From the NCBI GenBank assembly GCA_002286715.1, contig NSJX01000009.1, positions 249,966-313,965 of the forward strand: a stretch of 64,000 nucleotides of DNA. Direction: 5' to 3'. This stretch comes from Dentipellis sp. KUC8613 (Eukaryota > Basidiomycota > Agaricomycetes > Russulales > Hericiaceae). The translations under genes were made by a program, and so were the position numbers. Positions 1 to 64,000 of the stretch are shown here, piece after piece. Below the pieces are notes generated by a model. It had not been told where the DNA came from and ran no database searches. It saw only the letters and a list, made by a program, of their open reading frames with translations. The number at the start of each line of letters is the position of its first letter. Position 1 is the first letter of the stretch.

Positions 1-2148
1 GCGGGGGCCCGTCTATTAGCCTGCGCACGTCGGATCCACGTAGGACGGCGGACGGGGGACCCACCTGGCATTAATCGAGCCGCCCCAGGAGCTGCACGCC
101 TGTTTCGGCCACACGCCGCCCGGCTCGCCGAGCCCGTCGTCGGGGACGAGGGGCGCGTTGTTCGCCTGCCCGTCGAACGCGAAGTATGGATGGGTGTCGA
201 GGATGATGCGGTCCGAGCCGGGAAGGAAGCCCGCCCAGTTCGAGACGCCAATGAACCCGTCGTGGATCGTGATGTACGGCCCATTGCCCGCGCCCGTGCC
301 CGTGATCCCGCGGATCATGTTGTGCGCCTGCAGGTAGCTAGCGGAGGGGGGCAAACGGACAGCAGTCAGCCGGGGGGAGCAGAACAGAACGGTCCATCAG
401 AACGCGGACGGCGACCCACAAGCTCGTCATTTGGTCCTGTCCGATGGTGTTCACCAGCGCCTCGTTCACGATGCCGAATGCGACGACGACGTCGCGGTAC
501 TCGGGCTGCGCGATGAACTCTGTGATAATGCGGATGTAGTCGAGCGTGCGCTGCGCGTTCGCGAGGCCCATGATGCCGTTCATGAAATTGATTTGCCCGA
601 GCCGACCGGAATGGTTGTACCCTGCACATATCACACCGCCGCGGACGACGTGGGACGAGGTCAGCGTCCATGTCTACCTTAAATCGAAGCGTGCGCGCGC
701 GCGCGGCGGCGTACCATTCTGTGACCCAGGGACGGTGTGCAGATCCAGATAAATTCTGAGGCCGTATTTGCGCGCCCACCCAATCAAGCGCAGCATGTAC
801 CTACGAGAAGCGAGTGCGTGTCAGCGCGCGTGTCACCCTGCGATCCCCACCCGCACAGAAAACTCCAGCGGGTGGATCGCGCCACCGTTTCACTCACTTC
901 CAGCATACTTTAGCCAGGAAAGGCTCGCCTTCCCAGGTCTCGATGGCCCAGAACGGAATGGGCACCCGAATCCAGTTGAGGCCGGCTCCAGCAATCTCTG
1001 CCAGATCTTGCTCGGTCTAGACAGAGAGGAATGAACGGATGAATGTGAATGTGCTCGGGCAGGAGCATTCTTGACAGGATCCACGGGGGATGTGAAGGGG
1101 GGGACGCGAAAGACTCACGATGAACGTATTGTAATGGTTCTCGAGTTGCCCCTGGAGGCCTCCGTTTGCCGTGTCCGCGGCCATGGCCTCGCTGAGCGTC
1201 CATTCGTCGACCGTGCCGGGGTACTTCTGAAACAGTGCAGGCGAGATGAACGGCTCCAACACGAACAGGCCGCCGAGGTTCACGCCGTAGACTTGGTCCT
1301 TGCCCCACGTCCAGCTCGTGTTGAGCGGCGGCGTCCAGCTGTTGGGCCGTGCACCGTTATTGAACGGGTCCGCTGGATCGGACACCCCTGCATGCGCGAA
1401 CGCACAGACAAACAAACAAGGATTTCCCGGTCAACGTCAATGTCGATATGTTGCACAGACACAGTACGGAGCACCACCCTCGTCCACGGCATCCATTCCC
1501 CGCGTGACGCGCCCAGCCCGCCCACGCTCTATCTAGGCATGTGAAAACAAAATAAAAAAACTTACAGTTTCCGCCAAATGCATTCCGGTACACGAATTGC
1601 TGCCCGTTATCCATCGTGACCGTCGAGCCGTCGCCGCCAGAGGTGGCGCCCGCGGAGGACGAGGGCTTGCTCGCGGCGGCAGAGGACGAGGCGGATGCCG
1701 CGGGTGATCCGCCGTCGCCCTGCGCGGCGTTCGAGTTCGTATGCCTGTCGCTGTTGTGCTTGTGCACGAGCACGACCGGGAGGACGATCGCGAGCACGAC
1801 GACGACGACCGCGGCGGCGGCGAGGAGCCAGACCCACGGGCGTCTGTAGATGGGCGTGCGGGCGCGCGGATCGTACGTCTGTTTTTCGGTGATTGCCTCG
1901 TGCGAGCTGCTCGGGCTGTTGTCCGCGGGGGAGGCGACCTGCTGCGCGAGGAAGGGCGTCGAGTTGGTCGGGGTGCCGTAGTCGTTGGCGGTGCCGTAAG
2001 AATCGCGGGGTGTGGGGCTGAGGGACGGGCCCGGGTTGAGGTAGGACGGGGTGGGCGCTGGGAGCGGGCCGACGTCGTCGAGTTGCAAAGGAGTGTGGGC
2101 GGGGGTGCCATAGGCCTCGCTGGCGTCGGAGGCGGGGCGGTCGGCCAT
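1..2148 (-). CDS. Exo-1,3-beta-glucanase, GH5, type II membrane form (3' partial)
   Basis: Predicted to trim beta-1,3-glucan of the cell wall from the outer face of the plasma membrane. Exon 1 (2148 to about 1566) encodes a roughly 110-residue Pro/Ser/Thr-rich cytoplasmic tail, one transmembrane helix (the run WVWLLAAAAVVVVVLAIVL) and a Ser/Ala-rich stalk. Later exons carry the GH5 barrel: DQVYGVNLGGLFVLEPFISP, then GLNWIRVPIPFWAIETWEG, then GLRIYLDLHTVPGSQN, then the acid/base motif FGIVNEA around 450-460. The nucleophile glutamate is not seen and should lie past the window edge, so the gene is cut at its 3' end. At least five short introns are needed, for example GTAAGT after NAFGGN. The start is the first ATG before the acidic, Pro-rich tail. 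Architecture matches fungal membrane-anchored exoglucanases; substrate is inferred from family. Confidence 0.88.
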
Positions 2149-2274
2149 GGTGGTCGTCTGCAGGAGAGGCAGGATGTGCGGCGTCTAGCTGCCCGCGATG
2201 GTGTTCAAGAGCCTCAACCGCCCGCCACATGACTGAACGCAAATATAGTCTAGGCGCACGCTCAGGTGGCGCTA

Positions 2275-2282
2275 TATATACA
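2275..2282 (-). promoter_or_regulatory. Possible TATA element of the glucanase gene
   Basis: TATATATA lies about 127 bp upstream of the glucanase start codon. Being palindromic it has no direction of its own; it is assigned to the glucanase because no gene starts nearby on the other side. Confidence 0.35.
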
Positions 2283-5237
2283 CACGCTCACGCTCATCCT
2301 CGTCCTCATGCTCTATGTACTCCTCCACCTGCTGCTCATGGCTCGCCTGACCTGCCTGCGCCGCATGCTCTCGAGCACATTCCGTGCTGCGAGCACCCGC
2401 GAACGCATCCTGCGAGGCAAGCACGCTTGGACGTAGGCTTCGTGCAGGCACGCGCCGCGCCGGGCTGCCAAGTTGCCTCGGACGTTTTTCCCCGCTCTGC
2501 GCCCACGGTCACACCACGGCGCCATGACCACCTGGCCCACTGTCCCCGCTCCACGACTGAACTTGTGCATGAACTGCGTCCGAGCCGGGCACCCCGAGAC
2601 TCGAGTCCACACCACTCCGAAAATCCATATCCGTATCTGTCTGTAGCTCTGACAGAACAATGTAGTAGCTTACTTGCAATTGTTCGCTGGAGGCTCATGA
2701 TCGTCTTGGCGCCCGTGTCACAATAGCAATAGCCAGACCTCGAATCGCAATCTGAATCTAGCTCGAACAGGCGCACGCACACCATACATCGATACACCGA
2801 ACAGAAACCCTCCGAACAATGGCCAGTCCCAGTCTCTTGGGAGCGCTGGTGAGCGCTTCCAGGCAGGCCGCGCAGCACGCAAGAAAGACGCGCTTCCAAT
2901 TCGGAGCACCTTGCTCCCAGGTCGCGCGCGCCGAGGCGGGGGTCGGGGCGCGTTCCTGGCTGATGCAGAGGCGCGGGCGCAGCTCTCGACATGGAGCGCT
3001 GCGCGCCCGCCCGATCCGGGGCGGGAGTCGCAGAAGCGGGCCCGGCGCGCACAAAGGCCCTGAGAAGGGGGTCCCGAGCAAAGCCAAACTCCTTGAAACG
3101 CGCCGCGGCGTGCTTCTCGCCTGCGCCGACGTCGACGCCGACGGGAACATGTCGACGTCGACGTCGACGTCGGAGAAGCACGCGCATGATTGCATGCTTA
3201 CTTTGCCTCCCGCCACGCCGCGCACCGATCTCGAGATTGGGTCGCGAGATCGCGTGCGAGATGCAGATGCGAGGTGCGGCGCGACAGGCAGGGCTGCATG
3301 CATGAATGGAACCGCGCTGCCTATCCAGCGTGCTCGCAACCGACCAATATGGACATGCGCTTCAGCGTCCTGCGTGCGTGCGTGCGTGCGAGCATCGTGC
3401 CGCGGAACGGTGAATGTTGTGGGTGCGAGACTTGCGCGAGCAAGAGCAAGAGCAGGGCCAGATTCAGAAACAGCACCCGGCTCCCGCCGCGCGCGAGCAG
3501 GGCGGATGGCTGACACGGTTATTGGCAGCGACAGGCCGGGGCGAGGTCTACGGGGGCGCAACTAGAGGAGTCGTATTGCTACATCACGAGCAGTGCGTGC
3601 CCCTTGACCTGGCAATGCAATGTATCGAAAAGGGCGATAGAGACGGCGGGGACCTGGCGTGCGACATGTTATCTGGCAGGCCTCCTGGACGAGGCGCGCG
3701 GTGGTGCAGTGACACAACGGGCGATCGCGATGCGTGGCGCCTCATACTGCCATACTGGTGTAAGAGGACAGACAATGCGCCGCTGCCCGCGCTATCGCCC
3801 GAGCGCCGGGTGCGTGCGTCCCGAATACGAATATCGGGATGCGCGAAGTTCATAATGTGTTATTGCGTTCGATTGTCACAAAAAGGCATGGACTGGAAGG
3901 CGCGGTGCTTCCAAGTGAAGCGGGTCAATGGGGCGTACCGAGATTTAATATGAAATATGAACGCGGGAGGTGTTTGTTGCGAGCTGGTTCGCTCGTTCGC
4001 TCGCCCGGCCGACGATAAAGACTCCGTGGTGTGGATCTTACAGGCGAACGTAACGGTGTCGATCGTGGACCACCAGAGTGGGCGTATGTTTCCTACTGCG
4101 ACATAGCGACATCATGGTCAGCCACACACTAAGTCGAGCGCGCAAATCAGCTGCAGGCAAAGGCAACATACAAATTTACATACAAAAACACAGTCTAAGG
4201 CCCCACCGCCTCCGGGGGCCGAATTGCTGTAATATTGCCATTACTTACTGCGAGCCCGACCGGAGAGCCAATATTAATGGGAAGCGGAAATACGGAGGTG
4301 ATCATGACAGCGGCTACGTTTGATCCAGCTAAATTCGCCTGGAGAAGAGAATTAGTATGCCACTGCGTACGTATACGTAGTATTCGCGACTAGTCCCTTG
4401 CCCTTGTCCTTGTTCTTGGATGGCTTTTTGGGACGGTAACTGGCAGGGTGGGCGGGCGCGGGCGGCCCTTATCTGAAGCCTGCGACACAACTCAACTCCG
4501 TAATACGTACGCGTACCTGCACGACTCGCGTCGAATCACGGAGATGCACCCAGCTACGTAGCATGATTTTCCGAGGAATCAACGGTGCGAACCGCGAGAT
4601 AGGGATAGGGGGCCAGTGGTACACATGGACAACGAAACGTTCGTGGGTGGTCGCGTATCAGGAGACAAAGAGAACGAAGCAGAAATGCATCGCGCGCGAC
4701 GAGACGTGCACGCCGACGACGGCAGCTGCTGGCACGGTGGTCACAGCAACGGCGAGGAGCATTGCATTTGCCAGAGCAACGATCAAAAACAGAGTTCGTC
4801 GCCGCGGAGCTCGCAGCCGACACTCCGAGCCTGTGCACGTACGGCAGTCCCCGACGACGCGCGGCTTTGGCTGGCTCCCACGCACACGACCACAGCTGCT
4901 CGATGACGCGCCTCGCGCGCACGCGTGCCCATGCGCTGATGCAGGAGCAGGACGGGCGCACGCGTCCCTAAGCAGCCCGCTCGCCCCTTCTCCTACGACC
5001 CCCACCGCGCGATCTTCAATTGAGTCTTCCCCGCCGACGCCGACACACGCGGCGCACGCACGAGCATTGGGCCATCAGCGCGAAGCTCAGGCCAGGGCAT
5101 GTGAGCACCCCGTACTCAGCAGCGTGACGCCGTGCACCCATGTGCGCGCGTGCGACCCGTCGCTGATGCCCGCCGCCCACGCAGACGACGCCGCGGTCAG
5201 CAGACATACAAATAGATAGAGCCCCAGCGCGCCTGCG
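2283..5237. other. Intergenic region without a convincing gene
   Basis: About 3 kb, mostly GC-rich. Many frames stay open because stop codons are rare at this base composition, but none shows a recognisable domain, consistent splice sites or a plausible start context. A short (GTCGAC)n-type run lies near 3128-3173. On the minus strand near 5150-5220 a hydrophobic stretch resembles a signal sequence but leads into no recognisable protein. The last few hundred bases should hold the ceramidase promoter. Confidence 0.5.
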
Positions 5238-8200
5238 ATGCCCCTGCTGCAGCAGTACGCCGTCCGCCCGCTTGCGGAGCACTGGGATCTGAACGCGACC
5301 GCTGAACACCTCGCGAACGCCATGCGCGCATTTGTGGACTGGACGAACCGCGCCGCGGTCGGATTCGCGGCGTTTGTCGCGTCTGCGAGCATCCTGTCCG
5401 GAAATCAGGCTGCGTTTGGCTTGCAGCCCGTCGCGGCGCAGTATCTTCTTGGCCTCGGTGCGTCTTGCGTGTTTTGCCGGTTGTGCCGGGTGTATGCTGA
5501 CTGGCTTGCTATCAGGCATTGGTGATATCACTGGGTACGTCGGGTACTCTAGGACGAGCTAATTTTGGGACGCTAACGCGCGCATACAGGCCTGTTGTGG
5601 AAACTAATATGATGGTGAGTTTTCTTTACTTCAAGCGTCCTCGTAGTGTTTGTTCCTCGTCGTCAGACTCGGAAAGTACTCCGAGGAGTCGTAGCAATAT
5701 GTCCCAGGAGCAGGTGGCGGGACACGGCGGCGTCGGAAACCTAATATCCCGTTTTCCTTCTGTATTCCGAACGCGGTCCACAGCCGCACACAAATTTCGC
5801 GACCCTCGTTTCTGCGCCCGGTCTCTCCTACTCCCGGGCATTAATACGCAGCAACGAGCCTGTCTGATCGTCTGTCGTTGTCTCACAGGGGTATGCCTCG
5901 CTGGCCCAAACCGACACGGGGCTGCACATGCGCCAGCGCAGCCGCGCATTTATTATCGCCGACGCGTCCAACTCCTCCAACCGCGTCGTGTTCATCAATG
6001 CAGGTACGTCTTCTACAAATTTGCTCTCCACGCTCCGCGCATGTGTCTCGGGCTCACGCTGCCATCATCCTTATAGACATCGCGATGGGCGACACGGGCG
6101 TCCGGCGCTCGATCGTGTCGCAGCTGTCCTCGCTCTACCCCGGGCTGTACGACAACACGAACATCGCGCTCGTCAGCACGCATCAGCATTCCGGCGTCGG
6201 CGGGTACCTCGAGAACCTGCTCCCGCAGATTACGGCGCTGGGGTACGTCAAGGAGACCGCGGACGCGATCGTCCAGGGCACCGTCCTCGCCGTGCAGCGT
6301 GCGCACGCGAACCTTGCGCCGGGGAAATTGAGCCTCGGTAACACATCCGTCGTCGATGGCAATATCAACCGCTCCCCGTCCGCGTACCTCGCGAACCCCG
6401 CGGAGGAGCGCGCCAAGTACCAGTACGACCAGGACAAGGACCTCACGCTATTGCGCTTCGACGATGCGAGCGGCAACGCGCGAGGGTTCTTGAGTTTCTT
6501 CGCGGTGCATGGCACGAGTCTGTACGAGGTAAATGCTGGCGGGGTGTATCTTGCGCGTGGACACGGTGTTAAAGTAGCTTGCGTAGAACAATACGCTGGT
6601 CAGCAGCGACAACAAGGGCATGGCGGCGTATCTGTACGAGTGTGAGTGTCCTGCCGCATTCCAGTGAGCGCAGGTGAAGTTAAATAGCGCGGTCCAGCGA
6701 GCGTCGAGCCGTCGGCGATGCCTGGGAACAACACATTTGTGGCGGGCTTCACGCAAGGTGCGTGTCTGCGCTGCTCAATCGGGGAATCCACTGACCGAAT
6801 GTGTCTGGCCACAGCCAATGTGGGCGATACGAGTCCTAATACGTACGTCCACGCCGCTTGTCACATGTCACGCCGTCGACTCATGTGCCCGAAGCCTCGG
6901 CGCGTTCTGCGAGAGTCCCGGCCAGCCTTATGACGGCCAAGCCTGCGACTTCAATAGCTCGACCTGCGGCGGCACGGCTGAGGACTGCCACGGCCGGTGG
7001 GCTTTTATTCTGTGTCGAAATTGTTTCTGGGAGCTCATGCGCGCGGTAGGGGTCCGGGATTCCGCACGTCCGACTTTGAGTCCAACAGAATCATCGCGCA
7101 GTATCAGGTCGACGGTGCAAAGACGCTCATGAGCGGGTCGTTGGCGCCCGTCAGCGGAGCGGTCAAGAGCGTGCACACGTACCTCAACATGTATGTTTCG
7201 GTCCGCCCGCTACTTCTGTCGTAGCGGAGGCATTTACGATGCGCTCCCCGCAGGTCATTCCATTCATTCACGCTCCCGAACGGCACCACCGTCCAGACGT
7301 GCCCGCCGGCGATGGGTGCGTCGCGTCTAATGCTAGTTAGTGCGAAGCGGGCTGACTGACGGGCGTGATTCTGTCAACAGGATTTTCGTTTGCGGGCGGA
7401 ACGACGTACGCTTCTCGCTAGCTTTACCTTTCCTGCTGGCCACGGAGGGCTGACGTGTCGGGTGCCAGCGACGGGCCTGGGGCCTTCGACTTCGTGCAGG
7501 GTGACAACTCGTCGCAGCCGCAGTATGCCGCCCCTCTTCTCCTTCTCCATGCGGCGCTCCGCTGATCGCACGCCTCCGCCCGTCCAGAAACCCGTTCTGG
7601 GAGATTGTGAAAGGTGCGCACACGCCCGCGGGCGGCCGTGGAGACTCTGGGGGCCCCGGGGGCTGACCGCGTCGCTCGGCAGGCGCCGTGACCCCCAACC
7701 CCGATGCACAGCAGACTGCGTGCCAATCCCCGAAGCCTATCCTTCTGAACACGGTATGTAATGGGCCCACCCCGTTTCCGCCGCGCATGATACATATGCT
7801 GGACGTCACGCTAAATTTACCCGTGCCGGGCTGCTGCAGGGCTACGCGCACACACCGTACAATTGGTCCCCAAACACGGTCGACATACAGCTGTTCCGCG
7901 TGGGCAACGTCGTCATGCTCATCATCCCCGGCGAGGTGCGTGGGCCGCTGCGACTGGCTGCTGTGGCGTGCGCGCGCTGATGGATGTGGCCGGCGGGTGG
8001 CAGTTGACAACGATGGCGGGAAGAAGGTTACGGTATGGCATTCTCCTTGCTTAGATTGGCAGTAGCAACCTTTGGTTCACCGGGCTTCCCTGTTCATCCG
8101 CGCAGCGATGCTGTGCGCACGCAGCTCGTCGCCCAGGGCGTCCTCGGCGACGACGCGTACGTCGTCGTCGCGGGCCCCGCCAACACGTACGCGCACTACA

Positions 8201-9234
8201 TCGCGACGAAGGAGGAGTACGGCGTGCAGCGCTACGAGGGCGCGTCCACGATCTTCGGGCAGTGTGAGTGTCCACTGGGGCGCGGGTGGCGCCAAGCGCA
8301 CCCCCTGCGTCTGTCACCAGGCTTCTGCTGATACGCTGCCACACGTGCAGATACCCTTGATGCGTATATCGACAAGTATGGGAGCCTCGTCTCATTTTTG
8401 GCCGACAATGCGACCGGCGTCCCCGCGTCGGATCCAGCTCCGCCTGATTTGACGTCCCAGGAAATCACCCTCCGCGTAAGCAGTCTGCCGCCTGCCGCTT
8501 CCCCCCGCTCCTGACTGCCCCCCTTATCCCATCCCCTCCTCTCCCGCCTCCGCCTCCCTTCCCTCCTGCCACCCCTGGCCCGCAGACCCCCGTCATCCAG
8601 GACAACCCGCCCTCTGGAAAGCATTTCGGCGACGTTCTCGCCGATGTGTCGTCCTCCCCCTACCACGCGGGCGATAACGTTGTCGTGCAATTTGTCGGCG
8701 CTAATCCTAGGGTGCGATTCCCTCGCCCTCCGCCCGTCCACCTGCTCACCAGAAATTTTTTCTTCGTCAGAACAACCTCAGGCTCGAAGGCACGTTCCTG
8801 ACGGTCGACCAGCTCGTCAACGGCGCCTGGAGCCCCGTCCGCTCGGACTCGCACCCGTCGACGATCTATGAGTGGAACAGGACCAACACGGTATGTCGAA
8901 TTCCGAATCGCCCGGATCCCATTTCCGAACCGTCCTGAGCTGTGCTTTTTAGTTCACCGGCACGAGCACCGTCAATATCACCTGGTAAGTCCAACATCCA
9001 CCACCACCGTGTAGCACGTTCCCCCGCTAACGCCTTCGGTCCGAATGCGCGCAGGACCATCGAGGACGGCACCCCGAGTACGTCGTGCGCTCCCATCCAC
9101 GCTGCTGACTGTCGCTCACCGCCCCTGCATCGCCAGGCGGGACTTACCGCATCTCGTACTTCGGGGATTCCAAGCCCCTGATTGGGGCGATCTCTGCCTT
9201 CACGGGCAGATCGTCGAACTTCACGGTGGCGTAG
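5238..9234 (+). CDS. Neutral ceramidase
   Basis: Neutral/alkaline non-lysosomal ceramidase family, which hydrolyses ceramide to sphingosine and fatty acid; usually secreted or membrane-facing. Twenty-four exons join in frame to 2280 nt (759 aa), the usual family size: 5238-5457, 5516-5534, 5590-5614, 5889-6003, 6077-6538, 6587-6641, 6698-6757, 6815-6842, 6895-7006, 7050-7190, 7254-7315, 7381-7405, 7469-7522, 7588-7613, 7683-7753, 7840-7935, 8004-8032, 8106-8263, 8351-8475, 8586-8711, 8771-8890, 8953-8984, 9057-9077, 9137-9234. Landmarks are YLLGLGIGDITGPVVETNMM, the zinc-site stretch STHQHSGVGGY, the motif NINRSPSAYLANPAEERAKY, then QANVGDTSPNT and GRGPGF, and the C-terminal beta domain ending SSNFTVA. 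The N-terminus is the weak point: from 5238 there is no sharp signal peptide, and Met at 5322 gives a more hydrophobic leader. Confidence 0.9.
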
Positions 9235-9538
9235 GTTCGCCGCCCAGGACCGTGGTGAGTCGTGATCGTGATGTCACCGCGGGCTGCCTGTGCTTTCTGC
9301 CGTGGACATTGTGTGTTTTGTGTTGCTTTTTTGTGTGCTTTGACTTGGAGGATCCAGATTCAGATTCAGATTCTGCTTTCACTTACAATTTTACTCTCGC
9401 TTCCGCTTTCGCCCTCGCTTCTGCCCGGATCGATATTTTGTACAACACGTCATGACGGATACCAACATTACAGTATGCGGGTATGTGGATATGTGGGTGT
9501 ATGCAAGAAAAGTGCGCGGATGGGTACGATAGTGCCTC
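9235..9538. other. Tail-to-tail spacer with a short CAGATT repeat
   Basis: 304 bp between the convergent 3' ends of the ceramidase and dynamin A genes. It contains a short imperfect CAGATT tandem run near 9352-9375 and T-rich stretches suited to transcript 3' ends. No gene is seen. Confidence 0.5.
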
Positions 9539-12500
9539 TTAGGCGGTGTAGATCTCTGCCTCCTGCATGCGAGTATACGCAACTTTGAGCCGTTCGAGCT
9601 TCATCTCGAGCTCCCGGCGGTACTCTGCGACGTCCGGTGCCTCCTGGAGGAAGTGCTCGCACCGCTCCACGGTCTCGGGGTCGCTCAGGTTGAGCGTGCT
9701 CAGGATGCTCTGGCTCAGCCCGTCGCTCTGCAGCCCGGTCACCAGCTCCAGGTCGACGAACTTCGTGGCGTAGTCCGTGAAGCGGTTCAAGGACACTGAA
9801 AGTACAAGGTGAGCTCGAGTGGGGTGGCAGTAATCGACTTCAGGAAGACGGTGTGTCACCTTGGAAGTACGCGCTCACGTCGGCCATGACGATCACGACG
9901 GGATCCAAGGGGCTGCTGGGCAGCAGCTTCGGTAGATCCTTTGTCTCGAACTTCACGGACATCTTGGCGGTCGCCGTCATGAACTGCCGCTCGCCGCTCT
10001 GGAACTCGCTGCTCGCGTCCTGCGTGCTGCTCGCATTGTACGGCCGCATCATGAGGCTCCTCGTGAAGCGGTCGCCCGCCGCGAGGCCCTGCAGCATCTT
10101 GTAGTGCGTCAGGTATTTGTCCTTGTAGGCGCGAAAGTCGCGGTTGTTGCCCGAGTCCACGATCCGCTCCGCACGCAGGAGCAGCTTGACGAACTCCTGC
10201 GTGCGCTCGCGCGCGCCGTTCAGGTAGTTCATCACGAATGGGCTGCAGGTTAGTTTGTTCGTGAGTACAGAAGAGGCATATGTGCGGGCTGATAAGATGA
10301 AATGCACACGCACGATACCCATTTCTTGATTCTGCCATTGGTATATTGACGGAAGTGCGTCTCCATGGCCTTCTTCAGCGTCACTTTGATTATCTCCACC
10401 ACATTGTCGACAAACTCTTTGGCTGGCCCCTCCCACCCGTCGGTGACACGACGGATGAAGAAGTCAGACACCTCGGGGGGGTAGGCGGACAAGAGCTCGC
10501 GCGAGCTGTGCCTAGGTGCACAGGAGTACTTGAATCAGTGGGATGCAGGCGGAAGCCGACTGTCAACGCACTCCTCTGCAAGATTATGCACGGTGTCGGC
10601 GAAGATCGCCTTTGACCTGTCTTGAGCGGCAGCTTGAGAACGCGCCGATAACCGAGCCACTGCCGTGCTTGCGGACGGACTGCCTGGATCGTCGCCCTCA
10701 TCGAGAAAGCTTGGCACCAAGTTCAGACCCTCTTTCACGTCGGCGTCGCTCTTCCAGGGCCGGAAGTCCGGAGCAGTGGCGCGTATCGCCTGCCGAAAGC
10801 GTCTCTTCTCGGACAGAATCTTCTGCAGGATCGTATCGTTGTCGCCCGACCTACTGAGCTGCCTCTGCACTTCCACTGCGAAGCTCTGAATCAGCTTGAC
10901 AACTTGCCACACGACGTCACCAGAAACGTGTTGGGGAAGGGTGTTTATCTCCAGCCGCGTGGATTCGAGGAGGTTGTTGACCTCGTTCTTGAGATCAGGT
11001 AGCCTGCACGAAACCAGCATCAGCGTGATGGGAAAGCGGGCGCGCAGGTGCACCGACCGTTGTCTGATCAAGTCCGAGAGGACTCTGCTGAGCTTGCGCG
11101 TCAAGTTCCTCGTCCCCAGGCGGTCGCGATGCTCCCGCGGTAATGAATACCATGGGTCTTCCTTCGCGAAGAAACGCTCTTCCTGCGTCTGTGCATCTTG
11201 CCATGAGGTATTGAGCTGCAGGCCGGTCGCGTCTGGCTGCTTTGTGGAGAACCATCCGTGTGCCAGCGGATCGACCACGCCACGCAATCGCTCCAGCCAG
11301 CGATCCCTGTCTCCCGGGTCGATGCGGTCCACCTTCGTCAAGACGCCTGTTATGTACTAGCTAGGACCATGAACATCACGAGGCTGAGGAGATTGCTCAC
11401 CAACAGTACGCTTTCCTTCTGGATCATACTCCTTTGCCAAATTGAACCCATCCTGATTCGCAAAGTCGGCTAGATACACGAATCGTCGGAGGTCGTACGT
11501 GGGTGCCGGCTATGTGATGAATGAGCGCTTACTTTCGCATGCAACTACGAGCAGGATGATGCAGCTAGGTTTTGAGATGTATGATACAACGAGGTCTTCT
11601 ATTCTCTTGATATCGGCACTGTCACCATTTGAGCCCACGTTCCTAATGATACCTGAGTTGCAGCAGTGTCAGGAACGTGGAGACATGTGTCGATATCCTT
11701 CGAAGATACCTGGGAGGTCCACGAATGAGAGATCCTCTACGGTCGGGCCCCTGATCTCCAAGGACACAAGGTTGGTGGAGAACCTCATATCTCCGGTACC
11801 GAGACTTTGCAGCCTTCCTACCAAAAATTCTTCCGTGGGTCTGGTTGGGGTCAGGATGCTCAGTTGAGCTCTCCGTATCCGGTCCTCCACAAGATGCCTC
11901 TCTGCTTCTGTCAGCGGCTCCCCGAATGGTACATTCAACGCGGGGCTATATGTATTCCCAGCAGAGTCGGTGAAGAAGCGTAGTGTTACTTTGCATGACC
12001 ATTCAGTGTTTTCTGAGTGAAGAAGATGACACTCGAGCGGAACGCTGAAGGAACGGATGAGAAGCCGAAGTTAAAGTCATGGAGACTGAGAGCATACCGA
12101 GTGCACAATCCTGGGTCTCGGGGCATGGTGACACCGGAGATGGCCCTTATCATGGACGATTTTCCCGAACTTTGATTGCCTACGACTGCGATCGTAGGTA
12201 TGTCGATGTCGCTTCGGACTCTGGTGAAGATGAAGCTTCATAAGTACAGTTTTCGAAGGCAGGATGGCAGTGGGACGCACCCGGTGCCTTGGAGACTGTT
12301 CATTAGTTGCAGGGCCTCCTGGCGTTCTTCAGCCGAAACGGGGTCAGAGTGAGCCATCGCGGAGTACTCGCCGTCGACCAGGGTCGATGCGGTCTGGCTG
12401 CGATTGGAATCATGTCCGATAACAATCATTTGGGCGTTGAGGTGAGGGGAATCCAATCTCTGCAGGTCTAGTTGGATGTCGTGGACGGGAGGAAAGGGTG

Positions 12501-12651
12501 CGATGTGGGACTTGCCTCGTCGAGGACCATATCTGTCGACATCACACGGCGTGGTGATATCTGCACTCCAGTTCTTGAAGGGATCGGCAGAAGTTAAAAT
12601 ACTGCCTCGAGGATGCTTGCTGCGCCCGCAGCTGCTTCGAGAAGACATCAT
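9539..12651 (-). CDS. Dynamin-family large GTPase (Mx/DRP-like), dynamin A
   Basis: A dynamin-superfamily GTPase without visible PH or proline-rich domains, so of Mx/Vps1/DRP type; family members assemble on membranes and remodel them by GTP hydrolysis. GTPase motifs are split over exons: G1 GNQSSGKSS near 12150, G3 DLPG near 11705, G4 TKVDR at the start of the exon beginning near 11341. The middle/stalk region covers about 11300-9850. The GTPase effector domain is in the last exon (9539 to about 9800), ending at TAA. The upstream limit is the ATG at 12651; an in-frame Met at about 12357 (MAHSDPVSAEERQEAL) aligns better with the start of dynamin B and is a real alternative. Exon edges other than the two ends are approximate. 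It is head to head with a paralogue, 1.2 kb apart. Cellular role is not deducible from the sequence. Confidence 0.82.
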
Positions 12652-13828
12652 GCTAGGGCGTCTGCGTAAAGGTACGTCTTCAAATTGTTGATTCGGTTGT
12701 CATTGGGCTCTTGCAGGTAGTAAATTCGGAGATGAACTGCTATAAAGAGCGAATGAGGCTTCCGATAATAGCCGCGCCCGTGTCTGGTAAGTTCTGGGAA
12801 GGGAGTCTTTGCCCTACTCACGGAGACGCCGACGCAGAATCGGAGGAAACACGAGGCAACTAAACGCAGTCGGTTTCCTATAGATAACTATCAGTGACAG
12901 CTGCCCATATCGGATGTGACGGAAGGAATACCACTTGACTTCGACTAGTACCGAACGAGCTATAAGTGTATACGGGACTTACAGCGTGGCCTGCGACTTC
13001 GGGATAACGGTTCCCAGGAAGATTCCAGAAGATTTCTCTGACCCAGACTTACCGCAGTTTGCGCAGTCGCTTATCCGAAATTTCGATGGGCATTCTCAGA
13101 ATTCAGAGGCATGTCTGCGAGTTTCTCAGAGATGAAGGCGTGTTGTTCCGAGGCATAGTGGAGGCACTGAGAGAATGGCTTCAACAAATTCGTTTCCCAC
13201 GGCTTGGTTGTAGTACGTAAACATAAGCCTACACCTTCAAAATAAGCATCATGATACATACCACTGCAGTCACGGCAGAGGGCTCCGGGTCGTGCATTGT
13301 CCGAATCTCCATTACTGAATTCAACCAGGGGAGATGACTACGCCTTATGAGCCTTCTATTTCCTCTGCTCCTCGTCGCTGACATCGGAATTTCCTCGCCG
13401 AGCCCAGATGCATGGTATGCATCAACAGCCCGTGGCCGTCAAAGTATGTTCATATCTTCTTTCTGATAACCAAACGCCCTCAATTATCTCGCATCGTGAA
13501 GCGGATCCTTGTCTCTAGAGAACTTCTCCCTCTGATTCGCAAGCGTAGTGACTGCGCAGTCGCAGGCATCAGACAAATATCTCTACAACAATATCGTTCA
13601 TGTAGTATTCACTACTCAGTGACTCGAAGCAAGGATGAACAAGTCCCCTTGTATCTATTTACTCCTACTTCATGCTGTTCGGATTCCTTCTCAAGCGCAA
13701 CACGCGTATTCACATTGACACGTCGCAGCAAGACCGCTACATGCGTTGAAGCACATACTCTAAACGCCTTCATCAACCCAACAGGCCGCAGCAACAATGC
13801 TCTATAAAGGACGCCATGAGCGAGATCA
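12652..13828. other. Shared upstream region of the two dynamin genes
   Basis: About 1.18 kb between divergent starts, clearly AT-richer than the flanking genes. No gene is seen. It should contain promoters for both GTPase genes; no single TATA box stands out. Confidence 0.5.
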
Positions 13829-16708
13829 TTGGATCCCTATCCCCAGCTACTTTCTGACATGAGCTCAGACAGCGATTTTCACAGCTCGATGGGCGACGAC
13901 GCCGACATGAGCTCCGCAGACGGCATCGGCCTGTCTGACCCCCAGTATGCGGCCCGCCGTCGCCGAATGCTCGACGTTATCAACAGGCTCAAGGATACCG
14001 GGTATCTTCAATCTCCCTCGAATACAGGATATCCCTCATGGTTGTTTTTCCAGCGCACAGCTCGACATAGACCTCCCCGAAATTGCCGTCATAGGCTCTC
14101 AGAGCGCGGGCAAATCCTCCCTTATAGAATCTATCTCCGGCATCAGCCTGCCCCGCGCCTCGGGAACATGCACTAGGTCAGCCGCACCCACCTCCACGCC
14201 TCCATACATCCCTGCATACTAGTACTGACAACACTACACTACAAAATGAACAAGATGCCCCACGGAATGCCAACTCTCGCACTCCGACAGACCCTGGCAA
14301 TGCCGCGTCTCGCTGCGCCGCGTCACAGATGCCCTTGGCGCAGACCTCGGGCGCGCGACGGACGACCAGTTCGGCGACATCATCACGTCCAATGCGGACG
14401 TGACCGAGCGCATCCGGCGCGCGCAGCGCGCCATCCTGAACCCGAGTGCGGACTTCCGGGCCTTTCTCCAAGGCCCGGATGCGGACCCGGACGCCATGGA
14501 GCTGTCGTTCTCGCGGAACACGATTTGTTTGCAAATCTCGGGTGCCGATGTAGCGGATTTGTCGTTTGTGGATCTTCCGGGTGAGCGAGAACTTGAATTT
14601 ACAGATTGACAAGGATGAAGTTGATGGGATTTTTGGTGCTAGGAATTATTCAGAGCGTGGCGACTGGTGGGAATCCGGAAGATGTGGAGCTCATCCGCGA
14701 GCTCGCGATATCGTACATCCGCAAGCCTAGTTGTATCATTTTGTTGACGGTAGCATGCGAGAGTGAGTCTGGCTGCGCTTTGTCTGCAAGAAATATCTAC
14801 TAAAGCGCGGTGTCATGATCCTTTAGCTGACCTCGAGAACCAAGCCGCATACGGCCTCGCAAGCCAATACGACCCCACGCACGCGCGCACCGTCGGTACG
14901 TCCTCTCCTCCCCCCTCCTCTCCCTTCACCCCACCAAGCCTACCAACACACACACACCCAGGCGTCCTCACGAAACCGGACCGCATCGAGCCCGGCAACG
15001 AGCAGAACTGGCTGCCCGTCATCCGCGGGGAGCGCAGCGAGGCGATCGCCTGGTTCTGCGTGAAGAACCCAACCACAGAGATGCTCAACGCGGGCATCAC
15101 ATGGGACGCCGCGCGCGCGCACGAGGCCGCGTTCTTCGCGCAGACGATGCCGTGGGCGGCGCTCGGCGCGGCGCACCGGCGGCGGCTCGGGACGGGCAAG
15201 CTGACGGCGCGGCTGAGCGACGTGCTCGCGGAGCTGATTGCGCGGCGGTGAGTGGCTGCTACAACGTTGGCACTCGGGCATCGTAAGTTGATGGTCGCCG
15301 TAACAGGCTGCCGGAGCTGCGCCGCGAGCTGGAGCAGCTCCTCGCGCGCACACAAAGCGAGCTGGACGCGCTCCCGCCGCCGCCGTCGCACGAGCCTGTC
15401 GGCGAGCTGATGCAGCTCGTCGGCGCGTTTGCGCGCGGCGTCGAGAAGCACGTCGTCGGCACGCCCGAGGAGGAGGGGCTCCTGCAGGCGCTGCGCCCGA
15501 TGCAGCGGGCGTTCTTCGAGGCCGTGCGCGGGACGGCGCCGCAGTTCGCGCCGTGGGAGCGCCGGCATGTCGAGGGGAAGGGTATATGGAGCGTTGCGGA
15601 GCCCGCATTTTTGAATGGCGAGGCGGGGGATTTGGGCTCGTGGGGGGCGCAGGTGCAGGAGGCGCAGGAGATGGAAGAGAGGCCTAGGATAGTGGAGCTG
15701 GAGCTGGAAGAGAGGCCTATGATAGTGGAGCTGGAGATGATGTGTATTGACGAGGTTATGCAGAGGGCTGATACGTGCGTGCTTCATTTTTATTCTTATC
15801 TTTATTTGTTGGTGATTGCATTGACGGTACCATCTGCATAGGGCGGTGACGCGCGAGCTGCCGAACAATTACCCGTTCATCGTCATCAAGCAGCTCATTC
15901 TGGATGTGGTGGATGAGTGGGAGGAGCCCGCGCGCCGTCTGTACGAGGGCACGAAGAGCGTGCTCCTCAAGCATGCGCAGATCCTCGTCGAGGAGCATTT
16001 CGCCGCGTTCGAGCACGGGGGGCTCAAAGGGCGCGTTTCGTGCGTATCATCTCCCCATCGATGTTCCTCACAAGCGTCCGCGTCCAAGCTCATGGATACC
16101 CGCGCGCAGGCACATCGTGGCAGAGCACATCCGCACCGCCGCGGCACAGACGCTCGAGCGCATCGAGTTCCTGCTGGACTGCGAGGCAGAGCCGTACACG
16201 TGCAACCGGCCGTACTTCCTCGACTACAGCGCGAAGTTCCTCGAGCACTTCACGCAGCTCCGGCGCTGGGGGCCTATGGTGCGCGTGCCCTATAATAATG
16301 ACACGTCGAGGATGGTCGTGTGGGCTCCGAGTCCGGACCCGATGCAGCCGGCGCTGAAGATGATGGCGGATGCACGGGCGTACTACCAAGGTGCGCGTCG
16401 TGGGAGTGCTGCTGGATTTGTTGTGGGATTTGGCTGATTGGGATGTGAATTTTGCTGCAGTGGCGTATAAGCGCTTCGTGGACAACGTCCCGATGACGCT
16501 CGACCAGTCGCTTGTACTGGGCATCCTGGACGGGCTCGACGGCGCGATATACCGTGGCCTCGATGTGAATGGAAAAGATGCGTATGAGAATTGTAGGAAG
16601 CTGCTGGCGGAGCCTGAGGAGAGGCGCGTGGTGCGTGGGCAGCTGGAGCGGAAGATGGAGAGGCTGTTGGGGGCGCAGAGGGAGCTCGAGGAGGTGTTTG
16701 TGCAGTGA
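13829..16708 (+). CDS. Dynamin-family large GTPase (Mx/DRP-like), dynamin B
   Basis: Paralogue of dynamin A with the same plan: GTPase, stalk, effector domain, no PH or proline-rich domain. Ten exons join in frame to about 760 aa; junctions were checked by codon phase, for example [12 protein letters not shown] across the first intron. G1 is GSQSAGKSS near 14100, G3 DLPG near 14575, G4 TKPD near 14970. The effector domain runs from VAYKRFVDN to the C-terminus ELEEVFVQ. A 33-bp tandem duplication at 15674-15739 gives two copies of an acidic segment ([22 protein letters not shown]) in the stalk region. The start could also be the in-frame Met at 13859. From about 15000 on, codons are much more GC-rich than in dynamin A. 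Function beyond membrane-associated GTP hydrolysis is not deducible. Confidence 0.88.
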
Positions 16709-17003
16709 GATCGCGTGCGCGGGTCTGTCGGGTTTCTTGAATTGAAGCGCAGGCGGTGAGGTAGAGTTTGTGATGAGTACACGTTGACGGCTTGTTGTTG
16801 TATACGCATTAGATTTGTCTGCAGATATGGTTTTGAATATGCATTGCATCTTGTCACTCATGCCTAGAGTGCGAATAGTGATCAGCCAAAGCTGTCACCA
16901 ATTATGCGTAGAAGGTGGCTGTGGAAACATCATCTCTGCAATAAAAGAAAGCCATCAGAGGACGGAGCAAAGAGTAAATAAATAGGCATGCTACCAAGGG
17001 TAG
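16709..17003. other. Spacer between dynamin B and the tRNA gene
   Basis: AT-rich, no coding potential. Presumed 3' untranslated region of dynamin B and termination region of the tRNA. No clear run of four or more T directly follows the tRNA on the minus strand. Confidence 0.45.
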
Positions 17004-17086
17004 TGGACACTGGGAGGATTGAACTCCCGGCCTCGCGCAATTTCAACAATTGCGAAGCGCGCGCTCTACCACTGAGCTAAGTGCCC
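17004..17086 (-). tRNA. tRNA-Ala(CGC) with an anticodon-loop intron
   Basis: The minus strand folds as a tRNA: acceptor stem GGGCACU pairs with AGUGUCC (one G-U pair), D arm GCUCAGUGGUAGAGC, T arm GGGAG-UUCAAUC-CUCCC, discriminator A. The anticodon stem CGCGC/GCGCG encloses UUCGCA plus an 11-nt insert and U. Removing the insert after position 37 gives a normal seven-base loop with anticodon CGC (alanine). The A box (TAGCTCAGTGG) and a slightly imperfect B box (AGTTCAATCCT) are present. CCA is not encoded, as usual in eukaryotes. Confidence 0.92.
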
Positions 17087-17324
17087 TATACGTGCTTCTT
17101 TTTTGTTATTGACATATCACGACAAGTGTCCTCCGTAGTCGGGTAGTCCACTTTGGAATTGAAATTTCGCGAGGATGAGATACATGAGGCAAGTAGAAAG
17201 CTGGTAAACGGCGAGCCAGGAGAGACATCAGTTCGAGAGGTATTGACGGAACCCTAACCCAAATACTGCACGCGTCGACAACGCGTAATCGGCGCGTGTC
17301 GGCCCCCAGCCTCCTCATGCCTTT

Positions 17325-17829
17325 TCACCGACGCATTTCTCCGTCCGTTCCTCCATCATGCTCCCAATAATTCGACGCAACATTGGCATCGATGCGGGCG
17401 GCGTCGGGGTCTAGTCCCGGCTGAACAGATGCAAGCTCACATTTGACTTCTGCGATCAAACACTGCGAAGCCAATCGCAGTCGAGCCATGCTGCTATAGT
17501 GCCTGCGGACGAAATATGGGTGAGTCAACGTGCTTGGATGTATGTGTCTACGGTATCTGGCCCACGGGATTGTGCGCCGATTGGTGCGCACTTGTTGTTT
17601 CGTATCCTCCGTGGTGTTTGGCTGACACAACGTCGGTAGAGTTGGGCGGTTCTACAGTATTTGTTGTAGATCACTAGCCATGACGCGACTTGATGTAGGT
17701 GCGGTCATTGCGACGCGTAGGCTGCGTGCAGAATCGAATATCGCATGCACCCGAGTCATGGGTACGACGCAAGTGTAATAAAGCAAGCCGTCTCTGCTCG
17801 GTAAAGTCATCCGACGCATACTCCACCAT
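17325..17829 (-). CDS. Possible small hypothetical gene
   Basis: Weak candidate. One open stretch begins at ATG 17829 (MVEYASDDFTEQRRL) and runs 51 codons to a stop at 17674. A second reads in another frame across a plausible intron (donor GTGCGC, branch-like TTGACTCAC, acceptor CCGCAG near 17500) and ends with SNYWEHDGGTDGEMRR at 17325. Joining them needs a further unproven splice. No domain is recognised. It could equally be chance coding potential between a tRNA and the ATPase promoter. Confidence 0.22.
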
Positions 17830-18435
17830 CACGGAAATGTCTCCACCACTCGTTGGGGGAAGGTAATTCTATGGAACATCCTCTGCCTATAGGTTCTATC
17901 GCAGCTGCCCACTTGTGGTGCGCGGAGCGCGGCGCCACGGTCGTCATGGCCTGTTACGAAACGACTGAATTCCTCATGGCTCCCACCTCCGACGGCATCT
18001 TCTCCCGTGGCCAGCCCCGTCGACCGCTGTGCCTTGGTCCAGATGATGCACCACCGCCGGCCCCGCAACTTGCAAGGGCGACAAAAATAGGGCGTCCAAC
18101 CCTAACCCGACGAATAAATGTGAGCGCGACGCGTCGAGGTGAACGCGTCGGGCGGTCGTCGAGCACACGCAGCACTCGTCGCAGTCTCGTTCGCGGTGGT
18201 CCGCGCGTCCTGCGGCCGCCCGCAACATCATGGAAAGGAGAGCCGACGGGGCGGGGACGAGCGCTGAGGGAGAGGGCCAAAAATACCAGAGGTTGCTGAC
18301 GTCAGACTGGGTCGGTGATACGACGTCACTGGCGGTCGATTGCTCTTGTTAAGAAATGCATCCGGTCACGCACACTCGCAGAACCGCGTCCCGCCTCCGA
18401 AGCTCTCCAGCCGTCGCTTCTTCCTTCTCACCACC
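17830..18435. promoter_or_regulatory. Upstream region of the H+-ATPase gene
   Basis: No convincing gene. A perfect TGACGTCA palindrome (CRE/ATF-type site) lies at 18297-18304 and a second GACGTCA at 18322-18328, about 110-140 bp before the ATPase start. An AACCCTAACCC (telobox-like) motif lies at 18098-18108 and another at 17250-17260. The role is inferred from position only. Confidence 0.45.
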
Positions 18436-21400
18436 ATGTCCGCCTCTGCTGGCGACGGCCACAACGCTACCACCACTCCCTCAAACCACCCCCCACAGCC
18501 CAATCGCGATGTCGAGAAGGGCGACCCCGGCGCCGAGCACCAGCGCCATCAGTCCCCACCCAACTCGCCCAACCCACAGGCTCAGGAGGACGAGGATGAG
18601 GACCCGATGCAGGAGCACGACGAGTATGCCCGCCTCTTGAAGTATGTTGATGTCGAGACGAAGCGCGCCAAACACGCCCGGGAGGAAGGAGAGGACGGCG
18701 GAGACAGGGAGATGCGGAGGCTATGGTACGCTCCTTGGAAGAAGGTCGCTGTCGAGAAGGAGGGGACCATGAAGACCCCGCCGGAATGGCTGGAGACAGA
18801 CATGACGCGCGGTCTGCGCGACGAGGACATCGCTGCGCGGCGGTCTAGATTCGGGTTCAACGAACTTGAGAGGTGTGTGGTTCTTTTCTTGATTTGATGT
18901 GAATCTAGGCTCATCGGTCGCAGCCGGAGAGATAATCCTATACTCAAGTTTATCTCGTATTTCCGCGGCCCCATTCTATACGGTGCGTGCTCTCATTGTA
19001 TGTTGGTGACGATGCTAAAATCCGTGCAGTCATGGAGCTTGCTGTGCTCCTTGCTGCTGGTCTGCGCGACTGGATCGATTTTGGTGTCATTGTGAGTAAA
19101 TTTGTATCTTTCAAGATGTGAGGCTAATGTCCTACGCGTGTCAAGATCGGTATTTTGGCTTTGAACGCGTTCGTCGGCTGGTATCAAGAGAAACAAGCTG
19201 GGGACATCGTGGAGCAGCTGAAAGCAGGCATTGCAATGCGCGCCATAGTATGCCTCCTCATATTGCGCGTGATGCATGACGTTGACGCGTACACAGGTTG
19301 TACGGAACGGACAGGAACAGGAAATCGATGCGCGAGAACTCGTACCAGGCGATATCGTTGTCGTGGAGGAAGGCTGCACGGTTGCTGCAGACGGCAAGGT
19401 TCGTAACATGCAAATATTAGCATAACCATTCCTATTTACGCAAATATGAGTGCAGATTTTGGCCCACTACGACGACAAGGACATGAAACAGGCCAACTCT
19501 ATCCTCGAAACACGGGCTCGCATGTCACTCCAGAGCAGCGATTCGTCCAGTGCTACCAAGCGCCCGCAATCCAATCGGTCCGCTTCTGGTGGCTCGGCCG
19601 AAAAAGGCGGCAAGGCTGATGGACACCAGGAGAAAAAGGATGATGAAGCGGATGACCTTGCCGAGCGCAGAAAGCAAGCACGCGGGCCCAGCGTCTTGAG
19701 CGTCGATCAGAGCGCCATTACCGGCGAGAGTTTGGCGGTGGACAAGTGTATGTGGTTTTCCCAGCGGGTCATGATATTTTTAGCTTTAATTTTCGATGGC
19801 AGATATTGGCGATATGGTGTACTATACGACTGGCTGCAAACGTGGCAAGGTCTACATCGTCGTCACGGACATTGCGAAGCAGTCTTTCGTCGGTCGTACT
19901 GCGAGCCTCGTCAATGCCGGGTCCGGTGTCGGACACTTCAATAAGGTGATGACCAGCATTGGGACCACGCTTTTGGTGCTGTGCGTATTTTGTGACTCAA
20001 CGCGTTAGACGGGGAAGCTGATGATTGTCATTTGTGCGTTTTCGCAGCGTTATTCTCTGGATTTTCGCAGTGTGGATTGGCGGCTTCTTCAGGCACGTCA
20101 GCATCGCGACGCCGTCCGACAACAACCTGCTCGTATACACGCTGATCTTCCTGGTGCGTTCGTCCCCGCACGGTCTCGCATTCAGCCACCGTTTTCACAC
20201 TCGCGCAGATCATTGGCGTTCCGGTCGGCCTGCCGTGTGTCACGACGACGACGATGGCGGTCGGCGCGGCGTTCTTGGCTCGGAGGAAGGCGATCGTGCA
20301 GAAGCTGACCGCCATCGAGTCTCTCGCTGGTGTCGACATCCTGTGCACGGACAAGACGGGGACGCTCACGGCGAATCAGCTGAGTGTCCATGAACGTGAG
20401 TTTCTTCTGTACATAAAAGAGGGTGTGTGCTGAAAATCAATGTCTCTTTTAGCGTGGGCGGTCGAGGGTGTTGATTTGAACTGGATGTGAGTGTCTTGTC
20501 TGGCTATATGCGCGTGAATGGCGTTGAGCTTGACGAATATATGAAGGCTTGCGGTCGCAGTGCTTGCGTCGTCGCATAATATCAAGGCTCTTGATCCTAT
20601 TGACAAGGTCACAGTCCTGACACTCAAGGTAAGAGTACCTTACATGTCGTCTCTGAATGTAGATTGTTCACAATGCGCTGTAGGATTACCCGAAGGCTAG
20701 AGAAATCTTGAAGGTATGCCGCCTCGTTCGTACCATTTGCATTTAACTAATGCGTGTATCGTTTCATAGGCTGGCTGGACGACGCATAACTTCCAGCCAT
20801 TCGACCCCGTGTCTAAGAGGATCACAGCCGAGGTCGAGCGCGACGGGAAGAAGTTCGTCTGTGCGAAAGGAGCCCCCAACGCGTGCGTCCCTCCTCACTT
20901 CTTCCCTACCCATGGAACACTAACGCGAAATCATTTGCAGGATCCTGAGACTCACCAATGCGTCGCCCGAGCTCCAGCAGATGTACCGGGACAAGGCGCA
21001 GGAGTTCGCAAAGCGCGGCTTCCGCACGCTCGGCGTTGCGTGCCAGGAGTCGGGCGGGGACTGGAAGATCCTGGGGTTGCTGCCGATGTGAGTCCTCCTG
21101 CCCCCCGCGCGGTGTGCTCTACCCAAGCTGAGCGGGATGTATAGGTTTGACCCGCCGCGGTCGGATACTGCTCAGGTTCGTCTCATATTATAAACTCATA
21201 AGTATGCATAAATGGATGAGTGGAGGGGGGCTGATTGTGCGACGGGTATTTGGCAGACGATCGGCGAAGCGGGCATACTTGGTGTGCGCGTCAAGATGCT
21301 GACGGGCGATGCGGTGGCCATCGCGAAGGAGACGTGCAAGCAGCTTGCGCTCGGGACGAATGTGTATGATTCGGAGCGGCTGATCACGGGCGGCATGGCG

Positions 21401-23502
21401 GGCTCGGATGTGCGTCTTCTCCTTCCCCTTCTCCCCCGCGTATGCATGGTCTCGTTTGGGGTATACGCTGATGAGGGTTGGGTGGCAGATTCACGACTTT
21501 GTGGAGAGCGCGGACGGGTTTGCGGAGGTCGCGCCGGAGCATAAGTACCAGGTCGTGGAGATGCTGCAGAATCGGGGCCATTTGACGGCGATGACGGGCG
21601 ATGGGGTGAACGATGCGCCGTCGTTGAAGCGGGTGCGTGTGCTTCCTGCTTCTGTGAGTGTATGCTGACTGGCATTTTGTGGTTGGGTTTGGGTTGGGTA
21701 GGCGGACTGTGGGATTGCCGTTCAGGGCGCGTCGGACGCGGCGCGGAGTGCTGCGGTGAGTCTTCTGTTTTCGCGAATATCTGACGTTGAGGAAGCTAAG
21801 TGGATTGGGGATTGGGAAGGATGTTGTGTTCTTGGACGAGGGCTTGTCGACGATTATCACGTCTATCAAGGTTGCGCGGCAGATCTTCCATCGGATGAAA
21901 GGTGCGTTTGGTTGTCATGTCATGGGGGTGTTTGCTGATATGTTTTTGAAGCATACATTGTTTACCGTATTGCGCTTTGTTTACATCTCGAGATATACCT
22001 CGTAAGCCCTATCCGTCCTGCACCAGCAGCAAACAATCCACTCACGCATCCACCCCAGACAATCTCCATGATCGTCCTCAACGAGACGATCCGCGCGGAC
22101 CTGATCGTCTTCATCGCGCTCTTCGCGGACCTCGGCACCATCGCGATCGCGTACGACAACGCGCCGTACGCGAACGCGCCCGTCGAGTGGCAGCTGCCGA
22201 AGATCTGGATCATCTCGACCATCATGGGCGCCGGGCTCGCGGGCGCGACGTGGATCCTGCGCGGCACGCTGTTTTTGACAGATGGTGGGATCATTCAGAA
22301 TTGGGGGAGCGTGCAGGAGATTTTGTTCTTGGAGGTCGCGTTGACGGAGGTGCGTGGCGCTGCGGGTTCTTCGTGGAGTGGTGGGTGTAAATAATGGTGC
22401 TGATGGGGGTTGGTAGAATTGGCTGATTTTTGTGACGCGCGGGGCGGGGACGTGGCCGTCGTGGCAGCTGGTGAGCACCGTTTCCTCTTACTTCGAGACT
22501 TGAAACCGAGATCTGAAAATGATGCGCTAGGTTGCGGCTATCCTGGGCATCGACATCATCGCGAGCATATTCGCGATCTTTGGATGGATCTCGGGCGCGG
22601 AGCCTCACAATGGGTGCGTCTACGTAGCGGATCCTCGTTTCATCGTTTCTTAGTGAGTTGGGCTGATGCTGATTGGGCGCATGTAGCCACACGGATATCG
22701 TGACGGTCGTGAAGATCTGGGCGTTCTCGTTTGGGGTGACTGTTATCCTGGCGCTGGTGTGAGTTTTTTCGTGTGTTTGCGTTTTGGGCTGTGGGAGGTT
22801 ATTGATGCTGTGTGGGTGGTGTGCAGGTATTTCATATTGAACAAGATCACAGTGGGTGTTTTCGTTTTTGGTGTCTAGGGTTGTACTGACGGCATTCTAG
22901 TGGCTCGAGAGTCTCGGACGGTCGAGGGTGCGTACTACTGTTGCATCCACTTTAGAGCAATGAGGCTGACTCGGTGATTTGATGGTTGCGACCTGCAGCG
23001 CGGCACGAAGGACAAGAAGCACGAGGACTTCCTCACGAACCTGCGCCGGCTGACGCTCGTGCATGAGCGCGCGAGCGGGCCGAACGGGGACGAGGACGTG
23101 TTCCGGTTCCAGCCTGAGTGCGTCGCCTTCTCCTGCTCACATGTCGCGGACGCTGACTTTGCGTGCATCCGTTGTTGTTGCTTGCATCCGCTGTTGTTGC
23201 ATGCATCCGTCATTGTTGCGTGCATCCGTTGTTGTTGCGTGCATCCGTTGTTGTTGCGTGCGTCGATTGTTCTTGCGTGCATCCGTTGCTCTTGCGTGCA
23301 TCCGTTGCTCTTGCGTGCATCCGTTGTTGTTGCTTGCATCCGTCGTTGTGCAGGGGCGAGAAGAAGTAAGTGCTTGTCTGGCTGCGCGGTCCACGTGTGG
23401 AATTGCAATGACGATGATGGTTGCTGATGGGGTTGGATTTACAGGAAGGATGCGCTCGCGGGGGCATCGGGGCCGGCGGGTACGGAGGGTGCGAAGAAGT
23501 GA
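18436..23502 (+). CDS. Plasma-membrane H+-ATPase (P3A-type), long basidiomycete form
   Basis: Pumps protons out of the cell using ATP, creating the membrane potential used for nutrient uptake. The start has a strong context (CACCATGTCC). A Gln/Pro/acidic N-terminal tail of roughly 150 residues precedes the first membrane pair ([19 protein letters not shown]). Signature motifs in order: actuator TGES in [15 protein letters not shown], membrane segment 4 IIGVPVGLP, phosphorylation site [10 protein letters not shown], nucleotide-binding [19 protein letters not shown] and hinge [11 protein letters not shown], followed by six C-terminal membrane helices. About 75 extra residues (Ser/Lys/Glu-rich, near 19500-19690) sit in the actuator domain just before the TGES motif. 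The C-terminus ends GTEGAKK. About 20 short introns; one late intron (23118-23353) is swollen to 236 nt by a minisatellite. Confidence 0.93.
23164..23353 (+). repeat. 19-bp intronic minisatellite, about 10 copies
   Basis: Ten head-to-tail units of about 19 bp, consensus TGCATCCGTTGTTGTTGCG, with scattered substitutions. The array fills most of the intron at 23118-23353 and runs right up to the acceptor: the last unit ends in the CAG of the splice site. The period is not a multiple of three, so it is not a coding repeat. Confidence 0.93.
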
Positions 23503-23530
23503 GCAGCGTGAGTGGATGAGGGTGTCGACT

Positions 23531-23563
23531 GGGGCTGGGCTGGGGCTGGGGCTGGGGCTGGGG
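23531..23563 (+). repeat. G-tract array (GGGGCT)n just after the H+-ATPase stop
   Basis: Six runs of three or four G separated by CT, starting 29 bp after the stop codon and on the coding strand. It satisfies the G-quadruplex pattern and would lie in the mRNA 3' untranslated region. Confidence 0.8.
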
Positions 23564-24173
23564 AGCGCAGACTGGTTTATGGTATCGCGCAGCGTCGCGG
23601 AGAAGACGGGGCAGCTTTGTACGATTTCTGTATATTTTCGAGCTGATCTGTACGCGCGGTCTCTTGATTTGTATCGATGTGGATGTAGATTTGTTTATTT
23701 AATAGATCTAGTCGGATGGATGTATGGATGGCAATTTCACGGAGCCCAAACGGTCTTTGGCGCGCTTATATAGCAAGGTCGTGCTTCTGCCGCGGGCAGT
23801 AACATTAGCAAGATTTTGAACAAAAAAAAAGATTGTATGGTGACTGGTTAAGATCGTGCGAGGGTATGGTCGAAAGCAGGATGTATATAGCAGTGATAGC
23901 AGCTTGGACAGCAGAGAAATATGCAGTTGCGAGAAGATCGTGAATCTGCCGTAAAAAATGGTATACGTAAATGAGCATAAGGGTAGCGGGAATGTGAGCG
24001 TGGGGCGGGGTCATAGTTACAGATGATAAACACATATACGTGCAGATGAATCTATCCGGGACAATCAAAGCGGGAAAATAAAAGGCATCTGGAAGTGGGC
24101 GGGCGAGAGCAGCATGGGTGGTAAAGATGTTTTTTTTAATCATCTTGAGGAAGGCATGTGAGCAGAATTTAGG
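23564..24173. other. Region between the H+-ATPase and the inverted-repeat element
   Basis: AT-rich, no coding potential. Probably the ATPase 3' untranslated region and downstream spacer up to the target-site duplication at 24174-24179. Confidence 0.5.
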
Positions 24174-24179
24174 AGAACC

Positions 24180-24970
24180 TATGGCGGTTTTTTTGATGCT
24201 TTAATCATCCACACACGTAAATTAGTCCGGATGACACACACACAAACTTCGGCTTCCGACACGGAAACTTCCCGAACCGGCCGCATCCACACACAAATTC
24301 TACACGGCACACACACAAACTTCTCCGGCGCACACAAATTTCTCCAGACCCGACCGTTTTTGGGCACTGATGGGGTCCCAATGGCGCCCCAGTGACGGGA
24401 CACGTGGCGCCGACCGCCTGCAGCAGCACTGGCGCGCGCCGCTGCTCTTGCTCTCCGCCCTCCGAGTCGTCGCCGCCGCCCTCGTCACTGTCCCTGCCGC
24501 ACTTCTACACCATGCTACGCCACGAGGTATGGGAGAGCTACAAGCTACGAGCTTAACTCTCTTGGAAATGTGCGACTGGGGACTTCACAAGTCGTCGCCA
24601 CGTCGACCTCAACACCCCCGCACGCACTCGCAACGTACATTCAAGCCTTCAAGAAGACCACGAATGTGAACGCGAGGGATAGGGCAGTAGGGGAATGCAG
24701 CCCAGGTAGCAACAAGGTGAGTACACCCTCTTGTGTATTGCCAACCCGCCCGCACCGTCGCATGCCAACCCGCCCGCACCGTCGCATGCCCACCCTATCG
24801 CCCTCGCCCTCACGCACGCCCTCGCCCTCGCCTTCCTCCTCGCCCTCGCCCTCGCCCCCGCCCCCGCCCTCCTGATCGCCCACGCACACTCGTTCGTCGT
24901 CCCCTTGCACCATCGCCCTACATTGGGGCTACTTGGCACGCTCACGCCGTCGCATCTACGCTTGTGCCGA
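24180..24970 (+). repeat. Left terminal inverted repeat
   Basis: Inverted copy of about 26105-26852. It includes an outer ACACAC-rich 150 bp, a conserved block opening with ATGGGGTCCCAATGGC (24370), and a Pro/Ala-coding CCCTCGCCCT-type low-complexity stretch at 24790-24870. The inner edge is fuzzy. Confidence 0.85.
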
Positions 24971-25171
24971 CCGCCTGCAGCAGTGCTAGAGTACATGGAG
25001 TGTTTTGCTAAGGTACCTTTTATATATTCTACTGTAGCTCGCCATAGCTGCCACATAGTGAGCCCGGAGCAGCCTATAGCTCCCATAGATGCCTCGTTAT
25101 AAGGCCTTAATGAATTTATCGGTTTATTACTCTCACATTCACAAGTATAAGATAAAATATGTTTGATTCAG

Positions 25172-26662
25172 CTAATGACGAGTAGGTACAGGCGGAAAAC
25201 AGCATATGGGACATGTGGAGTGGCGCAGAATGGCACGCGAGATGGCGCATGAGGGGCGGCGAGAGGGGCGGCGGGCGGGGTGGTGCAAGGAGCGCGCGAG
25301 GGGCAGCGCACGACGATGCGCGGGGCATGACATGCAGCTACTGGGACGCATGAGGCAGCGCGTGGGCCGCGCGTGAAGGACCGCGCACGACGACGCGTGC
25401 GGGAGCGCGCGGGGGGGCGTACAGGACGGCGCATAGGGTGTACAAGAGGGGGAATCAGCGGCGCACGCCAGCGATGGGATGCGTGGCGCACGAAACGGCG
25501 GGGCGATACGGTGCACGAGAAGGGGCGCACAGGGTGTGCGGGACGGACACGGGATGGTGCGGGAGCTGCACGCGAGATGACGCAGACGGCGCTCGGGACA
25601 GCGCAGACAGCGCGCCCGGGACGGCACACGGGATGTGGGGGATAGCGCGAGCAACGCACGGGATGTGCGGGCTGCAGTTGGGGTGGCGCGAGATGGCGTG
25701 CGACGGCGCGGCGCGCACGGGGAGGGCGTGCAGGGGCGCGGCACGTAGGGCGTACGGGGCCGCGTTGCATAGGGCGCACCGGGAGGCGGCGGGTGGGGCG
25801 CACGAGACGGCGTGCGAGGGATTCCGGCGGCGCACAACAGCGCACGCGAGGGACGGCGCAGGGCGACACACGGGGGCATCGGAGGGGCACACGGGGCTGC
25901 ATGGGCTGGCATCCAAGGGGCCCAGGCAGTGCACAGAGCAGCGCGCGAGGGCCAGTGCATCCTACGCGCGAGGGGCGGCGGTGCGTAGGGCGCACGAGAT
26001 GGCATGCAATGGCGCGTAGGGCGCAAGAGGGCGCATGCGAGGGGGGGCATAACGAGAGCGTGCACATGCAGCCCGGGCACGAGCGACGGCGACGGCGCAA
26101 GCGCGGACATGACGGCACAAGAGTAGAGGCGACAGCCTGAGCGGCCATGTAGCCCCCAATGTAGGGCGACGGCGCACGATTGTGTGGCGATAACGAGGGT
26201 GAGGAGGGCGAGGAGGAGGGCGTGCGTGAGGGCGAGGGCGATAGGGTGGGCATGCGGACGACGGTGCGGGCGGACTGGCAATACACAAGAGGGTGTACTC
26301 ACCTTGTTGCTACCTGGGCTGCATTCCCCTACTGCCCTATCCCTCGCGTTCGCATTCGTGGTCTTCTTGGAGGCTTGAATGTACGTTGCGAGTGCGTGCG
26401 GGGGTGTTGAGGTCGACGTGGCGACGACTGGTGAAAGTCGCGAGTCGCGCGTTTCCAAGTCAGGCGTAGGGAGAGTTAAGCTCGGAGTTTTGGACTCTCC
26501 AATGCCTCGGAACGTAGCATGATGTAGAAGTGCGGCAGGGACAGTGACGAGGGCAGCGGCGACGACTGAGAGGGCGGAGAGCAAGAGCGTCGGCGGCGCG
26601 CGCTGCTGCTGCAGGCGGTCGGCGCCACGTGTCCCGTCCCTGGGCCGCCATTGGGACCCCAT
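25172..26662 (-). other. Long stop-free low-complexity frame inside the element
   Basis: 496 codons open from an ATG within the right repeat (starting MGSQWRPRDGTRGADRL) through the GC-rich interior. Composition is dominated by Arg, Pro, Ala, Ser and Cys, repeating a degenerate unit of about 11-12 bp (roughly GGCGCACGGGAT on the plus strand). The left repeat encodes a matching start at 24370 in mirror orientation. There is no domain. High GC and repetition can explain the missing stops, so it is not annotated as a gene. Confidence 0.4.
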
Positions 26663-26852
26663 CAGTGCCCAAAAACGGTCGGGTCTGGAGAAATTTGTGT
26701 GCGCCGGAGAAGTTTGTGTGTGTGCCGTGTAGAATTTGTGTGTGGATGCGGCCGGTTCGGGAAGTTTCCGTGTCGGAAGCCGAAGTTTGTGTGTGTGTCA
26801 TCCGGACTAATTTACGTGTGTGGATGATTAAAGCATCAAAAAAACCGCCATA
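26105..26852 (-). repeat. Right terminal inverted repeat
   Basis: Inverted copy of the left repeat. The outermost 150 bp are almost identical to the left end; inner parts differ by substitutions and short indels, for example in the block near 26400-26470. The copies are therefore not freshly made even though the flanking 6-bp duplication is intact. Confidence 0.85.
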
Positions 26853-26882
26853 AGAACCAGGTGCAGGGACATACGGGCACCC

Positions 26883-27914
26883 TTAGACTGCCTCATACTG
26901 CCCGAGGCGCGCTTTAAGAGCCCTAAGTTCCTCCTCAGCACGATCTCCGCGCTCCCTCTCTCGCTTAAAACACTCCTCTGCCTCCATGAACACCCTCCTG
27001 TAATAGTTTGCTTCCTCTTGTTGGATTTTTTGCTCTATTTTCAAGACACGTTCGTCGTACTTCTCCCTTAACTGCGCCGCTTCGGCATCAATGTCATTTG
27101 CACAGACCAGACGCCATGTATTTGCAAATGTGCTTGCTTGAATGGTCTTCTTATCCCTAATTTTCTCTGTCCTGTATGCCTGTATGATGCTCGTGGCTGC
27201 AGTCTTTGTCTTTGGCTCCAGGGTATCTAAGGCATCCCCGACGACGAGACGGAAAACCAACGCCGCAAATTCATAGCTTTGGTAAGTGCGGGAGTCGTAT
27301 TCGGGGTGCTCTTCGTGATAAGCGGCTGCTGCCGCCAGGATTTTGTGAAGGGGAGGCGCACTAGGTTGATCAAAGGTGTATTGGTACACCGTGTGGGCAG
27401 TGCCGACAGCAGGCCGCTGTGGGTCAAGGACTCTGACAGTATCCCATGCTGGGATTGGATTGGATGAAGAGTCCGCAAGGAGAGATAAGTGAGAGGAGGA
27501 GGAGTGCATGCCGCTGCGCACCGCTGGCGCCGTGTTAAGATGTTTCGGGCGGGTGTTCAAGTTGTCGTCCCGGTAAATAGTGCGCTCTAGCCGCACGACC
27601 CCAAGCATGCCCTCTTTCCAAGACTCGCCGCCGCGGGTGATCCATGCGAGTAGATACACGTGCTCGACCTCGCCGGGTAGCTTCTCGAGAGTAATACAGT
27701 GCACCCTGCAGTCGCGGAGTATCGTGTTCCTGTTCTGCCAGAAGCTGAGCCTGCATATCACATATGATTCGATAAATAACTCGATGGATGTGCCTATAAG
27801 CCTGGCATATTCGCAGCAGAGGAGCCGAGCAAGATAAATGACAGCGCCGGTGGCCATTGGGGAGGGAAATACTCGGTGAATGAGAGTGCGGAGAGAAGGC
27901 AGAATGTTCGGCAT
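26883..27914 (-). CDS. Hypothetical protein with C-terminal coiled coil
   Basis: Uninterrupted 343-codon gene. The first two thirds contain ordinary globular sequence (VEHVYLLAWITRGGESW, GVVRLERTIY, and a Tyr/Ala-rich segment near residues 185-225). The last about 90 residues are charged and heptad-like (EAAQLREKYDERVLKIEQKI, then EECFKRERERGDRAEEEL), predicting a coiled coil. A second Met at residue 20 (MATGAVIYL) could be the true start. No family is recognised; similar uncharacterised single-exon genes are frequent in mushrooms. The 3' end lies only 25 bp from the target-site duplication of the neighbouring transposon. Confidence 0.65.
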   Translation of the reverse strand: MPNILPSLRTLIHRVFPSPMATGAVIYLARLLCCEYARLIGTSIELFIESYVICRLSFWQNRNTILRDCRVHCITLEKLPGEVEHVYLLAWITRGGESWKEGMLGVVRLERTIYRDDNLNTRPKHLNTAPAVRSGMHSSSSHLSLLADSSSNPIPAWDTVRVLDPQRPAVGTAHTVYQYTFDQPSAPPLHKILAAAAAYHEEHPEYDSRTYQSYEFAALVFRLVVGDALDTLEPKTKTAATSIIQAYRTEKIRDKKTIQASTFANTWRLVCANDIDAEAAQLREKYDERVLKIEQKIQQEEANYYRRVFMEAEECFKRERERGDRAEEELRALKARLGQYEAV

Positions 27915-28725
27915 TCTGAGGGAGTCTCAAGAGTCCTGCAGCCTGCAGCTTGAAGGGAGTAACGATGAGGATAAGAGGCAAGTCGGGGCGTGCAGCAGCG
28001 TGCTTCCGTTCGCTCGAACTTGAGGCTACATCGCCATAATTGTCAATGTTGCCTTCCCAAAAGGGACACGAATATATGGCCCGAGACCTCTTGGTCCGTT
28101 CTTCGGCCCGTCGCCGGCGGACTTCAATGCTCTACCGCTGTGTTAGTGGGTCCTACAGGCAGTTTATACAACGTGTCGACTTTTGGCGGTGGTAGAATTG
28201 CCAAATGTTGCGAGCTGCGCTATTGTCATTGACACGTACGATTTCTATCCGGAGCTCTCCGCCTGCTTGCATGAGTACTGTCAACCTCACCGTCAATTTA
28301 CTGCCAACGACAGCCTACAATCCGTGGTCGCCCGTAGGCGGTCGCGGCTAGCTGGTAGGCTGAAGCAAGTGGCGAATCTGACATCGGGCATTATATTGGT
28401 ACCAACATCGCCTGGACCACCGGTTGGATCGGACGGGTACTCTCGTGCTGCACGGGCATTTACGGTAGACTGGTGACCGAGTCTCTATTTTGCACGTGCA
28501 CTCAACGCGTCTCAATTGCCTCGCCGTCGCTGGTTATGCCTACCGTGTCCCACGTCCTTGAACCAACCTTATAGGCTATTAACACTATGGAACATGGAAT
28601 GGATAATCATTTAGCCCATATTGTATCCCCTCCGGCCTTTACTCCTCACTTTCGGCAAACTCTCGCGAAGATATTCAGTTCTGCACCACAAGACGTGGAG
28701 ACTGCATATCTATATAAACCATTTA
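27915..28725. other. Intergenic, no gene seen
   Basis: About 0.8 kb of mixed composition upstream of the coiled-coil protein gene. Open frames are short and without recognisable motifs. Confidence 0.4.
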
Positions 28726-30308
28726 TTATAGTGCTACTCCTCGGAAAGTTACATTCAAGATTTCATATGCTGCTGTGAGATCTGGGATGGGAGGTATTGT
28801 ATCCTCTTCTACCTCTTCCGGTGAACCTTTCATGATAAATGCCTTCCGACGCTCATGGAATACTGCTAGTCGGCCACCCTCTGGGCTAGTCAGACTCTCG
28901 ACATCAGCTGTGACCGCATCAATGGTACACTTCTCATTGAACACATATAGTGAGTCTACCATTGTGTTAAGTATTCTCGGAAAGTACTCACCATGCTTCA
29001 AGGCTCCAAGCCACTTGCTCCTCTTTCGTCTCTCCTCGACACCTGCCCTCGCGATCTTCGAGTCGCAAAACGTCCTGTAAGCGCGGCGAGAATCGAAATT
29101 CACGCCAAGGCACGTTTGATTGTGCCGCTGCCGTATTGTGCGCCGCTCGCGTCCGCCGCGCGCTTCAGTCCAAGGACGCCGGCATGTGGATGATGAGGGC
29201 GATGCTGAGAACATCGAAGCGAGTGTTGCCCGACTCGTGTTGGATGAACGAACGTCGTGCGAGCGCACGAGTCGCCTGCCGCAAATCGCGATGGTAAGCA
29301 ACACCATCAAATCACAGCACGTCAGTTCTCACTCACCCTGCGTTCTCTTCCCTCTCCACCGCCATCCCCACCCGCAGATTCCGCATTTCTAGCGATTCCC
29401 AACGAGAACCGCGGACAGGGACCGCCACAAAGTGAGTCCGCAATCGCATGAACGCCCCCCGCCGGCTGGCCCGCCGACTGACGACCATTCCGTGCGCAGA
29501 TACGCACAGTACTACCTGCCCTGCCACCGCCACCGCCCCTCGCCTCGGGGCAGAAGGGACACACACACCCACGCACCGCGCGCCGCTGCATCCTGCCCGG
29601 TGGGGGGCTGCATGCATCGCGAGTGGCTGCTTTATTTGGGCATTGTGGGTGAGTGAGGGACGGTCGGGCGCGCAGAGAACGGCAGGTAGGAGGCTGTGGA
29701 ACACAGGGGCGGTGAGTGCACCGTTGAAGAATCGAGCACGACCTGTGACAACCATTCCGCGTGCAGATTTACCACGCGCTGCACGACCGACCGACCAACG
29801 TGCTGAAACGTGGGTGAATGACTGTGGGAACAATGTGCTACGAGCTTCTCGCTCGGGTGGTGGATCTGAGATCCGACTTGAGGCGGGGGGAGGGAAGCAA
29901 TGCGGGAGGGTCGGCTACTGGAGTGGAAGATGAAATAGATGTGTCTGGCTGCAGAATATTGCCATACACGAAATTATCCTGCGTCGTCGCCGCTGCCCAC
30001 GAGACAGGTCGCCGCGTGCTCGGTCGGCCGGGGTTAGTACTGCGAGCCTGAAGTGTGAATGGAGCGGGCAGAAATGGAAGACTTGCAGGGATAAAGGCTC
30101 CAGGAGCGGGCAGTGGTGTGCTTGCGAGTGCTTCAGCAGTGATTGTAGGCTGAGGTACGCTGAAATGCGCGTTCTCGAAAGTCACAGAATCGCGAGAACC
30201 GCATTTGGCTGGTCTAAACGTCTCATCGGAGGTGAGAAATGGAGGAAACGACGGTAGACCCGAGGACCTTTGTTTGTTTGGGTCTAAATTCTTCGTATTT
30301 CTGGGCAT
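28726..30308 (-). CDS. Possible hypothetical gene, exon structure uncertain
   Basis: Two coding-looking parts on the same strand. The upstream part (30308 to 29838) starts MPRNTKNLDPNKQRS and is Pro/Ser/Thr-rich, probably disordered. The downstream part (29310 to 28726) contains RRAYRTFCDSKIARAGVEER and ends TAAYEILNVTFRGVAL; a 49-nt intron with good sites (GTGAGT to GGTAG near 28945-28992) would turn KHGEY into KHDSLYVFNEKC. How or whether the two parts join through 29310-29840 is unclear. No domain is recognised. Confidence 0.33.
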
Positions 30309-31148
30309 GACGACGGTACGAGTACAAGAGTAGGAGGGGAGGACCGAACGCGACTGCGCGCGCGACTTCGCCGTTAGAATTCGATGCGTGCACGTGATTT
30401 TTCACGTGCGTTTTTGTAGATAAGGTAGCGACCTGCCACGCCACTCCGAGTTGTACTAGCCTACATTTACGGCCTGAGGTCCTCATCATGGAGGCGCGCG
30501 CCACAATTCGCAGTTCACAAGCTCAGATTGTCTGAGTCGCACATGTAGACATAGCATCGAAGTGCGTGTAGCTAGTGTCCATGAAGTCGTCTAGCGTCGC
30601 TAGGCAGATTGCAGCGTATGTGCTAAAGTTGAATCATCTTTAGTTGAAGTACCAGTGCGGGGGTAGCGGGAGTTGTCAATGCCATCGGATTCAGAGCTCA
30701 GGTGGCCTTCGGGGCTTGTGAGGACCGTGCGTAGGATGAGGATGAGGAGGTCCCATTGAGGAATGACCCTGTCCGCGCCCCATGGCATGGCGCAGTATCA
30801 CATCGCAGAGCACGGGGACACATGGATCGTGGGCATGATAGGTCAACACTTCATTCTATGACACTTGCACAGACGCATACACATAATTGTCTACATCATT
30901 TCCACCTTCACCCGCGCACGCGCCTACTGGTTAGACTACCGACGCGACTGCAGTCAAGATCTATAGATGCAGTCAGCCATCATTGCTATTCAGCCACGAG
31001 TCGTCAGCCACAGCATGCGATGTAGGTAAGTAATGCGTAGGTAGAAATTTGGTGGGAGTGGCCGGGTAGAGGCTACGGGGCGAAAAGCTGCAGAACTCGA
31101 CTCACCGAGGGGAGTTCGGCATGCGCAACTGAGGATGGACGGAGGCCC
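30309..31148. other. Intergenic between weak gene and repeat-peptide gene
   Basis: No coding potential recognised. The right part should include the 3' untranslated region of the repeat-peptide gene. Confidence 0.4.
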
Positions 31149-32692
31149 CTAGGCGCGCTTGGCGGGCTGGCGCGGACCGCCTGTAGTATGCGCTCGTTAG
31201 ACTCGGAGATGAAGACGGAGAGGAGAAGAGGACGGGCGTACACGGGCCGCCGAGGCAGGGGATGGTGGCTTCCTCGCGCTTCGGTTGGCGCGGGCCGCCT
31301 GCGAATGGTGATGGTGAATGGGTCTTCATAGGAACCAGCAAAAGGCATGGATGCACGTACACGGGCCACCCAGGCAAGGAATAGTGTCCTCCTCGCGCTT
31401 AGGCTCCTGAAGTTGAGGCTCGGGGATGGGCTCGCGCTTGGGCTGGCGCGGGCCGCCTTCAGGACATCACGATAGCGGTAAGCATTTCTTCATATGTGCA
31501 TACAGGGTTGCCAGCAGGACAAGCACTTACATGGGCCGCCGAGGCAGGGGATGGTGGCTTCCTCGCGCTTAGGCTCCTGAAGCTGAGGCTCGGGGATGGG
31601 CTCGCGCTTGGGCTGGCGTGGGCCACCTTTCGTACGCGAGTCAGGAACGGGACATAACACAATCGAAAAGGGGAGAAAAACACACATGGGCCACCGAGGC
31701 AAGGGATGGTGTCCTCCTCGCGCTTAGGCTCCTGAAGCTGAGGCTCGGGGACGGGCTCGCGCTTCGGCTGGCGCGGGCCGCCTGTTNNNNNNNNNNNNNN
31801 NNNNNNNNNNNNNNNNNNNNNNNNNNNNNNNNNNNNNNNNNNNNNNNNNNNNNNNNNNNNNNNNNNNNNNNNNNNNNNNNNNNNNNNNNNNNNNNNNNNN
31901 NNNNNNNNNNNNNNNNNNNNNNNNNNNNNNNNNNNNNNNNNNNNNNNNNNNNNNNNNNNNNNNNNNNNNNNNNNNNNNNNNNNNNNNNNNNNNNNNCACC
32001 GAGGCAAGGGATGGTGTCCTCCTCGCGCTTAGGCTCCTGAAGCTGAGGCTCGGGGACGGGCTCGCGCTTCGGCTGGCGCGGGCCGCCTGTTAGTGATCGT
32101 GGTCAGCGAGTGCACAAGGAAATAGGCGGGCGGGTTCGTACAAGGGCCGCCGAGGCAGGGAATAGTCTCTTCCTCACGCTTGGGCTGGCGCGGGCCACCT
32201 GCGGAGTATATTGATAAATTCTGAAACTGTCTGTAGTCGTGAGAGTACCACTTACAGGGACCACCGAGGCAGGGAATGGTGTCTTCCTCGCGCTTGGGCT
32301 GGCGTGGTCCGCCTACAGAGTGGATTGAATGAGTACTGAACTCCTCTGAGGTTGTGGAAGTGTTATTTACAGGGTCCGCCGAGGCAAGGAATGCTGTCAC
32401 GGACAACGAAATTCAATGATGAGTTTGTCAACTTGTAGTGCATGCAATTTGTACTCACACTTCGGGAGCGGGAGCACTTGATACGCAATTGTCGTCAACG
32501 GGCTGCATAGGCAATAGTAACAAAATCGAATAATGACTTACACTTCGCCCGCCGCGGCAACTGGCATGGGACACACATGCATCAGCTCGCTGCAACATAT
32601 CGTTCCATGCTGGTGACTAGTGGCTTACCGGGAGCAGCGAAGACAGCGCTTGAGGTCGCGGCGAGGACAGCGAAAAGGGCGAGCAGCTTCAT
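31149..32692 (-). CDS. Secreted Kex2-processed repeat-peptide precursor
   Basis: Exons, all joining in phase: 32692-32629, 32560-32544, 32502-32459, 32393-32371, 32312-32256, 32198-32142, 32086 into the N gap, 31781-31686, 31626-31531, 31456-31361, 31298-31242, 31180-31149 (stop TAG). Exon 1 is a clear signal peptide (MKLLALFAVLAATSSAVFA). A short acidic pro-region follows (PVAAAGE, PVDDNCVSSAPAPEV). Repeat exons are exactly 57 nt (one unit, CGPRQPKREEDTIPCLGGP, with variants EEE and EEA) or 96 nt (the same unit with EPVPEPQLQEPKR or the EPI variant inserted). All internal repeat introns are phase 1 and split the Cys codon. The last exon gives CGPRQPAKRA. Cutting after each Lys-Arg would yield EEDTIPCLGGPCGPRQP-type peptides after C-terminal trimming. 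Layout matches Kex2-processed repeat proteins; activity is unknown. The gap makes the copy number a minimum. Confidence 0.9.
31242..32312 (-). repeat. Tandem array of repeat-unit exons
   Basis: At least seven exon-intron units repeated in the same direction, with exons of 57 or 96 nt and introns of 55-74 nt. Exons are strongly conserved while introns are not, the opposite of what a non-coding satellite would show. The 96-nt units flanking the gap are identical over their readable parts. Confidence 0.9.
31787..31996. other. Assembly gap of 210 N inside the repeat-peptide gene
   Basis: Run of N between two nearly identical 96-nt repeat exons. The size would fit the last 6 nt of one exon, one complete 96-nt exon and two introns of about 55 nt, if the gap length is a measured estimate rather than a placeholder. 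Confidence 0.95.
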
Positions 32693-32775
32693 GTCTGATC
32701 AATATTCGAGGCTGTCGGGGTCGAAGGCGCTGCAGGTGTCACGTTCGATGAAGTCTCCACTGTTCGCCTCGACAC

Positions 32776-32783
32776 CTTTTATA
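32776..32783 (-). promoter_or_regulatory. TATA box of the repeat-peptide gene
   Basis: TATAAAAG on the minus strand, about 85 bp upstream of the start codon. It is a textbook TATA box at a suitable distance, suggesting a regulated or strongly expressed gene. Confidence 0.65.
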
Positions 32784-35659
32784 CCTCTCTACAGTACTAG
32801 AATTAGAGGCGGATGTATGGATGGAGAAATTTGCTATCAGCGCGTGGGCAGGGCAGGAGTGTCTTTCGCGGGTTCCCACTGGCGCCGGGTTCACCATGTC
32901 TGCAGATTGGCGAGCATGGGGAATTTGCGTCTGGTCGTTGGCTGCTGCACGTACCCGTACGTTGCCCTTATCCGCATGCGGGTCGGCTGGGCCGTGCGAG
33001 CCGGTGCCTTGAACAGTATAGTCCTCCAGAATAGACAGTCGTCTTTCATCTGCGTGAGCAGTCCCATGCGCACGATCGACAGCTTGTAGGTACGATAAAC
33101 GTTCGCATAGCGCCCTGCTGGTATCAAAAAGCCAAACAGATCATGTTTTGAGCTGCAAGCAGAAACACCATGCCTCAAGCTTTGCGCCAGCGTCCGAAGT
33201 GAGCAACAGTTCGAGAATATCCTAGAGTGAGGTAAGTGACATCCACCACTGATGTCAGACCGACGGAAGTGCATATGTTTAGGTACACCCGCACCGCTTG
33301 ATAACCGTCGTTGGAAGACGACGATGATGTGGCTGGGGTGAAGTCGCCGTGGTGAGGCCCTTCATACACTGGGCCGATCGATGGAGTGTGATCGTCGGGG
33401 TGCCTTCCGAGTCTGGCCAAGTGTTTAATTAGATCTTGTTGCGACCCGAGTCATTGGAGTCAGCTCACTTCGTGGCGGCGAACACGTTAGAGCGAACGCA
33501 ACAGGACGGTTCAGTCGTTTGGAGAACGACAGGCCGCACATTTTTTGCATAGTCGCGTATCAGACTCAGACGCTCTCGGGGAGTTCCGTGCTTTGAGCAT
33601 GAGAAACCCGATGCTTTGCGGCCTTCAGTCGGGGCACAAAACCTGTGTTACGCGACTCCGCGAAAGAAATGCAGACGCGCTGTGTCGCTAGAAGTCTTGC
33701 TGGTGTTGAGTATGACCATGAGGGGACACGGACCGAGAGCATCTTTCGACGCGGGTCGGAACTTGCGTGATGCTGTTGTGATGCTGTCTCCTGTAATCAA
33801 GAGCGACAACTCACAGCCTGTGCAGCTACATGGGACCAGGAACTCTGTCATGTGTGGTGATCGTAAGTCAGCTCACAATGCGGATATCATTGAAAATCGA
33901 ATAGACATACCTATCGATAAGAGAAGTTAGTGTACGGCCGAGATGCCCATTACCCACTGGCCGACGTCATTGTGGATGAGCTGTACCTGTACGGGATTGC
34001 CCTGATGTTATGACAGTGACCTTGGATCCGAACGCGCTTTGGGCATGTTTAAATTTACGACGGATATTTCGCGCAGCACTCGGGATGGCCTGCCATGCCC
34101 GAATCCCGTCGTCCATTTAGCAGAAAACACTCACACCTGTCGCGAACGCAGAAGATTTACCAAATGTTTTGATGGTGCTCCAGATTGTTCCTACCGCAGC
34201 CGGAATACGGAAGCATGCATAAGACAAGCTAAAGCCAGAGGTACTTATGGTGTCGAATGAAGGAGATGCAGTGGTAAGCGTGTACAGGTAGGCTTGTGCA
34301 CTTCAGGTCGTTATATACGGGTTTCGCCGAAAGGGTGTCGGCAATGTCCGCATAGTGCAGACCCTGTTGCCTCCGACGACTTGATTCAGTCTCGCCAACA
34401 GAAGACGTTCCTGATATTCTACAGGATAGAATAGCCAAATAGTAGATAATGAAAGGTATGACTGACCGTACCAATACCTTTCCGCGGATCCGCCATATAC
34501 AGTCCTCGGCTGGCAAGAGTCCGGTGCAGCGCCGCATCGCGCTTCAAACCCGAGAGGACACTTGCCAGAAGCAACTTGGGTAGTCTCCAATTGTCGAAGT
34601 GATACTGAAAACTGGAGGGTCCGTCGTGAGTCCTTGTCTCGTATTTGGCGAAGACATCGAAAGGGCATGGTCCAACGTGGTGTTTTTATGAGAAGGCTCT
34701 CGCATCGCGTCAGATAATGCAATGGTCACACGGTATGATGCCAGTTCACGGTTCGAAAGTATTGATTGCTCCAGATTCTCAATGTTCGTCGAATGCTTCG
34801 ACCTTCTCGCTATCAGCCGGGCTCGTCTACGAGCTCGACCAGGTAGTCGTGTCATCCACTATTTTCTCACCATATCTTCAATATCTTTATCGCAAAATTC
34901 AACAGATATGCTGGACTGGTATGGCGTAGGCTCGAACATCATTGAGGCTGCATTGACCCCGGTCAAACGCGGTCTTCAGGTGTTATCATTACTATGAAGC
35001 TCCGAGAATGCGCACAGCCTCGGCGAGGGGCACCATGCTCTTTCTTTTACATTTTCATCGACCACATGCTGAGGCACACATAGGACCTGCCTGGGTTCAA
35101 CGTTTGCTGCATCCAGCGGAAGACCATCAATGTCGGAAGAGGTGAAGCCCGAGAACACTGTTTAATTATGGGTTTACGACATTCCCCATGCAGCTATGAG
35201 ATGTTCTCCATATATAACATCTATTTTCTTCCAAGGACACAGGAACCCGCCCGGTAAGTACCCGAGAAAGTATGACAGAGCTGTATCTGCAATGCACGTG
35301 GATCTTGTGTGGATCTCAGACCTGTTTCCTCAATTGATCGTAAATGAGAGATTGAATTTTGTACCGCGCCCTTGTCGGTCCGCCAAAAAATATAATTAAA
35401 GAGGGTTTTCTGAATTGTCCATGGCTGCCCGGGTTTTGTTTGCTGGTCCTAGACTCCGAGCTGCAAGCCTTGGCCAAGTTCGAGGGAGGGAGGATTTAAT
35501 CTCAGCTGTCCCGGAAACTTGGCTCACGAGCTAATGCACGGACACCGCATTTTGAAGCTTATACCTGAACGTCATAGTCCTTGAACTATTCACGAATTGA
35601 AGCAAGACGATACCACTTCTCTCTAATAACCAGCACAAGCAGAACATACCGCAGTAGAA
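32784..35659. other. Region without a confident gene
   Basis: About 2.9 kb, AT-richer than the flanks. Short coding-looking fragments occur on the minus strand (AGRYANVYRTYKLSIVRMG near 33080, LLITGDSITTASRKF near 33790, MFSGFTSSDIDGLPLDAANV near 35130) but lie in different frames, and no set of splice sites joins them. This could be a decayed gene or a low-expression gene I cannot resolve. Confidence 0.4.
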
Positions 35660-36675
35660 ATGGATCCCTTTGAAGTAAGGATGCAGTTCCTTACGCTTCT
35701 GCGCAGGCTTAACGCGTCAGTCTTTCGTTTCCACAGTTCATCGAACTGCTCTTCTAACGAGTGGCCTCTCAGCTCGCAACAGTCCATCCAGAAGGTAGTC
35801 GGGTATGCCCTGAAGTACTACGCGCGATGTGGCGAGGACCTCTGGGATTGCATCGTGGAGGAGTGTCAGAAGGTATGACTAACTCGGTTGCTCGACGTGG
35901 AAGGGGGAACCTCTGTTCGCGCATGACCCGTGTTGTTGACTCTTTTTCTAGGGTTCAATCAACAACCGGATCAACATCTTGTACTTCCTCGACTCCCTAT
36001 GCGAGACGTCATTGCTCGCGAAATCGCATCCAGTCGTTCTTGGCCCCGACCTCCCACCAAATAGCTCATTCTATGTCGACTATGTCTCGCGCGACCTGGC
36101 CAAAATTGTGGAGTCTGTCGTTCCAGAGGGAAGGCAAGGTCTTCCGAACCTTATGAGCACGAAACAGGTGCGTCTTCAGTGTCACTATGGTCTCAGATAG
36201 TCCCAATAACGATGCTCGTCCCCAGATCTTGGAAAGTTGGCGAAGCAAACGCGTCGTCGAGCCCCAAAAGGTGGACGATGTCATGGCTACGCTGAGCAGT
36301 CGACAAGTCGCCGCCGAAAGCCCGCCAATCAGCCTCCCATCGCCTCTTGCATCCCGCCCTCCCCCTTCCTCCTCAGCATCTCTACCGCGCAACGAAGTGT
36401 TCAAGCGTATCGAGGAAGATCGCGAGCGGCATAAGCGCCTCAGAGAACGGCGATGGGTGCAGCCCATATCCCATGTGACGAACGCGTTTCCGCCATTGGC
36501 GTCGTTCCTCCCTCTAGAACAGCCGGATGGCGAGGGCGAGCTCACGATTGACATCGAGTTTGATAATGAGTGGGAGACGACGAGTGATTGGAACGAAGAT
36601 GACGATGATGCCGTTGGAGAGGAGAACGAGCTGTGTTTCCCAGGAGAAGGGGAGGCTCCGATGGACCTGTCGTAG
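35660..36675 (+). CDS. CTK3: CTD kinase I gamma subunit (Ctk3-like)
   Basis: Subunit of the kinase complex that phosphorylates the RNA polymerase II C-terminal domain during elongation. Four exons (35660-35719, 35783-35872, 35952-36167, 36226-36675) join to 271 aa. Residues 1-120 form the CID-like helical domain: MDPFEVRMQFLTLLRRLNAS, then VVGYALKYYARCGEDLWDCI, then NNRINILYFLDSLCETSLL. A Ser/Pro-rich linker leads to a conserved helix (NEVFKRIEEDRERHKRLRE) and an acidic C-terminal tail. Length and order fit the family. Its 3' end faces that of UTP20 across 212 bp. Confidence 0.87.
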
Positions 36676-36887
36676 TCGTAGTACTAGTATGTCCTCTGTT
36701 TTGTTCGCCTATGGACGGTGTATTGTACATGTCATGCATGCGCTATTGTACTTTTAGAGTTCGCAGGTCAGTGCGGGTCGTAAGCAATCCGTGATACATG
36801 ATGCGTGATGCGTAGTGCAGGAATGAGTGAAGTAATAAGTTAGGATGAATTTTAGATTCGGAGCCTATATCCCAGGACTCAGATGCC

Positions 36888-39800
36888 TCAGTACTCCCGT
36901 TTTCGCTTCGTTCGTCCCTTGATCTCACTATTCAAAGATGGATGGAGTCAGTATCAAGCAGTGCGTCAGATCCAACATTGAGAACGTACGTCAGTGTTGA
37001 GTTTTTCCGTTTGCGACCTTCCTTCTTGGATTGACCTCTTTGCTGTCTACGCTTCGCAGCAGCCTCCGGGTTCGTTGTAGCCTTCAAACACCAATAAGTC
37101 AATTCGCATACACGAGAGTCAGAATGTGGAGACAAACCATCATGATCCGCGCAGTTCTCCGCTCGCGCTGCGTCGTGACGACGCTCTGCCGGATCTTGCT
37201 GTAGACGGTTGCGAACTTATTCGTGCCGACCTTCTGCTGCACAAGCTCCTGCAGCTCTACGGCCGTTGTTTTCAACTCATCTGGAGAAAGAATATATGTA
37301 AGCCTCCAGCCAATGAATACTACGAAAGCACATACCCATATGCGGATCTCGGATGGTATCATCTTCTACGATCCGGTACACGGGGGAAAGTATATGCATG
37401 AGGAAGTCCTCCAGCCGCGACGGCTCCATGAACGTCGCCATCGCCGCAAACCAACGCAGAATGGCCGACGGTTGGTGGTGCCAGTTCTCCTATTAGCACC
37501 AAACAAATCAGTAAGGCGAGGACGAATGAATCGAACGCATTTCAATACGCACGTTACTGCCAGCACGATTCCTCCGGGCTATATGTGCTGACCTCGCTTG
37601 GTACGACATCTTCGAGAATAGCCACGCGAGCGGATTCTCAGTCTTCCCGTCTTCGTTTTTGCGCTCCTTTTCTTCATTGACGTCGTCTTCATCCTCATCC
37701 TCCGGTTCTGCATCGCCATCAGCAGTCCCATCGCCCTCTTCGGCTTCAGTCTCAGGATTTGCATGGTCTTTAGCTGGCGCAGGCACAGCGCAGAAGCACT
37801 TGCCAATGTAGAACAGGTTCTTGACTATCTGCAAACTAAGTCCTTCGTCCAAATGAGGGCTCCTGAGCTGCGTACACAGCTTGCCCGCAATGTCGAACGT
37901 GTCGAGCCCGTACGGCACCAAAGGCGAAGCCTCAAACGGCGCTGCGATCGGAAGGGCAGAGAAGAGCAGCCCCAGCAGCCGAGATGCTGCCGTGCGGACC
38001 CAGGCGTGGGGGAAGAGCAGATGCGAGATGACGGATGTCCAGGAGATCTTCTGCGCCTGCGTGATCGTGTCGGGGAACACGCGCGATACTTTGGCGAGCA
38101 CGGTAAGGGTGTGGTACGGTGCCTGCCACTCGAAGTCGACGTCCATCGCTTCGTCCTCGTCGTCCATTGCGTCGAGCTCCTGTGCGCTGCGAACAAGTAC
38201 CGCGTTCAGGTCTTCAAGCACAGTCGGCAGTTGGGAAAGGGAATCTTGTTGCAGCACATCTATAACGAGGCCGTACACCTGGCAGGCAACGCGCGCGAGC
38301 ACGGCCTTCGCCTGTTGGCTGGCCCAGGAGTGCAGATGGGACATGATCACGCGGCGCTGCTCGGGCTCCAGGCGGACGATGAGGCCCTTGAGGATGTCGG
38401 CGGCCATCTCGCGGCACTTGGACGAGTCGTCGTTGGCGAGGAGCATCACCAGCGAGACGAAGAACATGTCTGCGTACTGCGCGATCAGCTGCGCATCGAA
38501 CTTCGCGACGATGGCAGAGAGGAGCTCGAGTACGGAGCGGCGGCCGCTCTCGTGGACGTAGGATAGATTCTTCGCGAGAAAAGCCATCTGATTCCGGAGC
38601 CGCCCCTTTCCTTGAGGGTAATCGAGGAGGAACTGCAGCAGAACGCTCCGGCAGAGTTCTTGGACTTGAGAGGCTTGGTTGGTCACCATGATCTCCGAGA
38701 CCCTGTCCATCAGGTCGTAGATCTCCGGAACGACGAACTTGCGGGCCACGATGGCGCGCAGCATGGCGAAGACGGCGGCTTGACGCGAAGGCTCCTCCAA
38801 GTCGGGAGAGATAAGCTCGATGAGATAGATGAGGTCCTTCTCCTTGATCTCAGCGTTCGTTCTGTCGCGGATGATTGTCGCGAGCGACCGGAATGCCGTC
38901 TGTACGACGTCTGATTCGGTGCTCCCCGTTTGCTTCACGATGTCGATGGTCTGTCGGACAAAGACAGGAAGGGACTTCTCCACGTTCTTCAGCGGACATT
39001 TGACAATCGCCGCGGCTGCCCTCAAACCTTGATTCAGCACTTGGCTGTTTGTCGAGTAGAGCGTGTTCCCAATCACGGCCACCATCGGCTCGAGGCGTGC
39101 GATAATGGCAGGATCCTCGAAGTCAAAACGACTTCTTCGGAAGGCCGTGTCGAACAGATCGAGGCCGAACACAACGAACCTAAAATGGAGGTCTTGTCAA
39201 CACCTGAAAAACATAAAGAGGATGCATCACGAACCGGAACGAGTTGGTGGCATAATGATCAGCAGCAATTGCCATATCGCGTTTCATTTGCACAATAGCG
39301 TCGCCCTTCGCCCTCCTCTTGTTCGGTTTTGCAACGTGCTGCAGGAAGCGCGAGTTCTGGCTGATAAGGGTGTGGCACAACACAAGGAGCTCGGATGGGA
39401 CAAGATACTCGTTCGAATTCAGTCCGCTAGCGATCCTCCGCAGAAGGTCGTCGACCTGCTGCATAACCTTCAAGGCCTCCGTCTCTTGCATGATACGTCG
39501 GACTGGAAGTAGAAGGCCGCTGATGCTCGGGGGCGTGATATACTTGGCGATGATCGCGAACGAGTCGAAAGCCCGCGACGTCGAACCACGGACTTCTCGC
39601 ATCTTGGTCTTGAAGCCTTCCGCCTGAGTATCCTTGCCGGGTTCGCCGAAGATGACCTCTGCGGAAACATGTGTGACATCGTTGACGCAAGCATCAAGTA
39701 CCTTGAAGTCCTTGACATTCTCTGGGCCGGTGACGTGAACCAGAAGAGAATGCGTGACATACGCGAGGACATGCAATTGCGGACCGCGCAGAAGAGCTCC

Positions 39801-42800
39801 GCGAAGTTCCTGCAAGATAAGCGGAAGGTACGAAGATCCAAGGATGATCGCAATTCGACATAAGGTATCCTTCGCGAGATCTCGGGTATCCTGAGACTTG
39901 CTGCGGAAGACCTGGCTCAGGATAGTCAACAGCCTGCCGATTTGCGCCTGGCGACTGTCCTCCGGGAGATGGGTGGCCACGGTAATGATACCGATTGATA
40001 TCGGGATGCGGATGCTGTCTTCGTTCTCGTCGCGTCGTTCGAGATGCTGAAGAAGAGCGGGTAGAAGGCGCAGGTTGACGGCATCCACGATCTTCGCTGT
40101 CGGCGTCTCTGCTGGGGCTGTCGGCTCGCTGACATCGACGACTGCAAGTTCGGCCTCTTCGGCTTCGATCGCCGTCTCCCCAGCTTCAGCCTCCTGATCC
40201 TGGTCGTTTTCCATCGAAATGGTTTCGCCCATAGGGAAATGGAAGTTGTCGAGAGCGGCGACTAGTGTGCGAACGTACACTCGCTCGAAGCCGTCCTTTG
40301 ATCTTGATAGCTTCAGGTAGCGTTGAATCAGGGCGTAATAAGGACTCCATGCGAGCTGTTTGGCCATACGTCCTATGGTGATGATCGCCTCGTTAACTAG
40401 ATGGTGGTCCGTGTCGCGACTTCCGCCGATGAAATTGCCCACTAGCGGGACGAAGACCTCAGCCAGCGTTATGCTTCGAAGGCGACCTTCGTCGCAATAC
40501 TCGGCCAGGCGGCGCAAGGCCCTTGTCCGTCGGTGCACTTGGACATGGTAGATGTTGTTGAAGAAATTGGCCTCTTCATCTCCTCCAGCGAGTAGAACTC
40601 TCATGTCCTCGAGCACATTCAGATGTTCGCAGTTTGAAACTGCGTACGCGACGACGCCCAAGATCTCCGCACGGACGAGCTCGTTCCTCGACCGCAAGCC
40701 GTTCTTGAGAGCCGGATAGAGCTTGCGAAGGAAGACGCGCTGGTACTCAGAATCGGGGGCGGCTGCAACTGCATCCAAGAAATGTTTCATTGCTTGAGAT
40801 GAATATCTCCGTACAGCCAATTCCTCCGGATCCTGGATATAGTGGAGCGTGTTGTAAAGCACTGGAAGCCATTCCACAGTGGTGAACGATTGATGTGCTG
40901 TTTCATTGAGTGCTGAAAATGCGTCCATGCGACGATCGAAGTCGGGCTCTTCAACATGCTTCGTTGAATAAGCGTTGAGGGAGTCGAGTAACTCCGCAAG
41001 AGGTTGTAGAGACACATCAAGGGATGCGAGCTGATTGAATGCCGCCACCAAGGCAATCCGCGCAGGCCGCGATCGCACACCAAGAAACAAAGCTGACAGC
41101 AATTCGTATGTCTTGACATACACTGCAGAAGTGCGATCCGAGAGCTCAGGGATCAATGGCAGGAGGTTGTAAACAATCTTGAGGAGATCAGCTTTCACCT
41201 TCTCACCGACCTGCTTCGTAGTCTTCCGCAGAAGAGGCGAGAACAGCGAAAGAAGGGTCGTCGCTTGCTTGCCATCCGTGATATAGTGCGAGATCTCCGA
41301 CAGGGTACTGATCTGACGCTGTATGAGCGGGTTGGCGATCGCTGCAGTCTGCTTCGTGCGTTCAACGAGGATGGAGAGGTTGTCGAGCAGCTTCGAGATA
41401 TGTGGCTTCACTACCCGTTCCTGGAGCTGCTCCTCTGATGCCGACAACGCAAGTAGGCGATCTACCATGTCAAGAACGCGGGAGACAACCGACGGCTTGA
41501 CTCCCGGAGCCACGAGGCACGCGTATATCTGGGGCAGGACACGCTGGTCATAATCCACCAGGAAGTATGGATAGGGCAGGCGTGATGTCCAGACGTATAA
41601 AAGCTCGAGCAGCGCGGAGGGTGCCTGTGTATTCTCGCGGTCAAGTAGATCGATCCTGGGCAAAACGGCCGTCTTGAAGATCTCCACCATGTAGGGTGCG
41701 AAGTCAAACGACACAGGATTGCGGAAGAAGTCGGCGAGGCGTTGGAGACCAAGACGGCGAATCACCCGCAGGCCCTTCAGAGATCCCGAATCCTCTTCGG
41801 CATCCTCCTCACGGTCGGCGTCCGCTTCGTCTCCTTCATGTTGCTCCTTGCCCTGACCCGCAACGTCCAATTGACTCTGAGATTGTGCGATCAAGCTAAT
41901 TACAGCACCGAGGAGCACATTCCAGCGTGCCGTCAGCCGTGAGCCAAGATTCTTGAGGACGTCGCCGAGCAGGTTCAAGAAGCCAATTCGCTGTTTCTCC
42001 GACACGTCTTCCGGAATTTGACGTGCTGTGTACTCCGCTCCCTCGAAGCCCTGGAGACCAGGTAAAACAGGACTGAGCATCAGCTCGACCAGGAGGCTCA
42101 GTTCTTCATCGGTGCAGCCTGCTAGAGCGTGGATTACAGCGGCGCGACGGTCCCCGCCTTTCGAGCGGGCTTTGCGATCCATCATCAGGCCGAAGAGGAG
42201 CCGGACTACGACGTCGACGAGCTCGTCCCTGTCGTCAGACCCGATGCTCGCTATGTCGAGTTTGGTCAGCTCATCACTCCATCTTGTGTCGTCCAAGAGC
42301 CCGCGCAGCATATCCTCGTGTGGGACAAGATGAGTAGATTTGTATGTCAGCAGACATGACAGCGCCAGAGTCTGAAGGGGGCGATCGGCATGTGAGAGTA
42401 GGTCGATGTACAGTGACCGCAACTGCTCCGTGGAGAGCAATACTCGAGGATTCGTGAACTTCGAGAACAGCGTGAGCCAGGCAGACAGCTTGCGGCGGGG
42501 GAGCTTCGCTGGTCCCTCGGAGCCACTGACTGCGAAAAAGTGGGTGATGAGGCTTCGGTTGTGTTTCTCTGCTAGAGGAGCACAGTGGCCGAGTGTCATC
42601 AACAGTTGAGCTTCGTAGGATACCTGGTCGAAGCGGTCGCTGCACTTCTGAGACTGCAACAAGCGATGTGAGCGCAGTGAAAACGTCGATGAGGTGACGA
42701 CGTACTTCAACAAGTTCGCGTTCTCGACCATCCCACTGCTTCCACTTCCCAACAGCGATTCGCAGCTTATGAGCACTCGGATCTTTCCACGTATGCTCCT

Positions 42801-45366
42801 CTTCCCATATTGTGTCAAACTCCTCGCGCTCGCCCAGACTAGAAAGCCATTCCGGCCCCGTCTTCTCGCCTTCCCCGAGCTGGACAGCACGAAGCTCTTC
42901 AAACACAATGTTCCACACAGCATCGCCAAACCGTTCAGACAGCGATGACAGAGCCTGCGCAGCAGCGGACCACAGCGGCCGGAGGTTGACCTTCAGCTGA
43001 CTGACAAGCCAGCGCGCTGCAAGCTCAGAGCCGAAAGAGTCTTCGTCCGAGACGAGCTGCTGAAGTCTGTTCATGCGGAGCGTGCGCTCGCGGACACCCT
43101 GGACATCCAGCGAGATTTCTTCCGCTTGGATGACTTTCTTGATGACCTGCTGAGCGGGACCCGATGCCTTCACTAACCTCGAATCAAGCAAGCGTAGGGA
43201 GTTAAGCCTGAGCTTCTGGGAATGCGACAATATGCTCGTTTTAAGGTGGCTATATGCGTCTTCAAGGGCTATTGCCTTCACTGGTGATGACCTGTTCGGC
43301 TGTTAGACACTGTGTACGTATGTGAGGAAGCGCACTCACGTCGCTTGCAGTAGCGCAACCAGTCCAGATATGACATCTTCATGCCAGTACCAGCGCTCAA
43401 GCACCTGCGTTGACAGTGAGGTTATATCGACGTGTTCCCAGGTCGATGGCTTCTGTTTCGACAGCTCCTCCAGCGTACGCCCAAAGACCCACCCCGCGTT
43501 CCCAGGAGACGCCTGGAAATCGCCCTGCGGATCCTCCGTAGCAAGCGTGAGGCCGACAAGCTGCATGAGGAAGGGCGATATTGAAGGAAGGATGTTCGAG
43601 AGCTGGAGAATGCGTTGAAGTTCGCCGACCTGCGCCCAAAAGGTCAGCTGTGAAATCACGCGGAAGCCCTCGCTTCTGAGCAACTTACATTTTCGTCGGT
43701 CCTCGTCCAATTCGTGAGCCGCTGCTGCACCCAAGCGTCTACTTTCTTCCGCCAAACCTCATCCGTATCACGGAGCCTCTGACTCTTATTCAGGCTGTCC
43801 AAGAGCTCGAGAGTCTCCTTCGGATGGCTATCAAGGAGCTGCGGCGTCAATTTCTGGACATATGGCAACTCCAGGGCCTTCCATCCGCCAAACGCGAGAT
43901 CCGAAAGCGCCCCGCAGAGCTGGATGCCAAACGTCGCGTCCGTCCATGCGTGCTCGACGAGCTTGCGGCCAGGGCCGAGCCAGAGCGCCATGTCTCCTGC
44001 GACCAGTATTGAGGTCGCGAAGGTGAGCAGCGCGTCTCGCAGTTCCGGGACTATCGGGAGCTGCGGGAAGCGAGATGCGATGGTGGAGAGGTGTTGCGCT
44101 GGATATGGGGATAAGCATGCGACGCTCTGTAGGGTAAGGCAATACTTACGAGTCAGGCGCGAGCCATGTCGCACATAGCATATGACAGATGTGATATCTA
44201 TGATTCGCGAGAGCGGTCCGAGCTGTTCCTCGGTAGGCGCAGACGCGGATTCGGTCAAGGAAGTGAAATGGCGGACGATGACCTCTGCTACGGGTAGGAA
44301 CTGCTCGGGGCCCTTGCAGTGATGGATGAGCGCGGTCAGCACGCGGCGAATCACTGTGAATGTCAGGAGCGGTTGCTCGCTTGTGAGATGGTGAGAGATG
44401 AGGGCGGAAATGATGGGCGGCGCGGCGGTGTGCAGTGTCTGCGATACAGACTATAGACACAACATCAGTGCACTGCCGAAGAAAGTATTTAAGATGCGTA
44501 CTTTGCATGCAAACACCACAGCCCAGGCACATGCGTCTTCTACGCCCTCCAAGTCCTCGACCATGAGCTGAGTAGCCTTTTCACGCGTCGAAGCTTTGAG
44601 ACGACGCAGAAGAGATCCCCATGCTTCGGCGACGGCTCTCTGTGTCTCTGAGCTGCATTTTGGTAGAGTCTCTCGCATCGAACGCCATGACTCTTCGAGA
44701 AGGTCTGTCTCCGTCCGCGAAACAAGCAGGTACTTGAAGAGCGCAGAGAACGTCGCGAGGAGAGCTGTCAGAGCTGGAGCAGAAATGGACCGTGGGAGGA
44801 GGCGCAGGAGACGACTCATAATTTCCGAGTATAGGGGAGTGATAGTCGATCTCAAGTCATGGGCAAGCTTCTGCATGAGACTGGTAGAGAGTTTGGTAAA
44901 TGCAATGAGTCGGATAAGTTACAGCAGACTCACTCGAGAAGCGCTCTAAGACCTTCATCGTCTGCTGTTTCAATGGCTTCGAACCAAAGCGCCAGCACGT
45001 CCCGCCAGTGGTGCAGCAAAAGTGCCATAGACGCGGACAAGCCATCGACCTGCCCGGTGAACTTCACGAACGCCGGAGAAAGATTGAGCTGCCTCCAATG
45101 GTCGAGGGCTTCGTGAAAGTGCGATTGGTCGTCCTACGGATATTTTGCATGAGTGGGTCGCGTGGTGAAGCAAACTTTGGTGCTGCTTACGCTGATCTCA
45201 TGGTCAAATTTTGACTGGACGAGAGCGGATGGAAGGTGCACATCTTTTAGGGTTTGTTGGTACGATTGATGCTACGAGGAAGTGTCGTATGAGTTTTGGA
45301 AACAAGCTGAAGAGTATTACGCACCTTAAACCGCTTCACCGGTTGCACATCAATTTCTTCCGACAT
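36888..45366 (-). CDS. UTP20: U3 snoRNP-associated protein UTP20 (DRIM family)
   Basis: Very large HEAT-repeat scaffold of the small-subunit processome, needed for 18S rRNA maturation in the nucleolus. The start is MSEEIDVQPVKRFK at 45366. A series of exons (for example near 44876-44451, 44354-43656, 43620-42707) leads to the longest exon (about 42655-39180). One verified junction is a perfect 52-nt intron GTACGT to TTGCAG near 42705-42654, joining GRERELVE to SQKCSDRFDQ. Typical segments are LGHCAPLAEKHNRSLITHFF, LLRVIRRLGLQRLADFF-like text and MLDLVDRLL-like repeats, with acidic insertions near 41800 and 37680. The C-terminus is Lys/Arg-rich (RRQQRGQSKKEGRKRKN, ending KRKREY), as expected for a nucleolar factor. 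Total is about 2,500 residues, the family size. Small exon edges are approximate. Confidence 0.88.
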
Positions 45367-46156
45367 GACCTGCCGTCTCGAGGAGAACCTTGACTCAAGG
45401 ACTCGGCACCTCGGTCAAGAAAGAAGAGACAGAAGTCAGGTGTATGCGGCTGCCGAGTATAAGTCCCGGTAATCGCGAACGCGGAACGCAAGACTCGAGA
45501 CGCGCGAGCACAAATTTGAGAATACACGTGATCTGGCGTTGAGTCCGCATTGTTTGGAACGGAAGCCTTTGCCAAACAATTACCTTTTATGGATATCCTT
45601 CATGCCTCAAATCGCGACGATCGTGGTAAATCCGCTTGGCCAATAGAAATCAGGGTGGAATCCCATCATCCTCCGAGTCCCTGAATATTGAACGGACCAT
45701 GCTGATGTGTCGGTGGCCACACTAATGTCATGAAATGCCATCATGTGTGTCTGATGTTAGATATTTGAATTTACAACGCACGCAACAGAACCGTGTTGTC
45801 GTAGGTAGATGACGCGGACACAGGGTATTGGGGACGCAGGTATACGGAGTAGGATGATTGAGATTGGGTAGCTCGAATAAATAGAAGGGTCCAAGGCCCG
45901 GACGTGGAAAGCGTAGCTAGCAAAAAAAGTAAACCAATCAAAGACAACTATACGAAGGACTAGTGGGATGATGTCAACAGCAAAACAGCGCTCTGATCAA
46001 GTGCGACAGAAACTCGGATGCTCGTGTTCGCAAGTACAGCCATCCGGAGCACGACTAGGGACGACGACAGCCCATCACCAATTTGACAAAGGTGGGATCA
46101 GTGCAATGCAGCGCAGGTTATCCCCTTCCGACTCCCACATACAGCCCGCCGCGTCG
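45367..46156. other. Upstream region of UTP20
   Basis: About 790 bp, no gene seen. It is the likely UTP20 promoter plus the 3' end of the neighbouring membrane-protein gene. Confidence 0.5.
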
Positions 46157-46740
46157 TTAATGCTTGAGGTACCCACTGTTGCGATCGGTTTCCGAGTAGG
46201 CTGGAGGGGGGACGATGTCGACTGATTCTACAGAGGCTTTGCTTGAATGACTTGTGAGGTTTGTGGTTGACCCGGCGTCGCGGCCTTTCCGCCGCTGCGC
46301 TTCGAGGTCGATGTCGGAAAGGGATGGGGGAGAGAACTGGTCGTCGGGGTCGGAGAACTGCCATGAACCGTCTGGCCGCTGGAACGCGGTACGCATACCA
46401 GTTCCAGGTGGATGGGCTGAAAGTTACAGGTAAGGAGCAGCGTTGCGGAAGGTGGGCCACATTAGCACGTACAACTGGAAAATCGTGGACCCTGTGGTTC
46501 CCGAACACCAAATGGCACGATGACGTTCGCGGGGTTCCAATCGCTGACAGGGCGAGCAGTCGACACTCGTTTGCCGTAGCTTTCTCTGCGACGCCGCCGC
46601 AGGAGGAAGTACGCCGCGGTAAGGATGCACGCGAGCAGTACGATGCCCAGACAGACTCCCAACGCGATCATTCCTGAGAACATCGAGACATTAGCAAGCG
46701 GATACGCTTGTTATTAAATCTGGTACGCACCTCCAGACAT
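46157..46740 (-). CDS. Small single-pass membrane protein with a PPxY motif
   Basis: Three exons (46740-46731, 46673-46473, 46416-46157) join in frame to 156 aa. A very short N-terminus (MSGG) is followed by one transmembrane helix (MIALGVCLGIVLLACILTAA) and an Arg cluster (LLRRRRRE), which predicts a cytoplasmic C-terminal tail. The tail has QRPDGSWQF, an acidic/Ser stretch, and PPPAYSE near the end, a PPxY motif of the kind bound by WW domains of Nedd4/Rsp5 ubiquitin ligases. This resembles small adaptor or cargo membrane proteins that recruit Rsp5, but no specific family is recognised. The intron at 46417-46472 has a good branch site (GTGCTAATG). Confidence 0.75.
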
Positions 46741-47718
46741 GGCGAGAGAGAGATGGTGTTTCTTTGAGAAGGGGTCGAGTTAAGCCGATTGGTCGAGGGG
46801 ACGGAGCCTCTCCGACGAGAGGGCCCAATACGTTATGGTGAATGAATGTGGAATGAAGGAGAGTTGATTATAAGCAGCCACGACCCCAGAAAGAAAGAGT
46901 ATGATAGGAAGAGAAAACGTCAATACCTGCGCGTCGTGGCTTGCGAGAGGCAGTACTTGACTATAAAGTCCTGGGAGAGCTGATGATTGGCTTACCGCCA
47001 CCCTGTCAGCGCTAGCGCTAAAGCCGAAGGGCGCGAAATTGAACAGGCCCAGATCTGATCAGATGTTGGCGATTTGAAGACTGCCCTCGGGACTCAAATT
47101 CAAAGCTCGGGAAGGGCAACGAGGGCGTAGTACTGGGCATCACAAGGAGCGGTAAACATCTGAACAACCTGTCCTGATCCCAGAGTGCTGCTCCACGAAG
47201 ATGATTCATTATTTTACCCAAAGTACCCTCATGCGGGGAAGTAAACCGTAACAGTAACGTCATAAACCCTAAATTAGGGTCTTTTGTAACAAAAAGTTGT
47301 GACGCTCGGCTTTATAACCTACCAGCACACAGCAGGTGCAGAGAAATATATGAAATGCTTTCGTTTCTCAGCATGTCCTTCTTATGTGGATCGAGAACCT
47401 TTCAAAAGAGAACCCAGAGATTGACTCGGTGGTACGTGCAGAGATCGATAATTACTGTGACGCTAATGTGACATGCCGTGACAGGCCACGCTTTTCGACT
47501 TGTTGCTCGTGGCCTGAAAAACAAGTGCAGGACCGGGCTTGACTCGCTCACGATATTGACTCTAACGACTGTACAGCAGGTGTTGTATCTTTCTCGGTTT
47601 CTTCAAAGTGCCTCGCATCACTTCATTCGCAAAGCTCAAAGCCAAAGAATCTTCTTCTGGAGCCGCTGGTAGGCTAGACATCGAGTCTTGGATCACTTCA
47701 GCAGCAGCCTCCGACGAC
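46741..47718. promoter_or_regulatory. Divergent promoter region of the PPxY protein and GCN1
   Basis: About 980 bp between divergent starts. It contains AAACCCTAA followed at once by its near mirror (ATTAGGG) at 47264-47280, a telobox-like palindrome, 440-460 bp before the proposed GCN1 start. An undetected 5' non-coding or short coding exon of GCN1 is possible here. Confidence 0.4.
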
Positions 47719-50700
47719 ATGGAGGATGGCGATTTAGGGTATATCTGGCAAAGAGAACGCGTGTCAGATGAATGGCCACAGGCTCTGGAGCATGCAAGAA
47801 GACAGTTGTTGACGAGCAAGACTCGTGTGCGCGTCAACTTCTTGCAGGAAGGTTTACTTCCCTTGGCAAAACATGAAAGTAAGTGATATCCTCACGGTGC
47901 TTCCTCGATGGCTTATGACGGGCTTTTTAGACCTCAGCCTATCCCAAGTGCTCGATGTCTTCAAGCTTCTGACCGAGACATACCCGCGATATGTAGATAG
48001 CGCGTCCAAAGAAGCCGTGGAAGCTGTGGGGGTAGAAATGGTGCGAAGAGACGAAGTGCGGGACGACAGGCTGGGAGTCACGGAGCAAATATTGGGCTGG
48101 GTGTCGAATGAGGTCGGCCGCATATCCAAACGTGCAAAGTACGTCTTTCACTATCCATGACGCGTCGACGTTCATCCCGATCTCGCTCTGCAGTTCGTAC
48201 GCTCCGGCCGATCTGTTCGTTCTGCTCAGCTGGTGCTGCGGTCTCTACATCGCATGCGTCAAGAGCAACCCCCTGTTCTCGTCATCCGTGTCTTGGAACA
48301 AGCTCGTTGGCTCTATAGCCGTCCTCCTCGACCTCCTTCTTAATCCTTCCACCCGCGCCAAGCCAGCTATACAGAAAAGCGCCCTTGTTCGCACGCGGCG
48401 CGCTCTCAGATCGGCAAGTCTGCTTCGATTGTGTTTTCGGACTGCAATACCGACCGTGCTTTAGGCTCCTCCACTCATTCGAGTCGTGATGAAGACGCTG
48501 CTTGCGCTATCAAAGAGCCTACCATCTCCGTTGGTCGTTATTCCCCTCTTGGGCGTCTCGGTAGATGTTACCACGCGTCTGAAGAATGTCAAAGATGCTA
48601 GCCTGACCAAAGTCCCCGACGATGTCAAGGTAGCTCGGAAGCCCATCACGCTGATATCATATTGACGTTCTCTCGTGAAGGCCGAAATCCTTTCAGTGTA
48701 TTCCAGCGTGGTACTGATGTCGCGAACGCCCGTCCCTAACTACATCTCGGTAACATACTCCTTTGCCACAATCCTCGGCTGTGATCGATACTCATTGCAC
48801 CGTAGGAATCGCTCCGCGGTTTCATCGAGACACTATCGGAGAGCGATTTCAAAGGGACAGTGCTTCCAACCATGGAGAAGGCACTACTGCGCTCTCCAGA
48901 ACACGCGCTACTTGGTATTGTATTTCCAGTGAGATGCCGAGAATGTAGCTGATCATCATCTTCAGTTGTCAGTGATTTCTTCCTCTTTTATCCCCCTTCA
49001 CTAGACTCGGACGACTTCCGTCGGATCCTCACCCCGACGCTCAACTCTGCGAAATCAGCCAACGCTTTAGTGCGCTCCGGCGCTGTGTCCCTGTTCAGAG
49101 TCGTGGTAGAGAAAAAGGCTACTGACGAAAGCAAAGAGCACGCTGTGACAGAACTGCTCAACCTAGCGAAGGCGGGCAAGTCAGTTGGCCCCGACCGCCA
49201 GATCTTGTACTCTATGCTTGGATTCCTCAACCCCTCCACATCAGTGTCGGATGCAATGATCAAGACCGTACCGGCGCTTTTGGCCAAGGAGACGAACGAG
49301 GCTGCCATCCCTGTGCTTGGATCAGCATTGACGCCGCATCTCGCGTTCTATCTGCAAGAAGGCAAGGCTATCCCGTCTGATGTCGTGGCGACGTTCGTCA
49401 AGGAGATGCAGAGCCAAAAACCTGTGATCCGACGCGCCTTCGTGACGCTCGTCGGAGATGCGTTCTGGGAGCTGGAGAACCTCACCAACGACGCTGCGAA
49501 GGAGCTCGCCAAGGCGACCCTCCCCGCGTTCGAGGCAAGCCTGAAAACCGTCGCATCCAACCCGCTGAACTCCGCCGGGGGCCCCCTGGAGGGCTACGTC
49601 GCCGCGGGAGTCTTGCTCGGTCCCTTTTCTCGATCCGGCGCTTTCGGTAGCTTCATCGCGTTCTGTCTTTCGTTCGGCAGTTTATCTGATTGTTGTTTTC
49701 GTTACACTGTCTATAGAAGATGTTATCTCCCGCAATGCTACCATTCAGTCCATCGTGTCCGCGTCCAAGCCGTCGTTCCTGCTGTGGGATAAGGTCTATC
49801 AGAAGTCGACGAGCACGGAGGAAGAGACGTGGTTGTTGCGAGCTGTCGAGAGCGTGCTGGTGTTTTTCCATCACGAGCTTTTGAAGAGTGATCACTTGCG
49901 GTTTGTCCTGAAATTATTCTGTCACCGTGGACGTAGGCCGATAACTATGTTGCTTCCAGCTCACAACTCGGCTTGGTCTTCTTGCACCTCGCCACCGACG
50001 GGAAGACTCCAGAATCTCGAAGACTTGTCACCCTGCGGTTGGAACATCTCAACACGCTCCTGCCGAAAGTCGTCAATGGCGTAGTTCACGATGCGTTGAA
50101 GGTACACCTGACGCACGGAAAGTCGACGCCTCCAAAAGCAGCCAACGGGTCTGCAGACGACGAGAAACCGGCCACCAACAAGCAGCCACGCGTCCTGGCC
50201 TTCCTTCTGTCCACCGCGTCGTTCAGCGATGATGTGGAACTCGACCTCCGCGAGGAGATGCTGACTGACCAGCTTGTATTGGGCCATCACCCTCTCATTT
50301 GTGGGTTTCATCGGCTTTTCACAGAGAGCATGTTTTGATTGTGGATCACAGGCGGCAAGTTCAGACAGCCTTGGATCGAGTTGTGTCAGAAAGCAAAGGT
50401 CGATCCTGGGAACCTAGTAGAGCACCAAATCGACCGCCTGCTGAAAGTCGCGCTGTCTACGTCTCTCCCCAGCGAGACGGTAAGCGGGTCCTTGTCTCGA
50501 GAAAAATGCAGCTGTTGAGTCTTTCGTAGGCCGGTTCTGAAGAATTCAACGAAGCGAGTTATCGCGCCCTCACCACGCTCGCATTCGTATCTTCCGATCT
50601 TGTGCTTCCCAAGCTCATCGACCAACTGCGCGCCGATATCAACTCTGGCATTCAGTCGCTGACAGATTCCGACTTCGGCATCTGGGCAACACCTGAGGGC

Positions 50701-53700
50701 ACGACCTATGTTGACGGTGCGTCACGTTCTTTAAGCCTCTATCATCGCTGACTGTGGGTCTCCAGTCCTGTCCAAGAAACCCCAGGTCGCACAGACGAAG
50801 GGCAAAGATGCCGAGATCGCCAAATGGGAAGCCGAAGTCCGCAAGAACATCGCGTCGAAGAAGGCTGGTGCGACCCCTACACTGTCGAAGCAGGAACAAG
50901 CTCTCGTCAAGGCGCAGCTCGAAAAGGAGACGCAGATCAGGCAGCATGTGGCCTCGATCCAAGGCAAGCTCAAGCGCGCATTGCAGGTTATCAGCCACCT
51001 CGTGTACGGCAACATCGAGGGCTTCCAAGCCTACGTTTCCGATGTCGCGGGATTGTTGCTTGGCGGAGGCGTCCTGCATAAGGGTTCGCCACTCATCGGT
51101 CGGAGTGCCTTTGATACGTACCTCGTACGGTATTATCCCCTGCAGTCGCCGAGTCTTTGTTCATGGGTTTTCAGGATCTGTCGCATTGCTGCTCCGAGCG
51201 CTTGGAGACTTTCGGCCGATGGATTGGCATTGCAACGTTGCGCAGTCTTGATGTGCCCGTCGTTCCCGAGGACTTTGCAGTGGAACCGATCAACCGTGCG
51301 TCAGTTTTCCTCATGGTGCCACCCAGACTATTCACCAGCATCTTTAGAGCTCATACTTCGCGTTCTGTACCGGCTACGGTTCCTTTCTGAGCAAGCACCG
51401 TTAGACTCTGCGACCTTCTCATACGCGTTCCCGCTGCTCCACCAGGTTCTGCTCAAAGGAGGCATCGGACTTACTGAGGAAGATGACCCCATTGAGCAGG
51501 TAGCTCTTTCCCTAGACATCATCAAGTTCCACTGCGGCGAACGTACGTTTTCCCTTATACCATACAAATTATACGGCCTATTAATGCCACTTTGCAACAG
51601 TCGGCGACAAGACTTTCCCTCGCGTGCTCATTATGGAGGCTATCCTCCACGCCATGCGCCATCAACTCAAATTGAGCAAAGACGCCTCGTCTGCGCTCAT
51701 CGACATGGGCGAGGCCATATATCCGAACGCAACGTCTGTAGAGACCGACATCCTTCTTCATGGCACCCTTTTGCAGGAAGCGCACGTCCGGACAGCATGC
51801 TTGCAAGCGCTGCAGGTCAGCCAGTCTTTATCTTGGTACTTTTTCGAAGATCTTAACTATGAGGATGCAGCCTTTCGATTTGACAGAGATGGACTGGTCG
51901 CCGGAGCTCTTGATTGCTGCTCACGATGAGGATGAACAGAATGCTAGACTGGCACGGCATCTATGGGAAGACAACGGCTTAGATGTGCCCGAATCTTATC
52001 TTCCGACCCTACAGAAATTCCTAGGTATTGCAGTCTCATCCCAGGTTCATGGGCGTATCGTTTAACATCGATTACAGATCATGACAACGCCTATGTGCGC
52101 TCGAGTGTCGCTGTTGCATTCACAGAAGCAGTAGAGCACTGGCCACAGTCCATTCACGACGTGGTAGCTGCATTGGAGGCACTCTATCGGGAGAAGGTAC
52201 TTCACTCGCGTCATGCTCCCGTCTGTCACTAACCACTCGTTACATCAGGCCAAAATTCTTGCGCCCGAGTTTGACCAATATGTAAGCCACCCAGCCCTCC
52301 GCCCGTGGTTGCTGACTGAACGAAATGCTGTAGGGTATGCTAGTAGAACAAAGTTTGGATCGCCAGGATCCCTGGCAAGCCCGCCTGGCTATCGCACTCA
52401 CCCTCCAGCTCCTCGCGCCAGCATTTGGCGACGTCGACGTTGTGCCTTTCTTCGAGTTCCTTGTCAACGACGAGGCACTCGGAGACCGCAACGCAGACGT
52501 CCGTCGCGGGATGCTCGATGCCGGAGCCGCCGTCATCGACCTTCATGGTTCGACTCGACTCGCGGAGCTCATCTCCATGTTCGAGACTCACCTGGCTGGC
52601 TCTCACCCGACCTCGGAGACCGCCGACTTCATTCAGGAGGCCATCGTCATTCTCTTCGGTCGTGTCGCTCGTCACCTTGACCCCACAGATGCTCGCCTAC
52701 CTGCGATTGTCTCGAGGCTAGTGGAGGCCCTGAAGACACCATCTGAACAGGTGCAGTTTGCGGTATCAGACTGTCTCGCGCCTCTGGTCAAGATCACCAA
52801 GTCGTCTGTGCCGAAGCTTGTGGACCAGCTCTTCGACGAGCTCTTCAATGCACCGAAGTATGCTGCTCGCCGGGGTGCTGCATATGGGCTCGCTGGTGTG
52901 ATCAAAGGCATGGGTATTTCCGGCATGAAGGAGTTCGACATCCTGGGCAAATTGAGGACTGCAACTGAGGACAAGAAGAGGTACGAGCCTCGCCAGGGCG
53001 CCATGTTCTTGTTGGAGACGTTCTCGAGCACTCTTGGACGTCTCTTTGAGCCCTTCGCCATCCATGCCCAGCCTTTCCTCCTTTCCTCCTTCGGTGACTC
53101 CATTCCCGATGTACGAGAAGCTGCCTCTGATGCTGCTAAGACCATCATGAGGAACATGTCTGGCTATGGCGTCAAACTTATCCTACCCGACCTGCTCTCT
53201 GGACTGGACGAGAAGCAGTGGCGAACAAAGAAGGGTTCTATCGAGCTTCTGGGTATGATGGCTTACTGCGCCCCGAGGCAGCTCTCGCAGTCCTTGCCGA
53301 TCATCATTCCCCGCCTGACTGGCGTCTTGACGGACTCTCACGCCCAAGTACGTGCGGCAGCAAACAAGAGTTTAAAGCAGTTCGGAGAGGTCATCAGCAA
53401 CCCCGAAGTGCAGGCATTGGTTCCCACTTTCCTCAAGGCCATGGTCGATCCCAGCAAGACGCCGAACGCGTTGTCTGCTCTGCTCAAGACATCTTTCGTG
53501 CATTATATCGACCATTCGTCTCTTGCATTGGTATGTTTCACACCCTTACCTTCTATATATAAGTCCCATCTCATATATGGACCAGGTCATCCCCATCCTG
53601 GAACGAGGCTTGCGCGAACGCAGTGCCGACACGAAACGCAAGGCCGCTCAGATCGTTGGAAATCTGGCTTCTCTCACAGATTCCAAGGATTTCGTTCCGT

Positions 53701-56700
53701 ATATGCCCACACTCTTGCCCATGGTTCACGTTGTCCTCGTCGATCCTGTCCCTGAAGCTCGTGCCACTGCTGCGAAGGCGCTCGGAACCCTGGTGGAACG
53801 CCTGGGAGAAGTGAACTTCCCTGATCTTGTCCCAAGCCTCATCCGAACGCTGAAGACGGACACGTCTGGTGTCGATCGTCAAGGTGCAGCACAGGGTCTC
53901 AGTGAGGTGTTGTCTGGTCTCGGAATGGAGCGTCTCGAGGGCCTTCTGCCTGACATCATCGCGAATGCTCAATCGCCGCGCAGCACTGTCAAGGAAGGAT
54001 TCATGTCGTTGCTTGTCTTCTTGCCTGCAACTTTCGGTACGCGTTTCCAGCCTCATCTGCCTAAGATTATCCCTCCCATTCTTGGCGGTCTGTCGGATAC
54101 GGAGGAGTATGTCCGCGAAGCGGCCATGCGTGCAGGACGGATGATCGTCACCAACTACTCGAGCCGAGCCATCGATCTTCTCCTGCCCGAACTCGAACAG
54201 GGTATGTTCGACCCTGGCTGGAGGATTAGGGTTCGTTCCACTCCATCCTACCAAATAGGATATTACTGACTTGTTACTTTTCGCTAGCAATCGTCCATTA
54301 CGCTGGTGGGAGAGCTGCTCTTCAAAGTTTCTGGTATCAGCGGCAAGGCTGAGATCGAGGAAGACGAAGAGGGCGCCGAAGTCGCGGTCGCGGAGAGCTC
54401 ACGTAAAGCGCTCGTTGAGGTTCTCGGCGCGGAACGTCGGGATCGCATCCTTTCTGCTCTGTACCTCGCTCGTCAAGATGCGGTACACAGTGTGCGGCAG
54501 TCCTCGATTCACATCTGGAAGGCGCTCGTGCACAACACTCCCAGGACGGGTGAGGGTTTTTTTCATAATTGTCGAACGCAGCTGTATTGACGAGGATGTC
54601 TTCAGTCAGGGAAATCCTCAGCGAGCTTATTACCCAGATCATATTGTTGCTGTCAAGCACAGAGGTGGAGCAACAAGAGGTACGTGTTCTGATTAGGAGA
54701 AAGGCTACGATACTGATTGGAATATAGACTGCGGCTCGCACAACAACGGAGATCTGTCGCAAGTTTGGCGAAAGAATCGTGGGCGATGTCGTCGCTATTC
54801 TTCGTTCGAAGGCATCGTCGCCCGATGCCCGGACCAGAGAAGGAGTCTGCCTCACCATCTGCGAAGTGCTGTCAGTGTTTCGAATTCAACATGACCGCGC
54901 CGTACTTACAGTCCTCCAGCAACAGCTCGAACGAGACTCAACAAGAGAACAACGAGGACGATATCATCTCTATGGTTCGGGCTTCGCTTGTTGACGATGA
55001 GGCCAATGTCCGTTCCGCTGCTGCCCGAGCATTCGATGTTCTCCAGGAGCGTCTTGGAGTCAAGGCTATCGACCAAACTATTCCTACGCTATTGGAGGCC
55101 CTCCGTCAGCCTGGAGAGAGCTCAGGCACTGCTCTGCAAGCACTGAAGGAAGTCATGAATGTAAGGCAATTCTACTCTTATTAGTATTGACAAGTCCTGA
55201 CTCGTACACACAGGTTCGGGCGTCGACTGTCTTCCCAGTCCTGATTCCTACTCTCATTGCCACACCCATGTCGGTCTTCAATGCACGAGCATTGGCTTCG
55301 CTCGTCACAGTGGCGGGTAATGCACTCAGCAAGCGACTCACCGTGATCCTCAGCGCACTTGTCAAAGTCCAGGAAACTTTGGACGATGAGCCTGATGAAG
55401 AGCTGAACGAAGCTGTTGATGATGCCATTAGGGCCCTTCTCGCTTCCATCGACGACAATGAGGGCTTGAACACCTTGATGCTGGTCCTTCTCGGATGGTA
55501 CGTAGTTGAGCTCTTTTGAACGATGAACTATGCTCACACCAGAATCTCGCAGGGTCAAGCACGACAGCCCCAGACGCCGCGTGAGCGCTTCCCAACTATT
55601 CTCCATCTTCTGCGAGGTCTCCGAGCTCGATTCATCGCTGTACCGCGTCGACTGGATCCGGCAACTCGTCTCCTCCCTCGACGACCGCGACGTGGCCGTG
55701 CACACGGCCGCCTGGAGCGCGCTCGACGTGTTCGTCAAATCCGTGCCGAAAGACGAGCTCGAGCCGCTCGTCGTGCCGCTGCGGCGCACGATCGAGGGCA
55801 CGGGCGGGCCGCACACGACGGTGCCGGGCTTCAGCCTGCCGAAGGGCGTCGCGCCGTTCGTGCCGATCATCATCGCGGGGCTGACGACGGGGAGCAACGA
55901 GCAGCGCGAGCAGGCGGCGTACGCGATCGGGGACCTCGTCGAGCGCACGGACGAGGCCGCGATCAAGCCGTTCGTCGTGCCGTTCACGGGCCCGCTCATC
56001 CGCGTCGCGACGCAGGCGACGACGTACCCGCCCGCGGTGAAGACGGGCATCCTGAACGCGCTCACGACGATGCTCGAGCGCATCCCCGCGTTCGTGAAGC
56101 CGTTCTTCCCGCAGCTCCAGCGCACGTTCGTCAAGAGCGCGAGCGATGCCGCGAGTGTGGTCGTCCGCACCAGGGCTGCGCAGGCGCTCGGCGTGCTCAT
56201 GAAGAACCAGCCGAGGGTGGATCCTGTGGTCACGGAGCTCATTACTGGCGCGCGCGCAAACGACGACGGTATTGCGGCGAGCTTGGTGCTTGCGCTCGCC
56301 AACGTTATTCGCAGTGGCGGAAAGAATGTTGGCGACAAGGCCAAGGAAGCTTGTGTCGAGCTCGTCTCCGATGCGTTCAAGGAGAGCCACGATGGTAAGT
56401 TAATGACTCGCTTAACAACATTGAACGACGCTGATTGATTGAGCAATTGTTCAGAGAGCTATATGCAGTCGGTGGCTGCCCTCTTCGCAGCCATTTCCGT
56501 TTCGAACGAGCAGCTCGTGCAGCCGATCGTCGAGTACGTCCCTCCGTCCAAAGTCACACTTGAACGTCTAGGCTGACCATATTTGCAGGACATATCTGAT
56601 TGGAGGCACGCCACCGAGCGTGCTTTCCTCGCGCTGCATTCTCGCAGTGCTCTCCGGCGATGAAGACACGCCACATCTCGAAATACCCCACGTGTTCCAG

Positions 56701-56826
56701 CCCGTCATCCAGGGCATCAACCAGAAGATCCAGGAGAGCATCGGCACGGACAAGCCGAATATCGCACGTCCCGCGCGCGAGGCGAGGGACCTGTTGAAGA
56801 AGATGGACGAGTCGCTCGCAGCGTAA
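47719..56826 (+). CDS. GCN1: GCN1, translational activator of the eIF2-alpha kinase GCN2
   Basis: Ribosome-associated HEAT-repeat scaffold that conveys uncharged-tRNA signals to GCN2 and senses collided ribosomes. Start chosen at ATG 47719 (MEDGDLGYIWQRERV), since no in-frame ATG precedes it in the same exon. Early text RRQLLTSKTRVRVNFLQEGL and TYPRYVDSASKEAVEAVGVE match the family N-terminus. The eEF3-like centre is in the long exon 52337-53533, with PKYAARRGAAYGLAGVIKG, EPRQGAMFLLETFSSTLGRL and DEKQWRTKKGSIELLGMMAY. GCN2-binding and C-terminal HEAT repeats follow, ending ARDLLKKMDESLAA at TAA 56826. About 2,500 residues, normal for GCN1, with many short introns. The 55640-56150 exon is much more GC-rich than the rest of the gene. 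Exon edges in the N-terminal third are approximate. Confidence 0.9.
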
Positions 56827-57088
56827 CGCATAGTAGGCGTCGCGCAAAACTAAAAGAGGGCCGGTATATGTATGCTTCAGGTTTTGCACTGAGACGGTGT
56901 ACATGTATCGTCGCTCGAACGATTACGAGGTGTATATGGTTTGATAATTATAATGGGGGTTGTGTATATTGTATATTGTTTCCGATATACTCCGGTGCAC
57001 GGTGGTCATCTATACGACCAGTGAATGCTGATGAAATAACGAGACTGCAAACGGCTAATACTATATACCATGCTGGGCAAGGGGTGCT

Positions 57089-58672
57089 TCATTCTTCGTC
57101 CTTGACGTGAAGCGCGTCCACGATGGCCTGGAGCTTGGGATTCCCGCCAAGCCGCTGGATCTCAGCGTGGACCTGTGTCTCTAACTTGCGCAGCACTTGC
57201 AGAGTATAGTCGAATGATTTCGTCCGCGTTTTGAGATAAGCGATCGTGTGCGTCTTGAGCGTGGGTGTGGTGGGCCGTTTCTGAAGGACGTCTGGGGAGA
57301 TGTGAGTAGTCTAAAGCGGTGTTTTTAATTGGAAGCTGGGCTTACTGAGCACTTGTCGGTTCGATGTGTCTGCGCGGACGGCGTGGACGATGGGGAAGGA
57401 GAATTTCCCTTCTGTCAGGTCTTCCGCGAAGCCCTTGTTGGTCGCGTACTGTGCCAAGGGCATGAACGACCGCGACAGAGATGGAATATCGAGGTCCCGC
57501 ACCTGATTGCTCTGGAGGTTCATGTAATCATCTCTGATTTGAAAGTACACGCCGATGAGATTGACCAACGGGACATAGTCTCTGTCGGGATAAACACCCC
57601 CGCGTAAATCAGCAGATCCAGACGTCATGCGAGCAGAGCCTCACACAGTCGGGTTGGTGGTAGCGCATGCCATCATGAGTTTGACCGCCACTCGGAATAG
57701 CCCGCCCGTCTCTGTGAATATTGTCAACTCAAAGTCATTAAAGTCGATGTCAATATCCGAGCTCAACTGTTGTTGACCATCCCGATGTATTCTTCTTCTG
57801 TGGGACAGCTCAGCGAGTCTCTCCAGAGTAGCTCAAGACCTTGGCCGCGGTGCAGATTGAGCAATTCATCTGGATGATCGGGTCAGTTCATTGGCAGTTG
57901 GATGATGAATGGAACTAGCCAATAACGCCATGATAACAGACTGAGGCGTCTGCGAGGTGACAAGGGACTTACCAGTAACGATTCTGTCCAAGTCAACGTC
58001 CGAGTAAAGCCTTTCTTCTGATGCGGCTGTGTGAACTTCTCCTGAGGATGGGCCAGCGCCCGTCTTTACTGGGACAAATGCTGCTTTATATTGATATGGC
58101 AATAAGTAATGACCACGTCACTTACTGCAGCAGAAGAGACAGCCGAGGACCGTAGAGCGAACAGCTCCTTATACGCAAGAAAGTACACGTAATTCGCGGT
58201 ATTGATTGTCTGTGGAACTCCATAGATCTTGTGCGCAACTATCGAGAAAGTTAGCCTGGGCTGGACTGCAATCCTACGACAAAGTAGCATACCAGGCTGG
58301 CCTCTGCGCAACTGAGAGTCGTCTTCGATGTCGTCAACCCTACAATAGTTTCGTGGATAGACTTAAGCACGAAAGGACAGCCGCTTACAAGAGACTGGCA
58401 TTGTGCAGCATGCTCACGACCCGCGAGATCAGCTGCAGCTTCGGCGCGGGCACGTTCAGCCAGTTGTTGAACGCCGCGATCATCTCTGCTCGAATCTCCT
58501 TCCCCGGTGTAGCTGTGATGTACGTATAGGGTTCCAGTAACGCCTAATACATCTCCGACATTTAGAAATGAAGCAGACCAGGCGAACAGGAGCTCACAGA
58601 TTCATTCTTCGCTGATGAGGGTGAAGGAGGTTCAGAGAGAAATGCGAGCAGATTGTCGTAGTTTGCTGCCAT
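57089..58672 (-). CDS. Geranylgeranyl diphosphate synthase
   Basis: Trans-prenyl synthase making C20 geranylgeranyl diphosphate for protein prenylation and terpenoids. The start is [20 protein letters not shown] at 58672. Motifs: substrate entry [17 protein letters not shown], first Asp-rich motif [15 protein letters not shown] near 58320, [20 protein letters not shown] near 57840, MMACATTNP near 57660, second Asp-rich motif [12 protein letters not shown] near 57530, and [20 protein letters not shown]. The C-terminus [14 protein letters not shown] ends at TGA 57089. About seven introns. An extra Ser/Gly/Glu-rich linker (near 58050-57970, [20 protein letters not shown]) sits between YKELFAL and the HRGQG motif; the splice sites around it are not fully resolved. 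No terpene cyclase is nearby, so this is probably the primary-metabolism enzyme. Confidence 0.87.
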
Positions 58673-59030
58673 GGTCGTAGTAGTCCGGTGTATGGTTGTA
58701 AGAGAGAAGGGATGTCAGGCTCGTTATGCTGCGACTGAGCCGCCCGCCCGGCCAGCATCACCGATTATGGTAAAACACTTGCCTAATTTGGACGCTCTCA
58801 ACACCTAGGCTGGCGGCTGCAGAAACTCGAGTCGGAGCACTGAGCTTAGCACAAAATCCAACCTTGCTAGTACATGTGACATTCTGAAATCCTCTTTGTC
58901 GAATATACGGACATGCAATACACATCATATGATACCTCTATTGACTACGAAATATGCAACGTAGGTTTGATTAATGATCGTCTGGCTGGTTGCCGTACTC
59001 GAGGACGACCCTTTCCGTGGCACCTGCCCG
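58673..59030. other. Spacer between the GGPP synthase and BTB gene A
   Basis: 358 bp; no gene seen. Presumed synthase promoter and 3' region of BTB gene A. Confidence 0.5.
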
Positions 59031-60269
59031 CTAGTAGTTATCATGGCCTTCAATAGGGGTCGAATTTGACAGAGGTGACGGGCCAGGAGGAGACGTTGGG
59101 GATGGTTCGACAGTGTGAACGGGAAGCGGAGAATTAGGGTAGGCCAAGCTTACGAAACCCCCGAACGCCGAGGTCTTCTTATCCCAAGGCATCTGTCTCT
59201 TCCAGGGATCGGAAGGAGGGGCTGGCTTTGCCCTACCACTGTTCTGTGCCGGTTGGGTCCTCAGAGAGTTAAAGGATGGAGGGGCAAGCTTGGGGCTCGC
59301 TCCCGCGACAGCCTTGACAACCTCGTCTGCCTTGTTCGCTGGAGCCGCATGCTGCACGGGGTCGAGGTGGGAGTCGACCAAGCCTTCGACCTCGCTCCTG
59401 CTGACGCCCGGACGCCGGGCCCGCATACTCTCGCGGACGGTGACACATAAGATGACATCGTCAACCCCCAGTCGGCGTCCCTCGTCCCTCGTGAGCGGCT
59501 GTGCCCTCTCGCATAGGGCTACGAACCCGGGGCGCAGCCATGCATCGATGGTGTACGTCCGTCCTAGGACAACCTTGTCGACGGCGGATGCGATGGGCTC
59601 CAGGCGAGCTATGGCGAGCTTGCGGATGGATGCGAAAGACCATTTGGTAGAAAGGCGGAGGATGGCGGTCCATGCATCGACGGTCTTCACTTCGCATTCG
59701 TGGAAGTCGCTGTCGAAGCTCGGGTGAGGGCAATTTCGGTTATCAGGGTAAAATGGGACTTACACAGGGTAGAGAATGGATAGCAACGCATCGAACTCGT
59801 TGCATTCGACGTCGTCCAATGCAATTGGTCCCGATGCGTCCGTCGCCTCGGAAAGCGGGTGGCCCAGGAGCAGGTTGGCGAAGTGCGTGGAATCACGCTG
59901 GAAGAAGTATCGGTGGACGCGGTACAGCGTGTCTCCAACCTGCGAGGACTTGAGTACCGAGATTGCAACGTTAGCTCGAATATCACTCACCAGGAACGTC
60001 ACATTCCCATCATCAAAGTAGAACCTCGGGTGTTTCTCGTATGTCTGGCCACTCCCAGTTTGAAGAGATTGAATAGACTGAACTTCTTGCTCTGCGGCAG
60101 GCGTACGCGAGCGACCTACCCAGACAACGGGAGGCGAAAGAGACACGGGGGTAATGTTGTCATTCAGCGACATAGTGACGATGGCTGGTGTATCGGGCGA
60201 AGAGAGGGGCGATTCGGAAAGTACGTCGAAGTCTTCAGGGTCAGTGAAGGACAAGCTGCTGACGGACAT
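59031..60269 (-). CDS. BTB/POZ-domain protein A
   Basis: Three exons (60269-59991, 59939-59764, 59718-59031) join to 380 aa. A low-complexity N-terminus of about 80 residues precedes a BTB fold of the type common in mushrooms: RFYFDDGNVTFLVGDTLYRV, VHRYFFQRDSTHFANLL, ALDDVECNEFDALLSILYP. Next comes the BACK-like helical segment WTAILRLSTKWSFASIRKLA and TYTIDAWLRPGFVALCER. The C-terminal third is Pro/Ser-rich and contains DPWKRQMPWDKK. BTB proteins dimerise and often act as adaptors for cullin-3 ubiquitin ligases or in transcription; which applies here cannot be told. Tandem paralogue of BTB gene B. Confidence 0.85.
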
Positions 60270-62407
60270 TGGCGAATCCGTCTGGGGGCGTCCAGGCAGA
60301 TATAGGGGAGGAACGACGTTGAGTGCGCGCTATATCTGACGTACAGCTCAAGGCAGACGCGTGCCGATGCCCCGCTTCTGTTCTTATCAGAAGCTGCCTT
60401 GTTCGCTCGTATGCTGACTGCGGGTTGCGCAACGTGGAGGTGATTGAGGTGAAGGCCGCGCAGATCCTAGCTAGGCTTCAAGATCTGAGCCTAACCGTGG
60501 CACTGGACCCTCCCACCCCGCCTCGTGTCCAAAGAGCTGTAAACGGAAACGAAGCGCTCACCGGAGGGGTATTTCGTCTACAACTCTGTCGTCCCGTACT
60601 TGAATCCGGTGCTCGCCTCGCGGCCCCAGTAAACGTCCTGCCAGTGTCCATGAACGCCAGTGCTCCCCCCGCCAGGCCGACTTTCGGGCCTAATCGACTT
60701 CCTGAGCAACGCCGAAAGTCAATTATAATGAGAGCACCGATCCCTTCGCATCCATAAAAGCTAGCGACAGCTGTCCATCCTCCTTCGTTCTCAGAACCTG
60801 CATAACGGCGACACTGCTGCCTAACGAACCAGATGACGTCGTAGCGCTGAATGTCGGGGTCGACGGCGGATGGAAGAATTTTGAGCCAGATGTTGTTGCT
60901 CTTCAGAGTCCAAGTCAGAGCAGCAAGAAAACTTCTGAGATTGACAGAAATGCAGCAGGGCAAGCGCGAGGGGAGGATGGAAAAGAAATTCGGAGAGTCG
61001 GACGGTGGCGCCGGCGCCGGCCAGCGGAGAAGACCGGCGTCACGCTGCCGCAGTCTGAGCAGACTTCACTTCCGAGTCGTTCATCACGTCCATACCAACA
61101 CTTTCAAAGGGTATCCTAGTTTGAACACCCTTGTACGGACGTATCCGGAAGCTACGTCAACACAGCAATCGTATGACGGATTCTCAAATTTGACCAACTT
61201 GGATTAGAGATGAACATCATAACGCAGGATGAGCTTCTCGACGGGTTCGAGTTGGCATCGGAAGAGCCCCGCGGAGTCTTTGAGGCGCGAGCGCGATGAG
61301 TTTGAAGCATACCAACGCAATTTTTGGAAGCGGTTTTTCGTATGACATCAATGAGGTGAGTCTGCAGCTTCGAGGTTATCATACACCGTGACCCAGGCGC
61401 AAATCACCAGTTGCATCCAGGGTGCCTAGGACGGGGGAGTATACATCGGTGGGGCGACTCATGCTTTATGTCTTCCATGAGTTATGGTTCAGAAGACTTT
61501 GCCGGATACAATATCGATCAAGGAAATATTATGTTCGTGAAAGGCTCGACTCGGACGGTGGCTGACATCGAGTTGAGTATGTGTATCCTCAGGCGATTGT
61601 ACGTTGATCTCTCATGCTGGAAAGATGCGCCGCATCGCGACTGCTACAGATTGCTGGAGGATATATCAACAATATTTCAAGTTTACACGGTTGAGTACGT
61701 GGGCAATGGTTATCTCTGCCGTCAAAGACCGTGCAGCTCGACTGATCTGTGCATTCGGAATGAGTCCACAGCTCATTATCATGAAAAAATCACCATGATC
61801 AGACATACCATCTACCCAGGTATCTTCGCATTCGCAACTTCTCTGTCATCGCCAGTACCCCTCATCCTCCTGTCCCTCCTTTTCCGCTCTCTCCTTTTCG
61901 AGTTGAGCCTGATGGTCACTCACGTCAGCTTCTGGGCTTCGAGTCGTAGGCTTTTCATCATATTTGATGTTCAAAGTTGTGCTGAATAGAGCATGGATGA
62001 CTGACCTTGTGACGTCTTTGCATATCCCTCCTCATTTTTTTCTTTTGCGAAGCAGATATCTTCGAATAATATCCCGTCTCATTCGCGATATCAGTCTCCT
62101 TCGCGCGTTCCGGGCCTACATCGACAGCTGATGCTACTCCCTCCTCGTTCTTGCCTTCCTCATCTTCACTCCTATTAATTGCCTTGTTGGACTATTGCAT
62201 GGAAATGCTAACCTTGGAGCAAAGCCGGAGTTTCGACGTGTGTTGTATTCTTCGGCCGGTCTGGCGTACTCTTCAGCGCGGGAATTATCTTGTTCCAAGC
62301 TATTTGTCTTTTCCAGGGGTCTGCTGGAGTAGGCGTGGGAGGGCTGGCAACGGGTATCTGGCCAGCTATCGCAAGTGCAGATCAAGGTGAGGATCGAAAA
62401 CAATCGC
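60270..62407. other. Region between the BTB paralogues
   Basis: The first 180 bp (60290-60470) match the corresponding upstream stretch of BTB gene B, so the promoter was duplicated too. Short coding-looking scraps occur (RLLPNEPDDVVALNVGVDGG-like on + near 60820; MNIITQDELLDGFELASEEP on + at 61211) but no intact gene. A 192-codon frame at 61411-61989 (+) has no recognisable domain. On the minus strand at about 62290-62330 a remnant of the BTB C-terminal coding sequence is visible (PADPWKRQ). Confidence 0.5.
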
Positions 62408-63791
62408 TTATGAGAGCGGCCTACCCCGTACAGAGCCAACCGGTGATTGTGCTGGTCTTGCCTCCCAGGAGCTCATCGGCGCAAGCTCGCGGGCTTTCTC
62501 GTTCTTTTGCTCTTCTTCTGCTGCCATATCCCTGACCATCTCTTCCGTGTCTGACCTGACCGTCTCTTCGTTTGCTCTTTGTGGCGCTGCCGGACACCAC
62601 TCGACTCTATCCGCGGCGTTGAGAGCAGCGTCGTTCACAGCTTTGGCTCTGAACTCTAGCTTCACCTTCGCCTGGCCCTTCGCAGCGTCATCCTCAAGGG
62701 CCTGCACAATCGCTTCAGCCTCAGCGTCGGTCCTACGTCTGCATATATCGACTCCTACTTCGGTTTCAGAGCCTGTCGGAGGAGCAACTTCGGACGTGTC
62801 GGTCTTCAACTTGGAGGTCCTCGGCATCGACACGAAATGCAATTTGCTATCCGTGACGCTGAGACGAGATCTGACGACGGCATCAACCTCGGCCCGGCCG
62901 ATACCTGGACGCTGAACCCGCATGCCCTCGCGGATGGCGGCGACCAAGATGACGTCGTCGACCCCGAGTCGGCGTCCCTCGTCCCTCGTAAGCGGCTGCA
63001 CCCTCTCGCACAGCGCTACGAACCCGGGACGCAGCCATGCGTTGATGGTGTATGTCCGACCAAGGACAACCTTATCGACGGCGGATGCGATAGGCTCTAT
63101 GCGATCAATGGCGAGCTTGCGAATGGATGTGAAGGACCATTTGGTAGCGAGGCGGAGGACGGCTGTCCATGCATCGACAGTTTTCACTTCGCATTCGTGA
63201 AAGTCGCTGTTGAAGCTCGGGTGAGGGCCAATTCATCTATCAGGATCGGATGTGACTTACGCAGGGTATAGGATGGATAGCAGAGCATCGAACTCGGTGG
63301 ACTCGACGTCCTCTAATGCAATCGGTTCGGATGCGTCCGCCGCTATGGAGTGTGGGTGGCTAACGAGCAAGTCGGCGAAATGCGCAGAGTCGCGCTGGAA
63401 GAAGTATCGATGGACACGATAAAGTGTGTCTCTGACCTGCGAATGCTTGAGTACCGGGATCAACACTGACCAAGATATAACTGACCATGAACGTCACATT
63501 CCCGTCATCAAAGTAGAACCTCTGGTGTTTTCCGTACTTCTGGTTGCTCTCTGAAGCAACTCCAGGAGATTGGTTTTCGTGCTCTGCGGCAGGCGTACGC
63601 TGGCTACTCTCCAGGATCTCGGGAAGCGAGAGAGAAACGGGGGTAATGTTATCGTTTGGTACCATCGTGGTGACAGGTGTTGTATCGAGCGAAGAGATAG
63701 GCGATTCAAAAAACAGGTCGAAATCCTCAGTATCGATGTGGGACAAGCTACTGACGGACATGGATAGACTTGGCGAAGGGCGTCGAGACAT
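62408..63791 (-). CDS. BTB/POZ-domain protein B
   Basis: Three exons (63791-63486, 63436-63261, 63215-62408) join to 429 aa. Exon 2 is exactly 176 nt, as in paralogue A, and intron positions are the same. The BTB part is closely similar (RFYFDDGNVTFMVRDTLYRV, ALEDVESTEFDALLSILYP), as is the BACK-like part (WTAVLRLATKWSFTSIRKLA). The C-terminal third is unrelated: acidic/Ala-rich with DAEAEAIVQALEDDAAKGQA and DMAAEEEQKNEKARELAP. The reading frame stops at 62408, but A-like C-terminal sequence survives about 80-110 bp further downstream in a different frame, so the tail may have changed by frameshift, or a last exon may be missing from this model. Confidence 0.82.
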
Positions 63792-64000
63792 CTATATGGG
63801 GAGGCGCCGCTGCGTGCATACCATATCTGACATACAACTCAAGGCAGCCGCGTGTCGTCGCCTCGCTTCTGCTCTTACCCATCAGAAGCCGCGTACTTCA
63901 CTTATGCGTCGACCGCCGGCTGGGAAACGTGGGGGTGAAGGCTTGAGATGAAGATGCCGCAGTTTTCAGCTGACCTTCGAGATCAGCGTGACAGAACCCG
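63792..64000. promoter_or_regulatory. Duplicated upstream region of BTB gene B
   Basis: About 150 bp directly upstream of the gene (63795-63940) share recognisable blocks with the region upstream of BTB gene A (TATCTGAC-TACA-CTCAAGGCAG, CGCTTCTG-TCTTA). Nothing else is seen before the window edge. Confidence 0.45.

Follow-up and report, generated by a model that had tools for sequence, protein, structure and literature searches.

The locus described here raises the question of what is encoded by a small, many-exon gene with a repeated two-cysteine core, and to which class of secreted fungal peptides its products would belong. The gene is on the minus strand of the window (the whole stretch of DNA analysed, 64,000 nucleotides) and spans positions 31149-32692, exactly from start to stop codon (ATG to TAG). 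This is the interval given by an earlier sequence-only reading, whose observation of a signal-peptide-like start followed by cysteine-core repeats is confirmed as a whole. We consider it likely that the gene encodes an Agaricomycete precursor of a KEX2-processed repeat protein (KEP) with a new sequence type. The gene is laid out as follows (window coordinates):

32776-32783, minus strand: candidate TATA box TATAAAAG, 84-91 bases before the ATG, putative promoter element
32629-32692, minus strand: exon 1, start codon and signal-peptide-like MKLLALFAVLAATSSAVFAAP, judged by eye
32544-32560, minus strand: exon 2, part of the leader (donor position uncertain by 2 bases)
32459-32502, minus strand: exon 3, part of the leader (donor position uncertain by 2 bases)
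32371-32393, minus strand: exon 4, with VIPCLGGPC, the first core, directly joined to the leader
32256-32312, minus strand: exon 5, 57 nt, GPRQPKR-EEDTIPCLGGPC
32142-32198, minus strand: exon 6, 57 nt, GPRQPKR-EEETIPCLGGPC
31997-32086, minus strand: exon 7, 90 visible nt, GPRQPKR-EPVPEPQLQEPKR-EEDTIPCLG, interrupted by the gap
31787-31996, no strand: run of 210 N, the sole N run in the window
31686-31781, minus strand: exon 8, 96 nt, GPRQPKR-EPVPEPQLQEPKR-EEDTIPCLGGPC
31531-31626, minus strand: exon 9, 96 nt, GPRQPKR-EPIPEPQLQEPKR-EEATIPCLGGPC
31361-31456, minus strand: exon 10, 96 nt, GPRQPKR-EPIPEPQLQEPKR-EEDTIPCLGGPC
31242-31298, minus strand: exon 11, 57 nt, GPRQPKR-EEATIPCLGGPC
31149-31180, minus strand: exon 12, GPRQPAKRA and the stop codon TAG

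Twelve exons are visible, and joining them gives a protein of 245 letters, four of which are X over the N gap. The first core is in exon 4, each of exons 5-11 contributes one unit and exon 12 supplies the tail, and the start of the precursor looks, by eye, like a typical ER signal peptide. For exons 2 and 3 the model is ambiguous, since the frame is maintained with either of two donors and the residues of the leader depend on which is used. The TATA candidate motif has three matches in the window compared to 0.44 expected, and three or more were obtained in 2 of 100 shuffles.

All complete repeat exons measure 57 or 96 nt, i.e. multiples of three, and have symmetric phase-1 borders, so the reading frame would survive the gain, loss or skipping of copies, and the array may have grown by whole-exon duplication. 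The second Cys codon is split by the intron in all seven readable repeat introns. Exon 7 and exon 8, whose visible portions are 215 bases apart, are identical over 90 of 90 visible bases, which makes a recent duplication that the assembly did not resolve likely. If the gap size is true, the gap probably hides the remaining six bases of exon 7, then an intron, a further 96-nt unit and the greater part of the intron behind it. Across the genome assembly (34.1 Mb, 171 contigs) a 20-base motif from the core was found seven times, always at this locus, and not once read backwards.

Translation of the joined exons bears out the KEX2-type repeat layout that had been proposed. Of 12 Lys-Arg (KR) pairs in the precursor seven are part of RQPKR and four of QEPKR, and the last is part of RQPAKR; the description of the units as ending in Pro-Lys-Arg therefore applies to all but the last, where Ala precedes Lys-Arg. 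IPCLG is present eight times, in keeping with the "at least eight copies" reported before: seven continue to GPC and one is interrupted by the N gap. Seven of the eight cores read TIPC, and the first, fused to the leader, VIPC. Among the KR-delimited Cys segments five are complete 17-mers (three with EED, one with EEE and one with EEA), as expected for the 17-residue two-Cys peptide of the sequence-only reading, and the others are an EEA form with a QPA end and an EED copy broken by the gap. Computed cutting at KR yields not one but two peptides, EE[DEA]TIPCLGGPCGPRQP and EP[VI]PEPQLQEP, of which the second has four visible copies and had gone unnoticed, as had the N gap. Basidiomycete a-type (farnesylated) pheromones end in a C-terminal CaaX box, and no such box is present at the C-terminus of this protein (CGPRQPAKRA). 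The start EP-[VI]P-EP, found in 4/4 visible 11-mers and in none of the seven Cys segments preceded by a KR, agrees with the repeated XP/XA pairs by which the available text of PMC9769878 characterises STE13 sites.

To compare the repeats we used six complete units (exons 5, 6 and 8-11; 54 common sites), exons 4, 7 and 12 being incomplete and excluded. Fifteen of the 54 sites vary, 14 of these at third codon positions (hypergeometric P 1.3e-8; six units), one of 18 residues varies, and the pairwise pN/pS is 0.043 (97 synonymous and 12 other differences; the pairs are not independent). The position of the variable sites and the low pN/pS argue that the repeats are coding and did not arise by chance. 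Real splicing predicts conserved exons and diverged introns, and the observed pattern fits: exon similarity ends at GT for 7/7 readable donors and resumes after AG for 7/7 aligned acceptors (the exon 8 acceptor, beside the gap and excluded, is also AG), and only intron pair 4-5 lies above shuffles (z 4.8), the other 20 of 21 pairs having z values from -1.5 to 1.8. Branch-site motifs are weak; the stricter motif is missing in four of the seven repeat introns and intron 10 has neither motif. Retention would introduce an in-frame stop in three of the seven repeat introns (4, 9 and 10) and a frame shift for introns 6, 8 and 11. Intron 5 (32199-32255, 57 nt) has no in-frame stop, and its retention would merely lengthen the peptide.

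The genome has candidates for the enzymes that such a precursor would need: a kexin-type gene, represented by one locus with subtilase and P-domain exons, and a DPPIV-type gene, represented by adjoining DPPIV_N exons. We propose that the precursor would enter the secretory pathway, that kexin would cut after each Lys-Arg and that a KEX1-type carboxypeptidase would trim off Lys-Arg. The first product would be the 17-mer EE[D/E/A]TIPCLGGPCGPRQP, in which the two cysteines (C-x4-C) most likely form a small disulfide loop; on the encoded sequence, the best reading of the released product is minimally modified 17-mers, probably disulfide-closed. The monoisotopic masses computed for the disulfide forms are 1765.776 (EED), 1779.792 (EEE) and 1721.787 (EEA), with 2.016 to be added for the reduced peptides. 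From the second product, the 11-mer EP[V/I]PEPQLQEP, a STE13-type dipeptidyl aminopeptidase would trim the X-Pro pairs to leave QLQEP (perhaps with pyro-Glu), of computed mass 613.307, or 596.281 in the pyro form. Since single-Arg cleavage is reported for other KEPs (PMC9769878, available text), GPR-QP may be an additional cleavage site within the 17-mer. The earlier interpretation thus stands with respect to layout and peptide, and is refined by the placement of the host among the Agaricomycetes, on the strength of its STE3 matches and of the UTP20 comparison below, by the second, STE13-type peptide and by the arrangement of one exon per repeat. A bolder and rather doubtful extension is an exon-modular KEP, with one peptide per symmetric exon, a loop-closing Cys codon completed by splicing and a peptide dose that would change as exons are added, lost or skipped, the product being a disulfide-ringed C-x4-C secreted signal of hormone size in a mushroom.

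The neighbourhood was searched against Pfam with 30 of the 393 frames of at least 80 aa in the window, which gives a partial view, and the following were recognised:

10.5-11.4 kb: dynamin (Pfam)
18.3-18.9 kb: cation-ATPase N-terminus (Pfam)
37.5-43.0 kb: UTP20 (Pfam)
50.7-53.8 kb: GCN1-type gene (Pfam)

As judged from these 30 frames, the surroundings of the peptide gene do not look like a biosynthetic cluster, the recognised neighbours being housekeeping genes. An open frame at 25175-26797 (541 aa) has no Pfam or PDB match.

The sequence-only reading recognised the core from no described family and proposed to search core and unit for fungal homologues. Searches of a protein database found no relative: the 245-letter protein gave no match at E ≤ 10 among 8000 candidates scored, and its front 117 aa none at E ≤ 10 among 1293 candidates, for a method that compares only proteins of similar length with 5-residue words in common and that distant relatives may escape. 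Small spliced genes may also be poorly predicted in the source proteomes, which limits a homologue search. As a control, a UTP20 exon from the window gave 212 matches at E ≤ 1e-30. Of the 120 matches listed 40 carry a species name, and we take all of these to be Agaricomycetes; among the matches listed the best with a name is Amylocystis lapponica at 59%, two further rows reach 60-63%, and closer species may be missing since proteins above about 2220 aa were not candidates. This control speaks for the Agaricomycete coverage of the database and not for the presence of peptide-type genes. Pfam gave no match to the 245-letter protein, which with the protein searches agrees with a core outside recognised families. 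In viral contigs three pattern matches were obtained, none of them confirmed, and in the fungus's own genome all nine matches of the front 117 aa at E ≤ 10 fall within the peptide locus. A PDB search returned one match (E 0.67), judged to be chance. The strings CLGGPC, IPCLGG and TIPCLG were not found in a literature text search, and the supplements of KEP surveys may list the gene or a relative; nor did titles and abstract openings yield a description of KEP repeats on separate exons. The gene hence appears, from these comparisons, to be one orphan so far. Of the "new family" suggested before, the new sequence type stands; the KEP class is already described, and the comparisons above turned up no relative.

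Among the alternatives to a KEP of a new type, an alpha-pheromone-like signal peptide sensed by the fungus's own GPCR survives best, and we regard it as unlikely. The repeats, KR sites and X-Pro/X-Ala pairs are shared with ascomycete alpha-type pheromone precursors, some mature ascomycete alpha-pheromones also have two cysteines, e.g. RFCHLPGQGCSK, and alpha-like KEPs are reported from Basidiomycota, one with two Cys (PMC6339444, as far as its available text goes). Here, however, the loop is C-x4-C, the X-Pro pairs are on the 11-mer and not on the Cys peptide, and Trp is missing. There are no STE2 matches in the genome, and the same search gave none in any control genome, so absence does not follow. 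STE3 gave at least 18 exon matches on another contig (C1:2327903-2347652), about five genes by position and probably the pheromone-receptor mating locus, such that the peptide gene and the STE3 receptors are on different contigs in the assembly.

It is quite improbable that the gene provides structural or surface peptides like the fibril-forming Rep1 peptides of Ustilago, which are also repeated secreted peptides with KEX2 sites and are cited as a precedent in the available text of PMC9769878; the units here are short, rich in Pro, Gly and Glu and free of aromatics, non-assembly being judged by eye.

Very improbable in our view is a dikaritin-type RiPP, whose released cores would be cyclised and modified by UstYa/UstYb oxidases from genes at other loci. 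Dikaritins (ustiloxins, phomopsins, asperipin-2a) likewise derive from a KEX2-cut repeat precursor, and the genome has at least 16 UstYa exon matches. Against this, the dikaritin cross-link needs Tyr in the core and the visible precursor has neither Tyr nor Trp, the few Pfam-recognised neighbours are housekeeping genes, and in place of the adjacent UstYa/UstYb genes of dikaritins there is no UstYa match in the window, the closest on the contig being about 73 kb away, as the claim of no UstYa-like enzyme nearby would have it. Two UstYa-type exon matches lie on opposite strands on the contig of the peptide gene (C161:355417-357436), about 73 kb from it, and two stretches close to these matches were found to contain no tandem repeats. 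An open-frame scan for KR repeats in 14 stretches around UstYa matches found none and equally missed the peptide gene used as control, so it is uninformative. In the available text of PMC7329392, DUF3328 (UstYa) genes are near 103 of 1680 (6.1%) Basidiomycota KEPs, and 7878 KEPs in 838 types are reported together with 2560 stand-alone ones (Umemura 2020); an orphan KEP without UstYa is therefore ordinary for the class.

There is an equally slight chance that an intact secreted acidic Pro-rich repeat protein is made with its Lys-Arg pairs unused, for any repeat carries along whatever residues it has on duplication, but KR is invariant in the six compared units despite diverged third positions and a kexin-type gene is present in the genome.

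The reading as a KEP thus places the gene, by its sequence, as a probable new type inside an established class with many orphans. KEPs are described across fungi including Basidiomycota (PMC7329392), and Agaricomycete KEPs, among them some that have STE13-type motifs, give rise by processing to peptides; KEP-derived peptides are widespread in fungi and have largely unknown functions (PMC9769878; both as available to us). In the same study C. cinerea KEPs were expressed in Pichia pastoris. In Coprinopsis, according to the accessible part of PMC9769878, knocking out six KEPs led to no apparent phenotype, and its authors propose that the peptides act towards other organisms; by analogy, we would guess at such a role, or one in signalling, for the peptides described here. 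Judged against the main texts of KEP studies two features stand out as unusual, the Cys loop and the layout of one exon per repeat: cysteine is not mentioned in those of PMC9769878 and PMC7329392 and, in the available text of PMC6339444, comes up with pheromones, and the layout is not discussed in those of PMC7329392 and PMC6339444 ("exon" and "intron" are absent) or PMC9769878 ("intron" once, about cDNA). Because the gene is at a single locus, its two-Cys core is strongly conserved and the masses of its products can be predicted exactly, it makes a clean target for peptidomics, and the exon-per-repeat layout could hide such genes from single-open-frame scans, as the simple scan that missed this one illustrates.

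In shape only, with no sequence relation claimed, the predicted 17-mer is like the vasopressin/oxytocin-type nonapeptides, which have a C-x4-C ring followed by a short tail, in ring size and tail. Among fungal peptides, Trichosporon oleaginosus, a basidiomycete yeast, has an alpha-like KEP with a likewise repeated two-Cys peptide, QSWGGCGGRGTPCW, which differs by a longer C-x6-C loop, Trp at both ends and the STE13 signature on the Cys peptide itself (PMC6339444, available text). The same source (Le Marquer 2019) lists, among motifs common to at least four species, one from Basidiomycota, XSDW, which differs from the present core. With Agaricomycete KEPs, as far as these are described in the available texts of PMC9769878, PMC7329392 and PMC6339444, the peptide gene shares a start that resembles a signal peptide, short peptides of nearly the same sequence set between KR sites, X-Pro pairs of STE13 type on one peptide of the two and the lack of a UstYa partner close by; it differs from them in its unmatched core with the two-Cys C-x4-C loop and, by comparison with main texts and not with gene structures, in having a symmetric exon per repeat with the intron inside a Cys codon.
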